DNA of 49,744 bases from Bacteroidales bacterium (lineage in GTDB: Bacteria; Bacteroidota; Bacteroidia; Bacteroidales; Marinilabiliaceae): the NCBI GenBank assembly GCA_024401295.1, contig JAKSLG010000020.1, forward strand, positions 1 to 49,744, read 5' to 3'. The stretch's first letter is position 1. Each line of letters starts with the position of its first letter. Below, one piece after another: positions 1-49,744 of this stretch. A model generated the notes under the pieces. The model ran no database searches. It worked only from the letters and a program-made list of their open reading frames with translations, and was not told the DNA's origin. Position numbers and translations under genes: made by a program.

Positions 1-65
1 GTGATTTTTTTTGTCTAAAAAGACATGCATCGCTTCCTTAACATACTACTCCTATTCCTCCTCAC

Positions 66-94
66 GCAAGGCTGGAGCCTACGCCGAACGGGGG
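66..94 (+). repeat. Short GC-rich repeat module (GCAAGGCTGGAGCC...), left end of copy 1
   Basis: This 29-bp GC-rich module starts GCAAGGCTGGAGCC and ends in CGAACGGGGG. It recurs almost unchanged at 360-388 and 24768-24797, and in inverted orientation at 24473-24496. In copy 1 the two modules flank the larger repeat in direct orientation; in copy 3 they are inverted. It may be the end of another repeat copy lying left of the window. Confidence 0.75.
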
Positions 95-96
95 CG

Positions 97-388
97 TTTT
101 CTTACTTGGCCTTGTCTTCCATCTTCTGTGCCGACAGAAGACGGAAGCGAGAAGAACTCGTCGCAGAGAGCTGTCTCGCTAAAAAATCGTCTCACTCAGC
201 TACACGGCAAAAACTCGCTCCGCTCAGACATTTGCCGTGCTTAACGCTGATCTTACCGATTTTTTTTAACGCAAACAGCTCAAGGCGACTTTCATGGCTT
301 CGTTGAAGCCATTTTTGAAGGTGAGTTTTTGCTTAAAGCATATTCATTGTTATATTTGCGCAAGGCTGGAGCCTCGCCGAACGGGGGG
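97..388 (+). repeat. Dispersed intergenic repeat, copy 1 (promoter-ended)
   Basis: About 290 bp, nearly identical to 24506-24798 and, over its left two thirds, to 3457-3748. Internal structure visible in the sequence: a near-perfect 14-bp hairpin at 116-147 (CTTCCATCTTCTGT / ACAGAAGACGGAAG); an inverted pair CACGGCAAA (203-211) / TTTGCCGTG (231-239); a hairpin ATGGCTTC-gtt-GAAGCCAT followed by T's (294-316) that looks like a plus-strand terminator; and a promoter at 328-358. The open frames across it recur only because the DNA is repeated, and no known protein family is visible, so I treat it as non-coding. It encodes no transposase. It could be a MITE-like or REP-like element. Confidence 0.85.
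328..358 (+). promoter_or_regulatory. Bacteroidota promoter carried by repeat copy 1
   Basis: A -33 box TTTG (328-331), a 19-nt spacer and a -7 box TATATTTG (351-358) match the Bacteroidota primary sigma consensus exactly. Transcription would begin near 365, inside the short GC-rich module, and run into the small ORF at 404 and the gene at 496. The same promoter is present at the end of repeat copy 3. Confidence 0.75.
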
Positions 389-403
389 AATACGACAACA
401 ATC

Positions 404-499
404 ATGGACTATGAAACGAAATATACCAGACATCGGAAGTTTTTTTACAAAAAACAGATAAACAATATTTATAATAAGCACAAGGCGGTAAACGAATGA
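404..499 (+). CDS. Small basic ORF, 31 aa, translationally coupled to the next gene
   Basis: ATG at 404 opens a 31-residue frame beginning MDYETKYTRHRKFF and ending YNKHKAVNE, rich in Lys, Arg, Tyr and Asn. Its stop codon overlaps the ATG of the next gene (ATGA at 496-499), the classic arrangement for translational coupling. It is the first ATG-started frame after the predicted transcription start near 365. No family is recognised. It may be a leader peptide that sets expression of the secreted protein downstream, or a chance frame; the ATGA overlap is the main argument for it. Confidence 0.4.
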   Translation: MDYETKYTRHRKFFYKKQINNIYNKHKAVNE

Positions 500-1569
500 A
501 AATGTATATGAAATCATTTTTTATAATCATTGTTTTGCTTTTTACGCCATATGTAAATGCGCAAGGACAAAATGTTGATGATATATTGAAAGAATGCCAA
601 GAAAAAAGAGAGCATGATAGAATGGTGCTTGACAATTACCGTAAAAGGCACAAATATATTGGGCAAGAGGAAATTTTTTGTGGAAATCAATTCATTACGT
701 TTAAATATATCGAAGATTCACTTTATCTAAAGCTCCAAGGCAAAGGCATTATGCCAGATTCCTCTATGCAAGTACGCATCCTTCAGCTTTTGAATAACGA
801 GTTCTATGAAGGGGAACTTGAAAAGCTAATAAATGACGAACTTAAATCTGATAAATATTCAGGATTGCCAGATAGCGTGTTAAGTATAAAAAAAATAGAA
901 TTAAAAGAAATATATAGTTCTGAATTGCCACGATATAAAAAACACATGCTAATAAAGGCTTGTGAGCTATTAGACAATAAATTAATACTCAAACGAATAG
1001 AAGAACTATACAAAGATTCTAAATATGCTGATTTAAAAAAAGAGTTGTTGGATTGTCTACTCTTAGGTCGTGTTGAACCATATACGACAGATTGTTTAAG
1101 AGATTCGAAATACAAACCATGCTTGTCTGGAGAAGAGCAGTTTTATAATATCAAGCATTTAGAATATATATATACTCAAGAGTCATTTCGGGAAATAGCA
1201 GAATATTTATTTTCTAAGGCGTATTGGGAAGATCATATAATGGATGATATTAGTTTGATAGATACTATTAATAGTCTGCAAGAGAGTGACAGAATAATAG
1301 AGGATTTTGAGGAGGATTTTGAGCTAATATTGGAGGATGATATAATCCCTAAACATCACGAAAAAATCAGGTATAATTACTACTATGCCTATGCTTTTAG
1401 GATAATTGAATCTGCTATATCTAATGATGGTTTTTATGCAATGTTGGCGAAGTTAGATATTAATTCAGAAGTAGAAGATACATTGCTTACATTGGAAAAG
1501 CGTCGTCAGATATATAGATGGATGAAGAAAAACTACGGAAAGTATAAGTTACGAAAGCGATGGAAATGA
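496..1569 (+). CDS. Secreted protein of unknown function, 357 aa
   Basis: The protein begins with a clear signal peptide (MKMYMKSFFIIIVLLF, cleavage likely after VNA near residue 23) and has no lipobox, so it is probably periplasmic or secreted. The mature part is charged, rich in Lys, Glu, Tyr and Ile, and looks mostly helical, with repeated leucine/lysine-rich segments between residues 90 and 250. I recognise no domain or catalytic motif. The gene is visibly AT-rich compared with the operons at 4-23 kb, which suggests acquired DNA. It sits alone between the promoter-bearing repeat and the convergent hipA gene, and its start codon overlaps the stop of the 31-aa ORF. ATGs at 502 and 508 are alternative starts. 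Confidence 0.75.
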   Translation: MKMYMKSFFIIIVLLFTPYVNAQGQNVDDILKECQEKREHDRMVLDNYRKRHKYIGQEEIFCGNQFITFKYIEDSLYLKLQGKGIMPDSSMQVRILQLLNNEFYEGELEKLINDELKSDKYSGLPDSVLSIKKIELKEIYSSELPRYKKHMLIKACELLDNKLILKRIEELYKDSKYADLKKELLDCLLLGRVEPYTTDCLRDSKYKPCLSGEEQFYNIKHLEYIYTQESFREIAEYLFSKAYWEDHIMDDISLIDTINSLQESDRIIEDFEEDFELILEDDIIPKHHEKIRYNYYYAYAFRIIESAISNDGFYAMLAKLDINSEVEDTLLTLEKRRQIYRWMKKNYGKYKLRKRWK

Positions 1570-1693
1570 TATTTAAGGAGTTGAGAGTATCTTTCCCTCA
1601 AAAATAATAAATTTTCCAAACCTTATTGCTGCCAAATAAATCTGTAGTCTTTTTGTTTGTTGACAGTGAATACTTTTCTTTAAAACATGTCAG

Positions 1694-2821
1694 CTACTTG
1701 ATTCTAATTCTGTTCAAAAGCAGGTCGTCGCAGTTCTGATAGACCTCATCAAAGATTTCGCGACAACGTTTTTCGTTCATCTTGATTTTGAGTCCAACGG
1801 CAATGAAGTCTTGAAGGGTGGGATAGCCAGTAGAATTGACCGATGTGGCGTGCTGACCACTATAGCCTTCATTGCATAGAGTAAGATCGTATGCCGGTGC
1901 CAAGTGCCAGATGAATTTGCCACTTGAATCTTTGCCGACAAAGTAACTGAAGTTTTTGCAATGGTCATCCTTGTTGTCTGTAAGGTAGTTGAATACCATG
2001 CGACGGTACATCTCTTCAACATACTTTGTATTTTGAGTAATGTAGCCTGTTAATGCAAGCAAGTTGCTATAGTCGAGCACTGGCTCTGAAAGAGAAAGAC
2101 AGAGTAAGCCACCAGCAGTTGCTGTGTGGATTCGCTCACCTTCGGTTGTGAGGTCGAATCGTTTTGTTGTAAAGTACTTTCCATTAGTCAGCTTGAAGTC
2201 AGGTACATCAATACCACACTTACGTGCTATCTCATTATAGTGATACTCCTGTAGTCCCATGTCTTTGGGATCGTATGTATGTCGAAACTTCACGAGCCAA
2301 TGACCTTCTGCATCAGAGAATATGGCCTTTGGACGGCAACCGCCACTGTTGCCGCTGTTGTACAATAGGAGTCCTGCGTCTGTATCCTGTTGCTCTTTGA
2401 GGACTTCCAACGCCTTCTTCTGGAGCAAGTCGAAGTCTAAAATATCTTCTCTTGTTAAAATGAATGTCTCTGGTTCATACGTCAACGCTCCCATGCCGCT
2501 ATTGCCTACAATGCTCAGTCGCTCGATGGTAGTAAGGTTTCTGTCATCGACACCTTCACGCATTAATGTTTTATGAAGCAGATAGCGACCATAGCCGTCG
2601 GGAAGGCTGTCTTCAAAGATTCCAAAGTCGCCATAAAGTGGTGTTGGCTTTGCAAGGAACAGACCAGTCTTCAATGGAAGTTCTAAAGGAGAAATGCTGA
2701 ATTCTTCAGCAAGCCAGCGAGGATCGTATTCGAATGCCAGACGTTTATTGTCTGGTGTCATTGAGATCACGCCTACAGTATCTCCGTGATATTTTACTGT
2801 TAGCCTATCTATCTTGTTCAT
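1694..2821 (-). CDS. hipA: HipA-family serine/threonine kinase (toxin of a type II toxin-antitoxin pair)
   Basis: HipA kinases phosphorylate cytoplasmic targets (glutamyl-tRNA synthetase in E. coli) and cause growth arrest. The 375-aa protein has the HipA N-terminal subdomain (residues 1-120, with GDFGIFEDSLPDGYGR at 64-79), a Ser/Gly-rich loop GNSGGCRPK (157-165) in the region of the E. coli auto-phosphorylation site, a kinase Lys in WLVKFR (175-180), the catalytic loop DDHCKN (285-290, Asp285 the likely catalytic base) and the metal-binding Asp312 in LAPAYDLT. All key residues are present, so it should be active. Its start overlaps the stop of the upstream antitoxin gene by 4 bp, giving a tightly coupled hipBA unit. 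Confidence 0.93.
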   Translation of the reverse strand: MNKIDRLTVKYHGDTVGVISMTPDNKRLAFEYDPRWLAEEFSISPLELPLKTGLFLAKPTPLYGDFGIFEDSLPDGYGRYLLHKTLMREGVDDRNLTTIERLSIVGNSGMGALTYEPETFILTREDILDFDLLQKKALEVLKEQQDTDAGLLLYNSGNSGGCRPKAIFSDAEGHWLVKFRHTYDPKDMGLQEYHYNEIARKCGIDVPDFKLTNGKYFTTKRFDLTTEGERIHTATAGGLLCLSLSEPVLDYSNLLALTGYITQNTKYVEEMYRRMVFNYLTDNKDDHCKNFSYFVGKDSSGKFIWHLAPAYDLTLCNEGYSGQHATSVNSTGYPTLQDFIAVGLKIKMNEKRCREIFDEVYQNCDDLLLNRIRIK

Positions 2822-3168
2822 GATAAATTCGTATTGCTTTTTACTTTATGAGCTCTGTTTTTCCCTGTATTCTTGCGTATTTGAGTAAGCTCTTCCATCG
2901 TTGAATATTTGGGTTCTGCAAAGATGCTCTTCACCTCCGAGGTGTATTCTAAAGCCATGGCAATTCCTATCAGATTTTTCAATGAAATAAGACCTTTCTG
3001 TTCGAATCGCACGATGTTTGCTAAAGCTACACCAGACTTTTCCGCTATCTGTTCGCGTGTCAGGTTCTTTTCTATACGACGCTTGCGGAAGTCGTCAGCA
3101 ATGGTCTTGGCGATGCTTTCAGCATTGTCAAGTGTATAGTTTTCTAATATTGATAATATGTTATTCAT
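2818..3168 (-). CDS. hipB: HipB-like XRE-family antitoxin/repressor
   Basis: The 116-aa protein carries one Cro/C1-type helix-turn-helix (about residues 28-75, core LTREQIAEKSGVALANIVRF). It lies directly upstream of hipA with a 4-bp overlap. In this family the antitoxin binds HipA, neutralises it and represses the shared promoter. The last 35 residues are basic and may be disordered. A palindrome between the predicted -7 box and the start codon (3182-3202) is a plausible operator for it. It is longer than E. coli HipB (88 aa). Confidence 0.9.
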   Translation of the reverse strand: MNNILSILENYTLDNAESIAKTIADDFRKRRIEKNLTREQIAEKSGVALANIVRFEQKGLISLKNLIGIAMALEYTSEVKSIFAEPKYSTMEELTQIRKNTGKNRAHKVKSNTNLS

Positions 3169-3181
3169 TTATTATATAAAT

Positions 3182-3202
3182 ACATATTTAATAATAATAT
3201 GT
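3182..3202. promoter_or_regulatory. Candidate HipB operator palindrome
   Basis: A perfect 7-bp inverted repeat ACATATT-N7-AATATGT lies in the hipB leader, between the -7 box (3212-3219) and the start codon (3168). Position and symmetry suit autorepression by the dimeric HipB protein. The region is AT-rich, so a chance palindrome is possible. Confidence 0.45.
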
Positions 3203-3211
3203 TATCAGTTG

Positions 3212-3219
3212 CAAAGATA
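3212..3219 (-). promoter_or_regulatory. hipBA promoter -7 element
   Basis: On the minus strand this reads TATCTTTG, a full match to TAnnTTTG, 43 nt upstream of the hipB start. No convincing TTTG -33 box is seen at the usual distance, consistent with a promoter of modest strength or one controlled by a repressor. Confidence 0.55.
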
Positions 3220-3341
3220 TTTTTTTTGTTTGAAATATCATTCGTTTATGCATAAGAAACAACATCTTTCAAGTTTAATTTATATTTTTGTGTAACCTTC
3301 CCTGTTGATCGAAATGCGAATGATTAGAATAAAGAAGCAAC

Positions 3342-3373
3342 TTTGCATAATCCCCACTAATACATTATCTTTG
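3342..3373 (+). promoter_or_regulatory. Orphan Bacteroidota promoter reading into repeat copy 2
   Basis: TTTG (3342-3345), a 20-nt spacer and TATCTTTG (3366-3373) form a near-ideal promoter on the plus strand. The predicted transcript starts near 3380 but meets no normal gene: only a 19-codon frame (3395-3454) and then repeat copy 2. It may drive a small RNA, or be what remains of a gene interrupted by the repeat. Confidence 0.55.
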
Positions 3374-3379
3374 TGTCGA

Positions 3380-3456
3380 TAAACAGTTCATGTCATGGAG
3401 CGTTGCCATGCGATACGTGGCATCGACGAGTACCTCGTGAAAGAGGTGGAGTGATT
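3380..3456 (+). ncRNA. Candidate small structured RNA or gene remnant
   Basis: Downstream of the orphan promoter the sequence can fold into short hairpins: CATGG...CCATG near 3394-3411, or TGCCA...TGGCA, and ACCTC-gtgaaa-GAGGT (3432-3447). A 19-residue frame (MERCHAIRGIDEYLVKEVE) is also present and could be the tail of a lost gene. I recognise no RNA family. The support is only the promoter and the small stems. Confidence 0.3.
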
Positions 3457-3748
3457 GTTTTCTTACTTGTTCATGTCTTCCATCTTCTGTGCCGACAGAA
3501 GACGATCTGACTTTTTCTTCATTAGCTTACGCTCAGTTTCGCAGTTCCTGTTCATTTCTTCTTTGCACCGGTCAAAGAAGAAACCGAACCAAAGAAGAAA
3601 CCTCGTCGCAGAGAGCTGTCTCGCTAAAAAATCGTCTCGCTCAGCTACACGGCAAAAACTCGCTCCGCTCAGACATTTGCCGTGCTTAACGCTGATCTTA
3701 CCGATTTTTTTTAACGCAAACAGCTCAAGGCGACTTTCATGGCTTCGT
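3457..3748 (+). repeat. Dispersed intergenic repeat, copy 2 (internal insertion, no promoter end)
   Basis: It matches copies 1 and 3 from TTTTCTTACTTG through CATGGCTTCG, but carries about 73 extra bases after the first hairpin (about 3504-3600, a stretch rich in CTTC and GAAGAAA). It stops at 3748, before the terminator-like hairpin, the promoter and the GC-rich end module of the other copies. It lies between the hipBA promoter region and the terminator of the tolC operon. Confidence 0.8.
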
Positions 3749-3754
3749 GTTCAG

Positions 3755-3792
3755 AAAAACACAGAGAGCGACCCCCGCAAAGGAGTCGCTCT
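3755..3792 (-). terminator. Terminator of the ABC/TolC operon
   Basis: On the minus strand an 8-bp perfect stem (AGAGCGAC / GTCGCTCT, 3765-3792) is followed a few bases later by five T's (A-run 3755-3759). It sits 28 bp past the stop of the tolC-like gene. The U-tract is displaced, so efficiency may be moderate. Confidence 0.65.
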
Positions 3793-3819
3793 TCTCATGC
3801 ATCATAACCCTCTAACAAG

Positions 3820-5130
3820 TCATGCACCTCGATAGTATTCGAGAATTTTTGCTCGGAAAATATATTCGTATTTTGCCTGAATTCTATTGGCGATGGCCTT
3901 GAGCCATTCTGTGCGACGCTGATTATATTCGGTCTGTGTAGCCTTACCGTTGGCAAATTTCTTGTCGGTCAGGACAAATGATGTGTGTGCGCTTTCTTCG
4001 GCCGAAAGGCTTGTTCCATATTTGCTCTGGGCAGCGATGGCGTTGTAGTATGCCTGCTGCACCTCCTTGTAGAGGCTCTTCTTGTCCTCGTCGAGCTGCA
4101 GCTGCATGGCAGTCACCTGGCATCGAGCTGTTCGCACTTCGTTGCGTGTGGCAAAACGATTGAAAACTGGAATGTTGAGTGACAGACGGACGTATTTGCT
4201 GCGGTTGTTGTCGAGCTGATCGATGAATGATCCGTTGTCGAATCCGGCCGTAGAATAGTAGTTGGTGCCAAGTCCGGCTCCGAGGCTCAGCGATGGCGAA
4301 TGTCCGCCACGAGCGATGCTGACCTGCTTCTCGGCACCCTCGATGCGAATCTCGTCGCCTTTGATAATGGCCTTGCTGCGCAACGCGTCGGCATAGACCT
4401 CATCGACTGTTGCGATGGAGAGGAGCTGTGCCGTGGTGTCCGGCTCTTCGATGGCGAAGCCTTCTGGCGAGGCGAGTTCAAGGAGCTGCGAGAGTTCGAG
4501 GAGAGCCAGCTTGTAGTCGTTGCTGCTCTGCACTACCGAGAGTTCGTCCTGCGAAACCGATGAACGGGCCTCGGCCACGTCACTTTCCGACGCCTTGCCG
4601 TTTTCCTTCATCTTCTCGCGCTGCATCAGGAGCATTCGGCTCAGTTCGAGCTGGTTGTTGGCGACGCGCAACATCTCGTCGGCATAAAGGACCTGAAGAT
4701 AGGCCGAAGTGACGTTGATGCCGATGTTTTCCTTGACACGTCCGAGGTCGGCTTTTGCAGCCTCGAGGTCGAGTTTTCTGGCTCCGATGGTATTGTAGCG
4801 CTGCATGCCGCTAAAGAGCGTGAGCTGTGCCGAGAGGTCGAACGATGTCGATGCCGTATTGCGATTGTCGTAGGTGTTATTCGCCGTCAGCGCACGTCCG
4901 AAATTCCACGACTGGTTGGCCGATGCATTGACGCTTGGCAACAGATTCATCTTTGCCGTATTGAGGCTTATTTCGCCCTGCTCGATGGTGTTCTGCTGAC
5001 GTTTGACACTGATATTGTTTTCTATGGCATGGTCGATGCATCGCTCGAGCGACCACCGTTCCTGTGCAAAGGCGCCCTGAGCAGCGACGACGGCCAGAGC
5101 TATTGCAGATAATATCCTCATAGATTCCAA
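3820..5130 (-). CDS. TolC-family outer membrane efflux channel
   Basis: TolC-type proteins trimerise into an outer-membrane barrel with a long periplasmic helical tunnel and serve as the exit duct of tripartite pumps. The 436-aa product has a signal peptide (cleavage near AFAQ, residue 22), the N-terminal OEP helix (WSLERCIDHAIENN), two helical repeats with coiled-coil heptads, and strand segments such as STSFDLSAQLTLFSG and YVRLSLNIPVFNRF near the two pore regions. Length is normal for the family. It is the last gene of the operon, 3 bp after the adaptor gene, so it is very likely the outer-membrane part of the same pump. ATG at the fourth codon (MRILSA) is an alternative start. Confidence 0.92.
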   Translation of the reverse strand: MESMRILSAIALAVVAAQGAFAQERWSLERCIDHAIENNISVKRQQNTIEQGEISLNTAKMNLLPSVNASANQSWNFGRALTANNTYDNRNTASTSFDLSAQLTLFSGMQRYNTIGARKLDLEAAKADLGRVKENIGINVTSAYLQVLYADEMLRVANNQLELSRMLLMQREKMKENGKASESDVAEARSSVSQDELSVVQSSNDYKLALLELSQLLELASPEGFAIEEPDTTAQLLSIATVDEVYADALRSKAIIKGDEIRIEGAEKQVSIARGGHSPSLSLGAGLGTNYYSTAGFDNGSFIDQLDNNRSKYVRLSLNIPVFNRFATRNEVRTARCQVTAMQLQLDEDKKSLYKEVQQAYYNAIAAQSKYGTSLSAEESAHTSFVLTDKKFANGKATQTEYNQRRTEWLKAIANRIQAKYEYIFRAKILEYYRGA

Positions 5131-5133
5131 GTT

Positions 5134-6234
5134 TTAGTTTTCGATAATTTCATTGCCACGAACGACATCGTTCTCTCCAAGACCATTCTTGACCTCAATT
5201 CTGATGCCGTCGGAGATGCCCGTAGTGACGAGACGCTTCTCGAATTTCTGCTCGGGGATGCTGTCCGTCATCACATAGACGAATGTCGAATCGCCACTGA
5301 ACGAAAGCGCACTTTCGGCAACACACAAGACATTGGAAGCACGCTGGAGGACGATCTCGGCATTTGCGCTATAGCCCGAACGGATGGTGACCGAGTCCGG
5401 CACGCTTACGGCAGCTTTTATCTCGAACTGGTTTGCACCATTCTGCTCAACACCTTTTGGCGAGATATATTCAAGCGAAGCGCTGAACGAGAGATCCTGC
5501 AATGCGCCGAGCGTGATCTTCACCGGCATACCTTCGCGAATACGTCCGACTTCAGTTTCGTCGATATTGCCGCGGAAGATAAGGTCGCCCATGTCCGCAA
5601 CGGTTGCTATTGTCGTACCATCGTTGAACGTATTGCTCAGAATGACGGAATTGCCGACTTTCACAGGAATATCAAGAATCAGACCAGTTATCGTCGAACG
5701 GATGAGCGTATTGCTGGCATTTGCCGAGTTCTTGCTGATGCCTGTCTTGACGATTTCGAGGTTATCTTCAGCCGTCTGGAACTCCTCCTTGGCCTTGCGA
5801 TATGCGGCTTCGCTATTGTCATATTCCTCGGCGGTTATGAGCTTGTCGTTGAACAGATTGCGTACGCGCTCGAAATCGGTCTCGGCCGTCTTCAGGCTTA
5901 TCGAAGCGAGTCGCACACGGCTCTCAGCGCTGTTGAGCTCGCCCATCTCCGGAATGACCTTGACCTTTGCAATGACCTCATCCTTAACGACTTTCTGTCC
6001 GGCCTCCTTATATATTTCGGTGATGATGCCAGAGATCTGAGGCTTGATATCAATCTCGTTGCGAGGCTCGATCTTGCCTGTCGCAATCGTTGTCCGTTCT
6101 ATGTTTCCACGCTCGGTGCGCAATGTCTCGTAGCTCACGACTTCCGGCTGACCTTTCGACCACAGGAAATAGAATGTCCACACGAATATCAATGCCACAA
6201 TGATGAGCATCGCTGTCTTCAGAATCTTTTTCAT
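5134..6234 (-). CDS. MacA/HlyD-type periplasmic adaptor subunit
   Basis: The membrane fusion protein links an inner-membrane transporter to TolC. The 366 residues show an N-terminal membrane anchor (residues 6-26), a first barrel-lipoyl part (IEPRNEIDIKPQISGIITEI), a helical hairpin about 100-165 (rich in Ala/Glu heptads, SAESRVRLASISLKTAE onward), the second lipoyl half (STITGLILDIPVKVGNSV) and beta-barrel/MP domains to the end. It is followed 3 bp later by the TolC gene and preceded by two MacB-type permeases, so it is the MacA role in this pump. No Cys lipobox is present, so it is anchored by its N-terminal helix. Confidence 0.92.
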   Translation of the reverse strand: MKKILKTAMLIIVALIFVWTFYFLWSKGQPEVVSYETLRTERGNIERTTIATGKIEPRNEIDIKPQISGIITEIYKEAGQKVVKDEVIAKVKVIPEMGELNSAESRVRLASISLKTAETDFERVRNLFNDKLITAEEYDNSEAAYRKAKEEFQTAEDNLEIVKTGISKNSANASNTLIRSTITGLILDIPVKVGNSVILSNTFNDGTTIATVADMGDLIFRGNIDETEVGRIREGMPVKITLGALQDLSFSASLEYISPKGVEQNGANQFEIKAAVSVPDSVTIRSGYSANAEIVLQRASNVLCVAESALSFSGDSTFVYVMTDSIPEQKFEKRLVTTGISDGIRIEVKNGLGENDVVRGNEIIEN

Positions 6235-6270
6235 AATCTATTTTAATGTTTTTCGTTATTATTCAATGTT

Positions 6271-7518
6271 TTATTCCTCACGCATTGCCTCTATAGGCTT
6301 GATGGCCATTGCACGCAAGGCAGGAGCCATTGCCGCGACGACGCCCAGGAGTGCGACGATAATCGTTATCGCGATGCCGGTCTGGAGCGATATTCCGAAG
6401 CCGAAATTGCTGCCTGCATCGGTCTTGATGAGCGTGTCGGCAAGATTGAGCAGCCCTACTCCGGCCGAGAGTCCCATCAGGCCTGCCGTCATCGTCAGCA
6501 GGATACATTCGGCGATTATCTGCTGGAGAATGTCTGTCGGGCGTGCTCCGATGGCGCGACGAATTCCTATCTCGGAAGTGCGCTCGCGCACAGTCACCAT
6601 CATGATGTTCGAGACGCCAATGATGCCCGCAATCAGCGTGCCGAGGCCGACCATCCATGTGAGGATGCCAAGTCCGATGAAGACCGTCTCGACAATTTCG
6701 AAAAGCTCTTCGGCATTGATCTGGCCAACGGCTTTCTTGTCGTCGGGATGGACGTAGTGCGCAGCCTTCAGGAGCGAAGCAATGTCTTTTTCGACATCGC
6801 TCACTTTGTAGCCGCTCATGGCCGTATAGCACAAGACGTCGATGACGTTGCCATGATTATATGCCTGACGGAGCGTCGTCATCGGCACTTCGACCGACTC
6901 GCTGGTCTGGCCGTTGATGCTCATCTGCGATTCACTTCCGCTGACGCCGACAACGTTGTATTTTATGTCGTCGATGCTTATAAATTTGCCGCACGGGTCT
7001 TCTCCCTTCTCGAAAAGGCTCTCATAAACCGTCTTGCCAAGGACGCAGACCTTGCGCGTCTCGCGAATGTCGATCTCGTTGATAAAACGGCCATAGAGCA
7101 ACATCTGCGGCTCAATCTTATCATAGCATGGCTCAAGCCCCTTCAGCGTACAGTCGTTATATTTCAAATCCTTGTAAATCACGGTTCTATTCCACTGGCT
7201 ATTGCATCCCGTGATCACGTCGATGCCCTTGACATTCTCGCGTATGGCATCAACATCCTTCTGCTCCATATACCATCCTCGGCCCTTTCTGAAACCCTTG
7301 TATGCCAAGCTGGTGTTGTTCGTATATGCAAAGCCCGAGTTTGTCGCAAAGCCATTGAACTGTGCCCAAAGCATCTTTTCGAGGCCATTGCTGCCACCGG
7401 AAAGGATGACAAGCATGAAGATGCCCCAAAAGACTCCAAAAGCCGTCAGCAGACTGCGCGATTTGTTGCGCGTCAGCGTGTCGAGTATCTCGGTCAGCGT
7501 ATCTCTGTCGTATCTCAT
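6271..7518 (-). CDS. MacB/FtsX-type ABC transporter permease (second of two)
   Basis: 415 aa with the FtsX-family plan: a cytoplasmic amphipathic start (RYDRDTLTEILDTLTRNKSR), one membrane helix about 22-42, a large periplasmic MacB-PCD-type domain (about 45-280), then three membrane helices (about 282-308, 330-360, 375-400) ending APALRAMAIKPIEAMR, the usual coupling motif. No ATPase domain is fused, so it uses the separate ATPase at 8791-9495. It starts 6 bp after the previous permease stops, and the two probably form a heterodimer. These proteins do mechanotransmission between cytoplasmic ATP hydrolysis and the periplasm rather than substrate passage through the membrane. Confidence 0.9.
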   Translation of the reverse strand: MRYDRDTLTEILDTLTRNKSRSLLTAFGVFWGIFMLVILSGGSNGLEKMLWAQFNGFATNSGFAYTNNTSLAYKGFRKGRGWYMEQKDVDAIRENVKGIDVITGCNSQWNRTVIYKDLKYNDCTLKGLEPCYDKIEPQMLLYGRFINEIDIRETRKVCVLGKTVYESLFEKGEDPCGKFISIDDIKYNVVGVSGSESQMSINGQTSESVEVPMTTLRQAYNHGNVIDVLCYTAMSGYKVSDVEKDIASLLKAAHYVHPDDKKAVGQINAEELFEIVETVFIGLGILTWMVGLGTLIAGIIGVSNIMMVTVRERTSEIGIRRAIGARPTDILQQIIAECILLTMTAGLMGLSAGVGLLNLADTLIKTDAGSNFGFGISLQTGIAITIIVALLGVVAAMAPALRAMAIKPIEAMREE

Positions 7519-7524
7519 AATCTC

Positions 7525-8745
7525 CTATCCTCTAAGTGCTTCAATAGGTTTGATGCTCACGGCTCTTTTTGCGGGAAAGAAACCGGCAAGCGTTCCGGCA
7601 ATGATCAGCGTCAGCGTAGCCTCGATGGCTATCGATATGTCGACCGTCGGATCCTTGAATGCCTCGGCCTCCATGTTGCTGACTATCATGTTTATTATCT
7701 CCGTCGCGCCGATGCCTGCGGCCATTCCGACATAGCCGAAAATGGCTGTGATGACGATGCTCTCGACAACGATGAGCGACAGGATCTGGCGAGGTTTTGC
7801 ACCCAACGCCTTGCGTATGCCGAATTCACGCGTGCGCTCCTTGACAGTTATCAGCATGATGTTCGAGACGCCGACGATGCCGCTTATGAGCGTCAGTATG
7901 CCGATGACCCAGATGGCGATTGTCAATATCTCCATCGCGCCCTGCATCTGAAGATAGTTCTGCATCCTGTTCCATATCCATATCGCGCCCATGTCGTCCG
8001 ACTGAAAATAGCGACGTTTGCCAAGAAGTGTGCGTATCGACGTGTTGAACTCCTCGTTCTGTTCCTCGCTTGCCAGGCCCTTGGTCGTGAGGAAAATGTT
8101 CTCGACATAGCCTTGCTTGCCATATATGGTCATGGCCGTCGAATAAGGCACATAAAGGCCCTGACTGCCATTTTCGTTGCTGTCGGTATATACTCCGACA
8201 ACCTTATACATGATGCCCGATGCATTGACGAACTGGCCAAGGGCGTTGCCGTTCGGGAAGAGAATCTCTTCGGTCTTGTTGCCGATGACACAGACTTTGC
8301 GCATATCGTCGATGTCGATCTGGTTGACAAATCGGCCTCTGCTGATTTTCAGACGCTCTACGCGGATATGTTCAGGATAGACGCCCGTGAGCGATGCGCT
8401 GACATATTCCGAGCCAAAGGATACCGTCTTGCCTCCAGCGCCAACCGTTGGCATGGCATCGATGATGTTGGCGGCGAGCTTTGATGCGACGTCGTTCATG
8501 TCGGCCTCGTTAAGCCTGATGCGCCTTCCGCTTTGCATGCCGTTAAACTCCTTGCTGGTCCATCCGGCCGAAAGACGCACGGAATTGAGCGCCTTTTCGT
8601 TCGAACGGCCTTCGAAGGCGTGTATAAGACCATTGCCGGCTCCGAGCAGCACGATGAGGATGAAAATGCCCCACGCGACAGCGAAACCGGTCAGAGCCGT
8701 ACGCATCTTATTGCGCCTCAACGACGAAATGATCTCTTCAAACAT
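7525..8745 (-). CDS. MacB/FtsX-type ABC transporter permease (first of two)
   Basis: 406 aa with the same topology as the next gene: MFEEIISSLRRNKMRTALTG amphipathic start, first membrane helix about 20-42, a periplasmic domain to about 275, and three C-terminal helices followed by FFPAKRAVSIKPIEALRG. The motif NIMLITVKERTREFGIRKAL is the conserved cytoplasmic loop that contacts the ATPase. It lies between the ATPase gene (45 bp upstream) and the second permease, and the two permeases are clearly paralogous but diverged, fitting a heterodimeric transporter. Confidence 0.9.
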   Translation of the reverse strand: MFEEIISSLRRNKMRTALTGFAVAWGIFILIVLLGAGNGLIHAFEGRSNEKALNSVRLSAGWTSKEFNGMQSGRRIRLNEADMNDVASKLAANIIDAMPTVGAGGKTVSFGSEYVSASLTGVYPEHIRVERLKISRGRFVNQIDIDDMRKVCVIGNKTEEILFPNGNALGQFVNASGIMYKVVGVYTDSNENGSQGLYVPYSTAMTIYGKQGYVENIFLTTKGLASEEQNEEFNTSIRTLLGKRRYFQSDDMGAIWIWNRMQNYLQMQGAMEILTIAIWVIGILTLISGIVGVSNIMLITVKERTREFGIRKALGAKPRQILSLIVVESIVITAIFGYVGMAAGIGATEIINMIVSNMEAEAFKDPTVDISIAIEATLTLIIAGTLAGFFPAKRAVSIKPIEALRG

Positions 8746-8790
8746 GAATCTGATTTTTGAATGGTTGTGTTTTCATGCTCTGTGCGATTC

Positions 8791-9495
8791 TTACTTGAAC
8801 TCCATGATTCTGTCATGGTTGCGATTATCATCAATAGAGCCGATAAGGCCATCCTTGATATGGATGATCTTATCTGTCTGATTGGCAACTCCGCTTTCGT
8901 GTGTCACGACAACTATTGTCATTCCCTGTTCCTCGTGGAGACGCTTGAGTATCTCCATCACCTCGACAGAAGTCTTCGAGTCGAGCGCACCCGTAGGCTC
9001 GTCGGCCAGTATTATCTTCGGCTGAGTGATGAGTGCGCGGGCAATGGCCACTCGCTGTTTCTGTCCGCCCGACATCTCGGCGGGAGTGTGGTGTGCCCAC
9101 TCCCTGAGTCCGAGTCTATCGAGATATTCCAATGCAAGTTCGTTGCGTTTGCGCCGTCCGACGCCCTGATAATAGAGCGGAAGGGCCACGTTCTCCATTG
9201 CATTCTTGAACGAGATAAGGTTGAATGACTGGAAGATGAATCCGATGAGCCTGTTGCGAAACTCTGCCGACTGATTCTCGCTCAGATTCTTGACGAGCTT
9301 GCCTGCGAGATAATACTCGCCGGTGTCATAGTTGTCGAGAATGCCCAATATGTTGAGCAAAGTCGATTTGCCGGAGCCCGATGCACCCATTATGCTGACG
9401 AATTCGCCTTGTGCCACGTCGAGCGTAATGCCTTTGAGGACGTGCAGCGGAGCTCCGTTGTTATACGTTTTGTTTATATCTCTCAGATGAATCAT
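8791..9495 (-). CDS. MacB/LolD-type ABC transporter ATPase
   Basis: 234 aa, the usual size of a stand-alone LolD/MacB-type nucleotide-binding protein. All motifs are intact: Walker A GASGSGKS (37-44), Q-loop IFQSFNL (87-93), signature MSGGQ (141-145), Walker B IILADEP (161-167) and the switch His199 in VVTHE. It should power the two FtsX-type permeases encoded directly downstream. It starts 11 bp after the outer-membrane protein gene. Confidence 0.95.
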   Translation of the reverse strand: MIHLRDINKTYNNGAPLHVLKGITLDVAQGEFVSIMGASGSGKSTLLNILGILDNYDTGEYYLAGKLVKNLSENQSAEFRNRLIGFIFQSFNLISFKNAMENVALPLYYQGVGRRKRNELALEYLDRLGLREWAHHTPAEMSGGQKQRVAIARALITQPKIILADEPTGALDSKTSVEVMEILKRLHEEQGMTIVVVTHESGVANQTDKIIHIKDGLIGSIDDNRNHDRIMEFK

Positions 9496-9506
9496 TATTC
9501 CGATGA

Positions 9507-11873
9507 TTACATTGTTTGTGCCTGGCTTGTTGTGCTGCTGACCTCGCTCTGACGCTCCATCACACCATCATCATCATGCTGACGGCTCTGACGACGCTTG
9601 TTTGTATTTCCGAGCTGGATGTTGCACTGAAGAGCAATCGAACGCATTCCGATCGAAATATTGCTTTCTGTCGTAAAATCTGCTGCAATTGTCTTCGAGT
9701 TGATTTCGATGTTCGACTTGAATGGGTTCATAGCCTGAAGGCCAAGAGTGACCTTGTTGTTGTTGAAACTCTTCGAAAGTGTCATCGAGTGCATTGTCAT
9801 GCCAGTACTGTTGCCCTGAAGCGTAGGAGCCGATGTATTGCCCATGTAGAATGCGCTGAAGCGGAAGTTCTTTGGAAATTCCTGGCTGAACTGGACCATT
9901 GCACGCTCGCTCCATCCGGAATTGTGAGCATTGATAACCTCCGAACGAAGGTCGGCATAACTTGTTGTCGAACTGAGCATAATCGATGTCTTCGGAGTGA
10001 TTGTCCAACGGAAATAGATGTTGAGCGAACCCATCTTGCTCTTTGCCACATTGCCATATGTCGTAATCTGACGATTGCCATCGAGATAGCTATACTCCTG
10101 AATTCCATTGTTGACGAACGAATAGCGGAGCGATGCGTTGAGCATGACCTTCTGGCCGAACGAGCCATAAGTGAGCTGAAGGTTATTTGTCTTCTCGACA
10201 TCGAGGTCTGGATTACCGATTGTTGCGAAGTTCTCGATCATGCCGTCATCGTATGGGTTGAGATATGTGATACCAGGACGGTTGATTCGGAGATTATACG
10301 AGAGGCCGATGTTCTGCGTCATGCCAAGGCGGATGCCGAGCGATACCGAAGGAATGAGGTTGTCGTAGGTTGTCGAAACATCGTTGAGAAGGTTATATTC
10401 GATGTCCTGAGCCGTATGCTCGTAGCGCAAACCTGCCTTGAGGCTATACTTGTCGTATGACAACGCGTATGACGCATATCCTGCAAAGATGTTGTTGTCG
10501 TGGTTATAGCTGAACGTAGGCGAGATACTCTCATTCTTACGGTTTGTATATTTAGCGCCGACTTCCAATGTGTTGTAGCCGCCAAGACGAAGGCTGAGGT
10601 CGGCCTGAGCGATCTGCTCGAGCATCGAATTCTCATTGTGGTTCTCGTTGCCTGCCATGCTCGAATTCTCAAACGAGCTCTTCTCTTCGCTCTCGCTTGG
10701 GCGATTGCTGATTCGATAGCCGACGGTGAGCGATTTTCTCTCGCCGAAGAGGTGCGTATAGTCGATGCTGCCGTTCACTGTGCTGCTCTTCTGACGATTC
10801 TCGCCGATCTGCAGATATGATGTCTCGATATCGCCAAAACCGTTTGTATTGGTCATATGACTACGTCCATGACTTGCCATCTTGTTTGTTGCGCCTTCAA
10901 TCTGAAGTGCATTGTTCTTGTCGAAATCGATATTTGCACCAAGGCTTATGCTGCCCTGTGTCGTATGGTTTTTCTGCCATCCGGAATAGCTGAAGTAGCT
11001 GCCGTCTGATCCTGTGCGGTTCATCTCCATTTCGAGATCTCTCATCAGGAACTCACCGCCAAAGGCGTTGACGTCGAGAGTTGCCTTGCCATGCTGAACC
11101 ATTGCATATCCGCCAAGCAAATTGTTTCTGTTGCCCGCTGTCGCATTGAAGCTGACAAGATATCCGTCTGTTGCATGAGCCGTCTCAGGACCGCCTGCCA
11201 TCGTGATGCTGAGCACACCACCTGCACCTTCTGCATCATACTTCGCACCAGGATTTGTAACAACTGTGATCGACTTGATTGCCGAAGCCGGCATTGCCTT
11301 GAAGATTGTGCTCGCATTGGCACTCATCATCTGATTTGGCTTTCCATCAACATATACCTGGAATGCCCCGCTGCCATTCACCGTGATATTGTCCTGACCG
11401 TCAACGCTGACCAGAGGCACCTTGCGAAGCATGTCGAGCACTGTCGTCACGCTCGATTCAGGGTCATCCTCAACGCTATACTGAAGCTCATCGGCCGTAA
11501 CCTTGACGAGTGGCTTCTGAGCAACCACGCTGATGCCCTCAATCTGCTTCGAATCCTCTGCGATGCTCAATGTGCCAAGGTTGACGCTGCCACCCTTGCA
11601 GCTGACGACACGCTCAACCGTCGTCTTGCCTACCGACGAAATCTTGACGATGAAATCGCCATTCTGCTTCGCCGTGATCGTAAACGAACCGTCAAGATCC
11701 GTTACCGATGCACCTACAGGAATCTGTGGCGCCGCCTTCGACGAAAGACTTACCGTCGCGAATGGTTCACCCTGCATACTGAGCGAATCCACTACAATAC
11801 CCTTGATTGTTGTCTGAGCCATCGCTGTGATGCCCACAAGAATCATCAATGCTGTTAAAACTAAATTCTTCAT
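9507..11873 (-). CDS. Outer-membrane beta-barrel protein with carboxypeptidase-like and plug domains
   Basis: 788 aa. Signal peptide (cleavage after AMA, about residue 19), a carboxypeptidase-regulatory-like domain (about 22-105, TIKGIVVDSLSMQGEPFATV), a TonB-receptor-like plug (about 125-230, with VPLVSVDGQDNITVNGSG and VYVDGKPN), and a large beta-barrel typical of the 'outer membrane beta-barrel family'. The tail is Gln/Arg/Ser-rich and lacks a normal barrel-ending aromatic residue. No SusD partner lies next to it. Its place inside an ABC/MacAB/TolC operon suggests a role in envelope maintenance or export of the same substrate rather than nutrient uptake, but that is inference. Confidence 0.85.
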   Translation of the reverse strand: MKNLVLTALMILVGITAMAQTTIKGIVVDSLSMQGEPFATVSLSSKAAPQIPVGASVTDLDGSFTITAKQNGDFIVKISSVGKTTVERVVSCKGGSVNLGTLSIAEDSKQIEGISVVAQKPLVKVTADELQYSVEDDPESSVTTVLDMLRKVPLVSVDGQDNITVNGSGAFQVYVDGKPNQMMSANASTIFKAMPASAIKSITVVTNPGAKYDAEGAGGVLSITMAGGPETAHATDGYLVSFNATAGNRNNLLGGYAMVQHGKATLDVNAFGGEFLMRDLEMEMNRTGSDGSYFSYSGWQKNHTTQGSISLGANIDFDKNNALQIEGATNKMASHGRSHMTNTNGFGDIETSYLQIGENRQKSSTVNGSIDYTHLFGERKSLTVGYRISNRPSESEEKSSFENSSMAGNENHNENSMLEQIAQADLSLRLGGYNTLEVGAKYTNRKNESISPTFSYNHDNNIFAGYASYALSYDKYSLKAGLRYEHTAQDIEYNLLNDVSTTYDNLIPSVSLGIRLGMTQNIGLSYNLRINRPGITYLNPYDDGMIENFATIGNPDLDVEKTNNLQLTYGSFGQKVMLNASLRYSFVNNGIQEYSYLDGNRQITTYGNVAKSKMGSLNIYFRWTITPKTSIMLSSTTSYADLRSEVINAHNSGWSERAMVQFSQEFPKNFRFSAFYMGNTSAPTLQGNSTGMTMHSMTLSKSFNNNKVTLGLQAMNPFKSNIEINSKTIAADFTTESNISIGMRSIALQCNIQLGNTNKRRQSRQHDDDGVMERQSEVSSTTSQAQTM

Positions 11874-11931
11874 GGCTTATATCGTTTTTTTTTGCTGTGT
11901 TTATATTTTGTTTTTTGTTGTGTTATGCTTT

Positions 11932-12285
11932 TCATCGTGCTGAATACATCTCAGCAACTTCTTCAATACTGATTCCCAGATAGTCGAGTCTGCGGAAGAA
12001 ATCCGGAACCACCTGCGAGATGAAATGCGAACGCTTGTCCTCGAGAATCTTCTGGCGTGCGCCCTCTGCCACGAAATAGCCGAGACCACGCTTGTTATAT
12101 ATGATTCCGCTCTGCTGAAGCTGATCGTATGTGCGCACTATCGTATTCGGATTGACCTCGACGATCGCGCCATATTCGCGAACCGAAGGAATACGCTCCT
12201 GCTCGCCATACACACCAGTCAGGATCTCATCGCAGATGCGCTCCGCAACCTGCATATATATCGGATCATTTCCTCTGAATTCCAT
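11932..12285 (-). CDS. GntR-family regulator, YtrA subfamily
   Basis: 117 aa: a GntR winged helix (about residues 8-75; RIPSVREYGAIVEVNPNTIV forms the helix-turn-helix, RGLGYFV the wing) followed by only about 40 residues of helices, the short dimerisation tail that defines the YtrA subfamily. YtrA regulators usually repress their own operon of ABC transporters and respond to cell-envelope stress. It is encoded inside the operon, 19 bp after the membrane-protein gene, and the palindrome at 13969-13992 is its likely target. Unusually for this organism it has a perfect Shine-Dalgarno (AGGAGG) 9 nt before the ATG. Confidence 0.92.
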   Translation of the reverse strand: MEFRGNDPIYMQVAERICDEILTGVYGEQERIPSVREYGAIVEVNPNTIVRTYDQLQQSGIIYNKRGLGYFVAEGARQKILEDKRSHFISQVVPDFFRRLDYLGISIEEVAEMYSAR

Positions 12286-12291
12286 AATCTC

Positions 12292-12302
12292 AATCCTCCT
12301 TT
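12292..12302 (-). promoter_or_regulatory. Strong Shine-Dalgarno of the GntR gene
   Basis: On the minus strand AAAAAAGGAGG precedes the ATG at 12285 by 9 nt. Most genes here have weak or no Shine-Dalgarno, so this one stands out and fixes the start. It may ensure a steady supply of the regulator inside a long operon. Confidence 0.6.
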
Positions 12303-12303
12303 T

Positions 12304-13095
12304 TTAGATAATCTGACGACGACGGAACAACTTGTACGAAACCACCGTGCAGACGACAATCACAAGAGCCTGAACGCATTGCGTCGTGTGGACGACTGTC
12401 GGGATATCCCATCCATGATTAACCACGAACATCCCGTAGAAATACTGCAACGATGGCGAGATGAAGAGTGCAAAGAACACATAGATTATAAAGGTCTTGA
12501 TGAGTGGATGGCGACGGAAATAGCTTCCGCCAAGCACCGCAATCATGATATTCATGGCGTACGACAGGAAAATCGAAAGCGCTGCGCTGATCATTCCATA
12601 GCGGATGTCATAATCCTTGCCATCAATCGTAATTATCGGGCCATTCTCCTGAAGAAGTTTCCACGAGTGGCTGAAGAAATAATAGAAGCTTTCATAGAGG
12701 CTCTGAATGAACTCCCACCCCTTGAATATCGAAACGAAGATTGCCGCAAGCAACGATGCCAAGAAAGCAACCAACGATGGCAGAATCGCATAATTGACAA
12801 AACGCACAATATATTTCTCGGCATTTGTGGCCGGAATCATTGCAAAGGCCGTTGCCTCCTGCTTCGTGCGCATATTCGACATGATGTGCGATGCAAAATA
12901 GAATGGCGACAATGCCGAAATCAGGCCGCCGAATGCAAACATTCCCCATGCCAATGCCGGAATGGCATCCCAAAGGAAGTATGCCATGAGAAACGGAGCA
13001 AAGATGAATGCAGCCAGCCACAATTTGTCTCTGCCAGACATCGCAAAGTCATATACAAAAAGCTGTCGGAGACGGTTCATATCTATCTTTTTCAT
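12304..13095 (-). CDS. Multi-pass membrane protein, probable partner of the adjacent ABC ATPase
   Basis: 263 aa with about six hydrophobic helices (for example LWLAAFIFAPFLMAYFL, LPSLVAFLASLLAAIFVSIF and the last near VQALVIVVCTVVSYKLF), matching an ABC-2-type or YtrC/D-like permease in layout though no signature motif is definite. It lies 35 bp downstream of a lone ABC ATPase gene and just before the GntR regulator, the same order (ATPase, membrane partner) as other YtrA-controlled transporters. The family assignment is inferred mainly from context. Confidence 0.75.
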   Translation of the reverse strand: MKKIDMNRLRQLFVYDFAMSGRDKLWLAAFIFAPFLMAYFLWDAIPALAWGMFAFGGLISALSPFYFASHIMSNMRTKQEATAFAMIPATNAEKYIVRFVNYAILPSLVAFLASLLAAIFVSIFKGWEFIQSLYESFYYFFSHSWKLLQENGPIITIDGKDYDIRYGMISAALSIFLSYAMNIMIAVLGGSYFRRHPLIKTFIIYVFFALFISPSLQYFYGMFVVNHGWDIPTVVHTTQCVQALVIVVCTVVSYKLFRRRQII

Positions 13096-13130
13096 AATGC
13101 TTTATTTTTCGTTGTTAAACTTATGGCCAA

Positions 13131-13967
13131 TCATCTGAAAATCTCTGCAATCTTCTGTCTTTCTGCGAGAACCGCATTGAAGAGCAGTTCCATGTTGACC
13201 TGCGTCTCAACATTGTCCTGATTCTTCACAACCGCAAGGTCGAAACCCATCAGCGACTGCTTGTAGATGGCATCTTCAACAGTCTGACCCGCCATCGACT
13301 GAACGAACGAGAGCTTCTCGGTGATTCGGCCAATCGTCTCGTTGAGCAAGATATTGCTGTTGTCAAGCACGAGCACGCGATCGAGAAGATTCTCAACGTC
13401 GCGAACCTGATGTGTCGAGACGATGATTGTGCGGTCATCGGTCATGCTCTGCGAGACAGCCTTGCGGAAGTTGCTCTTCGACGGGATGTCGAGACCGTTT
13501 GTAGGCTCGTCCATCATGAGCAGATTCGTGTTCGTTGCAAGAGCGAAGCAGATGAACGCCTTCTTCTTCTGTCCCATCGAAAGCTGAAAGAGATTGATGT
13601 CGCTCGTCATGCCAAAAGCGTCAAGACTCTTCGTGAGCATCTCTTCGCTGAACTTTGGATAGAACTTGCTGTTGATGGCAATATATTTCTTGAAAGACAT
13701 GTTAGGAAGCGAAAACTCCTCTGGGACGAAATACATATCGCTGAGCGCTTCAGGACAACGATCGCACATGTCCATACCATTATAAAGAACACGACCCTTC
13801 TGCGGAAACAGCAGACCTGCAAGAAGATACAGCAACGTTGACTTGCCTGCTCCGTTTGTTCCAAGCAGACCATATATACTACCCTCTTTTATTTCGAGGT
13901 TGAAATCTTCGAACACCTTATTCTTGAGGAAGCCGAAGGATACATCTTCAAATCTTGCGTAGCTCAT
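13131..13967 (-). CDS. ABC transporter ATPase, YtrB-like
   Basis: 278 aa with Walker A GTNGAGKS (36-43), signature LSMGQ (129-133, with Met in place of the usual second Ser/Gly), Walker B LLMMDEP (149-155) and switch His186 in VSTHQ. The Q-loop position reads VPEEF, without a Gln, as in a set of YtrB-like ATPases. About 80 C-terminal residues follow the nucleotide-binding core. It is the first gene of the minus-strand operon, 27 bp from the predicted -7 box, and probably works with the membrane protein encoded next. Confidence 0.9.
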   Translation of the reverse strand: MSYARFEDVSFGFLKNKVFEDFNLEIKEGSIYGLLGTNGAGKSTLLYLLAGLLFPQKGRVLYNGMDMCDRCPEALSDMYFVPEEFSLPNMSFKKYIAINSKFYPKFSEEMLTKSLDAFGMTSDINLFQLSMGQKKKAFICFALATNTNLLMMDEPTNGLDIPSKSNFRKAVSQSMTDDRTIIVSTHQVRDVENLLDRVLVLDNSNILLNETIGRITEKLSFVQSMAGQTVEDAIYKQSLMGFDLAVVKNQDNVETQVNMELLFNAVLAERQKIAEIFR

Positions 13968-13968
13968 T

Positions 13969-13992
13969 AGTGTATCAGTTGATTAGTACACT
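13969..13992. promoter_or_regulatory. Candidate YtrA-type operator AGTGTA-N12-TACACT
   Basis: A perfect inverted repeat AGTGTA (13969-13974) / TACACT (13987-13992) lies between the -7 box and the start codon, over the expected transcription start. From memory the B. subtilis YtrA operator is an AGTGTA/TACACT repeat with a similar spacer. The operon encodes a YtrA-type regulator, so autorepression by steric block is the natural reading. Confidence 0.65.
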
Positions 13993-13993
13993 G

Positions 13994-14025
13994 CAAATGT
14001 ATGGAGTTTATTTTTAACCAGCAAA
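13994..14025 (-). promoter_or_regulatory. Promoter of the ABC/GntR/MacAB/TolC operon
   Basis: Read on the minus strand: TTTG (14022-14025), 20-nt spacer, TACATTTG (13994-14001), an exact match to the Bacteroidota consensus. Start of transcription is expected near 13987, inside the palindrome at 13969-13992. Confidence 0.75.
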
Positions 14026-14298
14026 ACTTTTTCATGATTTTTTTAGCCGACATGGAAAAATAGCCTGTTTTTATCTACGAACGGGCAAAATTTATCGAAG
14101 TCCTGTTTCAGGGGTTTTAGAGTTTTAAGTTATAAATTCTGAGTTCTAACCTCTCAGACTTATAACTTTCCAACTTACCACTTAAAGCTTATGACTTATG
14201 TAATATGTAAAGGTAAAAATCACACAAACACGACACATCAAGGATAGGGGCCGACCACATTTCATATATGTTTTAATCTACGATATGTGAAAAAATCT
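14026..14298. other. Divergent intergenic region with a large AT-rich palindrome
   Basis: Between two divergent operons. It contains a hairpin at 14127-14168 (AAGTTATAA + CTGAG paired with CTCAG + TTATAACTT) and then ACTTA at 14173, 14180 and 14194. No ORF or RNA family is recognised. The palindrome lies upstream of both promoters, so it could be a repeat element, a transcription block or a binding site for a DNA-bending protein. Confidence 0.4.
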
Positions 14299-14306
14299 TA
14301 TATTTG
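14299..14306 (+). promoter_or_regulatory. iorA operon promoter -7 element
   Basis: TATATTTG matches TAnnTTTG exactly and lies 61 nt upstream of the iorA ATG. The -33 region has only TTTT at 14271-14274, too far away to be a good match, so an activator may help. No hairpin resembling a riboswitch is seen in the short leader. Confidence 0.55.
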
Positions 14307-14367
14307 CGGACGTTTTTGCTAAAAAGCATTAAGACGCAACACTGATAAGAACGAAAAAAAATATACA

Positions 14368-15951
14368 ATGAAACAACTTCTTCTTGGAGACGAAGCCATC
14401 GCGCTTGGCGCGTTGCATGCCGGACTGAGTGGCGTTTATGCATATCCTGGCACACCGTCGACTGAAATCACAGAGTACATACAGAATTCGAAATTGGCCA
14501 AAGAGCGCAATGTTCATTCGCGCTGGTGCACTAACGAAAAGACGGCAATGGAGGCTGCTCTTGGCATGTCTTATGCGGGCAAGCGAGCACTCGTCTGCAT
14601 GAAACATGTGGGCATGAACGTATGTGCCGATGCGTTTGTGAATTCAGCAATCACAGGTGTCAAAGGCGGTCTGATTGTGCTTGCAGCCGATGACCCGTCG
14701 ATGCATTCGAGCCAGAACGAGCAGGACAGCCGTTTCTATGCCAAGTTTGCCATGATACCAGCATTCGAGCCAAGCAACCAGCAGGAGGCATACGACATGA
14801 TGGACAAGGCTTTTGAACTTTCCGAGCGACTCAAGGAGCCAGTGATGCTGCGCGTTGTCACCCGCTTGGCGCATAGCCGTGCAGCCGTTGAAGTGAGCGA
14901 GCCAAAAGCCGAAAACAGACTCGACATAGCAAAGGAGAGCTGGGTGCTTCTGCCGGGCATCGCAAGAAGGAAATATGACGAACTCATTGCGAAACAGCCA
15001 TCGATGCTCGAAGCGAGCGAAGGATCTGCCTATAACAAGCGCGAGAATAGCGCAGACAAGAAGACCGGAATCATTGCTTGCGGCATTGCATACAACTACG
15101 TAAAAGAGGCCGCAGGAAGTGAATATAACGTATTGAAAGTATCACAATATCCGATGCCGGTGGCCAAGATCAAGACTTTGGCATCAGAATGTGACGAGAT
15201 AATCGTCATGGAAGACGGACAGCCAGTGGCCGAGGAGCGCGTGCGCAACATCATTGGTGATACATGCCCTGTCAAGGGCCGTCTGACAGGCGATCTGCCA
15301 CGCACGGGCGAACTCACGCCAGACTGCGTTGCAAAGGCTTTGGGCAAGAAATTCGGTCCGGCCTTTGAAGTTGCGAAGAATCTCGCAGGACGCCCGCCGC
15401 AGCTCTGCCAAGGTTGCGGACACCGCGACGTATATACCGCACTCAACAAAGTGGCTGCAGAATATCCGGACCATCGCATATTTGGCGACATCGGATGCTA
15501 TACGCTTGGTGCGTTGCCGCCATTCCAGGCTCTTTCGAGCTGCGTCGACATGGGCGCATCAATCACAATGGCCAAGGGCGCGGCAGATGCCGGATTATTC
15601 CCATCGATAGCCGTGATTGGCGATTCGACATTCACGCATTCTGGCATGACAGGATTGCTGGATGCCGTGAACGACAAGTCGAACATAACGGTCATTATCT
15701 CGGACAACCTCACTACAGGCATGACAGGTGGTCAGGACTCGGCCGGAACGAACAAATTTGAGCAGATATGCCTGGGTCTCGGCGTAGAGCCAGAGCATTT
15801 GCATGTGGTTGTGCCACTGCCAAAGAACATGGAGGAGATCACCCGCATCATCAAGCAGGAAATCGAATACAATGGCGTATCGGTCATCATACCTCGTCGC
15901 GAATGCATCCAGACTGCAGCACGTCATGCCAAGGCAGCCGCAAAGAAATAA
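14368..15951 (+). CDS. iorA: Indolepyruvate ferredoxin oxidoreductase, alpha subunit (ferredoxin domain absent)
   Basis: IorA with IorB interconverts aryl pyruvates and aryl-acetyl-CoA, using CoA, thiamine diphosphate and ferredoxin. The 527-aa protein has the N-terminal pyrimidine-binding domain (YAYPGTPSTEI at 24-34), a CQGCGHR motif (347-353) and the TPP/Mg motif GDST...SDN (418-447). The full-length archaeal enzyme ends in a 2x[4Fe-4S] ferredoxin domain; this protein stops at residue 527 (RRECIQTAARHAKAAAKK), without the Cys clusters, so electrons must go to an external carrier. It opens an operon for arylacetate metabolism. Confidence 0.93.
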   Translation: MKQLLLGDEAIALGALHAGLSGVYAYPGTPSTEITEYIQNSKLAKERNVHSRWCTNEKTAMEAALGMSYAGKRALVCMKHVGMNVCADAFVNSAITGVKGGLIVLAADDPSMHSSQNEQDSRFYAKFAMIPAFEPSNQQEAYDMMDKAFELSERLKEPVMLRVVTRLAHSRAAVEVSEPKAENRLDIAKESWVLLPGIARRKYDELIAKQPSMLEASEGSAYNKRENSADKKTGIIACGIAYNYVKEAAGSEYNVLKVSQYPMPVAKIKTLASECDEIIVMEDGQPVAEERVRNIIGDTCPVKGRLTGDLPRTGELTPDCVAKALGKKFGPAFEVAKNLAGRPPQLCQGCGHRDVYTALNKVAAEYPDHRIFGDIGCYTLGALPPFQALSSCVDMGASITMAKGAADAGLFPSIAVIGDSTFTHSGMTGLLDAVNDKSNITVIISDNLTTGMTGGQDSAGTNKFEQICLGLGVEPEHLHVVVPLPKNMEEITRIIKQEIEYNGVSVIIPRRECIQTAARHAKAAAKK

Positions 15952-15971
15952 ACCGTTAGAAAAGAGAAGAA

Positions 15972-16538
15972 ATGAAAAAAGATATCATATTGTGCGGTGT
16001 GGGTGGACAAGGAATCCTCTCCATCGCGACCATCATAGGCGAGGCTGCCACGAAAGCAGGCATCAACCTGAAGCAGGCCGAAGTACACGGCATGAGCCAG
16101 CGCGGCGGCGACGTGCAGTCGAACCTGAGACTAAGTACAGAGCAAATATGGAGCGACCTCATCCCCCAGGGCGGATGTGATCTTGTGATAAGCATGGAGC
16201 CGATGGAGGCATTGCGCTATCTCCCATATCTCTCGAAGGATGGCGTCATCGTGACAAGCAACAAGCCGTTCGTAAACATACCGAACTATCCTGACGAGAA
16301 AGCATTGTTTGACGAGCTCAACGCTCTTCCGCATGTCGTTCAGCTCGACATCGAGCAGGTTGCAAAAGATGCCGGAAATCCGCGTGGAGCAAACGTCGTG
16401 TTGCTTGGCATGGCTGCAAAATATCTCGAAATCATCACGCCGGAACAGCTCCGCGAAGCCATAGCAACGATTTTTGCACGCAAAGGCGAAGCCGTTGTCG
16501 AGGGCAATCTCAAGGCGTTCGATGCCGCTAACAAATAA
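15972..16538 (+). CDS. iorB: Indolepyruvate ferredoxin oxidoreductase, beta subunit
   Basis: 188 aa, the usual size of IorB, a pyruvate-ferredoxin-oxidoreductase gamma-type domain. The signature GVGGQG (9-14) and EVHGMSQRGGDVQSNLR near 38-54 are typical. It follows iorA by 20 bp and ends 11 bp before the CoA ligase gene. It completes the alpha/beta enzyme that makes or consumes aryl pyruvates. Confidence 0.93.
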   Translation: MKKDIILCGVGGQGILSIATIIGEAATKAGINLKQAEVHGMSQRGGDVQSNLRLSTEQIWSDLIPQGGCDLVISMEPMEALRYLPYLSKDGVIVTSNKPFVNIPNYPDEKALFDELNALPHVVQLDIEQVAKDAGNPRGANVVLLGMAAKYLEIITPEQLREAIATIFARKGEAVVEGNLKAFDAANK

Positions 16539-16549
16539 TCGAGACAGAC

Positions 16550-17881
16550 ATGGAAAACCAGGGCATCAAGAAAGATTACAGCTGCGAATATTTCAATCCT
16601 GAAGTAGAAACGCTCTCGATAGAGGCTATCAGAGAATTACAGCTGAAACGTCTCAAAGAGACCGTTGCTCACTGTATGAATTCGCCATTCTACAAGAAGC
16701 GTTTTGAAGAAGCCGGACTGAGTGTCGATGACATCAAGACGCTCGACGACATTCGCAAGATTCCGTTCACTACGAAGGCCGATCTGCGCGACACATATCC
16801 TTTTGGCATTGCTTCGGTGCCACTTGAGAAATGCACACGTCTGCACTCCTCGAGCGGAACGACAGGCAATCCGACCGTCATATTGCATACGGACAAAGAC
16901 ATCGACGAGTGGGCAAACCAAGTGGCGAGAAACCTTTGGATGGTGGGCCTACGCCCGACAGATATCTTCCAGAACTCAAGCGGATATGGCATGTTCACTG
17001 GTGGATTGGGCTTCCAGTTCGGTGCAGAAAAAATGGGCATGCTGACCGTGCCTGCCGCAGCGGGCAATTCACTCAGACAGATAAAATTCATCAAGGACTT
17101 CGGAACGACCGCCATACATGCGGTACCTTCATACTTGACCCGCCTCAAGGAGGTGATGGATCAAGAGGGCGTGGATCCACGAAAAGACACTAAACTGAAG
17201 GTGTTTGCGATCGGCGCAGAGCCACATTCAGAAGAGCAGCGCAAGCGCATAGAAAACATGTTCGGCGTAAAGGCATACAACTCATTCGGCATGAGTGAGA
17301 TGTGCGGTCCGGGCGTAGGTTTTGAATGCAAGGAACAGCAAGGCCTTCATTTCTGGGAAGATTACTACATAGTAGAAATCGTCGATCCAGAGACACTTGA
17401 ACCCGTACCTGACGGCGAGATCGGCGAACTCGTCCTGACGAGCATCCGACGTGAGGCTATGCCATTGCTTCGTTACCGCACACGCGACCTTACGAGAGTA
17501 TTGGGCCATACATGTGCATGTGGCAGAAATCACGTACGCATAGACCGAATGAAAGGACGCTCGGACGACATGATGGTGTTGAAGGGAGTGAACATCTTCC
17601 CTATACAGATTGAAAAGATTCTGATGCAATATCCGGAACTGGCAAGCAACTACCTCATCACACTCACAACCGATGCCGACAACGACAACATGACAGTTGA
17701 AGTGGAGCTCGCAGAACCACTTGCTGAAGAGAACCATCAGAAGCTCTTGAAAGCCGTTACACGCGCTCTGAAAGACGAGATTTTGCTCACGCCAATTGTC
17801 AAACTCGTTCAAAAAGGCACACTTCCTGTGAGCGAAGGCAAAGCCGTACGTGTCGTTGACAAGAGAACGGTTTATAATTAG
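16550..17881 (+). CDS. paaK: Phenylacetate--CoA ligase (first copy)
   Basis: PaaK activates an arylacetate to its CoA thioester with ATP (AMP + PPi). The 443-aa protein matches the family in length and has the P-loop-like motif SSSGTTGNPT (100-109), the YRTRDLTR motif, and the GRSDDMMVLKGVNIFP hinge. It lies directly after iorAB, so its product (phenylacetyl- or indoleacetyl-CoA) would feed IorAB for reductive carboxylation, or the reverse reaction would release the acid. A second PaaK at 21046 is about half identical by eye, suggesting different arylacetate substrates. Confidence 0.93.
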   Translation: MENQGIKKDYSCEYFNPEVETLSIEAIRELQLKRLKETVAHCMNSPFYKKRFEEAGLSVDDIKTLDDIRKIPFTTKADLRDTYPFGIASVPLEKCTRLHSSSGTTGNPTVILHTDKDIDEWANQVARNLWMVGLRPTDIFQNSSGYGMFTGGLGFQFGAEKMGMLTVPAAAGNSLRQIKFIKDFGTTAIHAVPSYLTRLKEVMDQEGVDPRKDTKLKVFAIGAEPHSEEQRKRIENMFGVKAYNSFGMSEMCGPGVGFECKEQQGLHFWEDYYIVEIVDPETLEPVPDGEIGELVLTSIRREAMPLLRYRTRDLTRVLGHTCACGRNHVRIDRMKGRSDDMMVLKGVNIFPIQIEKILMQYPELASNYLITLTTDADNDNMTVEVELAEPLAEENHQKLLKAVTRALKDEILLTPIVKLVQKGTLPVSEGKAVRVVDKRTVYN

Positions 17882-17893
17882 ACCATAAAAACA

Positions 17894-19021
17894 ATGGATA
17901 AACTCAATAATATGAAAATTGCACTCGTTGTGCTTGTGTGTATTTTGACAGGCACATCGGCATGGGCCGAGCATTATCGCGATGATGAACAAGGCGAAAC
18001 ACTTGCCCAGCAGATACCTGCCATAACGAACTCAGAAGGTCCCGACTGGCTTGCGGACGTGGCTTCACGCATCCAATTGCATGGCTATGCGCAAGGATGG
18101 TATTACTATCAGAATGCCGGCGGAAACAAATCCAACACTTTCCTCTGCAAGCGAGTCATATTCTGGGCCAATGCCAAGATAACAGACCGTTGGGCTTTCC
18201 AGTTCATGCATGATTTCAGCAGCGTTGTGCAAGAGTATTACACCGACTATCGCATAACAAACAACAACATGCTGACCGTTCGTTTCGGACAGTTCAAGAA
18301 TGCGCTTTCATACGAAAATCCATTGTCGCCGACATCGATGGAGACAATTGACGTTTATTCTGAAGGCGTTACATACCTCACCGGTTGCGGAAGTGATCCG
18401 CTTAATGGCGTTCAGTACGGACGAGATCAAGGCATTGCACTTTTTGGCGAAACCGACAACAAGAAATTCCGCTATGAACTTCAGGTGATGAACGGAACCG
18501 GCATCAATGTCCGCGATAAAAACAATGCGAAGGACGTCATCGCGCGACTCGAATTCCGTCCCGCTCAAGGACTTAACCTATGCGCTACGGCTCAGATTGG
18601 AAAAGGCAGTGCACTCGTGGGCAATTGCGTTTTCAACCCTAAGATTCAGCAAGGCGATGATTATAAGCGCAACCGCTGGACAATAGGCTTTGACTATAAA
18701 TCGACGCGCTTTAATGTTCATGGCGAATATCTGGATGGCATTGATGGCGACGTAACGAGCAGAGGCGCATATCTGACGGGCAGCGTGGCTTTTGTTCCTC
18801 AGAAGTTTGATCTTGTTGCCAGCTATGACTATTTCAACTTCAACACCGACGAGAATATGGACATGCACAAGATCGTTGCAGGATTGCAGTATTGGTTCTT
18901 CAAGAAATGCCGATTCCAGGCGCAATATGTCTACAAGAATGCCACGACAAACTATTCGACATTCTTCAATCACGATGCAACACATCAGATCATCTGCCAG
19001 ATGCAGGTGCGATTCAACTAA
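17894..19021 (+). CDS. Outer-membrane porin (porin O/P-like)
   Basis: 375 aa with a signal peptide (cleavage after AWA near residue 25) and alternating hydrophobic strands of a beta-barrel ending in MQVRFN. The segment MLTVRFGQFKNALSYENP resembles the phosphate-selective porin O/P family. Embedded between the CoA ligase and the symporter genes with gaps of 12 and 21 bp, it probably lets arylacetate or a related anion cross the outer membrane. That substrate is inferred from context only. ATG at 17912 is an alternative start. Confidence 0.8.
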   Translation: MDKLNNMKIALVVLVCILTGTSAWAEHYRDDEQGETLAQQIPAITNSEGPDWLADVASRIQLHGYAQGWYYYQNAGGNKSNTFLCKRVIFWANAKITDRWAFQFMHDFSSVVQEYYTDYRITNNNMLTVRFGQFKNALSYENPLSPTSMETIDVYSEGVTYLTGCGSDPLNGVQYGRDQGIALFGETDNKKFRYELQVMNGTGINVRDKNNAKDVIARLEFRPAQGLNLCATAQIGKGSALVGNCVFNPKIQQGDDYKRNRWTIGFDYKSTRFNVHGEYLDGIDGDVTSRGAYLTGSVAFVPQKFDLVASYDYFNFNTDENMDMHKIVAGLQYWFFKKCRFQAQYVYKNATTNYSTFFNHDATHQIICQMQVRFN

Positions 19022-19042
19022 TGGAATTATTTGCATAATACT

Positions 19043-20596
19043 ATGTTAATCAAGATAATACTTACAATTATATTCCTTTGCGTCATGGTTGGCGTAGGAA
19101 TATACTCGCGCAAGCAGGCATCGTCTGTCGACGGCTTTGTGCTTGGCGGACGCAACGTCGGAGGATGGCTCACCGCATTTGCATACGGCACCAGCTATTT
19201 TTCAGCAGTTGTCTTTGTCGGTTATGCCGGCCAGTTCGGATGGAAATATGGCTTGGCGAGCACATGGATCGGTATCGGAAATGCACTTATAGGCTCTTTG
19301 ATTGCATGGATGGTGCTCGGCCGACGAACAAAACTCATGACACAACACATCGGCTCTCGCACCATGCCAGACTTCTTTGGAACACGATTTGCATCGCAAG
19401 GACTTCGTGTCGTTGCATCAATCATCGCATTCGTATTTCTCATTCCTTATACAGCAGGCGTATACAATGGCATTTCGAGACTTTTCGAGATGGGCTTCGG
19501 CATTCCATATGAATATTGCGTTGTCATAATGGCCATATTGACAGCTGTTTATGTAATTCTTGGCGGCTACAAGGCAACAGCCATCAATGATTTTATTCAA
19601 GGCATCATAATGCTCTTTGGCATTGTTGCAGTTATCGCAGCTGTGCTCATGAGCAAAGGAGGCCTCTGTGCCGCCATAGACAGCATGTCGGAGGCCATGC
19701 CGACAGCAAAGGACCTGGAAAGTCCACTTTTCGCTAATTTCTGTGCCGGAGATTTTGCATCATGCTGGGGACCTAATGTCATGTCGCTCATCGGCGTTAT
19801 CGTACTGACTTCGCTTGGAACATGGGGCTTGCCACAGATGGTTGGCAAATTCTATAGCATCACAGATGAAGCGGCTATCAAACGAGGCACCATCATCTCG
19901 ACTGTGTTTGCACTCATCGTTGCTGGTGGCTGCTATTTCCTTGGCGGTTTCGGCCGACTTTTTGGCGAACCTTCACTCAAAGCCAATGGCACGTATGACT
20001 ATGATGCCATAGTGCCATCAATGCTCGAGACATTGCCTGATGCGCTTATAGCACTCGTCGTGCTGCTCGTGCTGTCCGCATCAATGTCAACACTTGCATC
20101 GCTTGTTCTCACATCATCATCAACAATGACGCTCGACCTCATCTATCGCGACAAGAAATCTGAAATTGATGAAGTTGAAAACGGAACGATCAACGAAGTT
20201 GTTGCCGAACGTATCGAACGTCGCAAGGTCGTAGTGATGCGCGTGCTCATCGTCTTCTTCATCGTCCTCTCACTCATGATTGCTCTCAATCCTCCAATGT
20301 TCATAGCACAGCTGATGGGCATTTCATGGGGTGCGTTGGCAGGTGCATTCCTTGCTCCATTCCTGCTCGGACTCTACTGGCGTGGCGTCACGACAACTTC
20401 AGTATGGGCATGTTTTGCATGGGGCGTAGGATTGACGGTTGTCAACATGCTGATGGGCAATCCTATCAACCCTATCAATTGTGGTGCCATCGCCATGGTT
20501 GGCGGCTTTGCCGTTGTCATCCTGGTCAGTCTTATCACGCCAAAGGGTGACAGAGATTGGGTGAATAAGATTTTTGAATGCTATAAAAAAGATTGA
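19043..20596 (+). CDS. Sodium:solute symporter (SSS family)
   Basis: About 517 aa with thirteen predicted membrane helices. Family marks include GGRNVGGWLTAFAYGTSYFSA near the N-terminus and the SSF signature in the segment FGRLFGEPSLKANG / helix region. In this operon a Na+-coupled carboxylate uptake system makes sense as the arylacetate importer; the true substrate is not visible in the sequence. The ATG at 19043 is preferred over a TTG at 19031. The stop is 2 bp before the thioesterase start. Confidence 0.88.
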   Translation: MLIKIILTIIFLCVMVGVGIYSRKQASSVDGFVLGGRNVGGWLTAFAYGTSYFSAVVFVGYAGQFGWKYGLASTWIGIGNALIGSLIAWMVLGRRTKLMTQHIGSRTMPDFFGTRFASQGLRVVASIIAFVFLIPYTAGVYNGISRLFEMGFGIPYEYCVVIMAILTAVYVILGGYKATAINDFIQGIIMLFGIVAVIAAVLMSKGGLCAAIDSMSEAMPTAKDLESPLFANFCAGDFASCWGPNVMSLIGVIVLTSLGTWGLPQMVGKFYSITDEAAIKRGTIISTVFALIVAGGCYFLGGFGRLFGEPSLKANGTYDYDAIVPSMLETLPDALIALVVLLVLSASMSTLASLVLTSSSTMTLDLIYRDKKSEIDEVENGTINEVVAERIERRKVVVMRVLIVFFIVLSLMIALNPPMFIAQLMGISWGALAGAFLAPFLLGLYWRGVTTTSVWACFAWGVGLTVVNMLMGNPINPINCGAIAMVGGFAVVILVSLITPKGDRDWVNKIFECYKKD

Positions 20597-20598
20597 TT

Positions 20599-21012
20599 AT
20601 GACATTGCTCGATAAATTAAACAAAGACGATCGTTTTGCCAATAGCATCGGTGCTCAATTGACCGACCTCCGAGAGGGTTATGCCAAGGCTGAATTAGTC
20701 GTTGAAGAGCGTCATCTCAATGGCGCTGGTGTATGTCAAGGAGGCGTTATCTATACGCTGGCAGACCTTAGTTTTGCCGGCGTGGCAAACAGCCACGGCA
20801 TCTTGTCGCTTGGCATCAGCAATACCATAACATTCATAAAGTCAGCAATGCTTGGTGAACGCATTATTGCAGAATGCACAGAGGTTGTCAATCATCACAA
20901 ATTGCCTTACTGCGACATTCGCGTCACGAATGAAAAAGGCGAAATCCTGGCAACGATGACAGGCCTTGCATATCGACTTAAGAAAGATTTTGAGTTTGAC
21001 TCACTTAAATAA
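20599..21012 (+). CDS. PaaI-type hotdog thioesterase
   Basis: 137 aa, single hotdog fold: the motif LNGAGVCQGGVIYTLADLSF corresponds to the PaaI active site (HGG-type position replaced by CQGG here, with the Asp in LAD conserved). PaaI enzymes hydrolyse stalled aryl-acetyl-CoA esters, recovering CoA. Start chosen at the ATG rather than the upstream TTG. Spacing (2 bp after the symporter) shows it is part of the operon, where it would guard the CoA pool against dead-end thioesters. Confidence 0.88.
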   Translation: MTLLDKLNKDDRFANSIGAQLTDLREGYAKAELVVEERHLNGAGVCQGGVIYTLADLSFAGVANSHGILSLGISNTITFIKSAMLGERIIAECTEVVNHHKLPYCDIRVTNEKGEILATMTGLAYRLKKDFEFDSLK

Positions 21013-21045
21013 TTCAGATTACAACCAATTAAATATAGAGAATCT

Positions 21046-22353
21046 ATGATACACAACCCGCAAATTGAGTGCATGAGCCGCGAGGATATGCGCAAACTAC
21101 AGAGTGAACGACTCGTCAAGGTCGTTAAGACTTGTTATGAAAAGGTGCCTTTCTACAAGAAGAAGATGGATGAGATGGGCGTTAAGCCCGAGGATATCAA
21201 GAGCATCGACGATATCAATAAGCTCCCTTTCACAACTAAACACGACCTCCGCGACGAATACCCATTCGGCCTCCAGGCTGTACCAATGAGCGATGTGCGT
21301 CGTATACATGCTTCTTCCGGTACTACTGGCAAGCCTGTTGTCGACACTTATACCGACAATGATGTGGCTAATTGGGCCGAGGGCGTTGCTCGCGTCATGG
21401 CTGTTGGTGATGTTGGTCCAGGCGATGTTGTTCAGGTGTCATACGGCTACGGCCTCTTCACTGGCGGTCTCGGTGCTCACGATGGTGCAAACGTCCGTGG
21501 TGCTGTCCAGCTGCCTACTTCTGCCGGCAATTCCGAGAAGCAGATCATGCTCATGAAGGATTTCGGCTCTACGGCTCTCTGCTGCACTCCATCTTACGCT
21601 CTCCACCTCGCTGAATGTATCGAGAAGAGCGAGAATGTCAAAATCGAGGACATGAAGCTCCGTGTCGGCTTCTTCGGCGCTGAACCATGGACCGAGGGTA
21701 TGCGCAAGGAACTCGAGAGCAAGCTGCATATCAAGGCTATCGATATCTATGGTCTTACCGAGATGAGCGGACCTGGTGTCGGCGGAGAATGCGAATATCA
21801 GGATGGTACTCACCTCTGGGAGGATATGTTCTTCCCTGAAATCATCAACCCTGACACTCTCGAGCCTGTTGCTCCTGGCGAGTTCGGCGAACTCGTATTC
21901 ACTTCGCTCTGCAAGGAGGCTATGCCTATCCTTCGCTACCGTACTCGCGACCTTACTCGCCTTATCTACGAGCCTTGCAAGTGCGGACGTACCGCTGTCC
22001 GTATGGACCGTATTCTCGGCCGTTCCGACGATATGCTCATCATTCGTGGTGTCAACGTATTCCCTTCACAGATCGAGACTGTACTCACCGAGTTCCCTTC
22101 GTTCACTCCTTACTACTTCATCACTGTCGACCGTAAGAACAACGAGGATATGTTCGACCTCGATGTCGAACTGCGCGAGGAGTACTTCAGTGCCAACCCT
22201 GAGAAGCAGATGCCTTTCATCAAGCCTCTCTACGACCGCATCGTGAGCCTCATCGGCATCAAGCCTAACATCCACATCCTCCCTCCGGGCAGCATCGAAC
22301 GCTCAATGGGCAAGGCTAAGCATGTCAATGATAAGAGAAATTTCAAAGGATAA
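21046..22353 (+). CDS. paaK: Phenylacetate--CoA ligase (second copy)
   Basis: 435 aa, same fold and motifs as the copy at 16550: SSGTTGKP (90-97), YRTRDLTR, and GRSDDMLIIRGVNVFPSQIE. It differs in codon use: Pro is mostly CCT, Arg CGC/CGT, Leu CTC/CTT, and Gly GGC/GGT, as in the aminotransferase that follows, while the preceding genes use more mixed codons. This suggests high expression, or a separate history for this gene pair. It shares the operon orientation and may have a different substrate preference (for example phenylacetate versus indoleacetate). Confidence 0.93.
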   Translation: MIHNPQIECMSREDMRKLQSERLVKVVKTCYEKVPFYKKKMDEMGVKPEDIKSIDDINKLPFTTKHDLRDEYPFGLQAVPMSDVRRIHASSGTTGKPVVDTYTDNDVANWAEGVARVMAVGDVGPGDVVQVSYGYGLFTGGLGAHDGANVRGAVQLPTSAGNSEKQIMLMKDFGSTALCCTPSYALHLAECIEKSENVKIEDMKLRVGFFGAEPWTEGMRKELESKLHIKAIDIYGLTEMSGPGVGGECEYQDGTHLWEDMFFPEIINPDTLEPVAPGEFGELVFTSLCKEAMPILRYRTRDLTRLIYEPCKCGRTAVRMDRILGRSDDMLIIRGVNVFPSQIETVLTEFPSFTPYYFITVDRKNNEDMFDLDVELREEYFSANPEKQMPFIKPLYDRIVSLIGIKPNIHILPPGSIERSMGKAKHVNDKRNFKG

Positions 22354-22379
22354 ATATTAATCTGATAATTCTCTGAATG

Positions 22380-22420
22380 ATGACGAGCGACCCTGCTATG
22401 GTTGTCGCTCGTCATTTGTT
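22380..22420 (+). terminator. Strong hairpin between paaK2 and the aminotransferase
   Basis: A perfect 12-bp stem, ATGACGAGCGAC (22380-22391) with GTCGCTCGTCAT (22404-22415), loop of 12, followed by TTGTT. The T-tract is short, so it may be a partial terminator or an mRNA-processing/stability element that sets the level of the downstream gene. Confidence 0.6.
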
Positions 22421-22437
22421 CGGTTTAATTCCTACTC

Positions 22438-23748
22438 ATGAATACTCCATTAGACTTTAATACTGTAACCGCCGCCATCGACTCTATGCTCCTTGGCGAC
22501 TTCTCTAGCGCTACCATACGCGACATTCAGGCTCTCTCGCGTCTCCTCGAGGAGAAGACTGGCCAAAGTGTCATCCACCTCGAAATGGGCGTCCCTGGCC
22601 TTAAGCCTTCCGAGATTGCTCTCAAGGCCGAGCAGGAGGCTCTCGCCAACGGCTGCGCTACTATCTACCCCCCAAATGGAGGTGTCCCTCGTATCAAGAA
22701 TGCCGCTTCGCAGTTCGTTAAGGCTTTCATAGGCATCGATATCGACCCTCTCTGCTGCATCCCGACTACTGGTAGCATGCAGGGCACGTTCGCTACGTTC
22801 ACGGCTATCCGACACGCTTTCGCCGGTACGCCTAAGGATACTGTCCTCTTCATTCAGCCCGGATTCCCTGTGCAGACCACTCAGTGCGATGTCATCGGTC
22901 TCAAGCATGTCGGACTCGACATCCACGACTATCGTGGCGACGCTCTCATCGCTAAGCTCGACGAGATGCTCTCTGCCGGCAATGTCAACAGCATCGTCTA
23001 TTCCAACCCTAACAACCCTTCGTGGGTATGCTTCACCGACGACGAACTCAAGGGTATCGCCCGACTTGCCGACAAGCACGATGTCATAATACTCGAAGAT
23101 CTCGCCTATTTCGCCATGGATTTCCGACGCGACCTCTCGCATCCTTTCCAGGCACCTTACCAGGCTACGGTGGCTAAGTATACCGACAACTGCGTACTCT
23201 GGGTCTCTGGCTCTAAGGCGTTCTCCTATGCCGGTCAGCGCATTGGCGTCACCTGCATCAGCAACTCTCTCTACCACCGCGTGTTCGAGCCTCTCGCTAA
23301 GAATTTCGGCGTCGGCGAATTCGGCAATTTCTTCTGCAACCGACTGATGTACACTCTCTCCAGCGGCACTACTCATAGCGTCCAGCATGCTATGGCTGCC
23401 CTCATGGAGGCTGCTTGCGAGGGCCGATACAATTTCCTCGACGATGTCAAGGAATATGGCCGCCGTGCTAAGTTCATGAAGGATGTGCTCCTCGCCAATG
23501 GCTTCTACCTCGTCTACGACAACGATATGGGAGCTCCACTGGCCGACGGTTTCTACTTCACTGTCCAGTATCCAGGCATGGACGACCTTCAGCTCACACG
23601 CGAACTGATGTACTATGGCATCGCCGTTTTCCCACTCGACACTATGGGCTCTGAGCAGCAGGGTGTGCGCGTCTGCACTTCTTTCTTCCAGAAGGAACAG
23701 GAACAAATTTTCAAAGATCGTATCGAATCATTCAAGGCTAATCACTAA
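22438..23748 (+). CDS. Class I/II pyridoxal-phosphate aminotransferase
   Basis: 436 aa with the fold-type I motifs: NPNNPSW (190-196), LEDLAYF (219-225; Asp221 and Tyr224 contact the cofactor), Lys260 in SGSKAFSYAGQRIG as the PLP Schiff-base lysine, and Arg268. In this operon it is expected to exchange the amino group between aromatic amino acids and their 2-oxo acids, linking IorAB to phenylalanine, tyrosine or tryptophan. Codon use is strongly biased like the CoA ligase before it. A strong terminator follows 22 bp after the stop. Confidence 0.92.
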   Translation: MNTPLDFNTVTAAIDSMLLGDFSSATIRDIQALSRLLEEKTGQSVIHLEMGVPGLKPSEIALKAEQEALANGCATIYPPNGGVPRIKNAASQFVKAFIGIDIDPLCCIPTTGSMQGTFATFTAIRHAFAGTPKDTVLFIQPGFPVQTTQCDVIGLKHVGLDIHDYRGDALIAKLDEMLSAGNVNSIVYSNPNNPSWVCFTDDELKGIARLADKHDVIILEDLAYFAMDFRRDLSHPFQAPYQATVAKYTDNCVLWVSGSKAFSYAGQRIGVTCISNSLYHRVFEPLAKNFGVGEFGNFFCNRLMYTLSSGTTHSVQHAMAALMEAACEGRYNFLDDVKEYGRRAKFMKDVLLANGFYLVYDNDMGAPLADGFYFTVQYPGMDDLQLTRELMYYGIAVFPLDTMGSEQQGVRVCTSFFQKEQEQIFKDRIESFKANH

Positions 23749-23770
23749 AAAAACGGTTCGCATACATACG

Positions 23771-23806
23771 AAAAAAAGTCCGGCTCAGACGAGTCGGACT
23801 TTTTTT
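23771..23806 (+). terminator. Bidirectional terminator at the end of the arylacetate operon
   Basis: A-run and GTCCG (23771-23782) pair with CGGAC and a T-run (23795-23806), with an inner CTC/GAG pairing. Both strands end in seven U's, so it can stop the operon on the plus strand and the small gene on the minus strand. Confidence 0.9.
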
Positions 23807-23827
23807 GTTTGAGGGCAATCGTTCGGA

Positions 23828-24193
23828 TTATTTGCCGAAGAATTTGCCAAGTATGCTCATACCTGCACTGATGAGGCTACCCTTGTCGCCACCCATTGCA
23901 CCAACGATGTCAGAGATCTGCTTCACATTGCTTGCAGCAGCTGCCTCTGTGCTGTTTGAGCTACCCTTATACTGGTTGTAGAGTGTCATGAGCTGCTTTG
24001 CGATTGCGAGGTAGTCGAGTGATGACGATGCCTTCGATGTGGCAGCAGCCTTGTTTGAAGAAGCCATATTTGCAACGATGCTCTTTGCAATGCTGCTCAA
24101 TGCCGAATTGCTGAGCGAACCGTCAGATGAAGAAGAAGACTTAGTGCTGTTCATCACACTATTCCAGATGCTTGTCAAATCCAATCCTTCCAT
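23828..24193 (-). CDS. Small Ser/Ala-rich protein of unknown function, 121 aa
   Basis: Start chosen at the ATG at 24193 (MEGLDLTSIWNSVMN), because the 28 residues of the longer frame look like leader sequence. The protein has a Ser-rich linker (STKSSSSSDGSLSNSA), an Ala/Ser-rich helix (NMASSNKAAATSKASSS), then a more hydrophobic Gly-rich end (VGAMGGDKGSLISAGMSILGKFFGK). No signal peptide and no recognised domain. It shares the bidirectional terminator with the aminotransferase. Codon use matches the core genes, so it is likely real and native. Confidence 0.65.
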   Translation of the reverse strand: MEGLDLTSIWNSVMNSTKSSSSSDGSLSNSALSSIAKSIVANMASSNKAAATSKASSSLDYLAIAKQLMTLYNQYKGSSNSTEAAAASNVKQISDIVGAMGGDKGSLISAGMSILGKFFGK

Positions 24194-24277
24194 GATATTT
24201 TTCTGTTTTTTGGTTATTATAACTTGTGATACGTATTGTGAGTGATAATAGTTTGGTTGATGTGTAAAAAAATGCAA

Positions 24278-24472
24278 ATATTATCAGTACATCTTCCAAT
24301 GATGCGATAGTTTTCTCTATGGATTATTCATGGGAAAACACCAGATCGATATCGCATCTTCTCTCGAACGGATCTCGAAGGCATCCCGAAGGATTGCCAT
24401 AGTTCATTTCGCTGAGACCGCCCTCCTTTTCCATCGTTATTTTTATCCTCTAAGTTGTGAGTGGCAAGTTTG
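24278..24472. other. Intergenic stretch left of repeat copy 3
   Basis: No recognised gene except a possible 36-codon minus-strand frame (24324-24434) listed separately. On the minus strand TAATATTTG near 24281 is one base off the -7 consensus and might serve the small gene at 23828-24193. Nothing else is supported. Confidence 0.4.
24324..24434 (-). CDS. Possible small ORF, 36 aa
   Basis: ATG at 24434 opens a frame beginning MEKEGGLSEMNYGNPSG and ending DIDLVFSHE, with AGAGG 12-13 nt upstream. It has two Cys, Pro-Ser-Gly turns and a balanced charge, unlike random AT-rich frames. No family is recognised and no promoter of its own is clear. It may be a remnant or chance frame. Confidence 0.25.
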   Translation of the reverse strand: MEKEGGLSEMNYGNPSGCLRDPFERRCDIDLVFSHE

Positions 24473-24496
24473 TTCGGCGTAGGCTCCATGCCTTGC
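24473..24496 (-). repeat. Inverted copy of the short GC-rich module
   Basis: Reverse complement of the GCAAGGC(A)TGGAGCC module found at 66-94, 360-388 and 24768-24797, with one inserted base. With the module at 24768 it gives copy 3 inverted-repeat ends, whereas copy 1 has direct-repeat ends. Confidence 0.75.
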
Positions 24497-24505
24497 TTGC
24501 TTCAT

Positions 24506-24798
24506 CTTCTTGCTTGATCATGTCTTCCATCTTCTGTGCCGACAGAAGACGGAAGCGAGAAGAACTCGTCGCAGAGAGCTGTCTCGCTAAAAAATCGTCT
24601 CACTCAGCTACACGGCAAAAACTCGCTCCGCTCAGACATTCGCCGTGCTTTACGCTGATCTTACCGATTTTTTTTAACGCAAACAGCTCAAGGCGACTTT
24701 CATGGCTTCGTTGAAGCCATTTTTGAAGGTGAGTTTTTGCTTAAAGCATATTCATTGTTATATTTGCGCAAGGCTGGAGCCTACGCCGAATGGGGGGG
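24506..24798 (+). repeat. Dispersed intergenic repeat, copy 3 (promoter-ended)
   Basis: Almost base-for-base the same as 97-388: the first hairpin, the CACGGCAAA inverted pair, the terminator-like ATGGCTTC hairpin, the promoter and the GC-rich end module are all present. The few differences include TTCGCCGTGC for TTTGCCGTGC and CTTTACGC for CTTAACGC. Conservation across 24 kb of unrelated sequence shows a genuine family of elements. Confidence 0.85.
24736..24766 (+). promoter_or_regulatory. Bacteroidota promoter carried by repeat copy 3
   Basis: TTTG (24736-24739), 19-nt spacer, TATATTTG (24759-24766): identical to the promoter in copy 1. It reads toward the 52-aa ORF, the FISUMP lipoprotein and the peptidase gene. 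Confidence 0.75.
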
Positions 24799-24851
24799 AC
24801 ACCCTTGACAGAAATAACGGCACTCCCTTGATGTGCATATCAAAAATCACT

Positions 24852-24882
24852 TGGAGAAAAAACAAAAAAAATGTATCTTAGC
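24852..24882 (+). promoter_or_regulatory. Possible second promoter upstream of the small ORF
   Basis: TTGG (24852-24855), 19-nt spacer, TATCTTAG (24875-24882) resembles the consensus with one mismatch in each box. A start near 24890 would lie just before the ATG at 24908. Confidence 0.35.
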
Positions 24883-24907
24883 GTGTCTAATTCAATACTG
24901 TCCTAAA

Positions 24908-25066
24908 ATGGGGAAGGTGACAAAACGACCTGTTGGCGTGAAAACGTTTATGAATGCAGACAATCTGCCTACGACAGCCAAAGGCGCTTATCCTTTGTTG
25001 TTTAAGCACACTCTGCCTGGAAAGAATAAAACGACAAGTGAATATAAAATGAATATTAATTTATAA
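24908..25066 (+). CDS. Small ORF of unknown function, 52 aa
   Basis: ATG at 24908, product begins MGKVTKRPVGVKTFMNADN and contains LPTTAKGAYPLLFKHTLPG; basic, no signal peptide. The codons look coding-like (varied third positions, no poor-codon runs), and the stop lies 13 bp before the lipoprotein ATG. It may be a real small protein or a fragment of a larger lost gene. A longer version from a GTG at 24833 is less likely. Confidence 0.4.
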   Translation: MGKVTKRPVGVKTFMNADNLPTTAKGAYPLLFKHTLPGKNKTTSEYKMNINL

Positions 25067-25079
25067 ATTATATATAATC

Positions 25080-26546
25080 ATGAAAAAATTAACTAAGGTT
25101 TTAGCGTCTGCCATTGCAATGCTTTATATTCTGACCCCTGTAGGATGTAAGGAGGAATCTGAACCAAGTAATATTCCATCTATTCCAACTGAACTTAATT
25201 TGGAAGATGGTGCTGTTATAGAAGAAACAGAAATAACACTTTCGGCTTCGGGTAGTATTGTAGAAAATGAAAACTACAACCTGAGATATCGGATTTACTG
25301 TGGAACTTCAGTTGATAACATGCAAGAATTTAATGTGGATTCCGAAATAGAATTACAGCCATATACTCAGTATTTTTGGTGTGCAAAGGGAGTAGCGTGG
25401 TCCGGAGACGTAAAAGAGTATTCCGAAGCATCTGATATACGCACATTCTATTGTGTTCCGCCAGTTGAAGTCGAAACTGACAATGGAGATGGTAATTGGG
25501 CTGCTGTTGTCAGATTTAAGGGTTTGAAGGATGTAATCAAAAAGGGAAAGGTTGCAATTACCCCAGACAAGAAAGGATATCCATATCAAGCAGAACTAGA
25601 GTTGGCGGAAGGGCAGGATTCGTGCTATCTACAACTTGGTAATTCACATAATCCTACTAATGCTGCATATACACATTGGTGGGATGACGAAAAGAATATT
25701 TTCTACGAGCCAATAATATATGATTTTGATATATCACTGGATTTAAAGGTAGGCGATAAGATTTTTACTGTTACCAACAAGGCGAGAGAGATTATTCTGG
25801 ATAAAAGTTCGTGTGCCCGAGATATTGACTTTAATGTTTATCGATTGATAAAGATAGGTAATCAGACATGGATGGCTGAAGATTTTAGAGCGAAAAGTGT
25901 TGTTTATAATGGAAAGACATATTCGTTAGATGACATTGATTATTGGGATAAAAAGTACACACCTTATAGGATAGTAACTTTAAATTCAGGTGCTCAAGGT
26001 GTTATATATTTTTATAAACCTTATTTTAGTAGTTCTTCAAAGTTTGGTGATGGAACAGGAATTGATGCAAGATATATAATGGAAGGCGCTGTTCCCAAAG
26101 GTTTTCATATTCCTACATTTGAGGACTGGGCTGAGTTAGAGTCGTTTTATGGAGTGTCTAATCCTGAGCTATTATATGATACTGATATTTATCCATATGA
26201 CTATATGAATCCTTATAAACATGATTATTATTTAAGAATTGGTTTGTATGATGATTTTGTCGGAAATGAAACAAATATTCGTGCTAAGATGTCTTTGAAT
26301 AATGACGATTGGATCGGATTAGATGAGGAGGATAAAGAATACGAGGGTTATCAATCCCTATTTAATGCAAAACCTTTTGTGGGTGAAGGGTATGGATGTA
26401 CATATATGACAAAGGTATCCGATGAGGACTACTATTCTTTTGTCGTTTTGTCATCGTATAGCAAAGGCATTGCAAATCCTTATGGCAAATTAAGTTATTT
26501 GGATACTCAAACGACTTATACTTCCATAAGATTGATTAAAGATTAA
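25080..26546 (+). CDS. FISUMP-domain surface lipoprotein
   Basis: 488 aa. A lipoprotein signal peptide with lipobox TPVGC (Cys23), followed by Glu/Ser residues. Residues about 35-130 look like a fibronectin-type or Ig-like module (LNLEDGAVIEETEITLSASG, QYFWCAKGVAW). The second half has the Fibrobacter-succinogenes-major-paralogous (FISUMP) pattern: IKIGNQTWMAEDFRAK, then VPKGFHIPTFEDWAELESF, and a C-terminal SIRLIKD in place of the usual VRCIKD. These lipoproteins are usually outer-membrane and their function is not established. The gene is AT-rich and lies downstream of the repeat-borne promoter. Confidence 0.88.
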   Translation: MKKLTKVLASAIAMLYILTPVGCKEESEPSNIPSIPTELNLEDGAVIEETEITLSASGSIVENENYNLRYRIYCGTSVDNMQEFNVDSEIELQPYTQYFWCAKGVAWSGDVKEYSEASDIRTFYCVPPVEVETDNGDGNWAAVVRFKGLKDVIKKGKVAITPDKKGYPYQAELELAEGQDSCYLQLGNSHNPTNAAYTHWWDDEKNIFYEPIIYDFDISLDLKVGDKIFTVTNKAREIILDKSSCARDIDFNVYRLIKIGNQTWMAEDFRAKSVVYNGKTYSLDDIDYWDKKYTPYRIVTLNSGAQGVIYFYKPYFSSSSKFGDGTGIDARYIMEGAVPKGFHIPTFEDWAELESFYGVSNPELLYDTDIYPYDYMNPYKHDYYLRIGLYDDFVGNETNIRAKMSLNNDDWIGLDEEDKEYEGYQSLFNAKPFVGEGYGCTYMTKVSDEDYYSFVVLSSYSKGIANPYGKLSYLDTQTTYTSIRLIKD

Positions 26547-26576
26547 AGTAAAAGATAAAAGATTAACTGTTGTATT

Positions 26577-27608
26577 ATGTCAAGATTGCTACTTATATTG
26601 TTTTCTATGATATCTCTGCATGTATTTGCACGAGAAGAGGATCTTGATGTAAAAAAAAATGCTATCGGTTCTACGACGAGCTTTATAAAATCAACGTCTA
26701 AAAAAAGTGCCCCTAAACTAAAATTCCCATTCGAGCAATTGGTCTTGTTTGATAACGGAGGACACAACGGAGGTATGGAGTTTCCAGGAATGGTGAATTT
26801 AGGTATTATACGTGTGGAATCCAATGCTGCCAATTATGTAGTTCAACATGAGCTTGGACATGAATATGCACCATTCCTTGCTGGATTCAATCAAGCCAAG
26901 CAGGCATTTATGGATGAGGGATTTGCATCATTCATACCATATTTGACAAAAGAATTGGATGAGCTCAGAAAAGAACGCAAATATATTTCATTGTGTTGGA
27001 TGGACTGGGGCGAGGCAAGAGGAGTGTTGTCGGATTTCACATCGTACCCTGAATACCCATTATTCAAAGAGTCGAACAAATACACAGACTTCTTTGATTA
27101 TCAATACATAAGCTATAACAAATCATTCGTTGCGATGGCTATGCTGAGGGAAGTTCTAGGGAAAGAGAGCATGGATAAGTTGATACATGATTTCTTTGAT
27201 GCGTGGGCGTACAAGCATCCAAAGGCAGAAGATTTTCTGAATGCAGCACGAACGGCATACGGCGATGATTTAGAGTGGTTTATTCAACCTTGGTTCTATA
27301 GTGAGAAGAAGCCAGACCTTTCGATGAGAAGGAGTGAAACTAAGTCGAATACTGTAGAGGTGATCAATGAAGGTGGTGTTCCTGTGCCGATTCAACTTAT
27401 TGTATGCAATAAAGAGGATGAAGACGATTGTGGTTTTAAAGTGAAGAATGGGCAGTACTTTTACTTGGGCCCAGAGGTATGGAGAGGGAAAACAACTGTT
27501 GAGATAGAATACAAACCGATGTCATCTTCATACGCGATTGTGTTAGGCAGTGACGATGTGCCGGATAAGAAACGTGATGCAATAATAACGGTAGATGGAG
27601 CAGAGTAA
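26577..27608 (+). CDS. Secreted minimal M1-like (gluzincin) metallopeptidase
   Basis: 343 aa with a signal peptide (cleaved near residue 18). The zinc site is HELGH (91-95) followed after exactly 18 residues by Glu114 in MDEGFASF, the HExxH-X18-E signature of family M1. GGMEFPG (65-71) matches the M1 GxMEN exopeptidase motif region, and Tyr180 in ISYNKSF fits the transition-state tyrosine. M1 enzymes normally carry a 200-residue beta-saddle before this core; here only 45 residues precede the GGMEFPG motif, so it is a stripped-down form. The C-terminal 80 residues are beta-rich. It follows the FISUMP lipoprotein by 30 bp. Catalytic residues are intact, so activity is plausible. Confidence 0.8.
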   Translation: MSRLLLILFSMISLHVFAREEDLDVKKNAIGSTTSFIKSTSKKSAPKLKFPFEQLVLFDNGGHNGGMEFPGMVNLGIIRVESNAANYVVQHELGHEYAPFLAGFNQAKQAFMDEGFASFIPYLTKELDELRKERKYISLCWMDWGEARGVLSDFTSYPEYPLFKESNKYTDFFDYQYISYNKSFVAMAMLREVLGKESMDKLIHDFFDAWAYKHPKAEDFLNAARTAYGDDLEWFIQPWFYSEKKPDLSMRRSETKSNTVEVINEGGVPVPIQLIVCNKEDEDDCGFKVKNGQYFYLGPEVWRGKTTVEIEYKPMSSSYAIVLGSDDVPDKKRDAIITVDGAE

Positions 27609-27658
27609 GATATCGAAAAACTTTGATTTGAGACGTATACTGATTATATGTAAAAAGC

Positions 27659-27695
27659 AAGTGGCATCGAGCATTAAAAGCCCGATGCCACTTTT
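27659..27695. terminator. Terminator between the peptidase and aspS (convergent)
   Basis: An 11-bp perfect stem AAGTGGCATCG (27659-27669) / CGATGCCACTT (27683-27693) followed by TTTT on the plus strand and by TGCTTTTTAC on the minus strand. It can serve both convergent transcripts. Confidence 0.85.
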
Positions 27696-27723
27696 GTTAT
27701 TGGTTTCAGTCCGAAAACTTACT

Positions 27724-29478
27724 TTATGCCAAAGGACGAATGTCGATGCTGAGTTCGTCAAGCTGCTTCTGGTCAACCTCGCCTGGAGCGCCGAGCATTA
27801 CGTCGCGACCCTGGTTGTTCTTAGGGAATGCGATGCAGTCGCGGATAGAGTCGAGGCCTGCGAAGAGGCTTACGAAACGGTCGAGACCATAAGCAAGACC
27901 GCCATGAGGTGGCGCACCGAACTTGAATGCGTTCATCAAGAAGCCGAACTTTGTCTGTGCCTGTTCAGGAGTGAAGCCGAGAATCTCAAATATCTTCTGC
28001 TGAAGCTTGGCATCGTGGATACGGATTGAACCACCGCCTACTTCAACACCGTTGATGACCATGTCGTATGCATTTGCGCGTACGCTTGCTGGATCTGTGT
28101 CGAGCAATGGAATATCTTCTGGCTTTGGCGATGTGAACGGATGGTGCATTGCCATGAGGCGCTGCTCCTCGTCGCTCCACTCGTACATAGGGAAGTCGAT
28201 AACCCAGAGGCAAGAGAACTTGCTCTTGTCGCGAAGACCGAGCTGGCTACCCATTTCGAGACGGAGTTCGCAAAGCTGCTTGCGAGTCTTCATTGCGTCC
28301 TCGCCGCTGAGGATGAGGATAAGATCGCCAGGCTCTGCGTTGAAGGCAGCCTTCATCTGCTGAAGAACCTCCTGTGTGTAGAACTTGTCGACGCTCGACT
28401 TGACTGTACCATCTGCCTCAACACGAGCGTAAACCATACCCTTGGCGCCAATCTGAGGACGCTTAACAAACTCTGTAAGAGCATCGAGCTGCTTACGAGT
28501 ATATGTTGCAGCACCCTTAGCGCAGATACCGCCGACATAAGCCGCATTGTCGAATACAGAGAAACCGTAGCCCTTCATGATGTCCATGAGTTCAACGAAC
28601 TTCATCTCGAAGCGGGTATCAGGCTTATCAGAGCCGTAATACTTCATGGCATCTGCCCATGTCATGCGTGGGAGGGTTGGTATGTCGATATTGAGGATAG
28701 TCTTGAAGAGATGACGGCTCATGCCCTCGAACATCTGGAGGATGTCCTCCTGCTCTACGAATGACATCTCGCAGTCGATCTGTGTGAACTCCGGCTGACG
28801 GTCGGCACGAAGGTCCTCGTCGCGGAAACACTTAACGATCTGGAAGTAACGGTCGAAGCCTGATACCATGAGAAGCTGCTTCAATGTCTGAGGGCTCTGT
28901 GGCAAAGCGTAGAACTGACCTGGGTTCATACGGCTTGGAACAACGAAGTCGCGAGCACCCTCTGGAGTTGAGTTCACGAGGATAGGAGTCTCAACTTCGA
29001 GGAATCCCTGTTCATCGAGATAGCGGCGTACCTCAAATGCAAACTTGTGGCGGAGCTCAAGGTTCTTACGAACCACCTCACGGCGCAAGTCGAGGTAGCG
29101 GTATTTCATGCGGATGTCATCGCCACCGTCAGAGTTCTCCTCGATGGTGAATGGTGGTGTGAGCGACTCGTTGAGGATGTTGAGTGTGTTGACTTCGATC
29201 TCGATATCGCCAGTGTCCATCTTAGAGTTCTTGCTTGCGCGTTCAGTAACCTTGCCGGTGATCTGAAGCACAAACTCACGTCCGAGGTGGTTAGCCTTCT
29301 CTGCCAATTCTGCATTTATCTCGTCAGTAAAAACGAGCTGAGTGATGCCATAGCGGTCGCGGAGATCGACAAATGTCATGCCACCCATCTTACGTGTGCG
29401 CTGTACCCAGCCTGCGAGAGTAACTGTCTCGCCAACATTGCTGATGCGGAGTTCGCCGCATGTGTGAGTTCTATACAT
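27724..29478 (-). CDS. aspS: Aspartate--tRNA ligase
   Basis: Class II synthetase that charges tRNA-Asp. With the ATG at 29478 the product is 584 aa, normal for the bacterial type. It has the N-terminal OB-fold anticodon domain ([20 protein letters not shown]), motif 2 ([18 protein letters not shown]), the bacterial GAD insertion in the middle and motif 3 ([10 protein letters not shown]). The upstream 15 codons of the longer frame are leader sequence overlapping the promoter, so the shorter start is used. Confidence 0.97.
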
Positions 29479-29520
29479 GATTAATATGCTGTTTTTTCTT
29501 TTATCATGAGTTTCAAGTCG

Positions 29521-29528
29521 CAAAGATA
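29521..29528 (-). promoter_or_regulatory. aspS promoter -7 element
   Basis: TATCTTTG on the minus strand, a full consensus match, 43 nt upstream of the aspS start. The -33 region is poor. Confidence 0.6.
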
Positions 29529-29592
29529 CTATTCTAAATCCAAAGAGCGTAAAAAATAAGAGACAGTCTCGATTTTTTTCGATATATTTTTG

Positions 29593-29625
29593 TTGCAGGA
29601 AATTCGAAACAGCTTCTTAACTTTG
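29593..29625 (+). promoter_or_regulatory. tsaE promoter
   Basis: TAACTTTG (29618-29625) is an exact -7 match; TTG at 29593-29595 gives a 22-nt spacer, slightly long. Start of transcription near 29632, about 15 nt before the ATG. Confidence 0.55.
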
Positions 29626-29646
29626 CACATCGAAACAGACATCAAA

Positions 29647-30063
29647 ATGCAAACATTCACAGCACATACAGCCGACGAACTGAAAAACGTCGCTCCAAAG
29701 ATAATTGAGGCATTCGGCGACCGACGTATCATTGCCTTTGATGCACCAATGGGTGCAGGCAAGACTACGCTCATCAAAGCGCTATGCGAGGAGATGGGAA
29801 GCAACAGCATCGTCAACAGTCCGACTTTTGCCATTGTCAATGACTATGAGCTGCCCGACGGCAATTCCGTCTATCATTTCGACCTCTACCGCCTCAAGAA
29901 CATCGGCGAAGCCATCGATATGGGATGTGAAGACTATTTCTATTCGGGATGTTTCTGCTTTGTTGAATGGCCAGAGGTTGCAGATGCAATTCTTCCAGCA
30001 GACACGGTTCGCCTGACCATTTCAGTTGCCGACGACGGCACACGAACAATCTGCATCGAATAA
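29647..30063 (+). CDS. tsaE: tRNA threonylcarbamoyladenosine biosynthesis ATPase TsaE
   Basis: TsaE hydrolyses ATP to reset the TsaD/TsaB complex that makes t6A37 in ANN-decoding tRNAs. The 138-aa product has Walker A APMGAGKTT (33-41), the SPTF motif (58-61) after VN, HFDLYRL (77-83) and VEWPE, all diagnostic. The ATG at 29647 sits directly behind the promoter; the extra 19 codons upstream overlap it and are not used. It is alone on the plus strand between divergent aspS and convergent dxs. Confidence 0.95.
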   Translation: MQTFTAHTADELKNVAPKIIEAFGDRRIIAFDAPMGAGKTTLIKALCEEMGSNSIVNSPTFAIVNDYELPDGNSVYHFDLYRLKNIGEAIDMGCEDYFYSGCFCFVEWPEVADAILPADTVRLTISVADDGTRTICIE

Positions 30064-30090
30064 AGTCCTTTTCACCAAATAACAACAGAC

Positions 30091-30123
30091 AAAAAAAGCA
30101 ATCATTCAGTCTGAACGATTGCT
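30091..30123 (-). terminator. dxs terminator
   Basis: On the minus strand AGCAATCGTTCAG pairs with CTGAATGATTGCT (30097-30123, one G-U pair), followed by seven U's. It ends the dxs transcript 23 bp after its stop and may also slow the convergent tsaE transcript. Confidence 0.85.
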
Positions 30124-30145
30124 ATGATAGGGAAAATCTCTGTTT

Positions 30146-32023
30146 TCAGAAACGGGAACGGAGAGCTTTCTCGATGCCCTCTTCGTCCATGCCACATTCG
30201 GCATGAAGCTCATCAACACTTCCGTGTTCTATGAAGCGGTCCGGAATGCCAAGAGTCGTGATCTTGCATCTGTGGCCATGGGCATTGGCATATTCAACGA
30301 TTGCCGATCCGAAGCCGCCGGCTATGCATCCATCTTCGAGCGTCACGATGCTGTCATATCCAGCCAAGACCTTGTCGAGCACATTGGTATCGAGAGGCTT
30401 TGCAAAGCGCATGTCGTAGTGCGCGATGTGGATATTCTCATCTGCAAGACGTCTGACGACCTTCTGCGCCTTGACGCCAAGCGGGCCGAGAGTCAGAATG
30501 GCGGCGTCGTTGCCTTCGCTGATGCAGCGGGCCTTGCCCTTTTCAATCTGTGTCATAGGCGTCTGCCACTCAATCATCGAGCCACGTCCGCGTGGATAGC
30601 GGATGATGAACGGTCCCTGGTCCGGCAATTGGGCGGTGAACATCATGTTGCGCAGCTCAGACTCGTCCATCGGCGATGCGATCGTCAGATTAGGTATAGG
30701 TCGGAGCATGGCGATATCGAAGACGCCGTGGTGTGTCGGACCGTCGGCACCAACGATGCCCGCGCGGTCGAAGCAGAAGACGACATTGAGCTTCTGGAGC
30801 GCCACGTCGTGTATAACCTGGTCGAATGCACGCTGTGCAAACGAAGAATAGATATTGCAGAAAGGAATATAACCGCTGATTGCCAATCCGCCAGAGAATG
30901 TGACGGCATGCGATTCGGCAATGCCAACGTCGAATGTCCTGTCGGGCATCTCCTTCATCATGATATTGAGGCTGCAGCCCGATGGCATGGCAGGCGTGAT
31001 GCCCAGAATCTTCGGATTCTTGCGTGCCAATTCGAGAATCGTATGTCCGAACACGTCCTGGAATTTAGGCGGTTGCGGCTTGTCGTTAGGCTTGTCAAGC
31101 GAGACGCCTGTCGTGACGTCAAATCGTCCGCCGACAGCATGCCATTTGGTCTGATTCTCCTCGGCAGCCTTGAAGCCCTTGCCCTTCGTTGTGATGACGT
31201 GGAGCATCTTAGGACCACGAATCTTCTTGATGTCCTGCAAGATGCGAACAAGATAGATAACATTATGGCCATCGGCCGGACCGAAATATCGAATGTTGAG
31301 ACCTTCAAACATATTTGTCTGTCGCGTGAGCATCTTCTTGACCGCGTTGGTGAAGCGGATGAAGATGTTACGCTTTGCCTTGCTGTTGCCAAGCGCCCTG
31401 CTGACCTTCGAGCGAAGCCTGTTATAGGCCTTAGACGTCGAAATATCAAGCAGATACTGGCTCATACCACCGGTGACATTGTCAATCGCCATGTTGTTAT
31501 CGTTGAGGATGACAAGCATGTTGTGGTTTGCGGCAGCCATGTTGTTAAGCGCCTCGAAGGCCATGCCGCCCGTCAGAGCTCCATCGCCGATGACAGCCAC
31601 GATGTTGCGGTCTTTCTCGCCGCTCAGGTGCGATGCAATGGCCATTCCCAGACCTGCCGAAATCGACGTCGAAGCATGACCGACACCGAATGCATCATAT
31701 TCGCTCTCGAAAATATTAGGGAAACCACTCAAGCCGCCATGCTTGCGATTTGTATCGAAACGATCGCGACGACCTGTCAGAATCTTATGGCCATAAGCCT
31801 GATGGCCAACGTCCCAAATGAGCTTGTCGTAAGGCGTATCGAACACGTAATGTATTGCAACAGTGAGTTCTACAACGCCAAGAGCCGCAGCAAAATGCCC
31901 CGGATTATGCGAAAGCGATTCGATGATAAACTTGCGCAATTCGTCACATACGACTGGCAATTTATCAATCGGAACCTTCTTCAGATCCTCCGGACTATTT
32001 ATGCTATTGAGCAGTTCAAACAT
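30146..32023 (-). CDS. dxs: 1-deoxy-D-xylulose-5-phosphate synthase
   Basis: First enzyme of the non-mevalonate isoprenoid pathway, joining pyruvate and glyceraldehyde 3-phosphate with thiamine diphosphate. The start at 32023 ([17 protein letters not shown]) gives 625 aa, normal for Dxs. Motifs: [15 protein letters not shown] (substrate and TPP His), [16 protein letters not shown] (TPP/Mg, GDG...NN), the LNDNNMAID loop, and the transketolase-like domain with [16 protein letters not shown]. The longer frame upstream would cross the promoter and is not used. Confidence 0.97.
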
Positions 32024-32055
32024 CGTTTGTAGTCGGCTTTTTGTTAAATGGCGTG

Positions 32056-32063
32056 CAAAGATA
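32056..32063 (-). promoter_or_regulatory. dxs promoter -7 element
   Basis: TATCTTTG on the minus strand, 33 nt upstream of the dxs start. It lies only 12 bp from the -7 element of the divergent gene (32076-32083). Confidence 0.6.
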
Positions 32064-32075
32064 CAGAAAAATAAA

Positions 32076-32083
32076 TATCTTTG
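32076..32083 (+). promoter_or_regulatory. -7 element for the OmpA-family lipoprotein gene
   Basis: TATCTTTG on the plus strand, 25 nt before the ATG at 32108. The expected polymerase footprint covers the dxs -7 element, so the two promoters should compete. Confidence 0.55.
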
Positions 32084-32107
32084 CCCAAAAAATAAGAACT
32101 GAACAAA

Positions 32108-33217
32108 ATGACACAACGATCATTGATTGCTATTGCTGTTTCTGCGCTCCTCACAGTTGCATGCGTACCAGCAAGGCGTTATCACGATGCCGAGAAGTCG
32201 GTTGAGTATTACAGAGTCAAAAGCGACGAATGTGCAGTCGAAACCGATCTGCTCAAAAAACGCATCAAGCAACTCGAAAGCGATATTGCTCAGTATGAGG
32301 CAGATAAGCATGCCCTTGAGCAGGACACCACACTCTACGGAATGAAAAACCGCACGCTTAAGAGTCAGCTCGCAACACTTGAAAATGACCTCAAAGCACT
32401 TGCTGCACGCAATGGTGACAGCCCTGAATACAAGGCTCTCATGAAGCATTTGCTCCAGATGCAGGACAACCTCGTTGACAGCGAAGACAAGCGACTCGAC
32501 ACCGAACGTGCAATCGAATTGCAGAAGAAAGCACTCGCCGATGCCGAAGACGCACTCGCAGAGAGCGAAGAAAACCTGCTTCGCAGCGAACAGATGATAC
32601 AGGACAAGGATGCAGAGCTCCGCAACAAGAACCAACAGATTGCTGATCAGAATGCCGAGCTCAAGAATGCCATGAACGAGATTGAAGAGCAGGCTGCCCG
32701 TCTGCGCGAACTCGAGGCAGCACTCGCTGCCAAGGACAAGGCAATGGCAGAGCTTCGCAACACAATTGCAAATGCGCTCACAGACTTCAGCAGCGACGAC
32801 CTCACAGTCACACATCGCAACGGACGTGTCTATGTGTCTCTCGAAGAGAAGCTCCTCTTTGAATCGGGCAAATACGACGTCAACGCAAACGGCGCAACAG
32901 CACTCCGCAAGATTGCTTCCGTACTGGCATCGCACAAGGAACTCAGCATCGTTGTTGAGGGTCATACCGACAATGTTCCATATCACGGACAGGTCATACT
33001 CGACAACTGGGACCTCTCTGTAAAGCGTGCGACATCGGTGCTCCGCATACTCATTGAGAACGGACAAATCGACAAGAGCCACATCGAGGCAACAGGACGT
33101 GCCGACACGATGCCTATCGACACCAACAACTCTGCCGAGGCACGAAAGAAGAACCGCCGCACAGAGATTATCCTTGCGCCAAACATGGATCAAATCATCG
33201 ATTACCTGAAGATCTGA
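32108..33217 (+). CDS. OmpA-family lipoprotein with long coiled coil
   Basis: 369 aa. A lipoprotein signal (lipobox LTVAC, Cys19), a long coiled coil (about 30-220, Leu/Ala/Glu/Lys heptads) and an OmpA-like peptidoglycan-binding domain (about 230-369, with [12 protein letters not shown] and [12 protein letters not shown]). It should be tethered to the outer membrane and bind peptidoglycan through the conserved Asp and Arg, spanning the periplasm by the coiled coil. This is a common Bacteroidota envelope protein. It is followed by a good terminator. Confidence 0.9.
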
Positions 33218-33240
33218 TAACAGAATCTGTCAGACGACAT

Positions 33241-33273
33241 AGCGCTTGCGGGTCATATCGCAGGCGCTTTTTT
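33241..33273 (+). terminator. Terminator of the OmpA-family gene
   Basis: AGCGCTTGCG (33241-33250) pairs with CGCAGGCGCT (33259-33268, one G-U pair), loop of 8, followed by seven T's in total. It sits 24 bp after the stop and just before the restriction-modification genes, marking their left boundary. Confidence 0.88.
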
Positions 33274-33310
33274 GTTTTAGGTGGGAGAAAGAGATTGGCA
33301 CATAGCCAAT

Positions 33311-34771
33311 ATGGACAAGAAATGCCAAAGAGATGGCAACATATCAGAATTTATGTGTAACTTGTGCCCTAAATTTGGCATGATGGCGCATATTATTAAA
33401 TATAATACAGAAGACGAGGAATTTGAATGGGCTGTTTGTGAACCCATTGAAGAGTATTCTAGAGTATCCGCAAACAGATTCAAGCAATTGAGTCTGTTTA
33501 ATGACATAACTCCATCAGTAAATGAAGGAGACATAAAAATTATAGAATTGTTTGCTGGCGTTGGAGGTTTTAGAATAGGCTTTGAACGTGCTTCGGATAA
33601 ATTCAAAACTGTTTGGAACAACCAATGGGAACCTTCGACGAAAAGACAAGATGCAAGCATTGTATATCAGCATAGATTTGGCTCGGCAGGCCACTCAAAT
33701 GAGGATATTTCGATTGTTCCTGTGGAGGAAATACCCGACGCAGATTTGTTGTGTGGAGGTTTCCCATGCCAAGATTATTCTGTAGCGACAACCCTTCACA
33801 ATTCAAAAGGCATAGAGGGTAAAAAAGGTGTGCTATGGTGGCAGATACAACGCATTTTGCGCGACAAAGGAGAAAATGCTCCCAAGTATCTAGTACTTGA
33901 AAATGTTGACCGTTTGCTCGGTTCGCCTGCTAAGCAGCGAGGAAGAGACTTTGCGATAATACTTAGTTCACTGTCTGATTTGGGGTACTATGTAGAATGG
34001 CGAGTTATTAATGCTGCCGAGTACGGAATGCCACAACGACGCAGAAGAACTTACATCGTAGCATATCATAAATCGAGCAATATTGCAAGACAATGGAAGG
34101 GCGAGTCAGGCGACCCTATGAAATGGATGTTGGAGAAAAGCATTCTCGGTGTCGCATTTGAGTCGAAGGTGGATTCCAAGAAGAATACGAGGTCTGATTT
34201 TACAATAGATGGCGACTTGGTAGAGGTGACTGAAAACTTCAACAAGTCGGAGAATGGCAATGCAGCAAGTCCTTTCGGCACAGCTGGATTCATGGCCGAT
34301 AGGCAAGTTTGGTCGGTGGATGTTGTTTCAACGTATGACGGACCATGTATAACACTTGGACAAATAATATTGCCGGACTCGAAAGTTCCTGCGGAATTCT
34401 TTATATCGGACGAAGAAATGCCAAAGTGGACATACCTAAAAGGTAGCAAGTCAGAAAAGAGAATGACAAAGGACGGTTTTGAGTATAATTATTCAGAGGG
34501 TAGCATGGCTTTCCCGGATGCGCTAGACAAGCCGTCGAGAACAATCATAACTGGCGAAGGTGGTGCAGCGCCATCACGTTTCAAGCATGTTATTTTGACT
34601 CCATCGGGACGTTATCGAAGATTGATGCCTATAGAACTTGAAAGATTAAATATGTTCCCCGATAATCACACAGTAGGTGCAACTGATATGCGTAGAGCAT
34701 TCTTGATGGGCAATGCGCTTGTGACAGGTATTGTTGAGCGAATAGGAAGGGTTCTGAAAAATAGAATGTAA
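33311..34771 (+). CDS. DNA (cytosine-5) methyltransferase of a type II restriction-modification system
   Basis: Transfers a methyl group from S-adenosylmethionine to C5 of cytosine. From the ATG at 33311 the protein has 486 aa, with motif I ELFAGVGGF (79-87), the catalytic PCQ (Cys153 in GGFPCQDYS), ENV (197-199), QRRRR (242-246) and a late GNAL (motif X). A Cys pair near the N-terminus (CNLC, 16-19) may bind metal. The target-recognition region lies between motifs VIII and IX (about 265-400). A GTG at 33281 would add 10 residues. The restriction endonuclease starts 1 bp after its stop, so both are co-transcribed. Confidence 0.93.
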   Translation: MDKKCQRDGNISEFMCNLCPKFGMMAHIIKYNTEDEEFEWAVCEPIEEYSRVSANRFKQLSLFNDITPSVNEGDIKIIELFAGVGGFRIGFERASDKFKTVWNNQWEPSTKRQDASIVYQHRFGSAGHSNEDISIVPVEEIPDADLLCGGFPCQDYSVATTLHNSKGIEGKKGVLWWQIQRILRDKGENAPKYLVLENVDRLLGSPAKQRGRDFAIILSSLSDLGYYVEWRVINAAEYGMPQRRRRTYIVAYHKSSNIARQWKGESGDPMKWMLEKSILGVAFESKVDSKKNTRSDFTIDGDLVEVTENFNKSENGNAASPFGTAGFMADRQVWSVDVVSTYDGPCITLGQIILPDSKVPAEFFISDEEMPKWTYLKGSKSEKRMTKDGFEYNYSEGSMAFPDALDKPSRTIITGEGGAAPSRFKHVILTPSGRYRRLMPIELERLNMFPDNHTVGATDMRRAFLMGNALVTGIVERIGRVLKNRM

Positions 34772-34772
34772 C

Positions 34773-36188
34773 ATGAAACTACCATACGACCACACTTCTA
34801 AGGAATCGATAGAGCAATATGGACGATTGCTATTAGGAAAAACTCTGCGAGAGCTACATCCCGAAGCTGCTGAGTATAGTACAGGCAAGGGTCGCATGGG
34901 ACAAAGTGTAGAAAAGTTTCATTTTGGTTATAATCCGAATTCAGAGGCAGAACCAGACTTTGCAGAAGCAGGAGTAGAACTTAAATGTACGCCATTGAAG
35001 CAAAATGCTGATGGCAGTATGGTTTCTAAAGAACGTCTAGTACTGAATATCATTGATTATGTAGCGGAAGCGCAGACAACATTCAAGACTAGCAGTTTTT
35101 GGCATAAGAATCAGTTAATATTACTTATGTTCTATCTGCATGAAAATGGAGTGAATGTTATTGACTTGATATTTAAGATTGTCCGACTATGGAACTTCCC
35201 AGATGTCGACAGAAAGATAATAGAGGACGATTGGAACAGGCTGCATTGGAAGATGACTCATGGCTTGGCGCATGAAATCTCTGAGGGAGATACCCTCTAT
35301 TTGGGTGCTTGTCCCAAGGGATCAAAGGCTGGTGCAGAGATGAGAAAGCAGTTTGTCGACGGTGCACCTGATGCACAACAACGAGCATATTCAATCAAGT
35401 CGAAATATCTAAATACGGTAATATTAGAATCGTTGTTGCATCCCGAAATGTGCAACGGTGTATTTATCAGCGAAAAGCAAAGAAAAAAGATAGAGAAGAG
35501 CGTCACCCAAGCAAGCAACATTGTAACCAGCTTGGACGAATACAAGGAAGAAGAGACATTTGAGCAACTTGTAGAGAGACGATTCATACATTATTACGGC
35601 AAGAATGTTTATGAAATAGAGAAGATGACAGGATGGGAAATATCTAATAATCCGAAGTCTATCTCAAACAAAGTGATTCACGCAATACTTGGAGTGAATA
35701 CTCCGAAGATACGTGAGTTTGAAAAGGCGAATTTACAGCAAAAAACAATTAGGCTTGAGCCAAGTGGAGTTTTGAAAGAGTCAATGGACTTTTCACAAAT
35801 AGACTACAAGGAAGTCGTAAATGAAGAAGAATGGGAAGACTCCGTATGGTATGAAACATTGACCCAAAGATTTTTGTTCATCGTCTTTCGGAAGAGTGCC
35901 GACGGAGACAATAAAAAGGCAATACTTGAGAAAGTTTTCTTTTGGACAATGCCAAGGAAGGACTTGGATGTGGCAAAAGCATTTTGGAAAGACATAAAGG
36001 AGAAAGTTTCTGCCGATGTGTTTGATGATTTTTGGAAACTTAGCAACCATAGAATATGTCACGTAAGACCTAAGGCCAAAAATAGTAGAGACTTGACAGA
36101 AGCACCATCTGGCCGAATGGTCAAGAAGAAAGGATATTGGCTCAATGCAGAGTATATCCTAAGTGTTGTAAAAGAGAATACGAAATAA
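34773..36188 (+). CDS. Type II restriction endonuclease, Sau3AI/MutH family
   Basis: 471 aa, close to Sau3AI (489 aa), which is built from two MutH-like domains. The first domain has the family active site: Glu47 (SVEKFHFG), Asp62 and ExK (Glu69, Lys71) in PDFAEAGVELKCTP, the MutH D-x6-E-x-K pattern. The second half (about 270-471) lacks a clear ExK and is expected to be the allosteric MutH-like domain. By homology it should cleave GATC, protected by m5C from the methyltransferase just upstream. The sequence specificity is inferred, not visible. Confidence 0.85.
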   Translation: MKLPYDHTSKESIEQYGRLLLGKTLRELHPEAAEYSTGKGRMGQSVEKFHFGYNPNSEAEPDFAEAGVELKCTPLKQNADGSMVSKERLVLNIIDYVAEAQTTFKTSSFWHKNQLILLMFYLHENGVNVIDLIFKIVRLWNFPDVDRKIIEDDWNRLHWKMTHGLAHEISEGDTLYLGACPKGSKAGAEMRKQFVDGAPDAQQRAYSIKSKYLNTVILESLLHPEMCNGVFISEKQRKKIEKSVTQASNIVTSLDEYKEEETFEQLVERRFIHYYGKNVYEIEKMTGWEISNNPKSISNKVIHAILGVNTPKIREFEKANLQQKTIRLEPSGVLKESMDFSQIDYKEVVNEEEWEDSVWYETLTQRFLFIVFRKSADGDNKKAILEKVFFWTMPRKDLDVAKAFWKDIKEKVSADVFDDFWKLSNHRICHVRPKAKNSRDLTEAPSGRMVKKKGYWLNAEYILSVVKENTK

Positions 36189-36195
36189 GAAATGA

Positions 36196-36235
36196 AAGGT
36201 CGGCAACTGCGAGCGTGAGTTGTCGACCTTGTTGT
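36196..36235 (+). terminator. Terminator of the restriction-modification operon
   Basis: AAGGTCGGCAACT (36196-36208) pairs with AGTTGTCGACCTT (36218-36230, one mismatch), loop of 9, followed by GTTGTTTC. The T-tract is interrupted but the stem is strong. Confidence 0.75.
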
Positions 36236-36513
36236 TTCTGCTCCTTCCGCAACTGAACGGATTGCGTACGCCTTAATCATGCAATAAAAACTACAGAGGA
36301 GCGATGAAAATCCGTTCGTGGAAAGAAGTAAATCGAGGTTGGCATTTCTCGATTCCAATATCCGCCTATCGCTATTTAGTTTTTCTCGATACATTCTTTT
36401 CAAGTCATTGCTTATAAATTGTAAATCAAACCGATGCGACATAAAGACGAGCACTCTTATTTAGAATGAGAACATTTTTATGCATCATTGCGTTCAGAAT
36501 TACACCCTAACAG
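36236..36513. other. Structured gap between the restriction gene and recJ
   Basis: No protein gene recognised. It contains an inverted pair GAACGGATT (36255-36263) / AATCCGTTC (36309-36317) enclosing ATTGC...GCAAT, and a small hairpin AATCGAG/CTCGATT (36331-36354). It may be a remnant of the insertion that brought the restriction genes, or a small RNA; no RNA family is recognised and no own promoter is clear. Confidence 0.3.
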
Positions 36514-36544
36514 TTTGTCGATGCAACTTTTTTAACTAATTTTG
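36514..36544 (+). promoter_or_regulatory. recJ promoter
   Basis: TTTG (36514-36517), 19-nt spacer, TAATTTTG (36537-36544): an exact consensus promoter. Transcription would start near 36551, 29 nt before the recJ ATG, and may continue through pepP, ppx and the response regulator. Confidence 0.75.
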
Positions 36545-36579
36545 CATATTAAAGGCATTTTAAGAAATTGACTGAAAAG

Positions 36580-38337
36580 ATGGAAAAGAGATGGAATATA
36601 AAACCTAGCCCCGACGCTGAGGACGTTATCAGCTTGTCGAAGGCCTTGGGCGATGTCCATCCTGTCTTCGCAAGACTACTGCTCCAGCGTGGCATCAGCA
36701 CGGCAGAGCAGGCACATGCCTTTTTCAATCCGAAACTTGTAGATATGCACAATCCTTTCCTCATGCAGGACATGGAGGAGGCCGTTGAGCGCATCAACGA
36801 TGCCATTGAACGCGGCGAGGGATTGCTTGTCTACGGCGACTACGACGTCGATGGCGCGACAGCTGTTGCGCTTGTCTATTCATATCTCAAGCCACATTTT
36901 GGCGAGGACAACATCGACTATTATATTCCGGACCGATATGACGAGGGTTCCGGCATTTCGCAGAAAGGCATTGACTATGCAGCAGAGCGCGGTCTCTCGC
37001 TCATCATTGCACTCGACTGTGGCATCAAGGCAGTAAGCTCGGTTGAATATGCCAAGCAAAAGGGTATCGATGTGATTATCTGCGACCATCATACATCGGA
37101 CGGCATTCTGCCTGAGGCCGTTGCCTGTCTCGATCCGAAACGCTCGGACTGCCACTATCCGGACAAGAATCTTTCGGGTTGTGGTGTCGGATTCAAGCTC
37201 ATGCAGGCATTCTGCCGCCGCAACGACTGCCGCGAAGACGATTTGCTCCAGTATCTTGACATACTTGCCGTCAGCATAGCTTCGGACATTGTTCCGATGA
37301 TGGGCGAAAACCGCATATTGGCTCATTATGGCCTGAAGAAGATCAACGAGAATCCTTCAGTCGGACTGAAGTCAATCATAAATGTTGCAGGTCTCAAGCA
37401 TAAGACGATAACGATAAGCGACATCGTCTTCAAAATAGGTCCGCGCATCAATGCCGCAGGTCGTATGCAGTCGGCCAACGAAGCCGTCAAGCTGCTCATC
37501 TGCGACAACGACTCGGAAGCCGAAGCCATCAGCAACAGCATCGACGCATTCAACGATGCCCGCAAAGACCTAGACAGAGCCATCACGAAAGAGGCTCTGA
37601 AAATGCTCAAAGAACGTCCAGACATTGCAGAGGGCAATGCCACGATACTCTTTAATCCATTGTGGCACAAGGGCGTCATCGGAATCGTTGCATCGCGCCT
37701 AACCGAAATTTGCTACAAGCCGACAATCATACTGACCGAGTCGAACGGCTTTGCAACAGGCAGCGCACGCTCAATTGACGGTTTCGACATATATAACGCC
37801 ATCGGCTCGTGCTCGGACTTGCTCGAGAATTTCGGCGGCCATATGTATGCTGCCGGTCTCACCTTGAAAATCGAAAACATCGGGGAATTCACACGCCGTT
37901 TCGACGCATACGTGGCTGCGAACATCGATAGCGCTCAACTTGAGCCACAAATCGACATCGACGCAGAGCTCCACCTGTCGGACATCACGCCGGAATTCTA
38001 CACAATGCTCAACAAATTCGAGCCATACGGACCACTCAATCCGAAACCTGTGTTTATGTCGAGCGGAGTCTATGACTTCGGCACATCAAAAGCCGTAGGT
38101 CGCGACATTCACGACAAGACTCATGGCGGCAAGACACGCAAGCACATCAAACTCGAAGTGACAGACAACCATTCACGAGGCACGATGCAAGGCGTTGCCT
38201 TCGGACTTGGCAACAGGATTGCAGACGTGAAGAGTGGACTCCCGCTGAGCATCTGCTATACCATTGAAATGAACAATTTCAGAAACAAGCAGAATCTGCA
38301 ACTAATGGTCAGCGACTTGCGACCAGACAAAAAATAA
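36580..38337 (+). CDS. recJ: Single-stranded-DNA-specific exonuclease RecJ
   Basis: 5'-3' exonuclease on single-stranded DNA used in recombination and mismatch repair. 585 aa from the ATG at 36580 (a TTG four codons earlier is possible). DHH-superfamily motifs: YGDYDVDG (85-92), ALDCG (144-148) and DHHTS (169-173), followed by the DHHA1 domain (NPLWHKGVIGIVASRL and GSARS, GGH) and the OB-fold end. All metal-binding Asp/His residues are present. Preceded by an exact promoter. Confidence 0.95.
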   Translation: MEKRWNIKPSPDAEDVISLSKALGDVHPVFARLLLQRGISTAEQAHAFFNPKLVDMHNPFLMQDMEEAVERINDAIERGEGLLVYGDYDVDGATAVALVYSYLKPHFGEDNIDYYIPDRYDEGSGISQKGIDYAAERGLSLIIALDCGIKAVSSVEYAKQKGIDVIICDHHTSDGILPEAVACLDPKRSDCHYPDKNLSGCGVGFKLMQAFCRRNDCREDDLLQYLDILAVSIASDIVPMMGENRILAHYGLKKINENPSVGLKSIINVAGLKHKTITISDIVFKIGPRINAAGRMQSANEAVKLLICDNDSEAEAISNSIDAFNDARKDLDRAITKEALKMLKERPDIAEGNATILFNPLWHKGVIGIVASRLTEICYKPTIILTESNGFATGSARSIDGFDIYNAIGSCSDLLENFGGHMYAAGLTLKIENIGEFTRRFDAYVAANIDSAQLEPQIDIDAELHLSDITPEFYTMLNKFEPYGPLNPKPVFMSSGVYDFGTSKAVGRDIHDKTHGGKTRKHIKLEVTDNHSRGTMQGVAFGLGNRIADVKSGLPLSICYTIEMNNFRNKQNLQLMVSDLRPDKK

Positions 38338-38358
38338 TCCTTTCCAGAATAATCACAA

Positions 38359-39741
38359 ATGTTTCCAAAAGAGGTTTATGTGGCTCGTCGCGAACGACTC
38401 ACAAAGGTTCTTGCAGATGATTTCCTTCTATTTCTGGGCAATCGCAATGTTGCTTACAACTATTTGAGCAACGAATATCCATTCAGACAAGACAGCACGT
38501 TTCTCTATCTCTTCGGCATTGACGAGCCGGATTTTGCCGCTGTTATTGACAGCGGAGAGACAACCATATATGCCGATGACGTAACCATCGACGACATCAT
38601 CTGGATGGGACCTCAGAAATCCGTCAGCGACAAAGCTGCTGAAGCAGGCATTGGCAAGACGGCTCCACGCAAAAGCCTCGCTGCAGACGTAGCGAAAGCC
38701 ATTGCAAGCGGAAGGAAGATCCACTTCGTTCCACCCTATCGTGGCGAGACGACTCTTGAATTGTCCGAACTGACTAATATCGCACCTTCTGCGATCGCAC
38801 AAAACGCCTCTACCCTGCTCATTGACGCCCTCATCGAGATGCGCTCACAAAAAGAGCCATGCGAGATTGCCGAACTCGAACGGCATACAACCGTCGGAAA
38901 CGAAATGCATCTGACAGCCATGCGAATGGCCCTTGAAGGACAGAGCGAGAAGGCGATTCGTGCAGCCATAGACGACATCTCGCTGCAAAGCGGATGCCAA
39001 GTGGCCTTCCCGACGATCTGCACCATAAGCGGTCAGACGCTTCACAACCATTCGTACGAAGGCATATTGAAGAAAAACGATCTTCTGCTTGTCGATGCCG
39101 GAAGCGATTCTCCGCTTCACTATGCTACAGACAACACCCGCACGACACCCGTCGGCGGACGTTTTACGCAGCAGCAGAAAGAGATATACCAGATTGTGCT
39201 CAACGCAAACGATGTGGCACGCGAAGCCATGCGCCCGGGTGTGTTATATATGAATGTTCACCTCGCGGCATCACGGACAATTGCCGACGGCCTTATTGCG
39301 CTTGGCATCATGAAGGGCAATGCGGAAGACATTGTCAGACGTGGGGCACATGCGATGTTTTTCCCTCATGGCATCGGCCACATGCTCGGACTTGACGTGC
39401 ATGACATGGACAGCTATGGCGAGACACGCGTCGGATATGACGAGGAAGTGAGACGTAGCGACCAGTTCGGACTGTCGTCACTTCGACTTGGCAGACGCCT
39501 TCGCGAAGGATTCATTGTCACCGACGAGCCTGGCATTTATTTCATTCCGCAGCTCATTGACAAATGGCAGGCAGAAGGAAAATTCAAAGATGTTATCAAT
39601 TATGAAAAACTGAAACAATATCGCAATTTTGGCGGTATAAGAATAGAGGATGATATCCTTGTCACAGCCACGGGAAGCCGCATCATCGGGAACCGTCTTC
39701 CGGCAACAATAGACGAGGTTGAATCCGTTCAAAAACAATAA
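38359..39741 (+). CDS. Xaa-Pro aminopeptidase (aminopeptidase P family)
   Basis: Removes N-terminal residues ahead of proline. 460 aa with the N-terminal creatinase-like domain (1-165) and a pita-bread catalytic domain. The dinuclear metal ligands are all visible: Asp246 (LLVDAGSD), Asp258 (TDNTRT), His341 (HGIGHMLG), Glu390 (TDEPGIY) and Glu430 (GIRIEDD). It follows recJ by 21 bp and precedes the Ppx gene by 3 bp, so these genes are probably co-transcribed. No signal peptide, so cytoplasmic. Confidence 0.93.
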   Translation: MFPKEVYVARRERLTKVLADDFLLFLGNRNVAYNYLSNEYPFRQDSTFLYLFGIDEPDFAAVIDSGETTIYADDVTIDDIIWMGPQKSVSDKAAEAGIGKTAPRKSLAADVAKAIASGRKIHFVPPYRGETTLELSELTNIAPSAIAQNASTLLIDALIEMRSQKEPCEIAELERHTTVGNEMHLTAMRMALEGQSEKAIRAAIDDISLQSGCQVAFPTICTISGQTLHNHSYEGILKKNDLLLVDAGSDSPLHYATDNTRTTPVGGRFTQQQKEIYQIVLNANDVAREAMRPGVLYMNVHLAASRTIADGLIALGIMKGNAEDIVRRGAHAMFFPHGIGHMLGLDVHDMDSYGETRVGYDEEVRRSDQFGLSSLRLGRRLREGFIVTDEPGIYFIPQLIDKWQAEGKFKDVINYEKLKQYRNFGGIRIEDDILVTATGSRIIGNRLPATIDEVESVQKQ

Positions 39742-39744
39742 TAT

Positions 39745-40677
39745 ATGCGTTTAGCAATAATAGACATAGGTACAAACACCATCAGCTTGGCCATCGCTGT
39801 CATAAAGAACGACAGTTATCAGATTGTATATAGCAGCAAACAACCTGCCCGCATGGGCAAAGGCGGCATCAACGAAGGCGTGATTACGCCAGAAGCCATT
39901 GAACGCGGAATCGCAGCAATTGCTCATCACGCAGAGACCATCAAGACGTTCAACGTCGACAAGACCATTGCCATCGGCACATCAGCCATGCGCAACTGTT
40001 CAAACGGTCTCGATTTTGCAAAAATGGTTGAAGAGAAATTCAACATTCCTGTTCACATCATCTCGGGAGACGAAGAGGCACAAATGATCTTCGACGGCGT
40101 AAAGCAAGTGATGCCGATCGGATCAGACCGCGTGCTCATCCTCGACATTGGTGGCGGCAGCTGCGAATTCATCATTGCCAACAAGGACGGCATCATCTGG
40201 ATGCACAGCTTCGAACTCGGAATGGCTCGTCTGCTCGACAAATTCACGCCGTCAGACCCAATCACATCAACCGAAATCAAAGCCATCGAGATGTATCTCC
40301 GCACTGAGCTCGCACCGCTCTACGAGGCGCTTCACAACTACCCGACAACAACGCTCATCGGCACGTCTGGCTCGTTCGACACCATTGCTGCCATTGTCGC
40401 AGCGATGAAACATCCGAACCTCAACGTCAAGTTGTCAACGTCATACAATATACGAGTGCCGAACTTCGAAGAAGTGCATCGCAAAATCATTGCTTCGACA
40501 GCCGAGCAACGAAAAGAGATGAAGCAGATGGATTCAAGCAGAATCGACATAATCGTTCTCGGCAGCCTCTTCATCAACTTCATCGTTCGTGAAATGCGCA
40601 TCGAACACATCTTCCAGTGTGGTTACGCACTGAAGCAAGGTGCTGTATATCAGTTTATAAACGGAAATCTACAATAA
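39745..40677 (+). CDS. Ppx/GppA-family exopolyphosphatase or pppGpp phosphatase
   Basis: 310 aa, actin-like ATPase fold of the Ppx/GppA family: phosphate-1 motif AIIDIGTNTISLAI (4-17), GTSAMRNCSNG, and phosphate-2 motif VLILDIGGGSCEFI near 130-143. It lacks the C-terminal HD domain of E. coli Ppx, as usual for the short Bacteroidota form. Whether it acts on polyphosphate or pppGpp cannot be told from sequence. It sits 3 bp after the aminopeptidase and 3 bp before the response regulator. Confidence 0.9.
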   Translation: MRLAIIDIGTNTISLAIAVIKNDSYQIVYSSKQPARMGKGGINEGVITPEAIERGIAAIAHHAETIKTFNVDKTIAIGTSAMRNCSNGLDFAKMVEEKFNIPVHIISGDEEAQMIFDGVKQVMPIGSDRVLILDIGGGSCEFIIANKDGIIWMHSFELGMARLLDKFTPSDPITSTEIKAIEMYLRTELAPLYEALHNYPTTTLIGTSGSFDTIAAIVAAMKHPNLNVKLSTSYNIRVPNFEEVHRKIIASTAEQRKEMKQMDSSRIDIIVLGSLFINFIVREMRIEHIFQCGYALKQGAVYQFINGNLQ

Positions 40678-40680
40678 GTC

Positions 40681-41847
40681 ATGTCAAAGATATTAGTAAT
40701 CGACGACCAGCGTGCCATCCGCACATCACTAAAAGACATTCTCGAACTCGAAGGACATACTGTCGAATTGGCTGAAAACGGACTTGAGGGCATAGAGAAA
40801 TTCAATGCGGACAAATTCGATATTGTGGTTACCGACATCAAAATGCCAGAAATGGACGGCATCGAAGTCCTCCAGAAAATAATGGAGACACGTCCAGACA
40901 CTGCAGTAATCATGATTTCGGGACACGGTGATATCGACACTGCGGTCGATTCAATCAAAAAAGGCGCATACGACTTCATCGAAAAGCCTGTCGATCTGAA
41001 CCGATTACTGATAACCATCAAAAATGCTACCGAACGCACTAACCTTGTCGTCGAGACAAAGGCCTTGAAGAAGAAAGTCAACCGCACCTACGATATGATT
41101 GGCGACTCAGAGCCAATGCTCAAGATGCGCGAAATGATTGACAAAGTAGCGCCAACCGATGCACGAGTTCTCATTCTCGGAAGCAATGGTACAGGCAAGG
41201 AACTCGTTGCACGTGCCATGCACGAAGGAAGCCGCAGAGCGCAAGGCCCGTTTGTCGAGGTCAACTGTGCAGCAATTCCTTCAGAACTCATTGAAAGTGA
41301 GCTTTTCGGACACGAGAAGGGAGCTTTCACATCAGCCATCAAGCAGCGTATCGGCAAATTCGAACAAGCTAATGGCGGCACAATCTTCCTAGACGAAATC
41401 GGCGACATGAGCCTCCCTGCTCAGGCGAAGGTGCTTCGCGCCTTGCAAGAGAGCACAATCACTCGCGTCGGCAGCGACAAGGACATCAAGGTCGATGTCC
41501 GCGTATTGGCTGCAACTAATAAGAATCTGGCCGATGAAATCAAGGCCGGCAACTTCCGTGAGGACCTCTACCACCGTTTGAGCGTAATCATCATCAACGT
41601 GCCTTCGCTCAACGATCGCAAAGACGACATCCCTGCCCTTTCCGAGTATTTCCTCGAAATTGTAAGACAAGAACTCAACGTACCGAACAAAACCATAAGC
41701 AAGGGCGCCGTTGAGGAACTGAAGAAAATCAACTGGACGGGCAACATTCGCGAGTTCCGCAACGTCATCGAACGACTTGCTATTCTAACAAGCGGAGCTG
41801 AGATAACAGCCGAAGATGTAACCGCATACGCAAGACCGATAGGCTAA
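40681..41847 (+). CDS. NtrC-type sigma-54-dependent response regulator lacking a DNA-binding domain
   Basis: 388 aa. Receiver domain (1-120; acidic Asp8-Asp9, phospho-acceptor Asp52 in TDIKMPEMDG, Lys102 in EKPVD) then an AAA+ sigma-54 activator domain with Walker A GSNGTGKE (167-174), Walker B GGTIFLDEI (232-240) and a R-finger region. Two oddities: the sigma-54 contact loop reads GAFTSA (214-219) instead of GAFTGA, and the protein ends about 20 residues after the AAA+ domain, with no Fis-type helix-turn-helix. It must act from solution or through a partner. No histidine kinase gene is adjacent. Confidence 0.92.
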   Translation: MSKILVIDDQRAIRTSLKDILELEGHTVELAENGLEGIEKFNADKFDIVVTDIKMPEMDGIEVLQKIMETRPDTAVIMISGHGDIDTAVDSIKKGAYDFIEKPVDLNRLLITIKNATERTNLVVETKALKKKVNRTYDMIGDSEPMLKMREMIDKVAPTDARVLILGSNGTGKELVARAMHEGSRRAQGPFVEVNCAAIPSELIESELFGHEKGAFTSAIKQRIGKFEQANGGTIFLDEIGDMSLPAQAKVLRALQESTITRVGSDKDIKVDVRVLAATNKNLADEIKAGNFREDLYHRLSVIIINVPSLNDRKDDIPALSEYFLEIVRQELNVPNKTISKGAVEELKKINWTGNIREFRNVIERLAILTSGAEITAEDVTAYARPIG

Positions 41848-41928
41848 AAACGATTCAGGACCTTATCAAAATAATGTTCTGACACAAAAAAAATTGACAT
41901 TCGTTGCGTATTAAATAAATGAATTTGA

Positions 41929-41936
41929 TAACTTTG
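41929..41936 (+). promoter_or_regulatory. -7 element upstream of the 182-aa protein
   Basis: TAACTTTG, an exact consensus match, 17 nt before the ATG at 41954. A TTG about 22-24 nt upstream may act as -33. No sigma-54 -24/-12 site (GG-N10-GC) is obvious here. Confidence 0.5.
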
Positions 41937-41953
41937 GCTGTTATTAGATTAGA

Positions 41954-42502
41954 ATGCGTAACGAGCGACCTACATTTAACTACCGACTCACGTCCCCAGG
42001 ACAAGCCGTAGCAACCCTGAAAGTGCATGGCGAAAAGGTCGAATTCGAGCTATCGAATGTCAGCGATCCGCTGAACGATTTGCTCGAAGGCCTTGTTGCG
42101 ACGATTACAAATCCTTCTCACATCTGGGGCGAGGAAAACTCATGCCACATCAGCTGGTATGGTGAATCATCAACATATAACTGGACTATCACACGTACCG
42201 ACGACGAACACTGCACCGTATGCGTAAAGGAAGTTGTCGGATTCTTCGACGACGACAACGAGTATGACCTCATCGAGTTTTCTTGCAAATTCCATAGCCT
42301 TATATTCGCAATCATCGACAATCTCGACCGATTCATAAAGCTGCATGGCATGCTCAATTATTCGCAGCTATGGCAAAAAGGCGAATTCCCGGTCACACAA
42401 TTCCTGTTCCTCAAAAAGGCTCTTATCGACAACGGAAAATGGAAATCGTCGCGCAAGCGTAAAGACACGCTCAGCAACGAAATCCTCATGCTTCTGGCAT
42501 AA
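41954..42502 (+). CDS. Protein of unknown function, 182 aa
   Basis: Cytoplasmic (no signal peptide). The N-terminal half is beta-rich, with alternating polar/hydrophobic residues (QAVATLKVHGEKVEFELSN, CHISWYGESSTYNWTITR), then an acidic FFDDDNEYD turn and a helical end with two long helices (LIFAIIDNLDRFIKLHG; FLFLKKALIDNG). No recognised domain or catalytic motif. It has its own promoter and is convergent with the PorZ-like gene. Codon use is like the core genes, so it is probably native. Confidence 0.75.
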   Translation: MRNERPTFNYRLTSPGQAVATLKVHGEKVEFELSNVSDPLNDLLEGLVATITNPSHIWGEENSCHISWYGESSTYNWTITRTDDEHCTVCVKEVVGFFDDDNEYDLIEFSCKFHSLIFAIIDNLDRFIKLHGMLNYSQLWQKGEFPVTQFLFLKKALIDNGKWKSSRKRKDTLSNEILMLLA

Positions 42503-42514
42503 AAGCCATCCTCA

Positions 42515-44524
42515 TTATTTCACAAAAAGAATTTTTGCAACAGCCTTTTCCGTACCCTCGGAATCTGTTGCCCAGACGATATAGACGCCGCTTGCAACAC
42601 GACGGCCGTCCAATCCACGACCATTCCATATTGTCATACCGCCCAGCGTCTCTGTGGCAAAGACAAGTCTGCCATTTGTATCGGTAACCTTAACCTGAGC
42701 CATATCAGAGAAACCCGTCATACGGATTTCACCATTATAATCCGGACCTACAGGATTTGGGAACACCTTGATTCCGCTCTTCGTCATCTTCTCGACAGGC
42801 TCTATTGCATCACCTTGATAAGACACGATGCCGAGCGGCGTTGCAAAGAAGACTTCGCCCGTTGTCGGATGAACAGCAATTGAATATATCGTATTGGAAA
42901 TCAACGGACTGTTAGACGTGTTAAACGCATGAATCGTCTCTGTTCCGTCTGCGCTCACAAGATAAACGCCTTCCATATCCGTGCCTATCCATTTTCTGTT
43001 GGCACCATCAACAGCCAACGCGTTTATTCTCACGCCATCGAGCAGATAGTCGGCATTGTTCGTGCCATCATTACGAGGAACCTTGATGCGACGGAAAACT
43101 GGACGCTCTGTTGTAAAGACATCTTTGTCGCCAGTAAATGTCGCAATACCATGATTCGTTGCAAACCACAGCACGTTGTTCTTGTCTTCTATAATATCAT
43201 TGATGTAATCGGAGATAATCTCGCCGTCTTCGTCCCACAGATGAATTTCGCCCATATCCCTGTCATCATCGTAGACATTCTTACCTCGATACATATCGTC
43301 TGAGTCATCTTCAATAGTGCCATTGGTATTGTATACGAAAATTCCCGGATTCAAGGTCATATCAGTCTTGCATACATAAGCATTATTGTTCGAAGATATA
43401 AGCATCATCCTTGTTGAATGGAATTTCGTAAGACCCGGATATGAGCATGAATACCATTGTCCGTCAGCTCCCTTGATTGCAATAGCTGCATCAACTTCTG
43501 CCTGACAAACATGCAAATTACCATTCATATCGTATGCAATTGCAGCATTTCGCGTATAAGCAGAGCCACCCAGAATATCCATCAGAGTTGAGTTTTCAGC
43601 AGTATAGTGCTGAGTTACAGACCCATCCTCCGTATTTACCTTGAAGACGCCACTTCCCCATGTCGAGAAATAGACACTGTCTCTTGCATTTGGATTTACT
43701 GCCAATTTCAGCGCATCTCGCGAACCAGCACTTGCAGTATGCCAACTATTGTTGATATACGAATGGATCTGAATCGGACGGTTCTGATTATTATAATCAT
43801 CGGTAAAACCGCCAGCCGTGCAAAAGACACCTTTTGGCGTTGCTACAATGTCATACGAATTATTGTTGGCAGGAGAATTCGGGAAGTCACCTTCATAGTC
43901 TAACAACCAGCCCGGCCACGGCACGTCATTAGCACGATAGCGTTCCCACTCATCATTATCTTCCAACACCTTACTCTTCATATATGCGCGGAAAAATCCT
44001 ATCGACGTGCTGGCATAGATACTATCGTTGCGGATGGCAATGCAATTGACGGAAGGCTGCGACTTGTCCACGGTATAACGCGCCTTAATCTCATACTTGT
44101 TCAAATCAACAACGATCACACCGCTATTCGTCGAGCACAACAGATTTGAATTATACCTATATATATTGTTTATAGTCTTATTCTCGAGGTTAGAATAATT
44201 CTTCAGCTCAGGAATATTTATCGTTGTAAAGTCTGCGACATCGACGACATCGATATTTCCATTGGCATAACCGACATAAACGATTGAGCCGTGCGAAGAT
44301 ATTGCCGTGATATTAACATCAGACAAATGATTTGCCTTGTTGAACACCAAGAGACTGCCATCGTTTTTATTGTTAAGGAAGAAACCGGAAGAACATGCCA
44401 TGACCTGACCCTCGGTTGTCTGGAAAGACGTCGAATTGCTCATCGCAAGATGCAATGTCCATTGAGCTTCTGAACAGCAAAAGGCAAAAACGGATAATAT
44501 GACTGCCAAGCAAAAGCGTTTCAT
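42515..44524 (-). CDS. porZ: PorZ-like beta-propeller protein with type IX secretion C-terminal domain
   Basis: 669 aa with a signal peptide (cleaved after SEA, near residue 20), many propeller repeats of the two-component-regulator type (for example VLWFATNHGIATF, RKWIGTDMEGVYLVSADG, GEVFFATPLGIVSY), and a C-terminal type IX sorting domain of about 85 residues (KVFPNPVG...GRRVASGVYIVW...KILFVK). PorZ in Porphyromonas is part of the cell-surface attachment complex that finishes type IX cargo. Its start overlaps the rdgB stop by 1 bp, so they are translated from one message. Calls other than PorZ (a generic propeller cargo) remain possible. Confidence 0.82.
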   Translation of the reverse strand: MKRFCLAVILSVFAFCCSEAQWTLHLAMSNSTSFQTTEGQVMACSSGFFLNNKNDGSLLVFNKANHLSDVNITAISSHGSIVYVGYANGNIDVVDVADFTTINIPELKNYSNLENKTINNIYRYNSNLLCSTNSGVIVVDLNKYEIKARYTVDKSQPSVNCIAIRNDSIYASTSIGFFRAYMKSKVLEDNDEWERYRANDVPWPGWLLDYEGDFPNSPANNNSYDIVATPKGVFCTAGGFTDDYNNQNRPIQIHSYINNSWHTASAGSRDALKLAVNPNARDSVYFSTWGSGVFKVNTEDGSVTQHYTAENSTLMDILGGSAYTRNAAIAYDMNGNLHVCQAEVDAAIAIKGADGQWYSCSYPGLTKFHSTRMMLISSNNNAYVCKTDMTLNPGIFVYNTNGTIEDDSDDMYRGKNVYDDDRDMGEIHLWDEDGEIISDYINDIIEDKNNVLWFATNHGIATFTGDKDVFTTERPVFRRIKVPRNDGTNNADYLLDGVRINALAVDGANRKWIGTDMEGVYLVSADGTETIHAFNTSNSPLISNTIYSIAVHPTTGEVFFATPLGIVSYQGDAIEPVEKMTKSGIKVFPNPVGPDYNGEIRMTGFSDMAQVKVTDTNGRLVFATETLGGMTIWNGRGLDGRRVASGVYIVWATDSEGTEKAVAKILFVK

Positions 44525-45108
44525 TAGTTTCTGCCTTTTAGGAATTCCACAAACTTCTTGACGGCTCTAGCTCTGTGACTAATCAGATTCTTCTCATCCA
44601 ATGTCATTTCAGCAAAGGTCTTACCACCAGCCTCGACAGGCGCGAAGACCGGGTCATAGCCAAAACCTTCATTACCATGCTTTTCCGTGGTTATCTCACC
44701 TTCAACAATACCATCAAATACATATTCCTTGCCATCTGAAATGTAAACAACAACCGTCTTGAAGCGAGCAGCACGATTGTCTTTACCATCCATCATTGCA
44801 AGTAATTTCGCCATATTTCGCTCAGCGTTGCCATCCTCGCCTGCAAATCTGGCAGAATAGACACCTGGAGCACCACCGATGGCATCAACGATAAGTCCCG
44901 TATCATCGGCAAAGCAATCGCAACGCGTCTTTTCATAAACATAACGAGCCTTAATGAGGGCATTTCCTTCGAGTGTCTCAGCTGTTTCTGCGATTTCTTC
45001 CGTGAGACCTATTTCGTCGAGTGTCGATATTTCATATTCGGAGTTCAAGAGATTTGCAATCTCCTGAGCCTTATGCTTGTTGTGCGATGCAAAGACCAGC
45101 TTTTTCAT
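44524..45108 (-). CDS. rdgB: Non-canonical purine NTP pyrophosphatase (XTP/dITP diphosphatase)
   Basis: Hydrolyses XTP, ITP and dITP to the monophosphates, keeping deaminated bases out of nucleic acids. 194 aa with the Ham1 motifs: FASHNKHKAQEI (start), ADDTGLIVDAIGGAPGVYSARFAG and SHRARAVKKF at the end. The start at 45108 is chosen because the upstream 16 codons run through a terminator hairpin. Co-transcribed with the PorZ-like gene by a 1-bp overlap. Confidence 0.95.
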   Translation of the reverse strand: MKKLVFASHNKHKAQEIANLLNSEYEISTLDEIGLTEEIAETAETLEGNALIKARYVYEKTRCDCFADDTGLIVDAIGGAPGVYSARFAGEDGNAERNMAKLLAMMDGKDNRAARFKTVVVYISDGKEYVFDGIVEGEITTEKHGNEGFGYDPVFAPVEAGGKTFAEMTLDEKNLISHRARAVKKFVEFLKGRN

Positions 45109-45118
45109 TGACATGTTG

Positions 45119-45152
45119 AAAAATGAAAGGGCGAACCTGATTGATTCGCCCT
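45119..45152 (-). terminator. Hairpin between the universal stress gene and rdgB
   Basis: On the minus strand AGGGCGAA pairs with TTCGCCCT (45128-45152), perfect 8-bp stem, followed by TTCATTTTT. It probably ends most uspA transcripts, leaving read-through or a separate weak promoter for rdgB. Confidence 0.75.
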
Positions 45153-45181
45153 CCAAATTGTATTCAGGACTTTAATTGTAA

Positions 45182-46009
45182 TTAGAAATTCTGATATGCG
45201 AGCTTAACCTCAGAACGTGGGTTAACAACGAATACTGGAATACCATATTCATTAGCAATCACGTGCTGTTCATAAGCGCCGAGGATATAATCATGGAACG
45301 CGATATCACGAGTTGTTGTGATCATCACGATGTCCGAGTTATGCTCCTTAGCATACTTGAGCGAAAGTTCATAGAATGAACCCTTCTGATCAAGCCAAAC
45401 AACTTCATACTCGATTTCGCGCTCAGCAAGATACTTCTTGCAGAAGTTCATGTTTGCCTTTGTTGGTGTGTCATACATTGGACCATTGCCCTGCTGACCA
45501 AGAAGGCTGACCTTGATCTTTGAGATATAGCTGAGCATGCTCACCCACTTCAGCTTCTCCTTTGTTTCAAGCTTATAGTCTACTGGGAAGAGAATGTCTG
45601 CAACCTCATGATATTCTGGCTCTTTCTGAACGATAAGATATGGAACATGGCAACCGACAATAACCTTCAAAGCCCAGCTACCAGTAATCTTCTGCATACC
45701 CTTCATGCCGTGTGTGCCCATCACGACGCACACGCTCTTCATCTCTTCAACAACCTCATTGATTGTCTTGAAGATAGTTCCTTCACGAGTGACATGACGC
45801 ACATTTACGCCAAGATTGGAAGTATGCTTCGCAGCAATCTCCTCAAGTTTTCCTTCAGCCTCAGACGACTGGTCTTCCTTCTTGACAATGTGGAGCAATA
45901 TCACCTCCGCATTCATATTCTTTGCCATAATCGCAGCATGCTTCACTGCGAAATCGGCTTTCTCCGTAAAGTCATACGGAACGATAATAGAATCACTATA
46001 AGCACTCAT
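45182..46009 (-). CDS. Universal stress protein, tandem Usp domains
   Basis: 275 aa made of two Usp folds: residues 1-145 (SIIVPYDFTEKADFAVKHAA ... MGTHGMKGMQKITGS, the ATP-binding GxxG-x9-GS-type motif) and 150-275 (LFPVDYKLETKEKLKWVS ... IVMITTTRDIAFHDYILGAYEQ), the second with a degenerate nucleotide motif. Tandem Usp proteins bind ATP or AMP and support survival under energy or oxidative stress. It is divergent from the adenylate cyclase and separated from rdgB by a terminator. Confidence 0.9.
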   Translation of the reverse strand: MSAYSDSIIVPYDFTEKADFAVKHAAIMAKNMNAEVILLHIVKKEDQSSEAEGKLEEIAAKHTSNLGVNVRHVTREGTIFKTINEVVEEMKSVCVVMGTHGMKGMQKITGSWALKVIVGCHVPYLIVQKEPEYHEVADILFPVDYKLETKEKLKWVSMLSYISKIKVSLLGQQGNGPMYDTPTKANMNFCKKYLAEREIEYEVVWLDQKGSFYELSLKYAKEHNSDIVMITTTRDIAFHDYILGAYEQHVIANEYGIPVFVVNPRSEVKLAYQNF

Positions 46010-46099
46010 AAGAATAAAGGTGTAAATATCAAACGCTAAAAATAGTAGTTTATTTGTAAAAAAAAAAGTAAATTGCGGAATATTTCAAAAGGCTATTAA

Positions 46100-47773
46100 A
46101 TGGATTTAGTGGTTAAGAGATTGATTTGCAGAATTTTGAGCCTATTTTTGGCACTAAATTCAATTTGCGCAAATTGTCAAGAAATATATTATGCGGACGG
46201 AAACGGGGCCCTTTCTGAGGTCACAGACGGTATCATAGACACCGATTCGAAGTTCGTCACACTGAGCTGGATTCCGTTCAGACCGAACGAACCATACACC
46301 ATCGAGATCTCGAAAGACGATGTCTTGATTTCATCAGAAACAACAAGAATTCCGTCATACGTCATCAATAGCGAAGAAGCCGATGGCGCTGTCATCCATT
46401 TGACAAACGAGAGAGGCGACGAGGCAAAAATCAGCATTACATACCACAAATCGTACGCAAATGTAATCATCGGCATCGCCATAGCTGCATTCCTGATAGG
46501 AGTCCTCTATTCGACATTGCGTTACCGCAAAAAGGTGAGACGTGCCGTCGAAGAACGAATCCGTGCAGAAGAGGGCGTAACAGCACCTCGCAAATCAAAG
46601 AAATACGACTGTGCAACCGTTCTTTTCTCCGACATACAAGGCTTTACGAAGATTGCAGAACACATGAACCCGGAACAGCTTGTCGATCAGCTCGACAGGT
46701 ATTTCATATATTTTGACGAACTTGTCGAGAAATACAACGTCGAGAAGATCAAGACCATCGGTGATGCATACATGTGTGCCGGCGGAGTTCCGAACATGGA
46801 CAGCGCAAACCCTATTGAAGTTGCACTTGTCGGTCTCGGCATGATTGAATACGTCCGCGACAGACGTGAGACAACCGACGGATTCTGGAATATACGTGTC
46901 GGCATCCACACCGGTCCGGTTGTATCAGCGGCGATAGGCAACAAGAAGAAAATCTTTGATATCTGGGGCGACTCTGTCAACACAGCATCGCGAATGGAAT
47001 CGAGCGGTGTCCCTGGCGAAGTCAACGTCAGTGGTGATACATATTCAAAAATATCAAACTATTTCGAATGTGAGTATCGAGGCAAGATGCCTGTAAAATA
47101 CAAGGGCGAAATAGACATGTATTTCGTCAAGCGACTCAAGGCTGAATATGCCGAGCCAGGCTCGATATACAAGCCTAACCAGCTGATGAAGACAAAAATG
47201 CAGACAATGAAGGTCAATGACATTCTCGCAGAATTTGTCGAAAGATTCCGAGAAGACGACTTCCTGTTGTATGTAGAGCGCTTTGAAAACATGCTCATTG
47301 ATTGCGAAATCATCTGCCGCCACGAATATTTTTCCGAGACAGACACAATGCTCGCAAAAATACTCTCAATGCTTGCTTTCGCACATCGTGATTGTCCAAA
47401 AATGTACAAAGTCGACATGGTCGAATTGTCGCGACATCTTCGCCGCATTCATGTTGACGACAGCTTTGTTGACAATCTCAACAAAATGGTGAACCGCGTT
47501 CTGCAAAAGAAGCAGCCTGAATCGCATATTGAAGAGGTCGTAAACGATACATATAATATAATGTATTACAAGAGAGACTTCGCAATTCAGATAAAGAGCC
47601 AATATACATGTTCGATGGAAAGCGGTAAATTCTCGAACAAAAAAGAATGGTATAAATCACAAGTACATGCTATAGAGAACATTGTACTGTACACGAACAG
47701 TGCACGCGAGATGGCAGAAGTCGAACCGAAGAAACAAATTGAAGTTTTAAATCAAATTTTTCAGCTAATTTAA
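46100..47773 (+). CDS. Membrane-bound class III adenylate cyclase with periplasmic sensor and novel C-terminal region
   Basis: 557 aa. A signal-anchor-like N-terminus (12-26), a short beta-rich periplasmic part (about 28-118), one membrane helix (about 121-140), a linker, and a class III cyclase domain (169-345). The catalytic set is complete: metal Asp178 (FSDIQGF) and Asp222 (GDA), adenine-specifying Lys218 (KTIGD) and Asp287 (FDIWGD), transition-state Asn294 and Arg298 (SVNTASRME). So ATP is the predicted substrate and cAMP the product. Residues 360-557 form a helical region of about 200 aa that I do not recognise. cAMP signalling is poorly described in Bacteroidales, which makes the gene notable. 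Confidence 0.88.
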   Translation: MDLVVKRLICRILSLFLALNSICANCQEIYYADGNGALSEVTDGIIDTDSKFVTLSWIPFRPNEPYTIEISKDDVLISSETTRIPSYVINSEEADGAVIHLTNERGDEAKISITYHKSYANVIIGIAIAAFLIGVLYSTLRYRKKVRRAVEERIRAEEGVTAPRKSKKYDCATVLFSDIQGFTKIAEHMNPEQLVDQLDRYFIYFDELVEKYNVEKIKTIGDAYMCAGGVPNMDSANPIEVALVGLGMIEYVRDRRETTDGFWNIRVGIHTGPVVSAAIGNKKKIFDIWGDSVNTASRMESSGVPGEVNVSGDTYSKISNYFECEYRGKMPVKYKGEIDMYFVKRLKAEYAEPGSIYKPNQLMKTKMQTMKVNDILAEFVERFREDDFLLYVERFENMLIDCEIICRHEYFSETDTMLAKILSMLAFAHRDCPKMYKVDMVELSRHLRRIHVDDSFVDNLNKMVNRVLQKKQPESHIEEVVNDTYNIMYYKRDFAIQIKSQYTCSMESGKFSNKKEWYKSQVHAIENIVLYTNSAREMAEVEPKKQIEVLNQIFQLI

Positions 47774-47795
47774 GGAAATTGGATTTTTTTTCACT

Positions 47796-47803
47796 TATAT
47801 TTG
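47796..47803 (+). promoter_or_regulatory. -7 element of the bactofilin/ATP synthase region
   Basis: TATATTTG, exact consensus, 33 nt before the bactofilin ATG. The -33 region is weak. It probably drives bactofilin, the small membrane protein and the atp genes. Confidence 0.6.
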
Positions 47804-47836
47804 TATTCGGCAATCAAATTGAAAAACGTAACCAAG

Positions 47837-48217
47837 ATGTCGAAAACATTTGAAGTAGAAAACAAGCTCCCAAACATCATCGGTTCTGGGACAAAAATCA
47901 TTGGTGATATCGAAACCAATGGTGATTTGCGCATAGACGGAGCTATCGAGGGAAATATCATATCAAAAGGGAAAATCGTTCTCGGTCATGCGGGATGTAT
48001 TAAAGGTGCAATTAAGTGTGCAAACGCAGAAATATCCGGCTATTTTGACGGCAAAGCAGAAGTTCAGGGACTACTTTCACTGAAAAGCTCGGCTACATTC
48101 AGCGGAGAGATGTCTATTGCAAAACTGAGTGTTGAACCAAGTGCAATATTCAATGGCACATGCCACATGGCAGGCTTGAACCAGGAGCCGGACACCGCAG
48201 ACACTGCAAACAAATAA
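47837..48217 (+). CDS. Bactofilin (polymer-forming cytoskeletal protein)
   Basis: 126 aa from the ATG at 47837; the longer TTG start would overlap the -7 element. The centre is a bactofilin beta-helix with Gly-rich repeats (GTKIIGDIETNGDLRIDGAI, NIISKGKIVLGHAGCIKG), and short disordered ends. Bactofilins assemble into membrane-associated filaments without nucleotide. Its position next to the ATP synthase genes is common in Bacteroidota. Confidence 0.93.
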   Translation: MSKTFEVENKLPNIIGSGTKIIGDIETNGDLRIDGAIEGNIISKGKIVLGHAGCIKGAIKCANAEISGYFDGKAEVQGLLSLKSSATFSGEMSIAKLSVEPSAIFNGTCHMAGLNQEPDTADTANK

Positions 48218-48223
48218 AGCACT

Positions 48224-48574
48224 TTGAAATTTATTGTTGTAACGATAACGCTGCTATTCATCGAATGGATGGTGGTGTTGTTCACACAAACAGATATAGA
48301 GGAATTGAGGCTCGTTCTGACCGGATTGATACCCGTTGGGCTCGAAGGATTGAAGAACGTGCTGCTCAAAAAAAGATGGCCAAAACGATTTGCTGACAAT
48401 TTGAATTTCGGACTCATGATTGAAATGATCCGATATTTCTTGATAATCGTTGCATTGTTTTGCATCACCTCATTTTTAGACAAAGAAAAAGCCTTATATG
48501 CACTGCTATTTTGTGGCAACTTTTTTATGGCAATTGCCGTAAACATATGGGTACAATGGGGTAAAAACAACTAA
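48224..48574 (+). CDS. Small membrane protein upstream of atpB (AtpI-like position)
   Basis: 116 aa with up to four hydrophobic segments (FIVVTITLLFIEWMVVLF; LVLTGLIPVGLEGL; MIRYFLIIVALFCITSF; ALYALLFCGNFFMAIAV). It starts from a TTG 6 bp after the bactofilin stop and ends 3 bp before atpB. Its place directly before atpB is that of AtpI, which helps assemble the c-ring, but the sequence is not a clear AtpI match. The function is inferred from position only. Confidence 0.75.
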   Translation: MKFIVVTITLLFIEWMVVLFTQTDIEELRLVLTGLIPVGLEGLKNVLLKKRWPKRFADNLNFGLMIEMIRYFLIIVALFCITSFLDKEKALYALLFCGNFFMAIAVNIWVQWGKNN

Positions 48575-48577
48575 TAA

Positions 48578-49642
48578 ATGAATATGAAACAATTCGTATT
48601 GTCGCTATTGATGTCGCTCGCGATATTCTCGATATCGGAGAAGGCAATGGCTCAGGAAGAAGCCGTTGCAGATAGCGTAGCTGTGGAGGCTGAAGAAGAA
48701 GCCATCGACATGAACGAGCTCATCGGCCATCATATATCAGACTCACACACTTGGAACATATTCAGCAACAAGAAGGCCGACGGCGAGGAATTCGAGATAA
48801 AGATACACCTCCCTGTAATGGCTTATTACAAAGGCAGTTTCATATTCACCACTTCTGCAAGTTTTGAAAACGGAGGCACTGTAGAGAAAAACGGTAACGT
48901 TTTCTATATGGAGCACGACAAACTCCACGTCAAAGGTTCGGAAGACAAGCCATTCGACTTCTCAATAACAAGAAATGTCGTTTCGATGATGATGAGCTGC
49001 GCCCTTCTTCTTTTGGTGTTTGTCGGTGCAGCACGTTCATACAAGAAGAGCCCAGTTCCAAGAGGCGGCAACTCGCTCGTTGAAATGGTTGTTTTATTCG
49101 TGAAGGACATTGCTGACGATCAGATAGGAAAGGAAAAATCAGGCAAGTTCACAAACTACCTCCTTACACTCTTCTTCTTCATCTGGTTCAACAACCTCAT
49201 CGGACTCATTCCATTTTTCCCAGGCGGATCGAACCTATCCGGTAATATCTCGTTCACAGCGATATTGGCAATCTTTACATTTATCGTAACAAACTGGAAC
49301 GGTACAAAAGGATATTGGAAACACAACCTCACAGTGCCAGGCGTACCGGCACTCATGAAGGTAATTCTCATACCAGTCGAGATAATCAGTATGTTCACAA
49401 AACCATTCACACTGCTTATCCGTCTTTTCGCGAACATCACAGGCGGCCACATCCTCGTATTGAGCCTATTCTCTGTGATATTCATTGTCCACTCTTACGC
49501 GATGGCAGTCCCATCGGTATTGTTGGCATTCCTCATCTTCACGCTTGAATTGATATTTGGTGCCCTTCAGGCCTACATATTCACATTGCTCTCAGCCTTG
49601 TATATCGGATTGGCCGTCAACCAGGAAGATCACCACGAATAA
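48578..49642 (+). CDS. atpB: ATP synthase F0 subunit a
   Basis: Membrane subunit that forms the two proton half-channels of the F-type ATP synthase. 354 aa, longer than the E. coli protein (271 aa) because of a signal peptide and a beta-rich periplasmic extension (about 25-135) typical of Bacteroidota. The essential Arg lies in FTLLIRLFANITGGH, and the downstream helix YIFTLLSALYIGLAVNQ closes the channel. No Glu/Gln pattern of Na+-type enzymes is obvious. It starts the atp operon, with atpE 56 bp downstream. Confidence 0.95.
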   Translation: MNMKQFVLSLLMSLAIFSISEKAMAQEEAVADSVAVEAEEEAIDMNELIGHHISDSHTWNIFSNKKADGEEFEIKIHLPVMAYYKGSFIFTTSASFENGGTVEKNGNVFYMEHDKLHVKGSEDKPFDFSITRNVVSMMMSCALLLLVFVGAARSYKKSPVPRGGNSLVEMVVLFVKDIADDQIGKEKSGKFTNYLLTLFFFIWFNNLIGLIPFFPGGSNLSGNISFTAILAIFTFIVTNWNGTKGYWKHNLTVPGVPALMKVILIPVEIISMFTKPFTLLIRLFANITGGHILVLSLFSVIFIVHSYAMAVPSVLLAFLIFTLELIFGALQAYIFTLLSALYIGLAVNQEDHHE

Positions 49643-49698
49643 ACGAGAAAATCAATAAGAAAATAACATAAAATATTAATAACTAAAAATTTAAAGCT

Positions 49699-49744
49699 AT
49701 GAATCTAATTAGTGTAGGTTTAGGTTTGATCGTTATCGGTCTTG
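49699..49744 (+). CDS. atpE: ATP synthase F0 subunit c (5' end only, cut by the window)
   Basis: ATG at 49699 followed by LISVGLGLIVIGL, the hydrophobic, Gly-rich first helix of the c subunit, directly after atpB. Only 15 codons are visible; the proton-carrying carboxylate lies beyond the window. Confidence 0.85.
   Translation, partial: MNLISVGLGLIVIGL

Follow-up and report, generated by a model that had tools for sequence, protein, structure and literature searches.

A mosaic intergenic hairpin repeat of Bacteroidales with a promoter-like end on a minority of its copies

The 49,744-nucleotide stretch of Bacteroidales DNA analyzed here (the window), which corresponds to contig C13 in a draft assembly of 2.30 Mb and 75% completeness, contains two nearly identical copies of a repeat, each bearing a promoter-like string that points outward at a neighboring gene. 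A first-pass annotation of the sequence took this arrangement for a portable expression cassette, with a terminator for insulation followed by a fresh promoter. The locus raises the question of what the repeat is in general and of what part the promoter plays in it. The general part of the repeat proved to be a nested hairpin core of 136 nucleotides, and the coordinates of this and other features are given in Table 1.

Table 1 Features of the repeat copies and adjacent genes in the window
Feature	Positions	Strand	Remarks
Border repeat upstream of copy 1	65-94	+	Fused palindrome GCAAGGC..GGAGCCTACGCCGAAC
Repeat copy 1	97-388	+	Type I core, promoter-bearing
Hairpin 1 of copy 1, version A	115-147	+	TCTTCC..TCTGT-GCC-GACAGA..GGAAG
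Nested hairpin core, copy 1	154-289	+	Model R2, 140.6 bits
Small hairpin, copy 1	294-312	+	ATGGCTTC-GTT-GAAGCCAT; weak terminator candidate
Promoter-like string, copy 1	328-358	+	TTTG-N19-TATATTTG
Border repeat, downstream end of copy 1	359-388	+	
Gene downstream of copy 1	496-1569	+	357 amino acids, hydrophobic NH2-terminus, G+C 0.313, no Pfam match
Repeat copy 3	3457-3748	+	Hairpin 1 version C, no promoter end
Core, copy 3	3599-3734	+	Model R2, 136.3 bits
Border repeat upstream of copy 2	24472-24498	-	Inverted relative to the downstream one
Repeat copy 2	24506-24798	+	Type I core, promoter-bearing
Core, copy 2	24562-24697	+	Model R2, 137.9 bits
Small hairpin, copy 2	24702-24720	+	ATGGCTTC-GTT-GAAGCCAT
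Promoter-like string, copy 2	24736-24766	+	TTTG-N19-TATATTTG
Border repeat, downstream end of copy 2	24767-24797	+	
Gene downstream of copy 2	25080-26546	+	Fib_succ_major domain (PF09603), G+C 0.354

The near-identity of copies 1 and 2 noted at first pass was confirmed, with 97% identity across 291 bases (97-388 aligned with 24507-24797) and the promoter-like string present in both. A BLAST search of the own genome with the repeat yielded 39 matches, many of which are pieces and many of which are broken at module edges. Copy 3, which had been described as lacking exactly the promoter end, does lack the promoter, but it resembles copy 1 in part only (BLAST similarity at 3458-3504 and 3593-3748, corresponding to positions 1-47 and 54-207 of the repeat), with a different hairpin in between, and 18 of the 22 cores surveyed in the genome are also without a promoter. 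Comparison of 25 copies or fragments, all turned to the same orientation, revealed the module order, from 5' to 3', of border palindrome, hairpin 1, core, optional small hairpin, tail, and border palindrome. The small hairpin sits between two GCGACTTT-like repeats, and the tail is either the promoter segment or one of several alternatives. Hairpin 1 occurs in six stem versions next to a nearly unchanged core, and a chimera at C39:4043 combines the left arm of one version with the right arm of another. A second core type (type II) of the same plan is present in five copies of the genome. In a census of 22 of the 23 model matches in the genome, which left out one match as well as three incomplete copies at the ends of contigs C2, C6, and C18, the small hairpin accompanied 13 cores, a hairpin with a T run 7 cores, and the promoter 4 cores. 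The presence of copies at many sites together with their near-identity suggests recent spread. Given that no clean empty site was found at aspS or beside a C39 copy, where the neighbor differs in the congeners read, we infer movement from copy number only.

To describe the core we used a covariance model, R2, of 136 positions and 36 pairs, which was trained on 10 sequences from four genomes. The model matched 58 of 119 sampled Bacteroidales genomes at E values of up to 0.001 (8 of the 15 of the genus, including the own genome, 46 of other genera of the family, and 4 of other families of the order), with the E values being rough, the weakest genomes possibly matching by chance, and the sample being weighted toward the family of the window. 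Congeners share the plan of the core and have very different stems. In alignment A3, which comprises 33 hits from 29 loci and, being aligned to the model, leans toward its structure, 81.2% of cells pair and two-sided changes occur at 29 of the 36 pairs, a number reached by 1 of 500 shuffles. The covariation score of 0.515 compares with 0.143 for shuffles, none of 500 of which reached it, and with at most 0.176 for slid structures; the count of pair types was equalled by 26 of 500 shuffles, and both it and the number of two-sided changes, the cruder measures, are less decisive than the score. The training set itself scored 0.404 versus 0.146. The core stems thus vary widely between species yet stay paired. 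Many A3 cores appeared by eye to consist of a GCTAAAA-helix-TTAACGC unit nested inside another of like kind. One Bacteroidales genome contains a head-to-tail array of four core copies (locus L092, G048:C1, 996-1635).

A functional RNA strand should tolerate G-U pairs but not A-C pairs, and we therefore counted both in the core stems. With the count restricted to pairs of 70% or more Watson-Crick, A3 (24 of 36 pairs) contained 722 Watson-Crick, 7 G-T, 14 A-C, and 27 other combinations, and the broader set A4 (27 of 36 pairs) contained 1060, 25, 20, and 118, respectively. The corresponding counts for all pairs were 910, 30, 56, and 165 for A3 and 1236, 62, 46, and 252 for A4. Eight distinct tRNAs from the same records, identified with ARAGORN, showed 153 Watson-Crick and 18 G-U pairs; because ARAGORN selects against mismatches, they serve as a fair control for the share of G-U alone. 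The core stems thus showed no RNA-type preference for G-U over A-C, and neither strand was preferred; the core folds well as DNA on both strands (z of -4.95 and -4.70). With G-T as rare as A-C, unlike the situation in tRNA stems, pairing therefore seems to be preserved either at the DNA level or on both strands. The low frequencies of G-T and A-C fit DNA hairpins or correction of one arm by the other, and RNA function on both strands would give the same result. For 18 cores both neighboring genes were in view; these genes are divergent at 6 cores, convergent at 5, and tandem at 7, as called by a codon-score script that missed the AT-rich open reading frame at 496-1569.

The promoter-like string TTTG-N19-TATATTTG, with an identical spacer, occurs at four exact sites in the genome (C13:328, C13:24736, C19:27529, and C36:79530). 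The pattern TTTG-N19-TANNTTTG is present three times in the window, the third at 36514-36544, compared with 0.15 expected from shuffles, with the strings in copies 1 and 2 counting as one event because the copies are homologous. The Bacteroides sigma consensus, as cited in PMC7366714, consists of TAnnTTTG at -7 and TTTG at -33, and the repeat end fits this sigma-ABfr consensus at both boxes. Judged from its sequence, it is probably a real and active promoter of the sigma-ABfr type. It follows a type II core on C19 and type I cores at the other three sites, and tails that are homologous but not identical lack the -7 box by eye. The promoter end is a variant borne by these four copies and, being the same in each of them, is probably young. 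Contrary to what had been supposed, the copies extend past the promoter; about 30 more shared bases (359-388) constitute a separate palindromic repeat, which is present at 65-94 as well.

The absence of the promoter from most copies, which the first-pass annotation had named as grounds for abandoning its reading, is what we found: 4 of 22 cores of the own genome and none of 32 cores from other genomes carry it. Within 200 bases downstream of the 33 model hits (29 loci), the perfect promoter occurred once, at the own-genome copy, compared with 0.06 expected, and upstream of these hits it did not occur. A looser pattern, TTG-N18-22-TAnnTTTG, was detected downstream of 2 of the 33 cores and upstream of 2, with 0.24 expected downstream, the only side shuffled; some promoter-like sites therefore flank cores elsewhere, as they do other intergenic DNA. 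The perfect promoter was absent from all 24 of the 36 listed congener border repeats that were read, and the exact promoter-border string had no match in the collection of genome contigs. It is plausible that one sublineage of the repeat carries an outward promoter.

The hairpin that had been read as a terminator directly before the promoter is present, but it lies 15 bases from the -33 box and has just four T residues after its stem. A terminator scan did not call the hairpin at 294-312, whose T run forms a bulge within a longer stem when folded. The insulation proposed for it draws slight support from the T-run hairpin, which is found on 7 of the 22 cores, 3 of these 7 being without the promoter.

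The claim that the promoters face acquired, AT-rich genes holds for two of three such genes (G+C of 0.313 and 0.354, with values of 0.43-0.56 over most of the window's first 30 kb) but not for the gene at the C36 copy, which has an ordinary G+C of 0.529, encodes a Por_Secre_tail-domain protein, and has a nearer TATATTTG box. At the C19 copy, the contig ends before a downstream gene is visible. The gene downstream of copy 2 has by eye a closer promoter-like site, TTGG-N19-TATCTTAG, and is followed by one for an M1-peptidase-like protein. A short frame of about 50 codons at 24909-25067, between copy 2 and the gene at 25080, is by eye possibly a remnant, and a HipA-type kinase gene with an HTH_3 partner occupies 1694-3168, between copies 1 and 3. 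Downstream of eight promoter-less copies, five genes appear to encode secreted proteins, as judged by eye from their NH2-termini, and the products there include an HU protein, part of a pyruvate:ferredoxin oxidoreductase, GH43, SLT, C1 peptidase, and AAA_14 proteins, and a BspA-type repeat protein. Given such variety, no special class of downstream gene is evident.

The border repeats, which are palindromic, are found on their own as well. They form inverted pairs in several copies (for example, at 24472 and 24777), and the upstream one is in the other orientation in three of the four promoter copies. The border palindrome is also present in the congener G011 (L299, L307, and other loci), a genome without a core hit, and it therefore looks like an independent repeat; two further matches to the border pattern, in G001 and G002, appear by eye to be chance occurrences within coding sequence. 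Border repeats also form three inverted pairs with a spacing of 1.4-2.5 kb, between which lie a nitronate monooxygenase-like gene, part of a PLP enzyme, and other frames, with no recognised transposase inside any of the three. In other genera (L082, L088, L089, L091, and L099), the core is flanked by ACTATTGTCCGG-like and CCGGACACCAGTG-like sequences, which by eye are possibly MITE terminal repeats.

The repeat belongs to a broad hairpin-element family for which Rfam and literature searches provided no name. Rfam gave no match for the whole window at the gathering threshold and nothing convincing at relaxed E values for 500 bases of the window and six loci. RAGATH-36 was dropped, with 21 bits against a cut-off of 70, and attC sites and retron stems were considered and set aside. 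The window repeat matched nothing in phage and plasmid collections, nor did a Bacteroidales relative among plasmids or a Haemophilus relative among E. coli genomes; a Variovorax relative matched two plasmid records, with no annotated feature beneath the match. Literature searches for the apex sequence, intergenic repeats and hairpins, and mobile promoters did not find the element, but they covered few subscription journals, so that novelty is not implied. Mobile promoters are repeats able to place a promoter before a gene, and the present repeat is like them in promoter placement, with the difference that the promoter is not its constant part.

Among modular repeats of Bacteroidales that have promoter activity, the BrickBuilt MITE of Porphyromonas gingivalis comes nearest; as described in PMC4596501, it is likewise intergenic, non-coding, modular, and multicopy, and its promoter activity was demonstrated there by lacZ fusion in E. 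coli. BrickBuilt is described as having a 23-nucleotide direct repeat and IS-like ends, whereas the present repeat is built on a nested hairpin core and most of its copies are without a promoter, and it is by these descriptions that we set the two apart. For mosaic palindromes, the nearest elements are REPs and BIMEs with GTAG or CGTC palindromes, described in PMC3733652 as short intergenic palindromic units that are often combined, those of the CGTC type having no dedicated transposase. REPs are palindromes of 20-40 bases with a four-base GTAG or CGTC tag, whereas the present core is nested, is 136 nucleotides long, and has a conserved apex of 20 nucleotides; in addition, no Y1 transposase (RAYT, PF01797) was found in the own, 75%-complete genome. 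Given that size, tags, and transposase do not fit, the repeat is not a proven REP. It shares with MITEs the traits of being short, non-coding, multicopy, and intergenic, and no target duplication was seen by eye at the flanks of copies. In its behavior it is REP/BIME-like or MITE-like, and it is a proven member of neither class.

We consider it somewhat better than an even bet (a probability of about 0.55) that the repeat is a mosaic, non-coding, intergenic DNA-hairpin repeat whose pairing is kept at the DNA level and whose promoter end is a by-product variant. The constant part is the 136-nucleotide nested quasi-palindrome with its nearly fixed apex, around which small hairpin modules and the separate border palindrome are shuffled; recombination or template switching where short sequences are shared is the most likely cause. 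The family and its copies, their mosaic build, the covariation, and the scarcity of wobble pairs are observed, whereas the mechanism at the DNA level and the manner of spread are inferred. Pairing may be maintained because a single-strand or cruciform hairpin is recognised by a host or transposition factor, or because template switching in replication corrects one arm from the other, or both, rather than through an RNA of one strand. The promoter end could drive a neighbor wherever it landed, as a by-product and not as the defining job of the element. We think it unlikely that the repeat is instead kept as an expression cassette, for insulation by its terminator and activation of newly acquired genes by its promoter. 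The promoter is credible and beyond chance, it is co-oriented with the downstream gene in all three promoter copies in which one is visible, two of these genes are AT-rich with signal-like NH2-termini, and the BrickBuilt elements of P. gingivalis drive lacZ (PMC4596501). However, the promoter is borne by 4 of 22 cores, by 0 of the 24 congener border repeats read, and by 0 of 32 hits in other genomes, the gene next to the third promoter copy is of ordinary composition and has a closer box of its own, and the downstream gene is co-oriented at 11 of 16 type I cores, which is near chance (the open reading frame at 496-1569 being substituted for the script call). The first-pass annotation had seen something real and had taken the rarest part of the repeat for its purpose.

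That the core is transcribed and works as a structured non-coding RNA or bidirectional terminator, on one or both strands, would explain its strong covariation, its strong RNA folding on both strands, and the position of 5 of 18 copies between convergent genes. The position of 6 of 18 copies between divergent genes, however, disfavors a plain terminator, G-T is overall no commoner than A-C, compared with G-U at 18 of 171 tRNA pairs, and Rfam offered no match for the window at the gathering score and none convincing at relaxed limits, so that an RNA appears to us improbable. We are similarly doubtful that the repeat is a classical MITE, with the border repeats as terminal inverted repeats on which a DDE-type transposase acts in trans. 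It is small, non-coding, and multicopy, several copies have inverted border repeats on both sides, and other genera show the different paired end-like sequences ACTATTGTCCGG and CCGGACACCAGTG; the borders, on the other hand, also stand alone and occur in the core-less G011, the upstream one is flipped in three of four promoter copies, target duplications were not seen by eye, and the three inverted border pairs enclose ordinary or unrecognised genes without a recognised transposase.

The DNA-hairpin reading directs attention to the apex of the core, AACTCGCTNCGCTCAAACAG, a sequence of 20 nucleotides with 19 fixed bases that is nearly fixed in the core; the exact form is absent from the own genome, in which the apex differs slightly. 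Simple arithmetic gives a chance expectation of about 2 matches in 257 billion bases on two strands, and a scan yielded at least 117 stretches containing 125 apex sites, with Bacteroidota, Haemophilus, Variovorax, clostridia, Patescibacteria, Treponema, and others among the matches listed (80 titles). Of the 112 sites far enough from the end of the record, 79 fold with a z below -2 in 140 bases, compared with 9 of 112 controls located 1.5 kb away, and 33 do not fold at this level. A small upstream hairpin was seen by eye in the same place at 9 of 14 apex loci read. For 55 of the listed 117 loci, the model gave 59 matches at E values of up to 0.01, with scores outside Bacteroidota of at most 59 bits, mostly 24-46, and with the apex itself having been the selection criterion. 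In an even, phylum-wide draw, the exact apex was present in 7 of 395 genomes, at 22 sites, compared with 0 for the control. Given these modest scores outside Bacteroidota and the 7 of 395 genomes, common descent across phyla is a proposal. We put forward tentatively, with the odds somewhat against it, that a DNA hairpin family spans Bacteroidales, Haemophilus, Variovorax, clostridia, and Patescibacteria, in which stems drift freely while the AACTCGCTNCGCTCAAACAG apex and often the small upstream hairpin are kept, the reason being a widely conserved factor that binds single-stranded or cruciform DNA, recognises the apex, and spreads the element or makes use of it.

No recurrent specific protein was encoded near the apex among 484 open frames within 2.5 kb at the listed 117 loci. 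The largest similarity group of neighbors covered six loci, and the two members tested were ABC ATPases, a common family; groups of three reflected Haemophilus synteny or similar. One contig contains a local cluster of eight exact apex motifs in about 78 kb (G356:C2:303157-381379). Inverted pairs of apex hairpins about 200-250 bases apart were observed in Haemophilus (L136, L176, and L126), Bacteroides (L174), and Variovorax (L110), both hairpins lying between the same two genes at the three Haemophilus loci.

Intergenic repeats have usually been described one species at a time, whereas here one structural model joins repeats with divergent stems and ties them together across about half of the sampled, family-weighted Bacteroidales, and the occurrence of the apex in other phyla suggests a connection with these. 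What recognises the apex is a testable question, and the promoter riding on the repeat in one lineage provides a natural experiment in the change of gene expression by repeat insertion.
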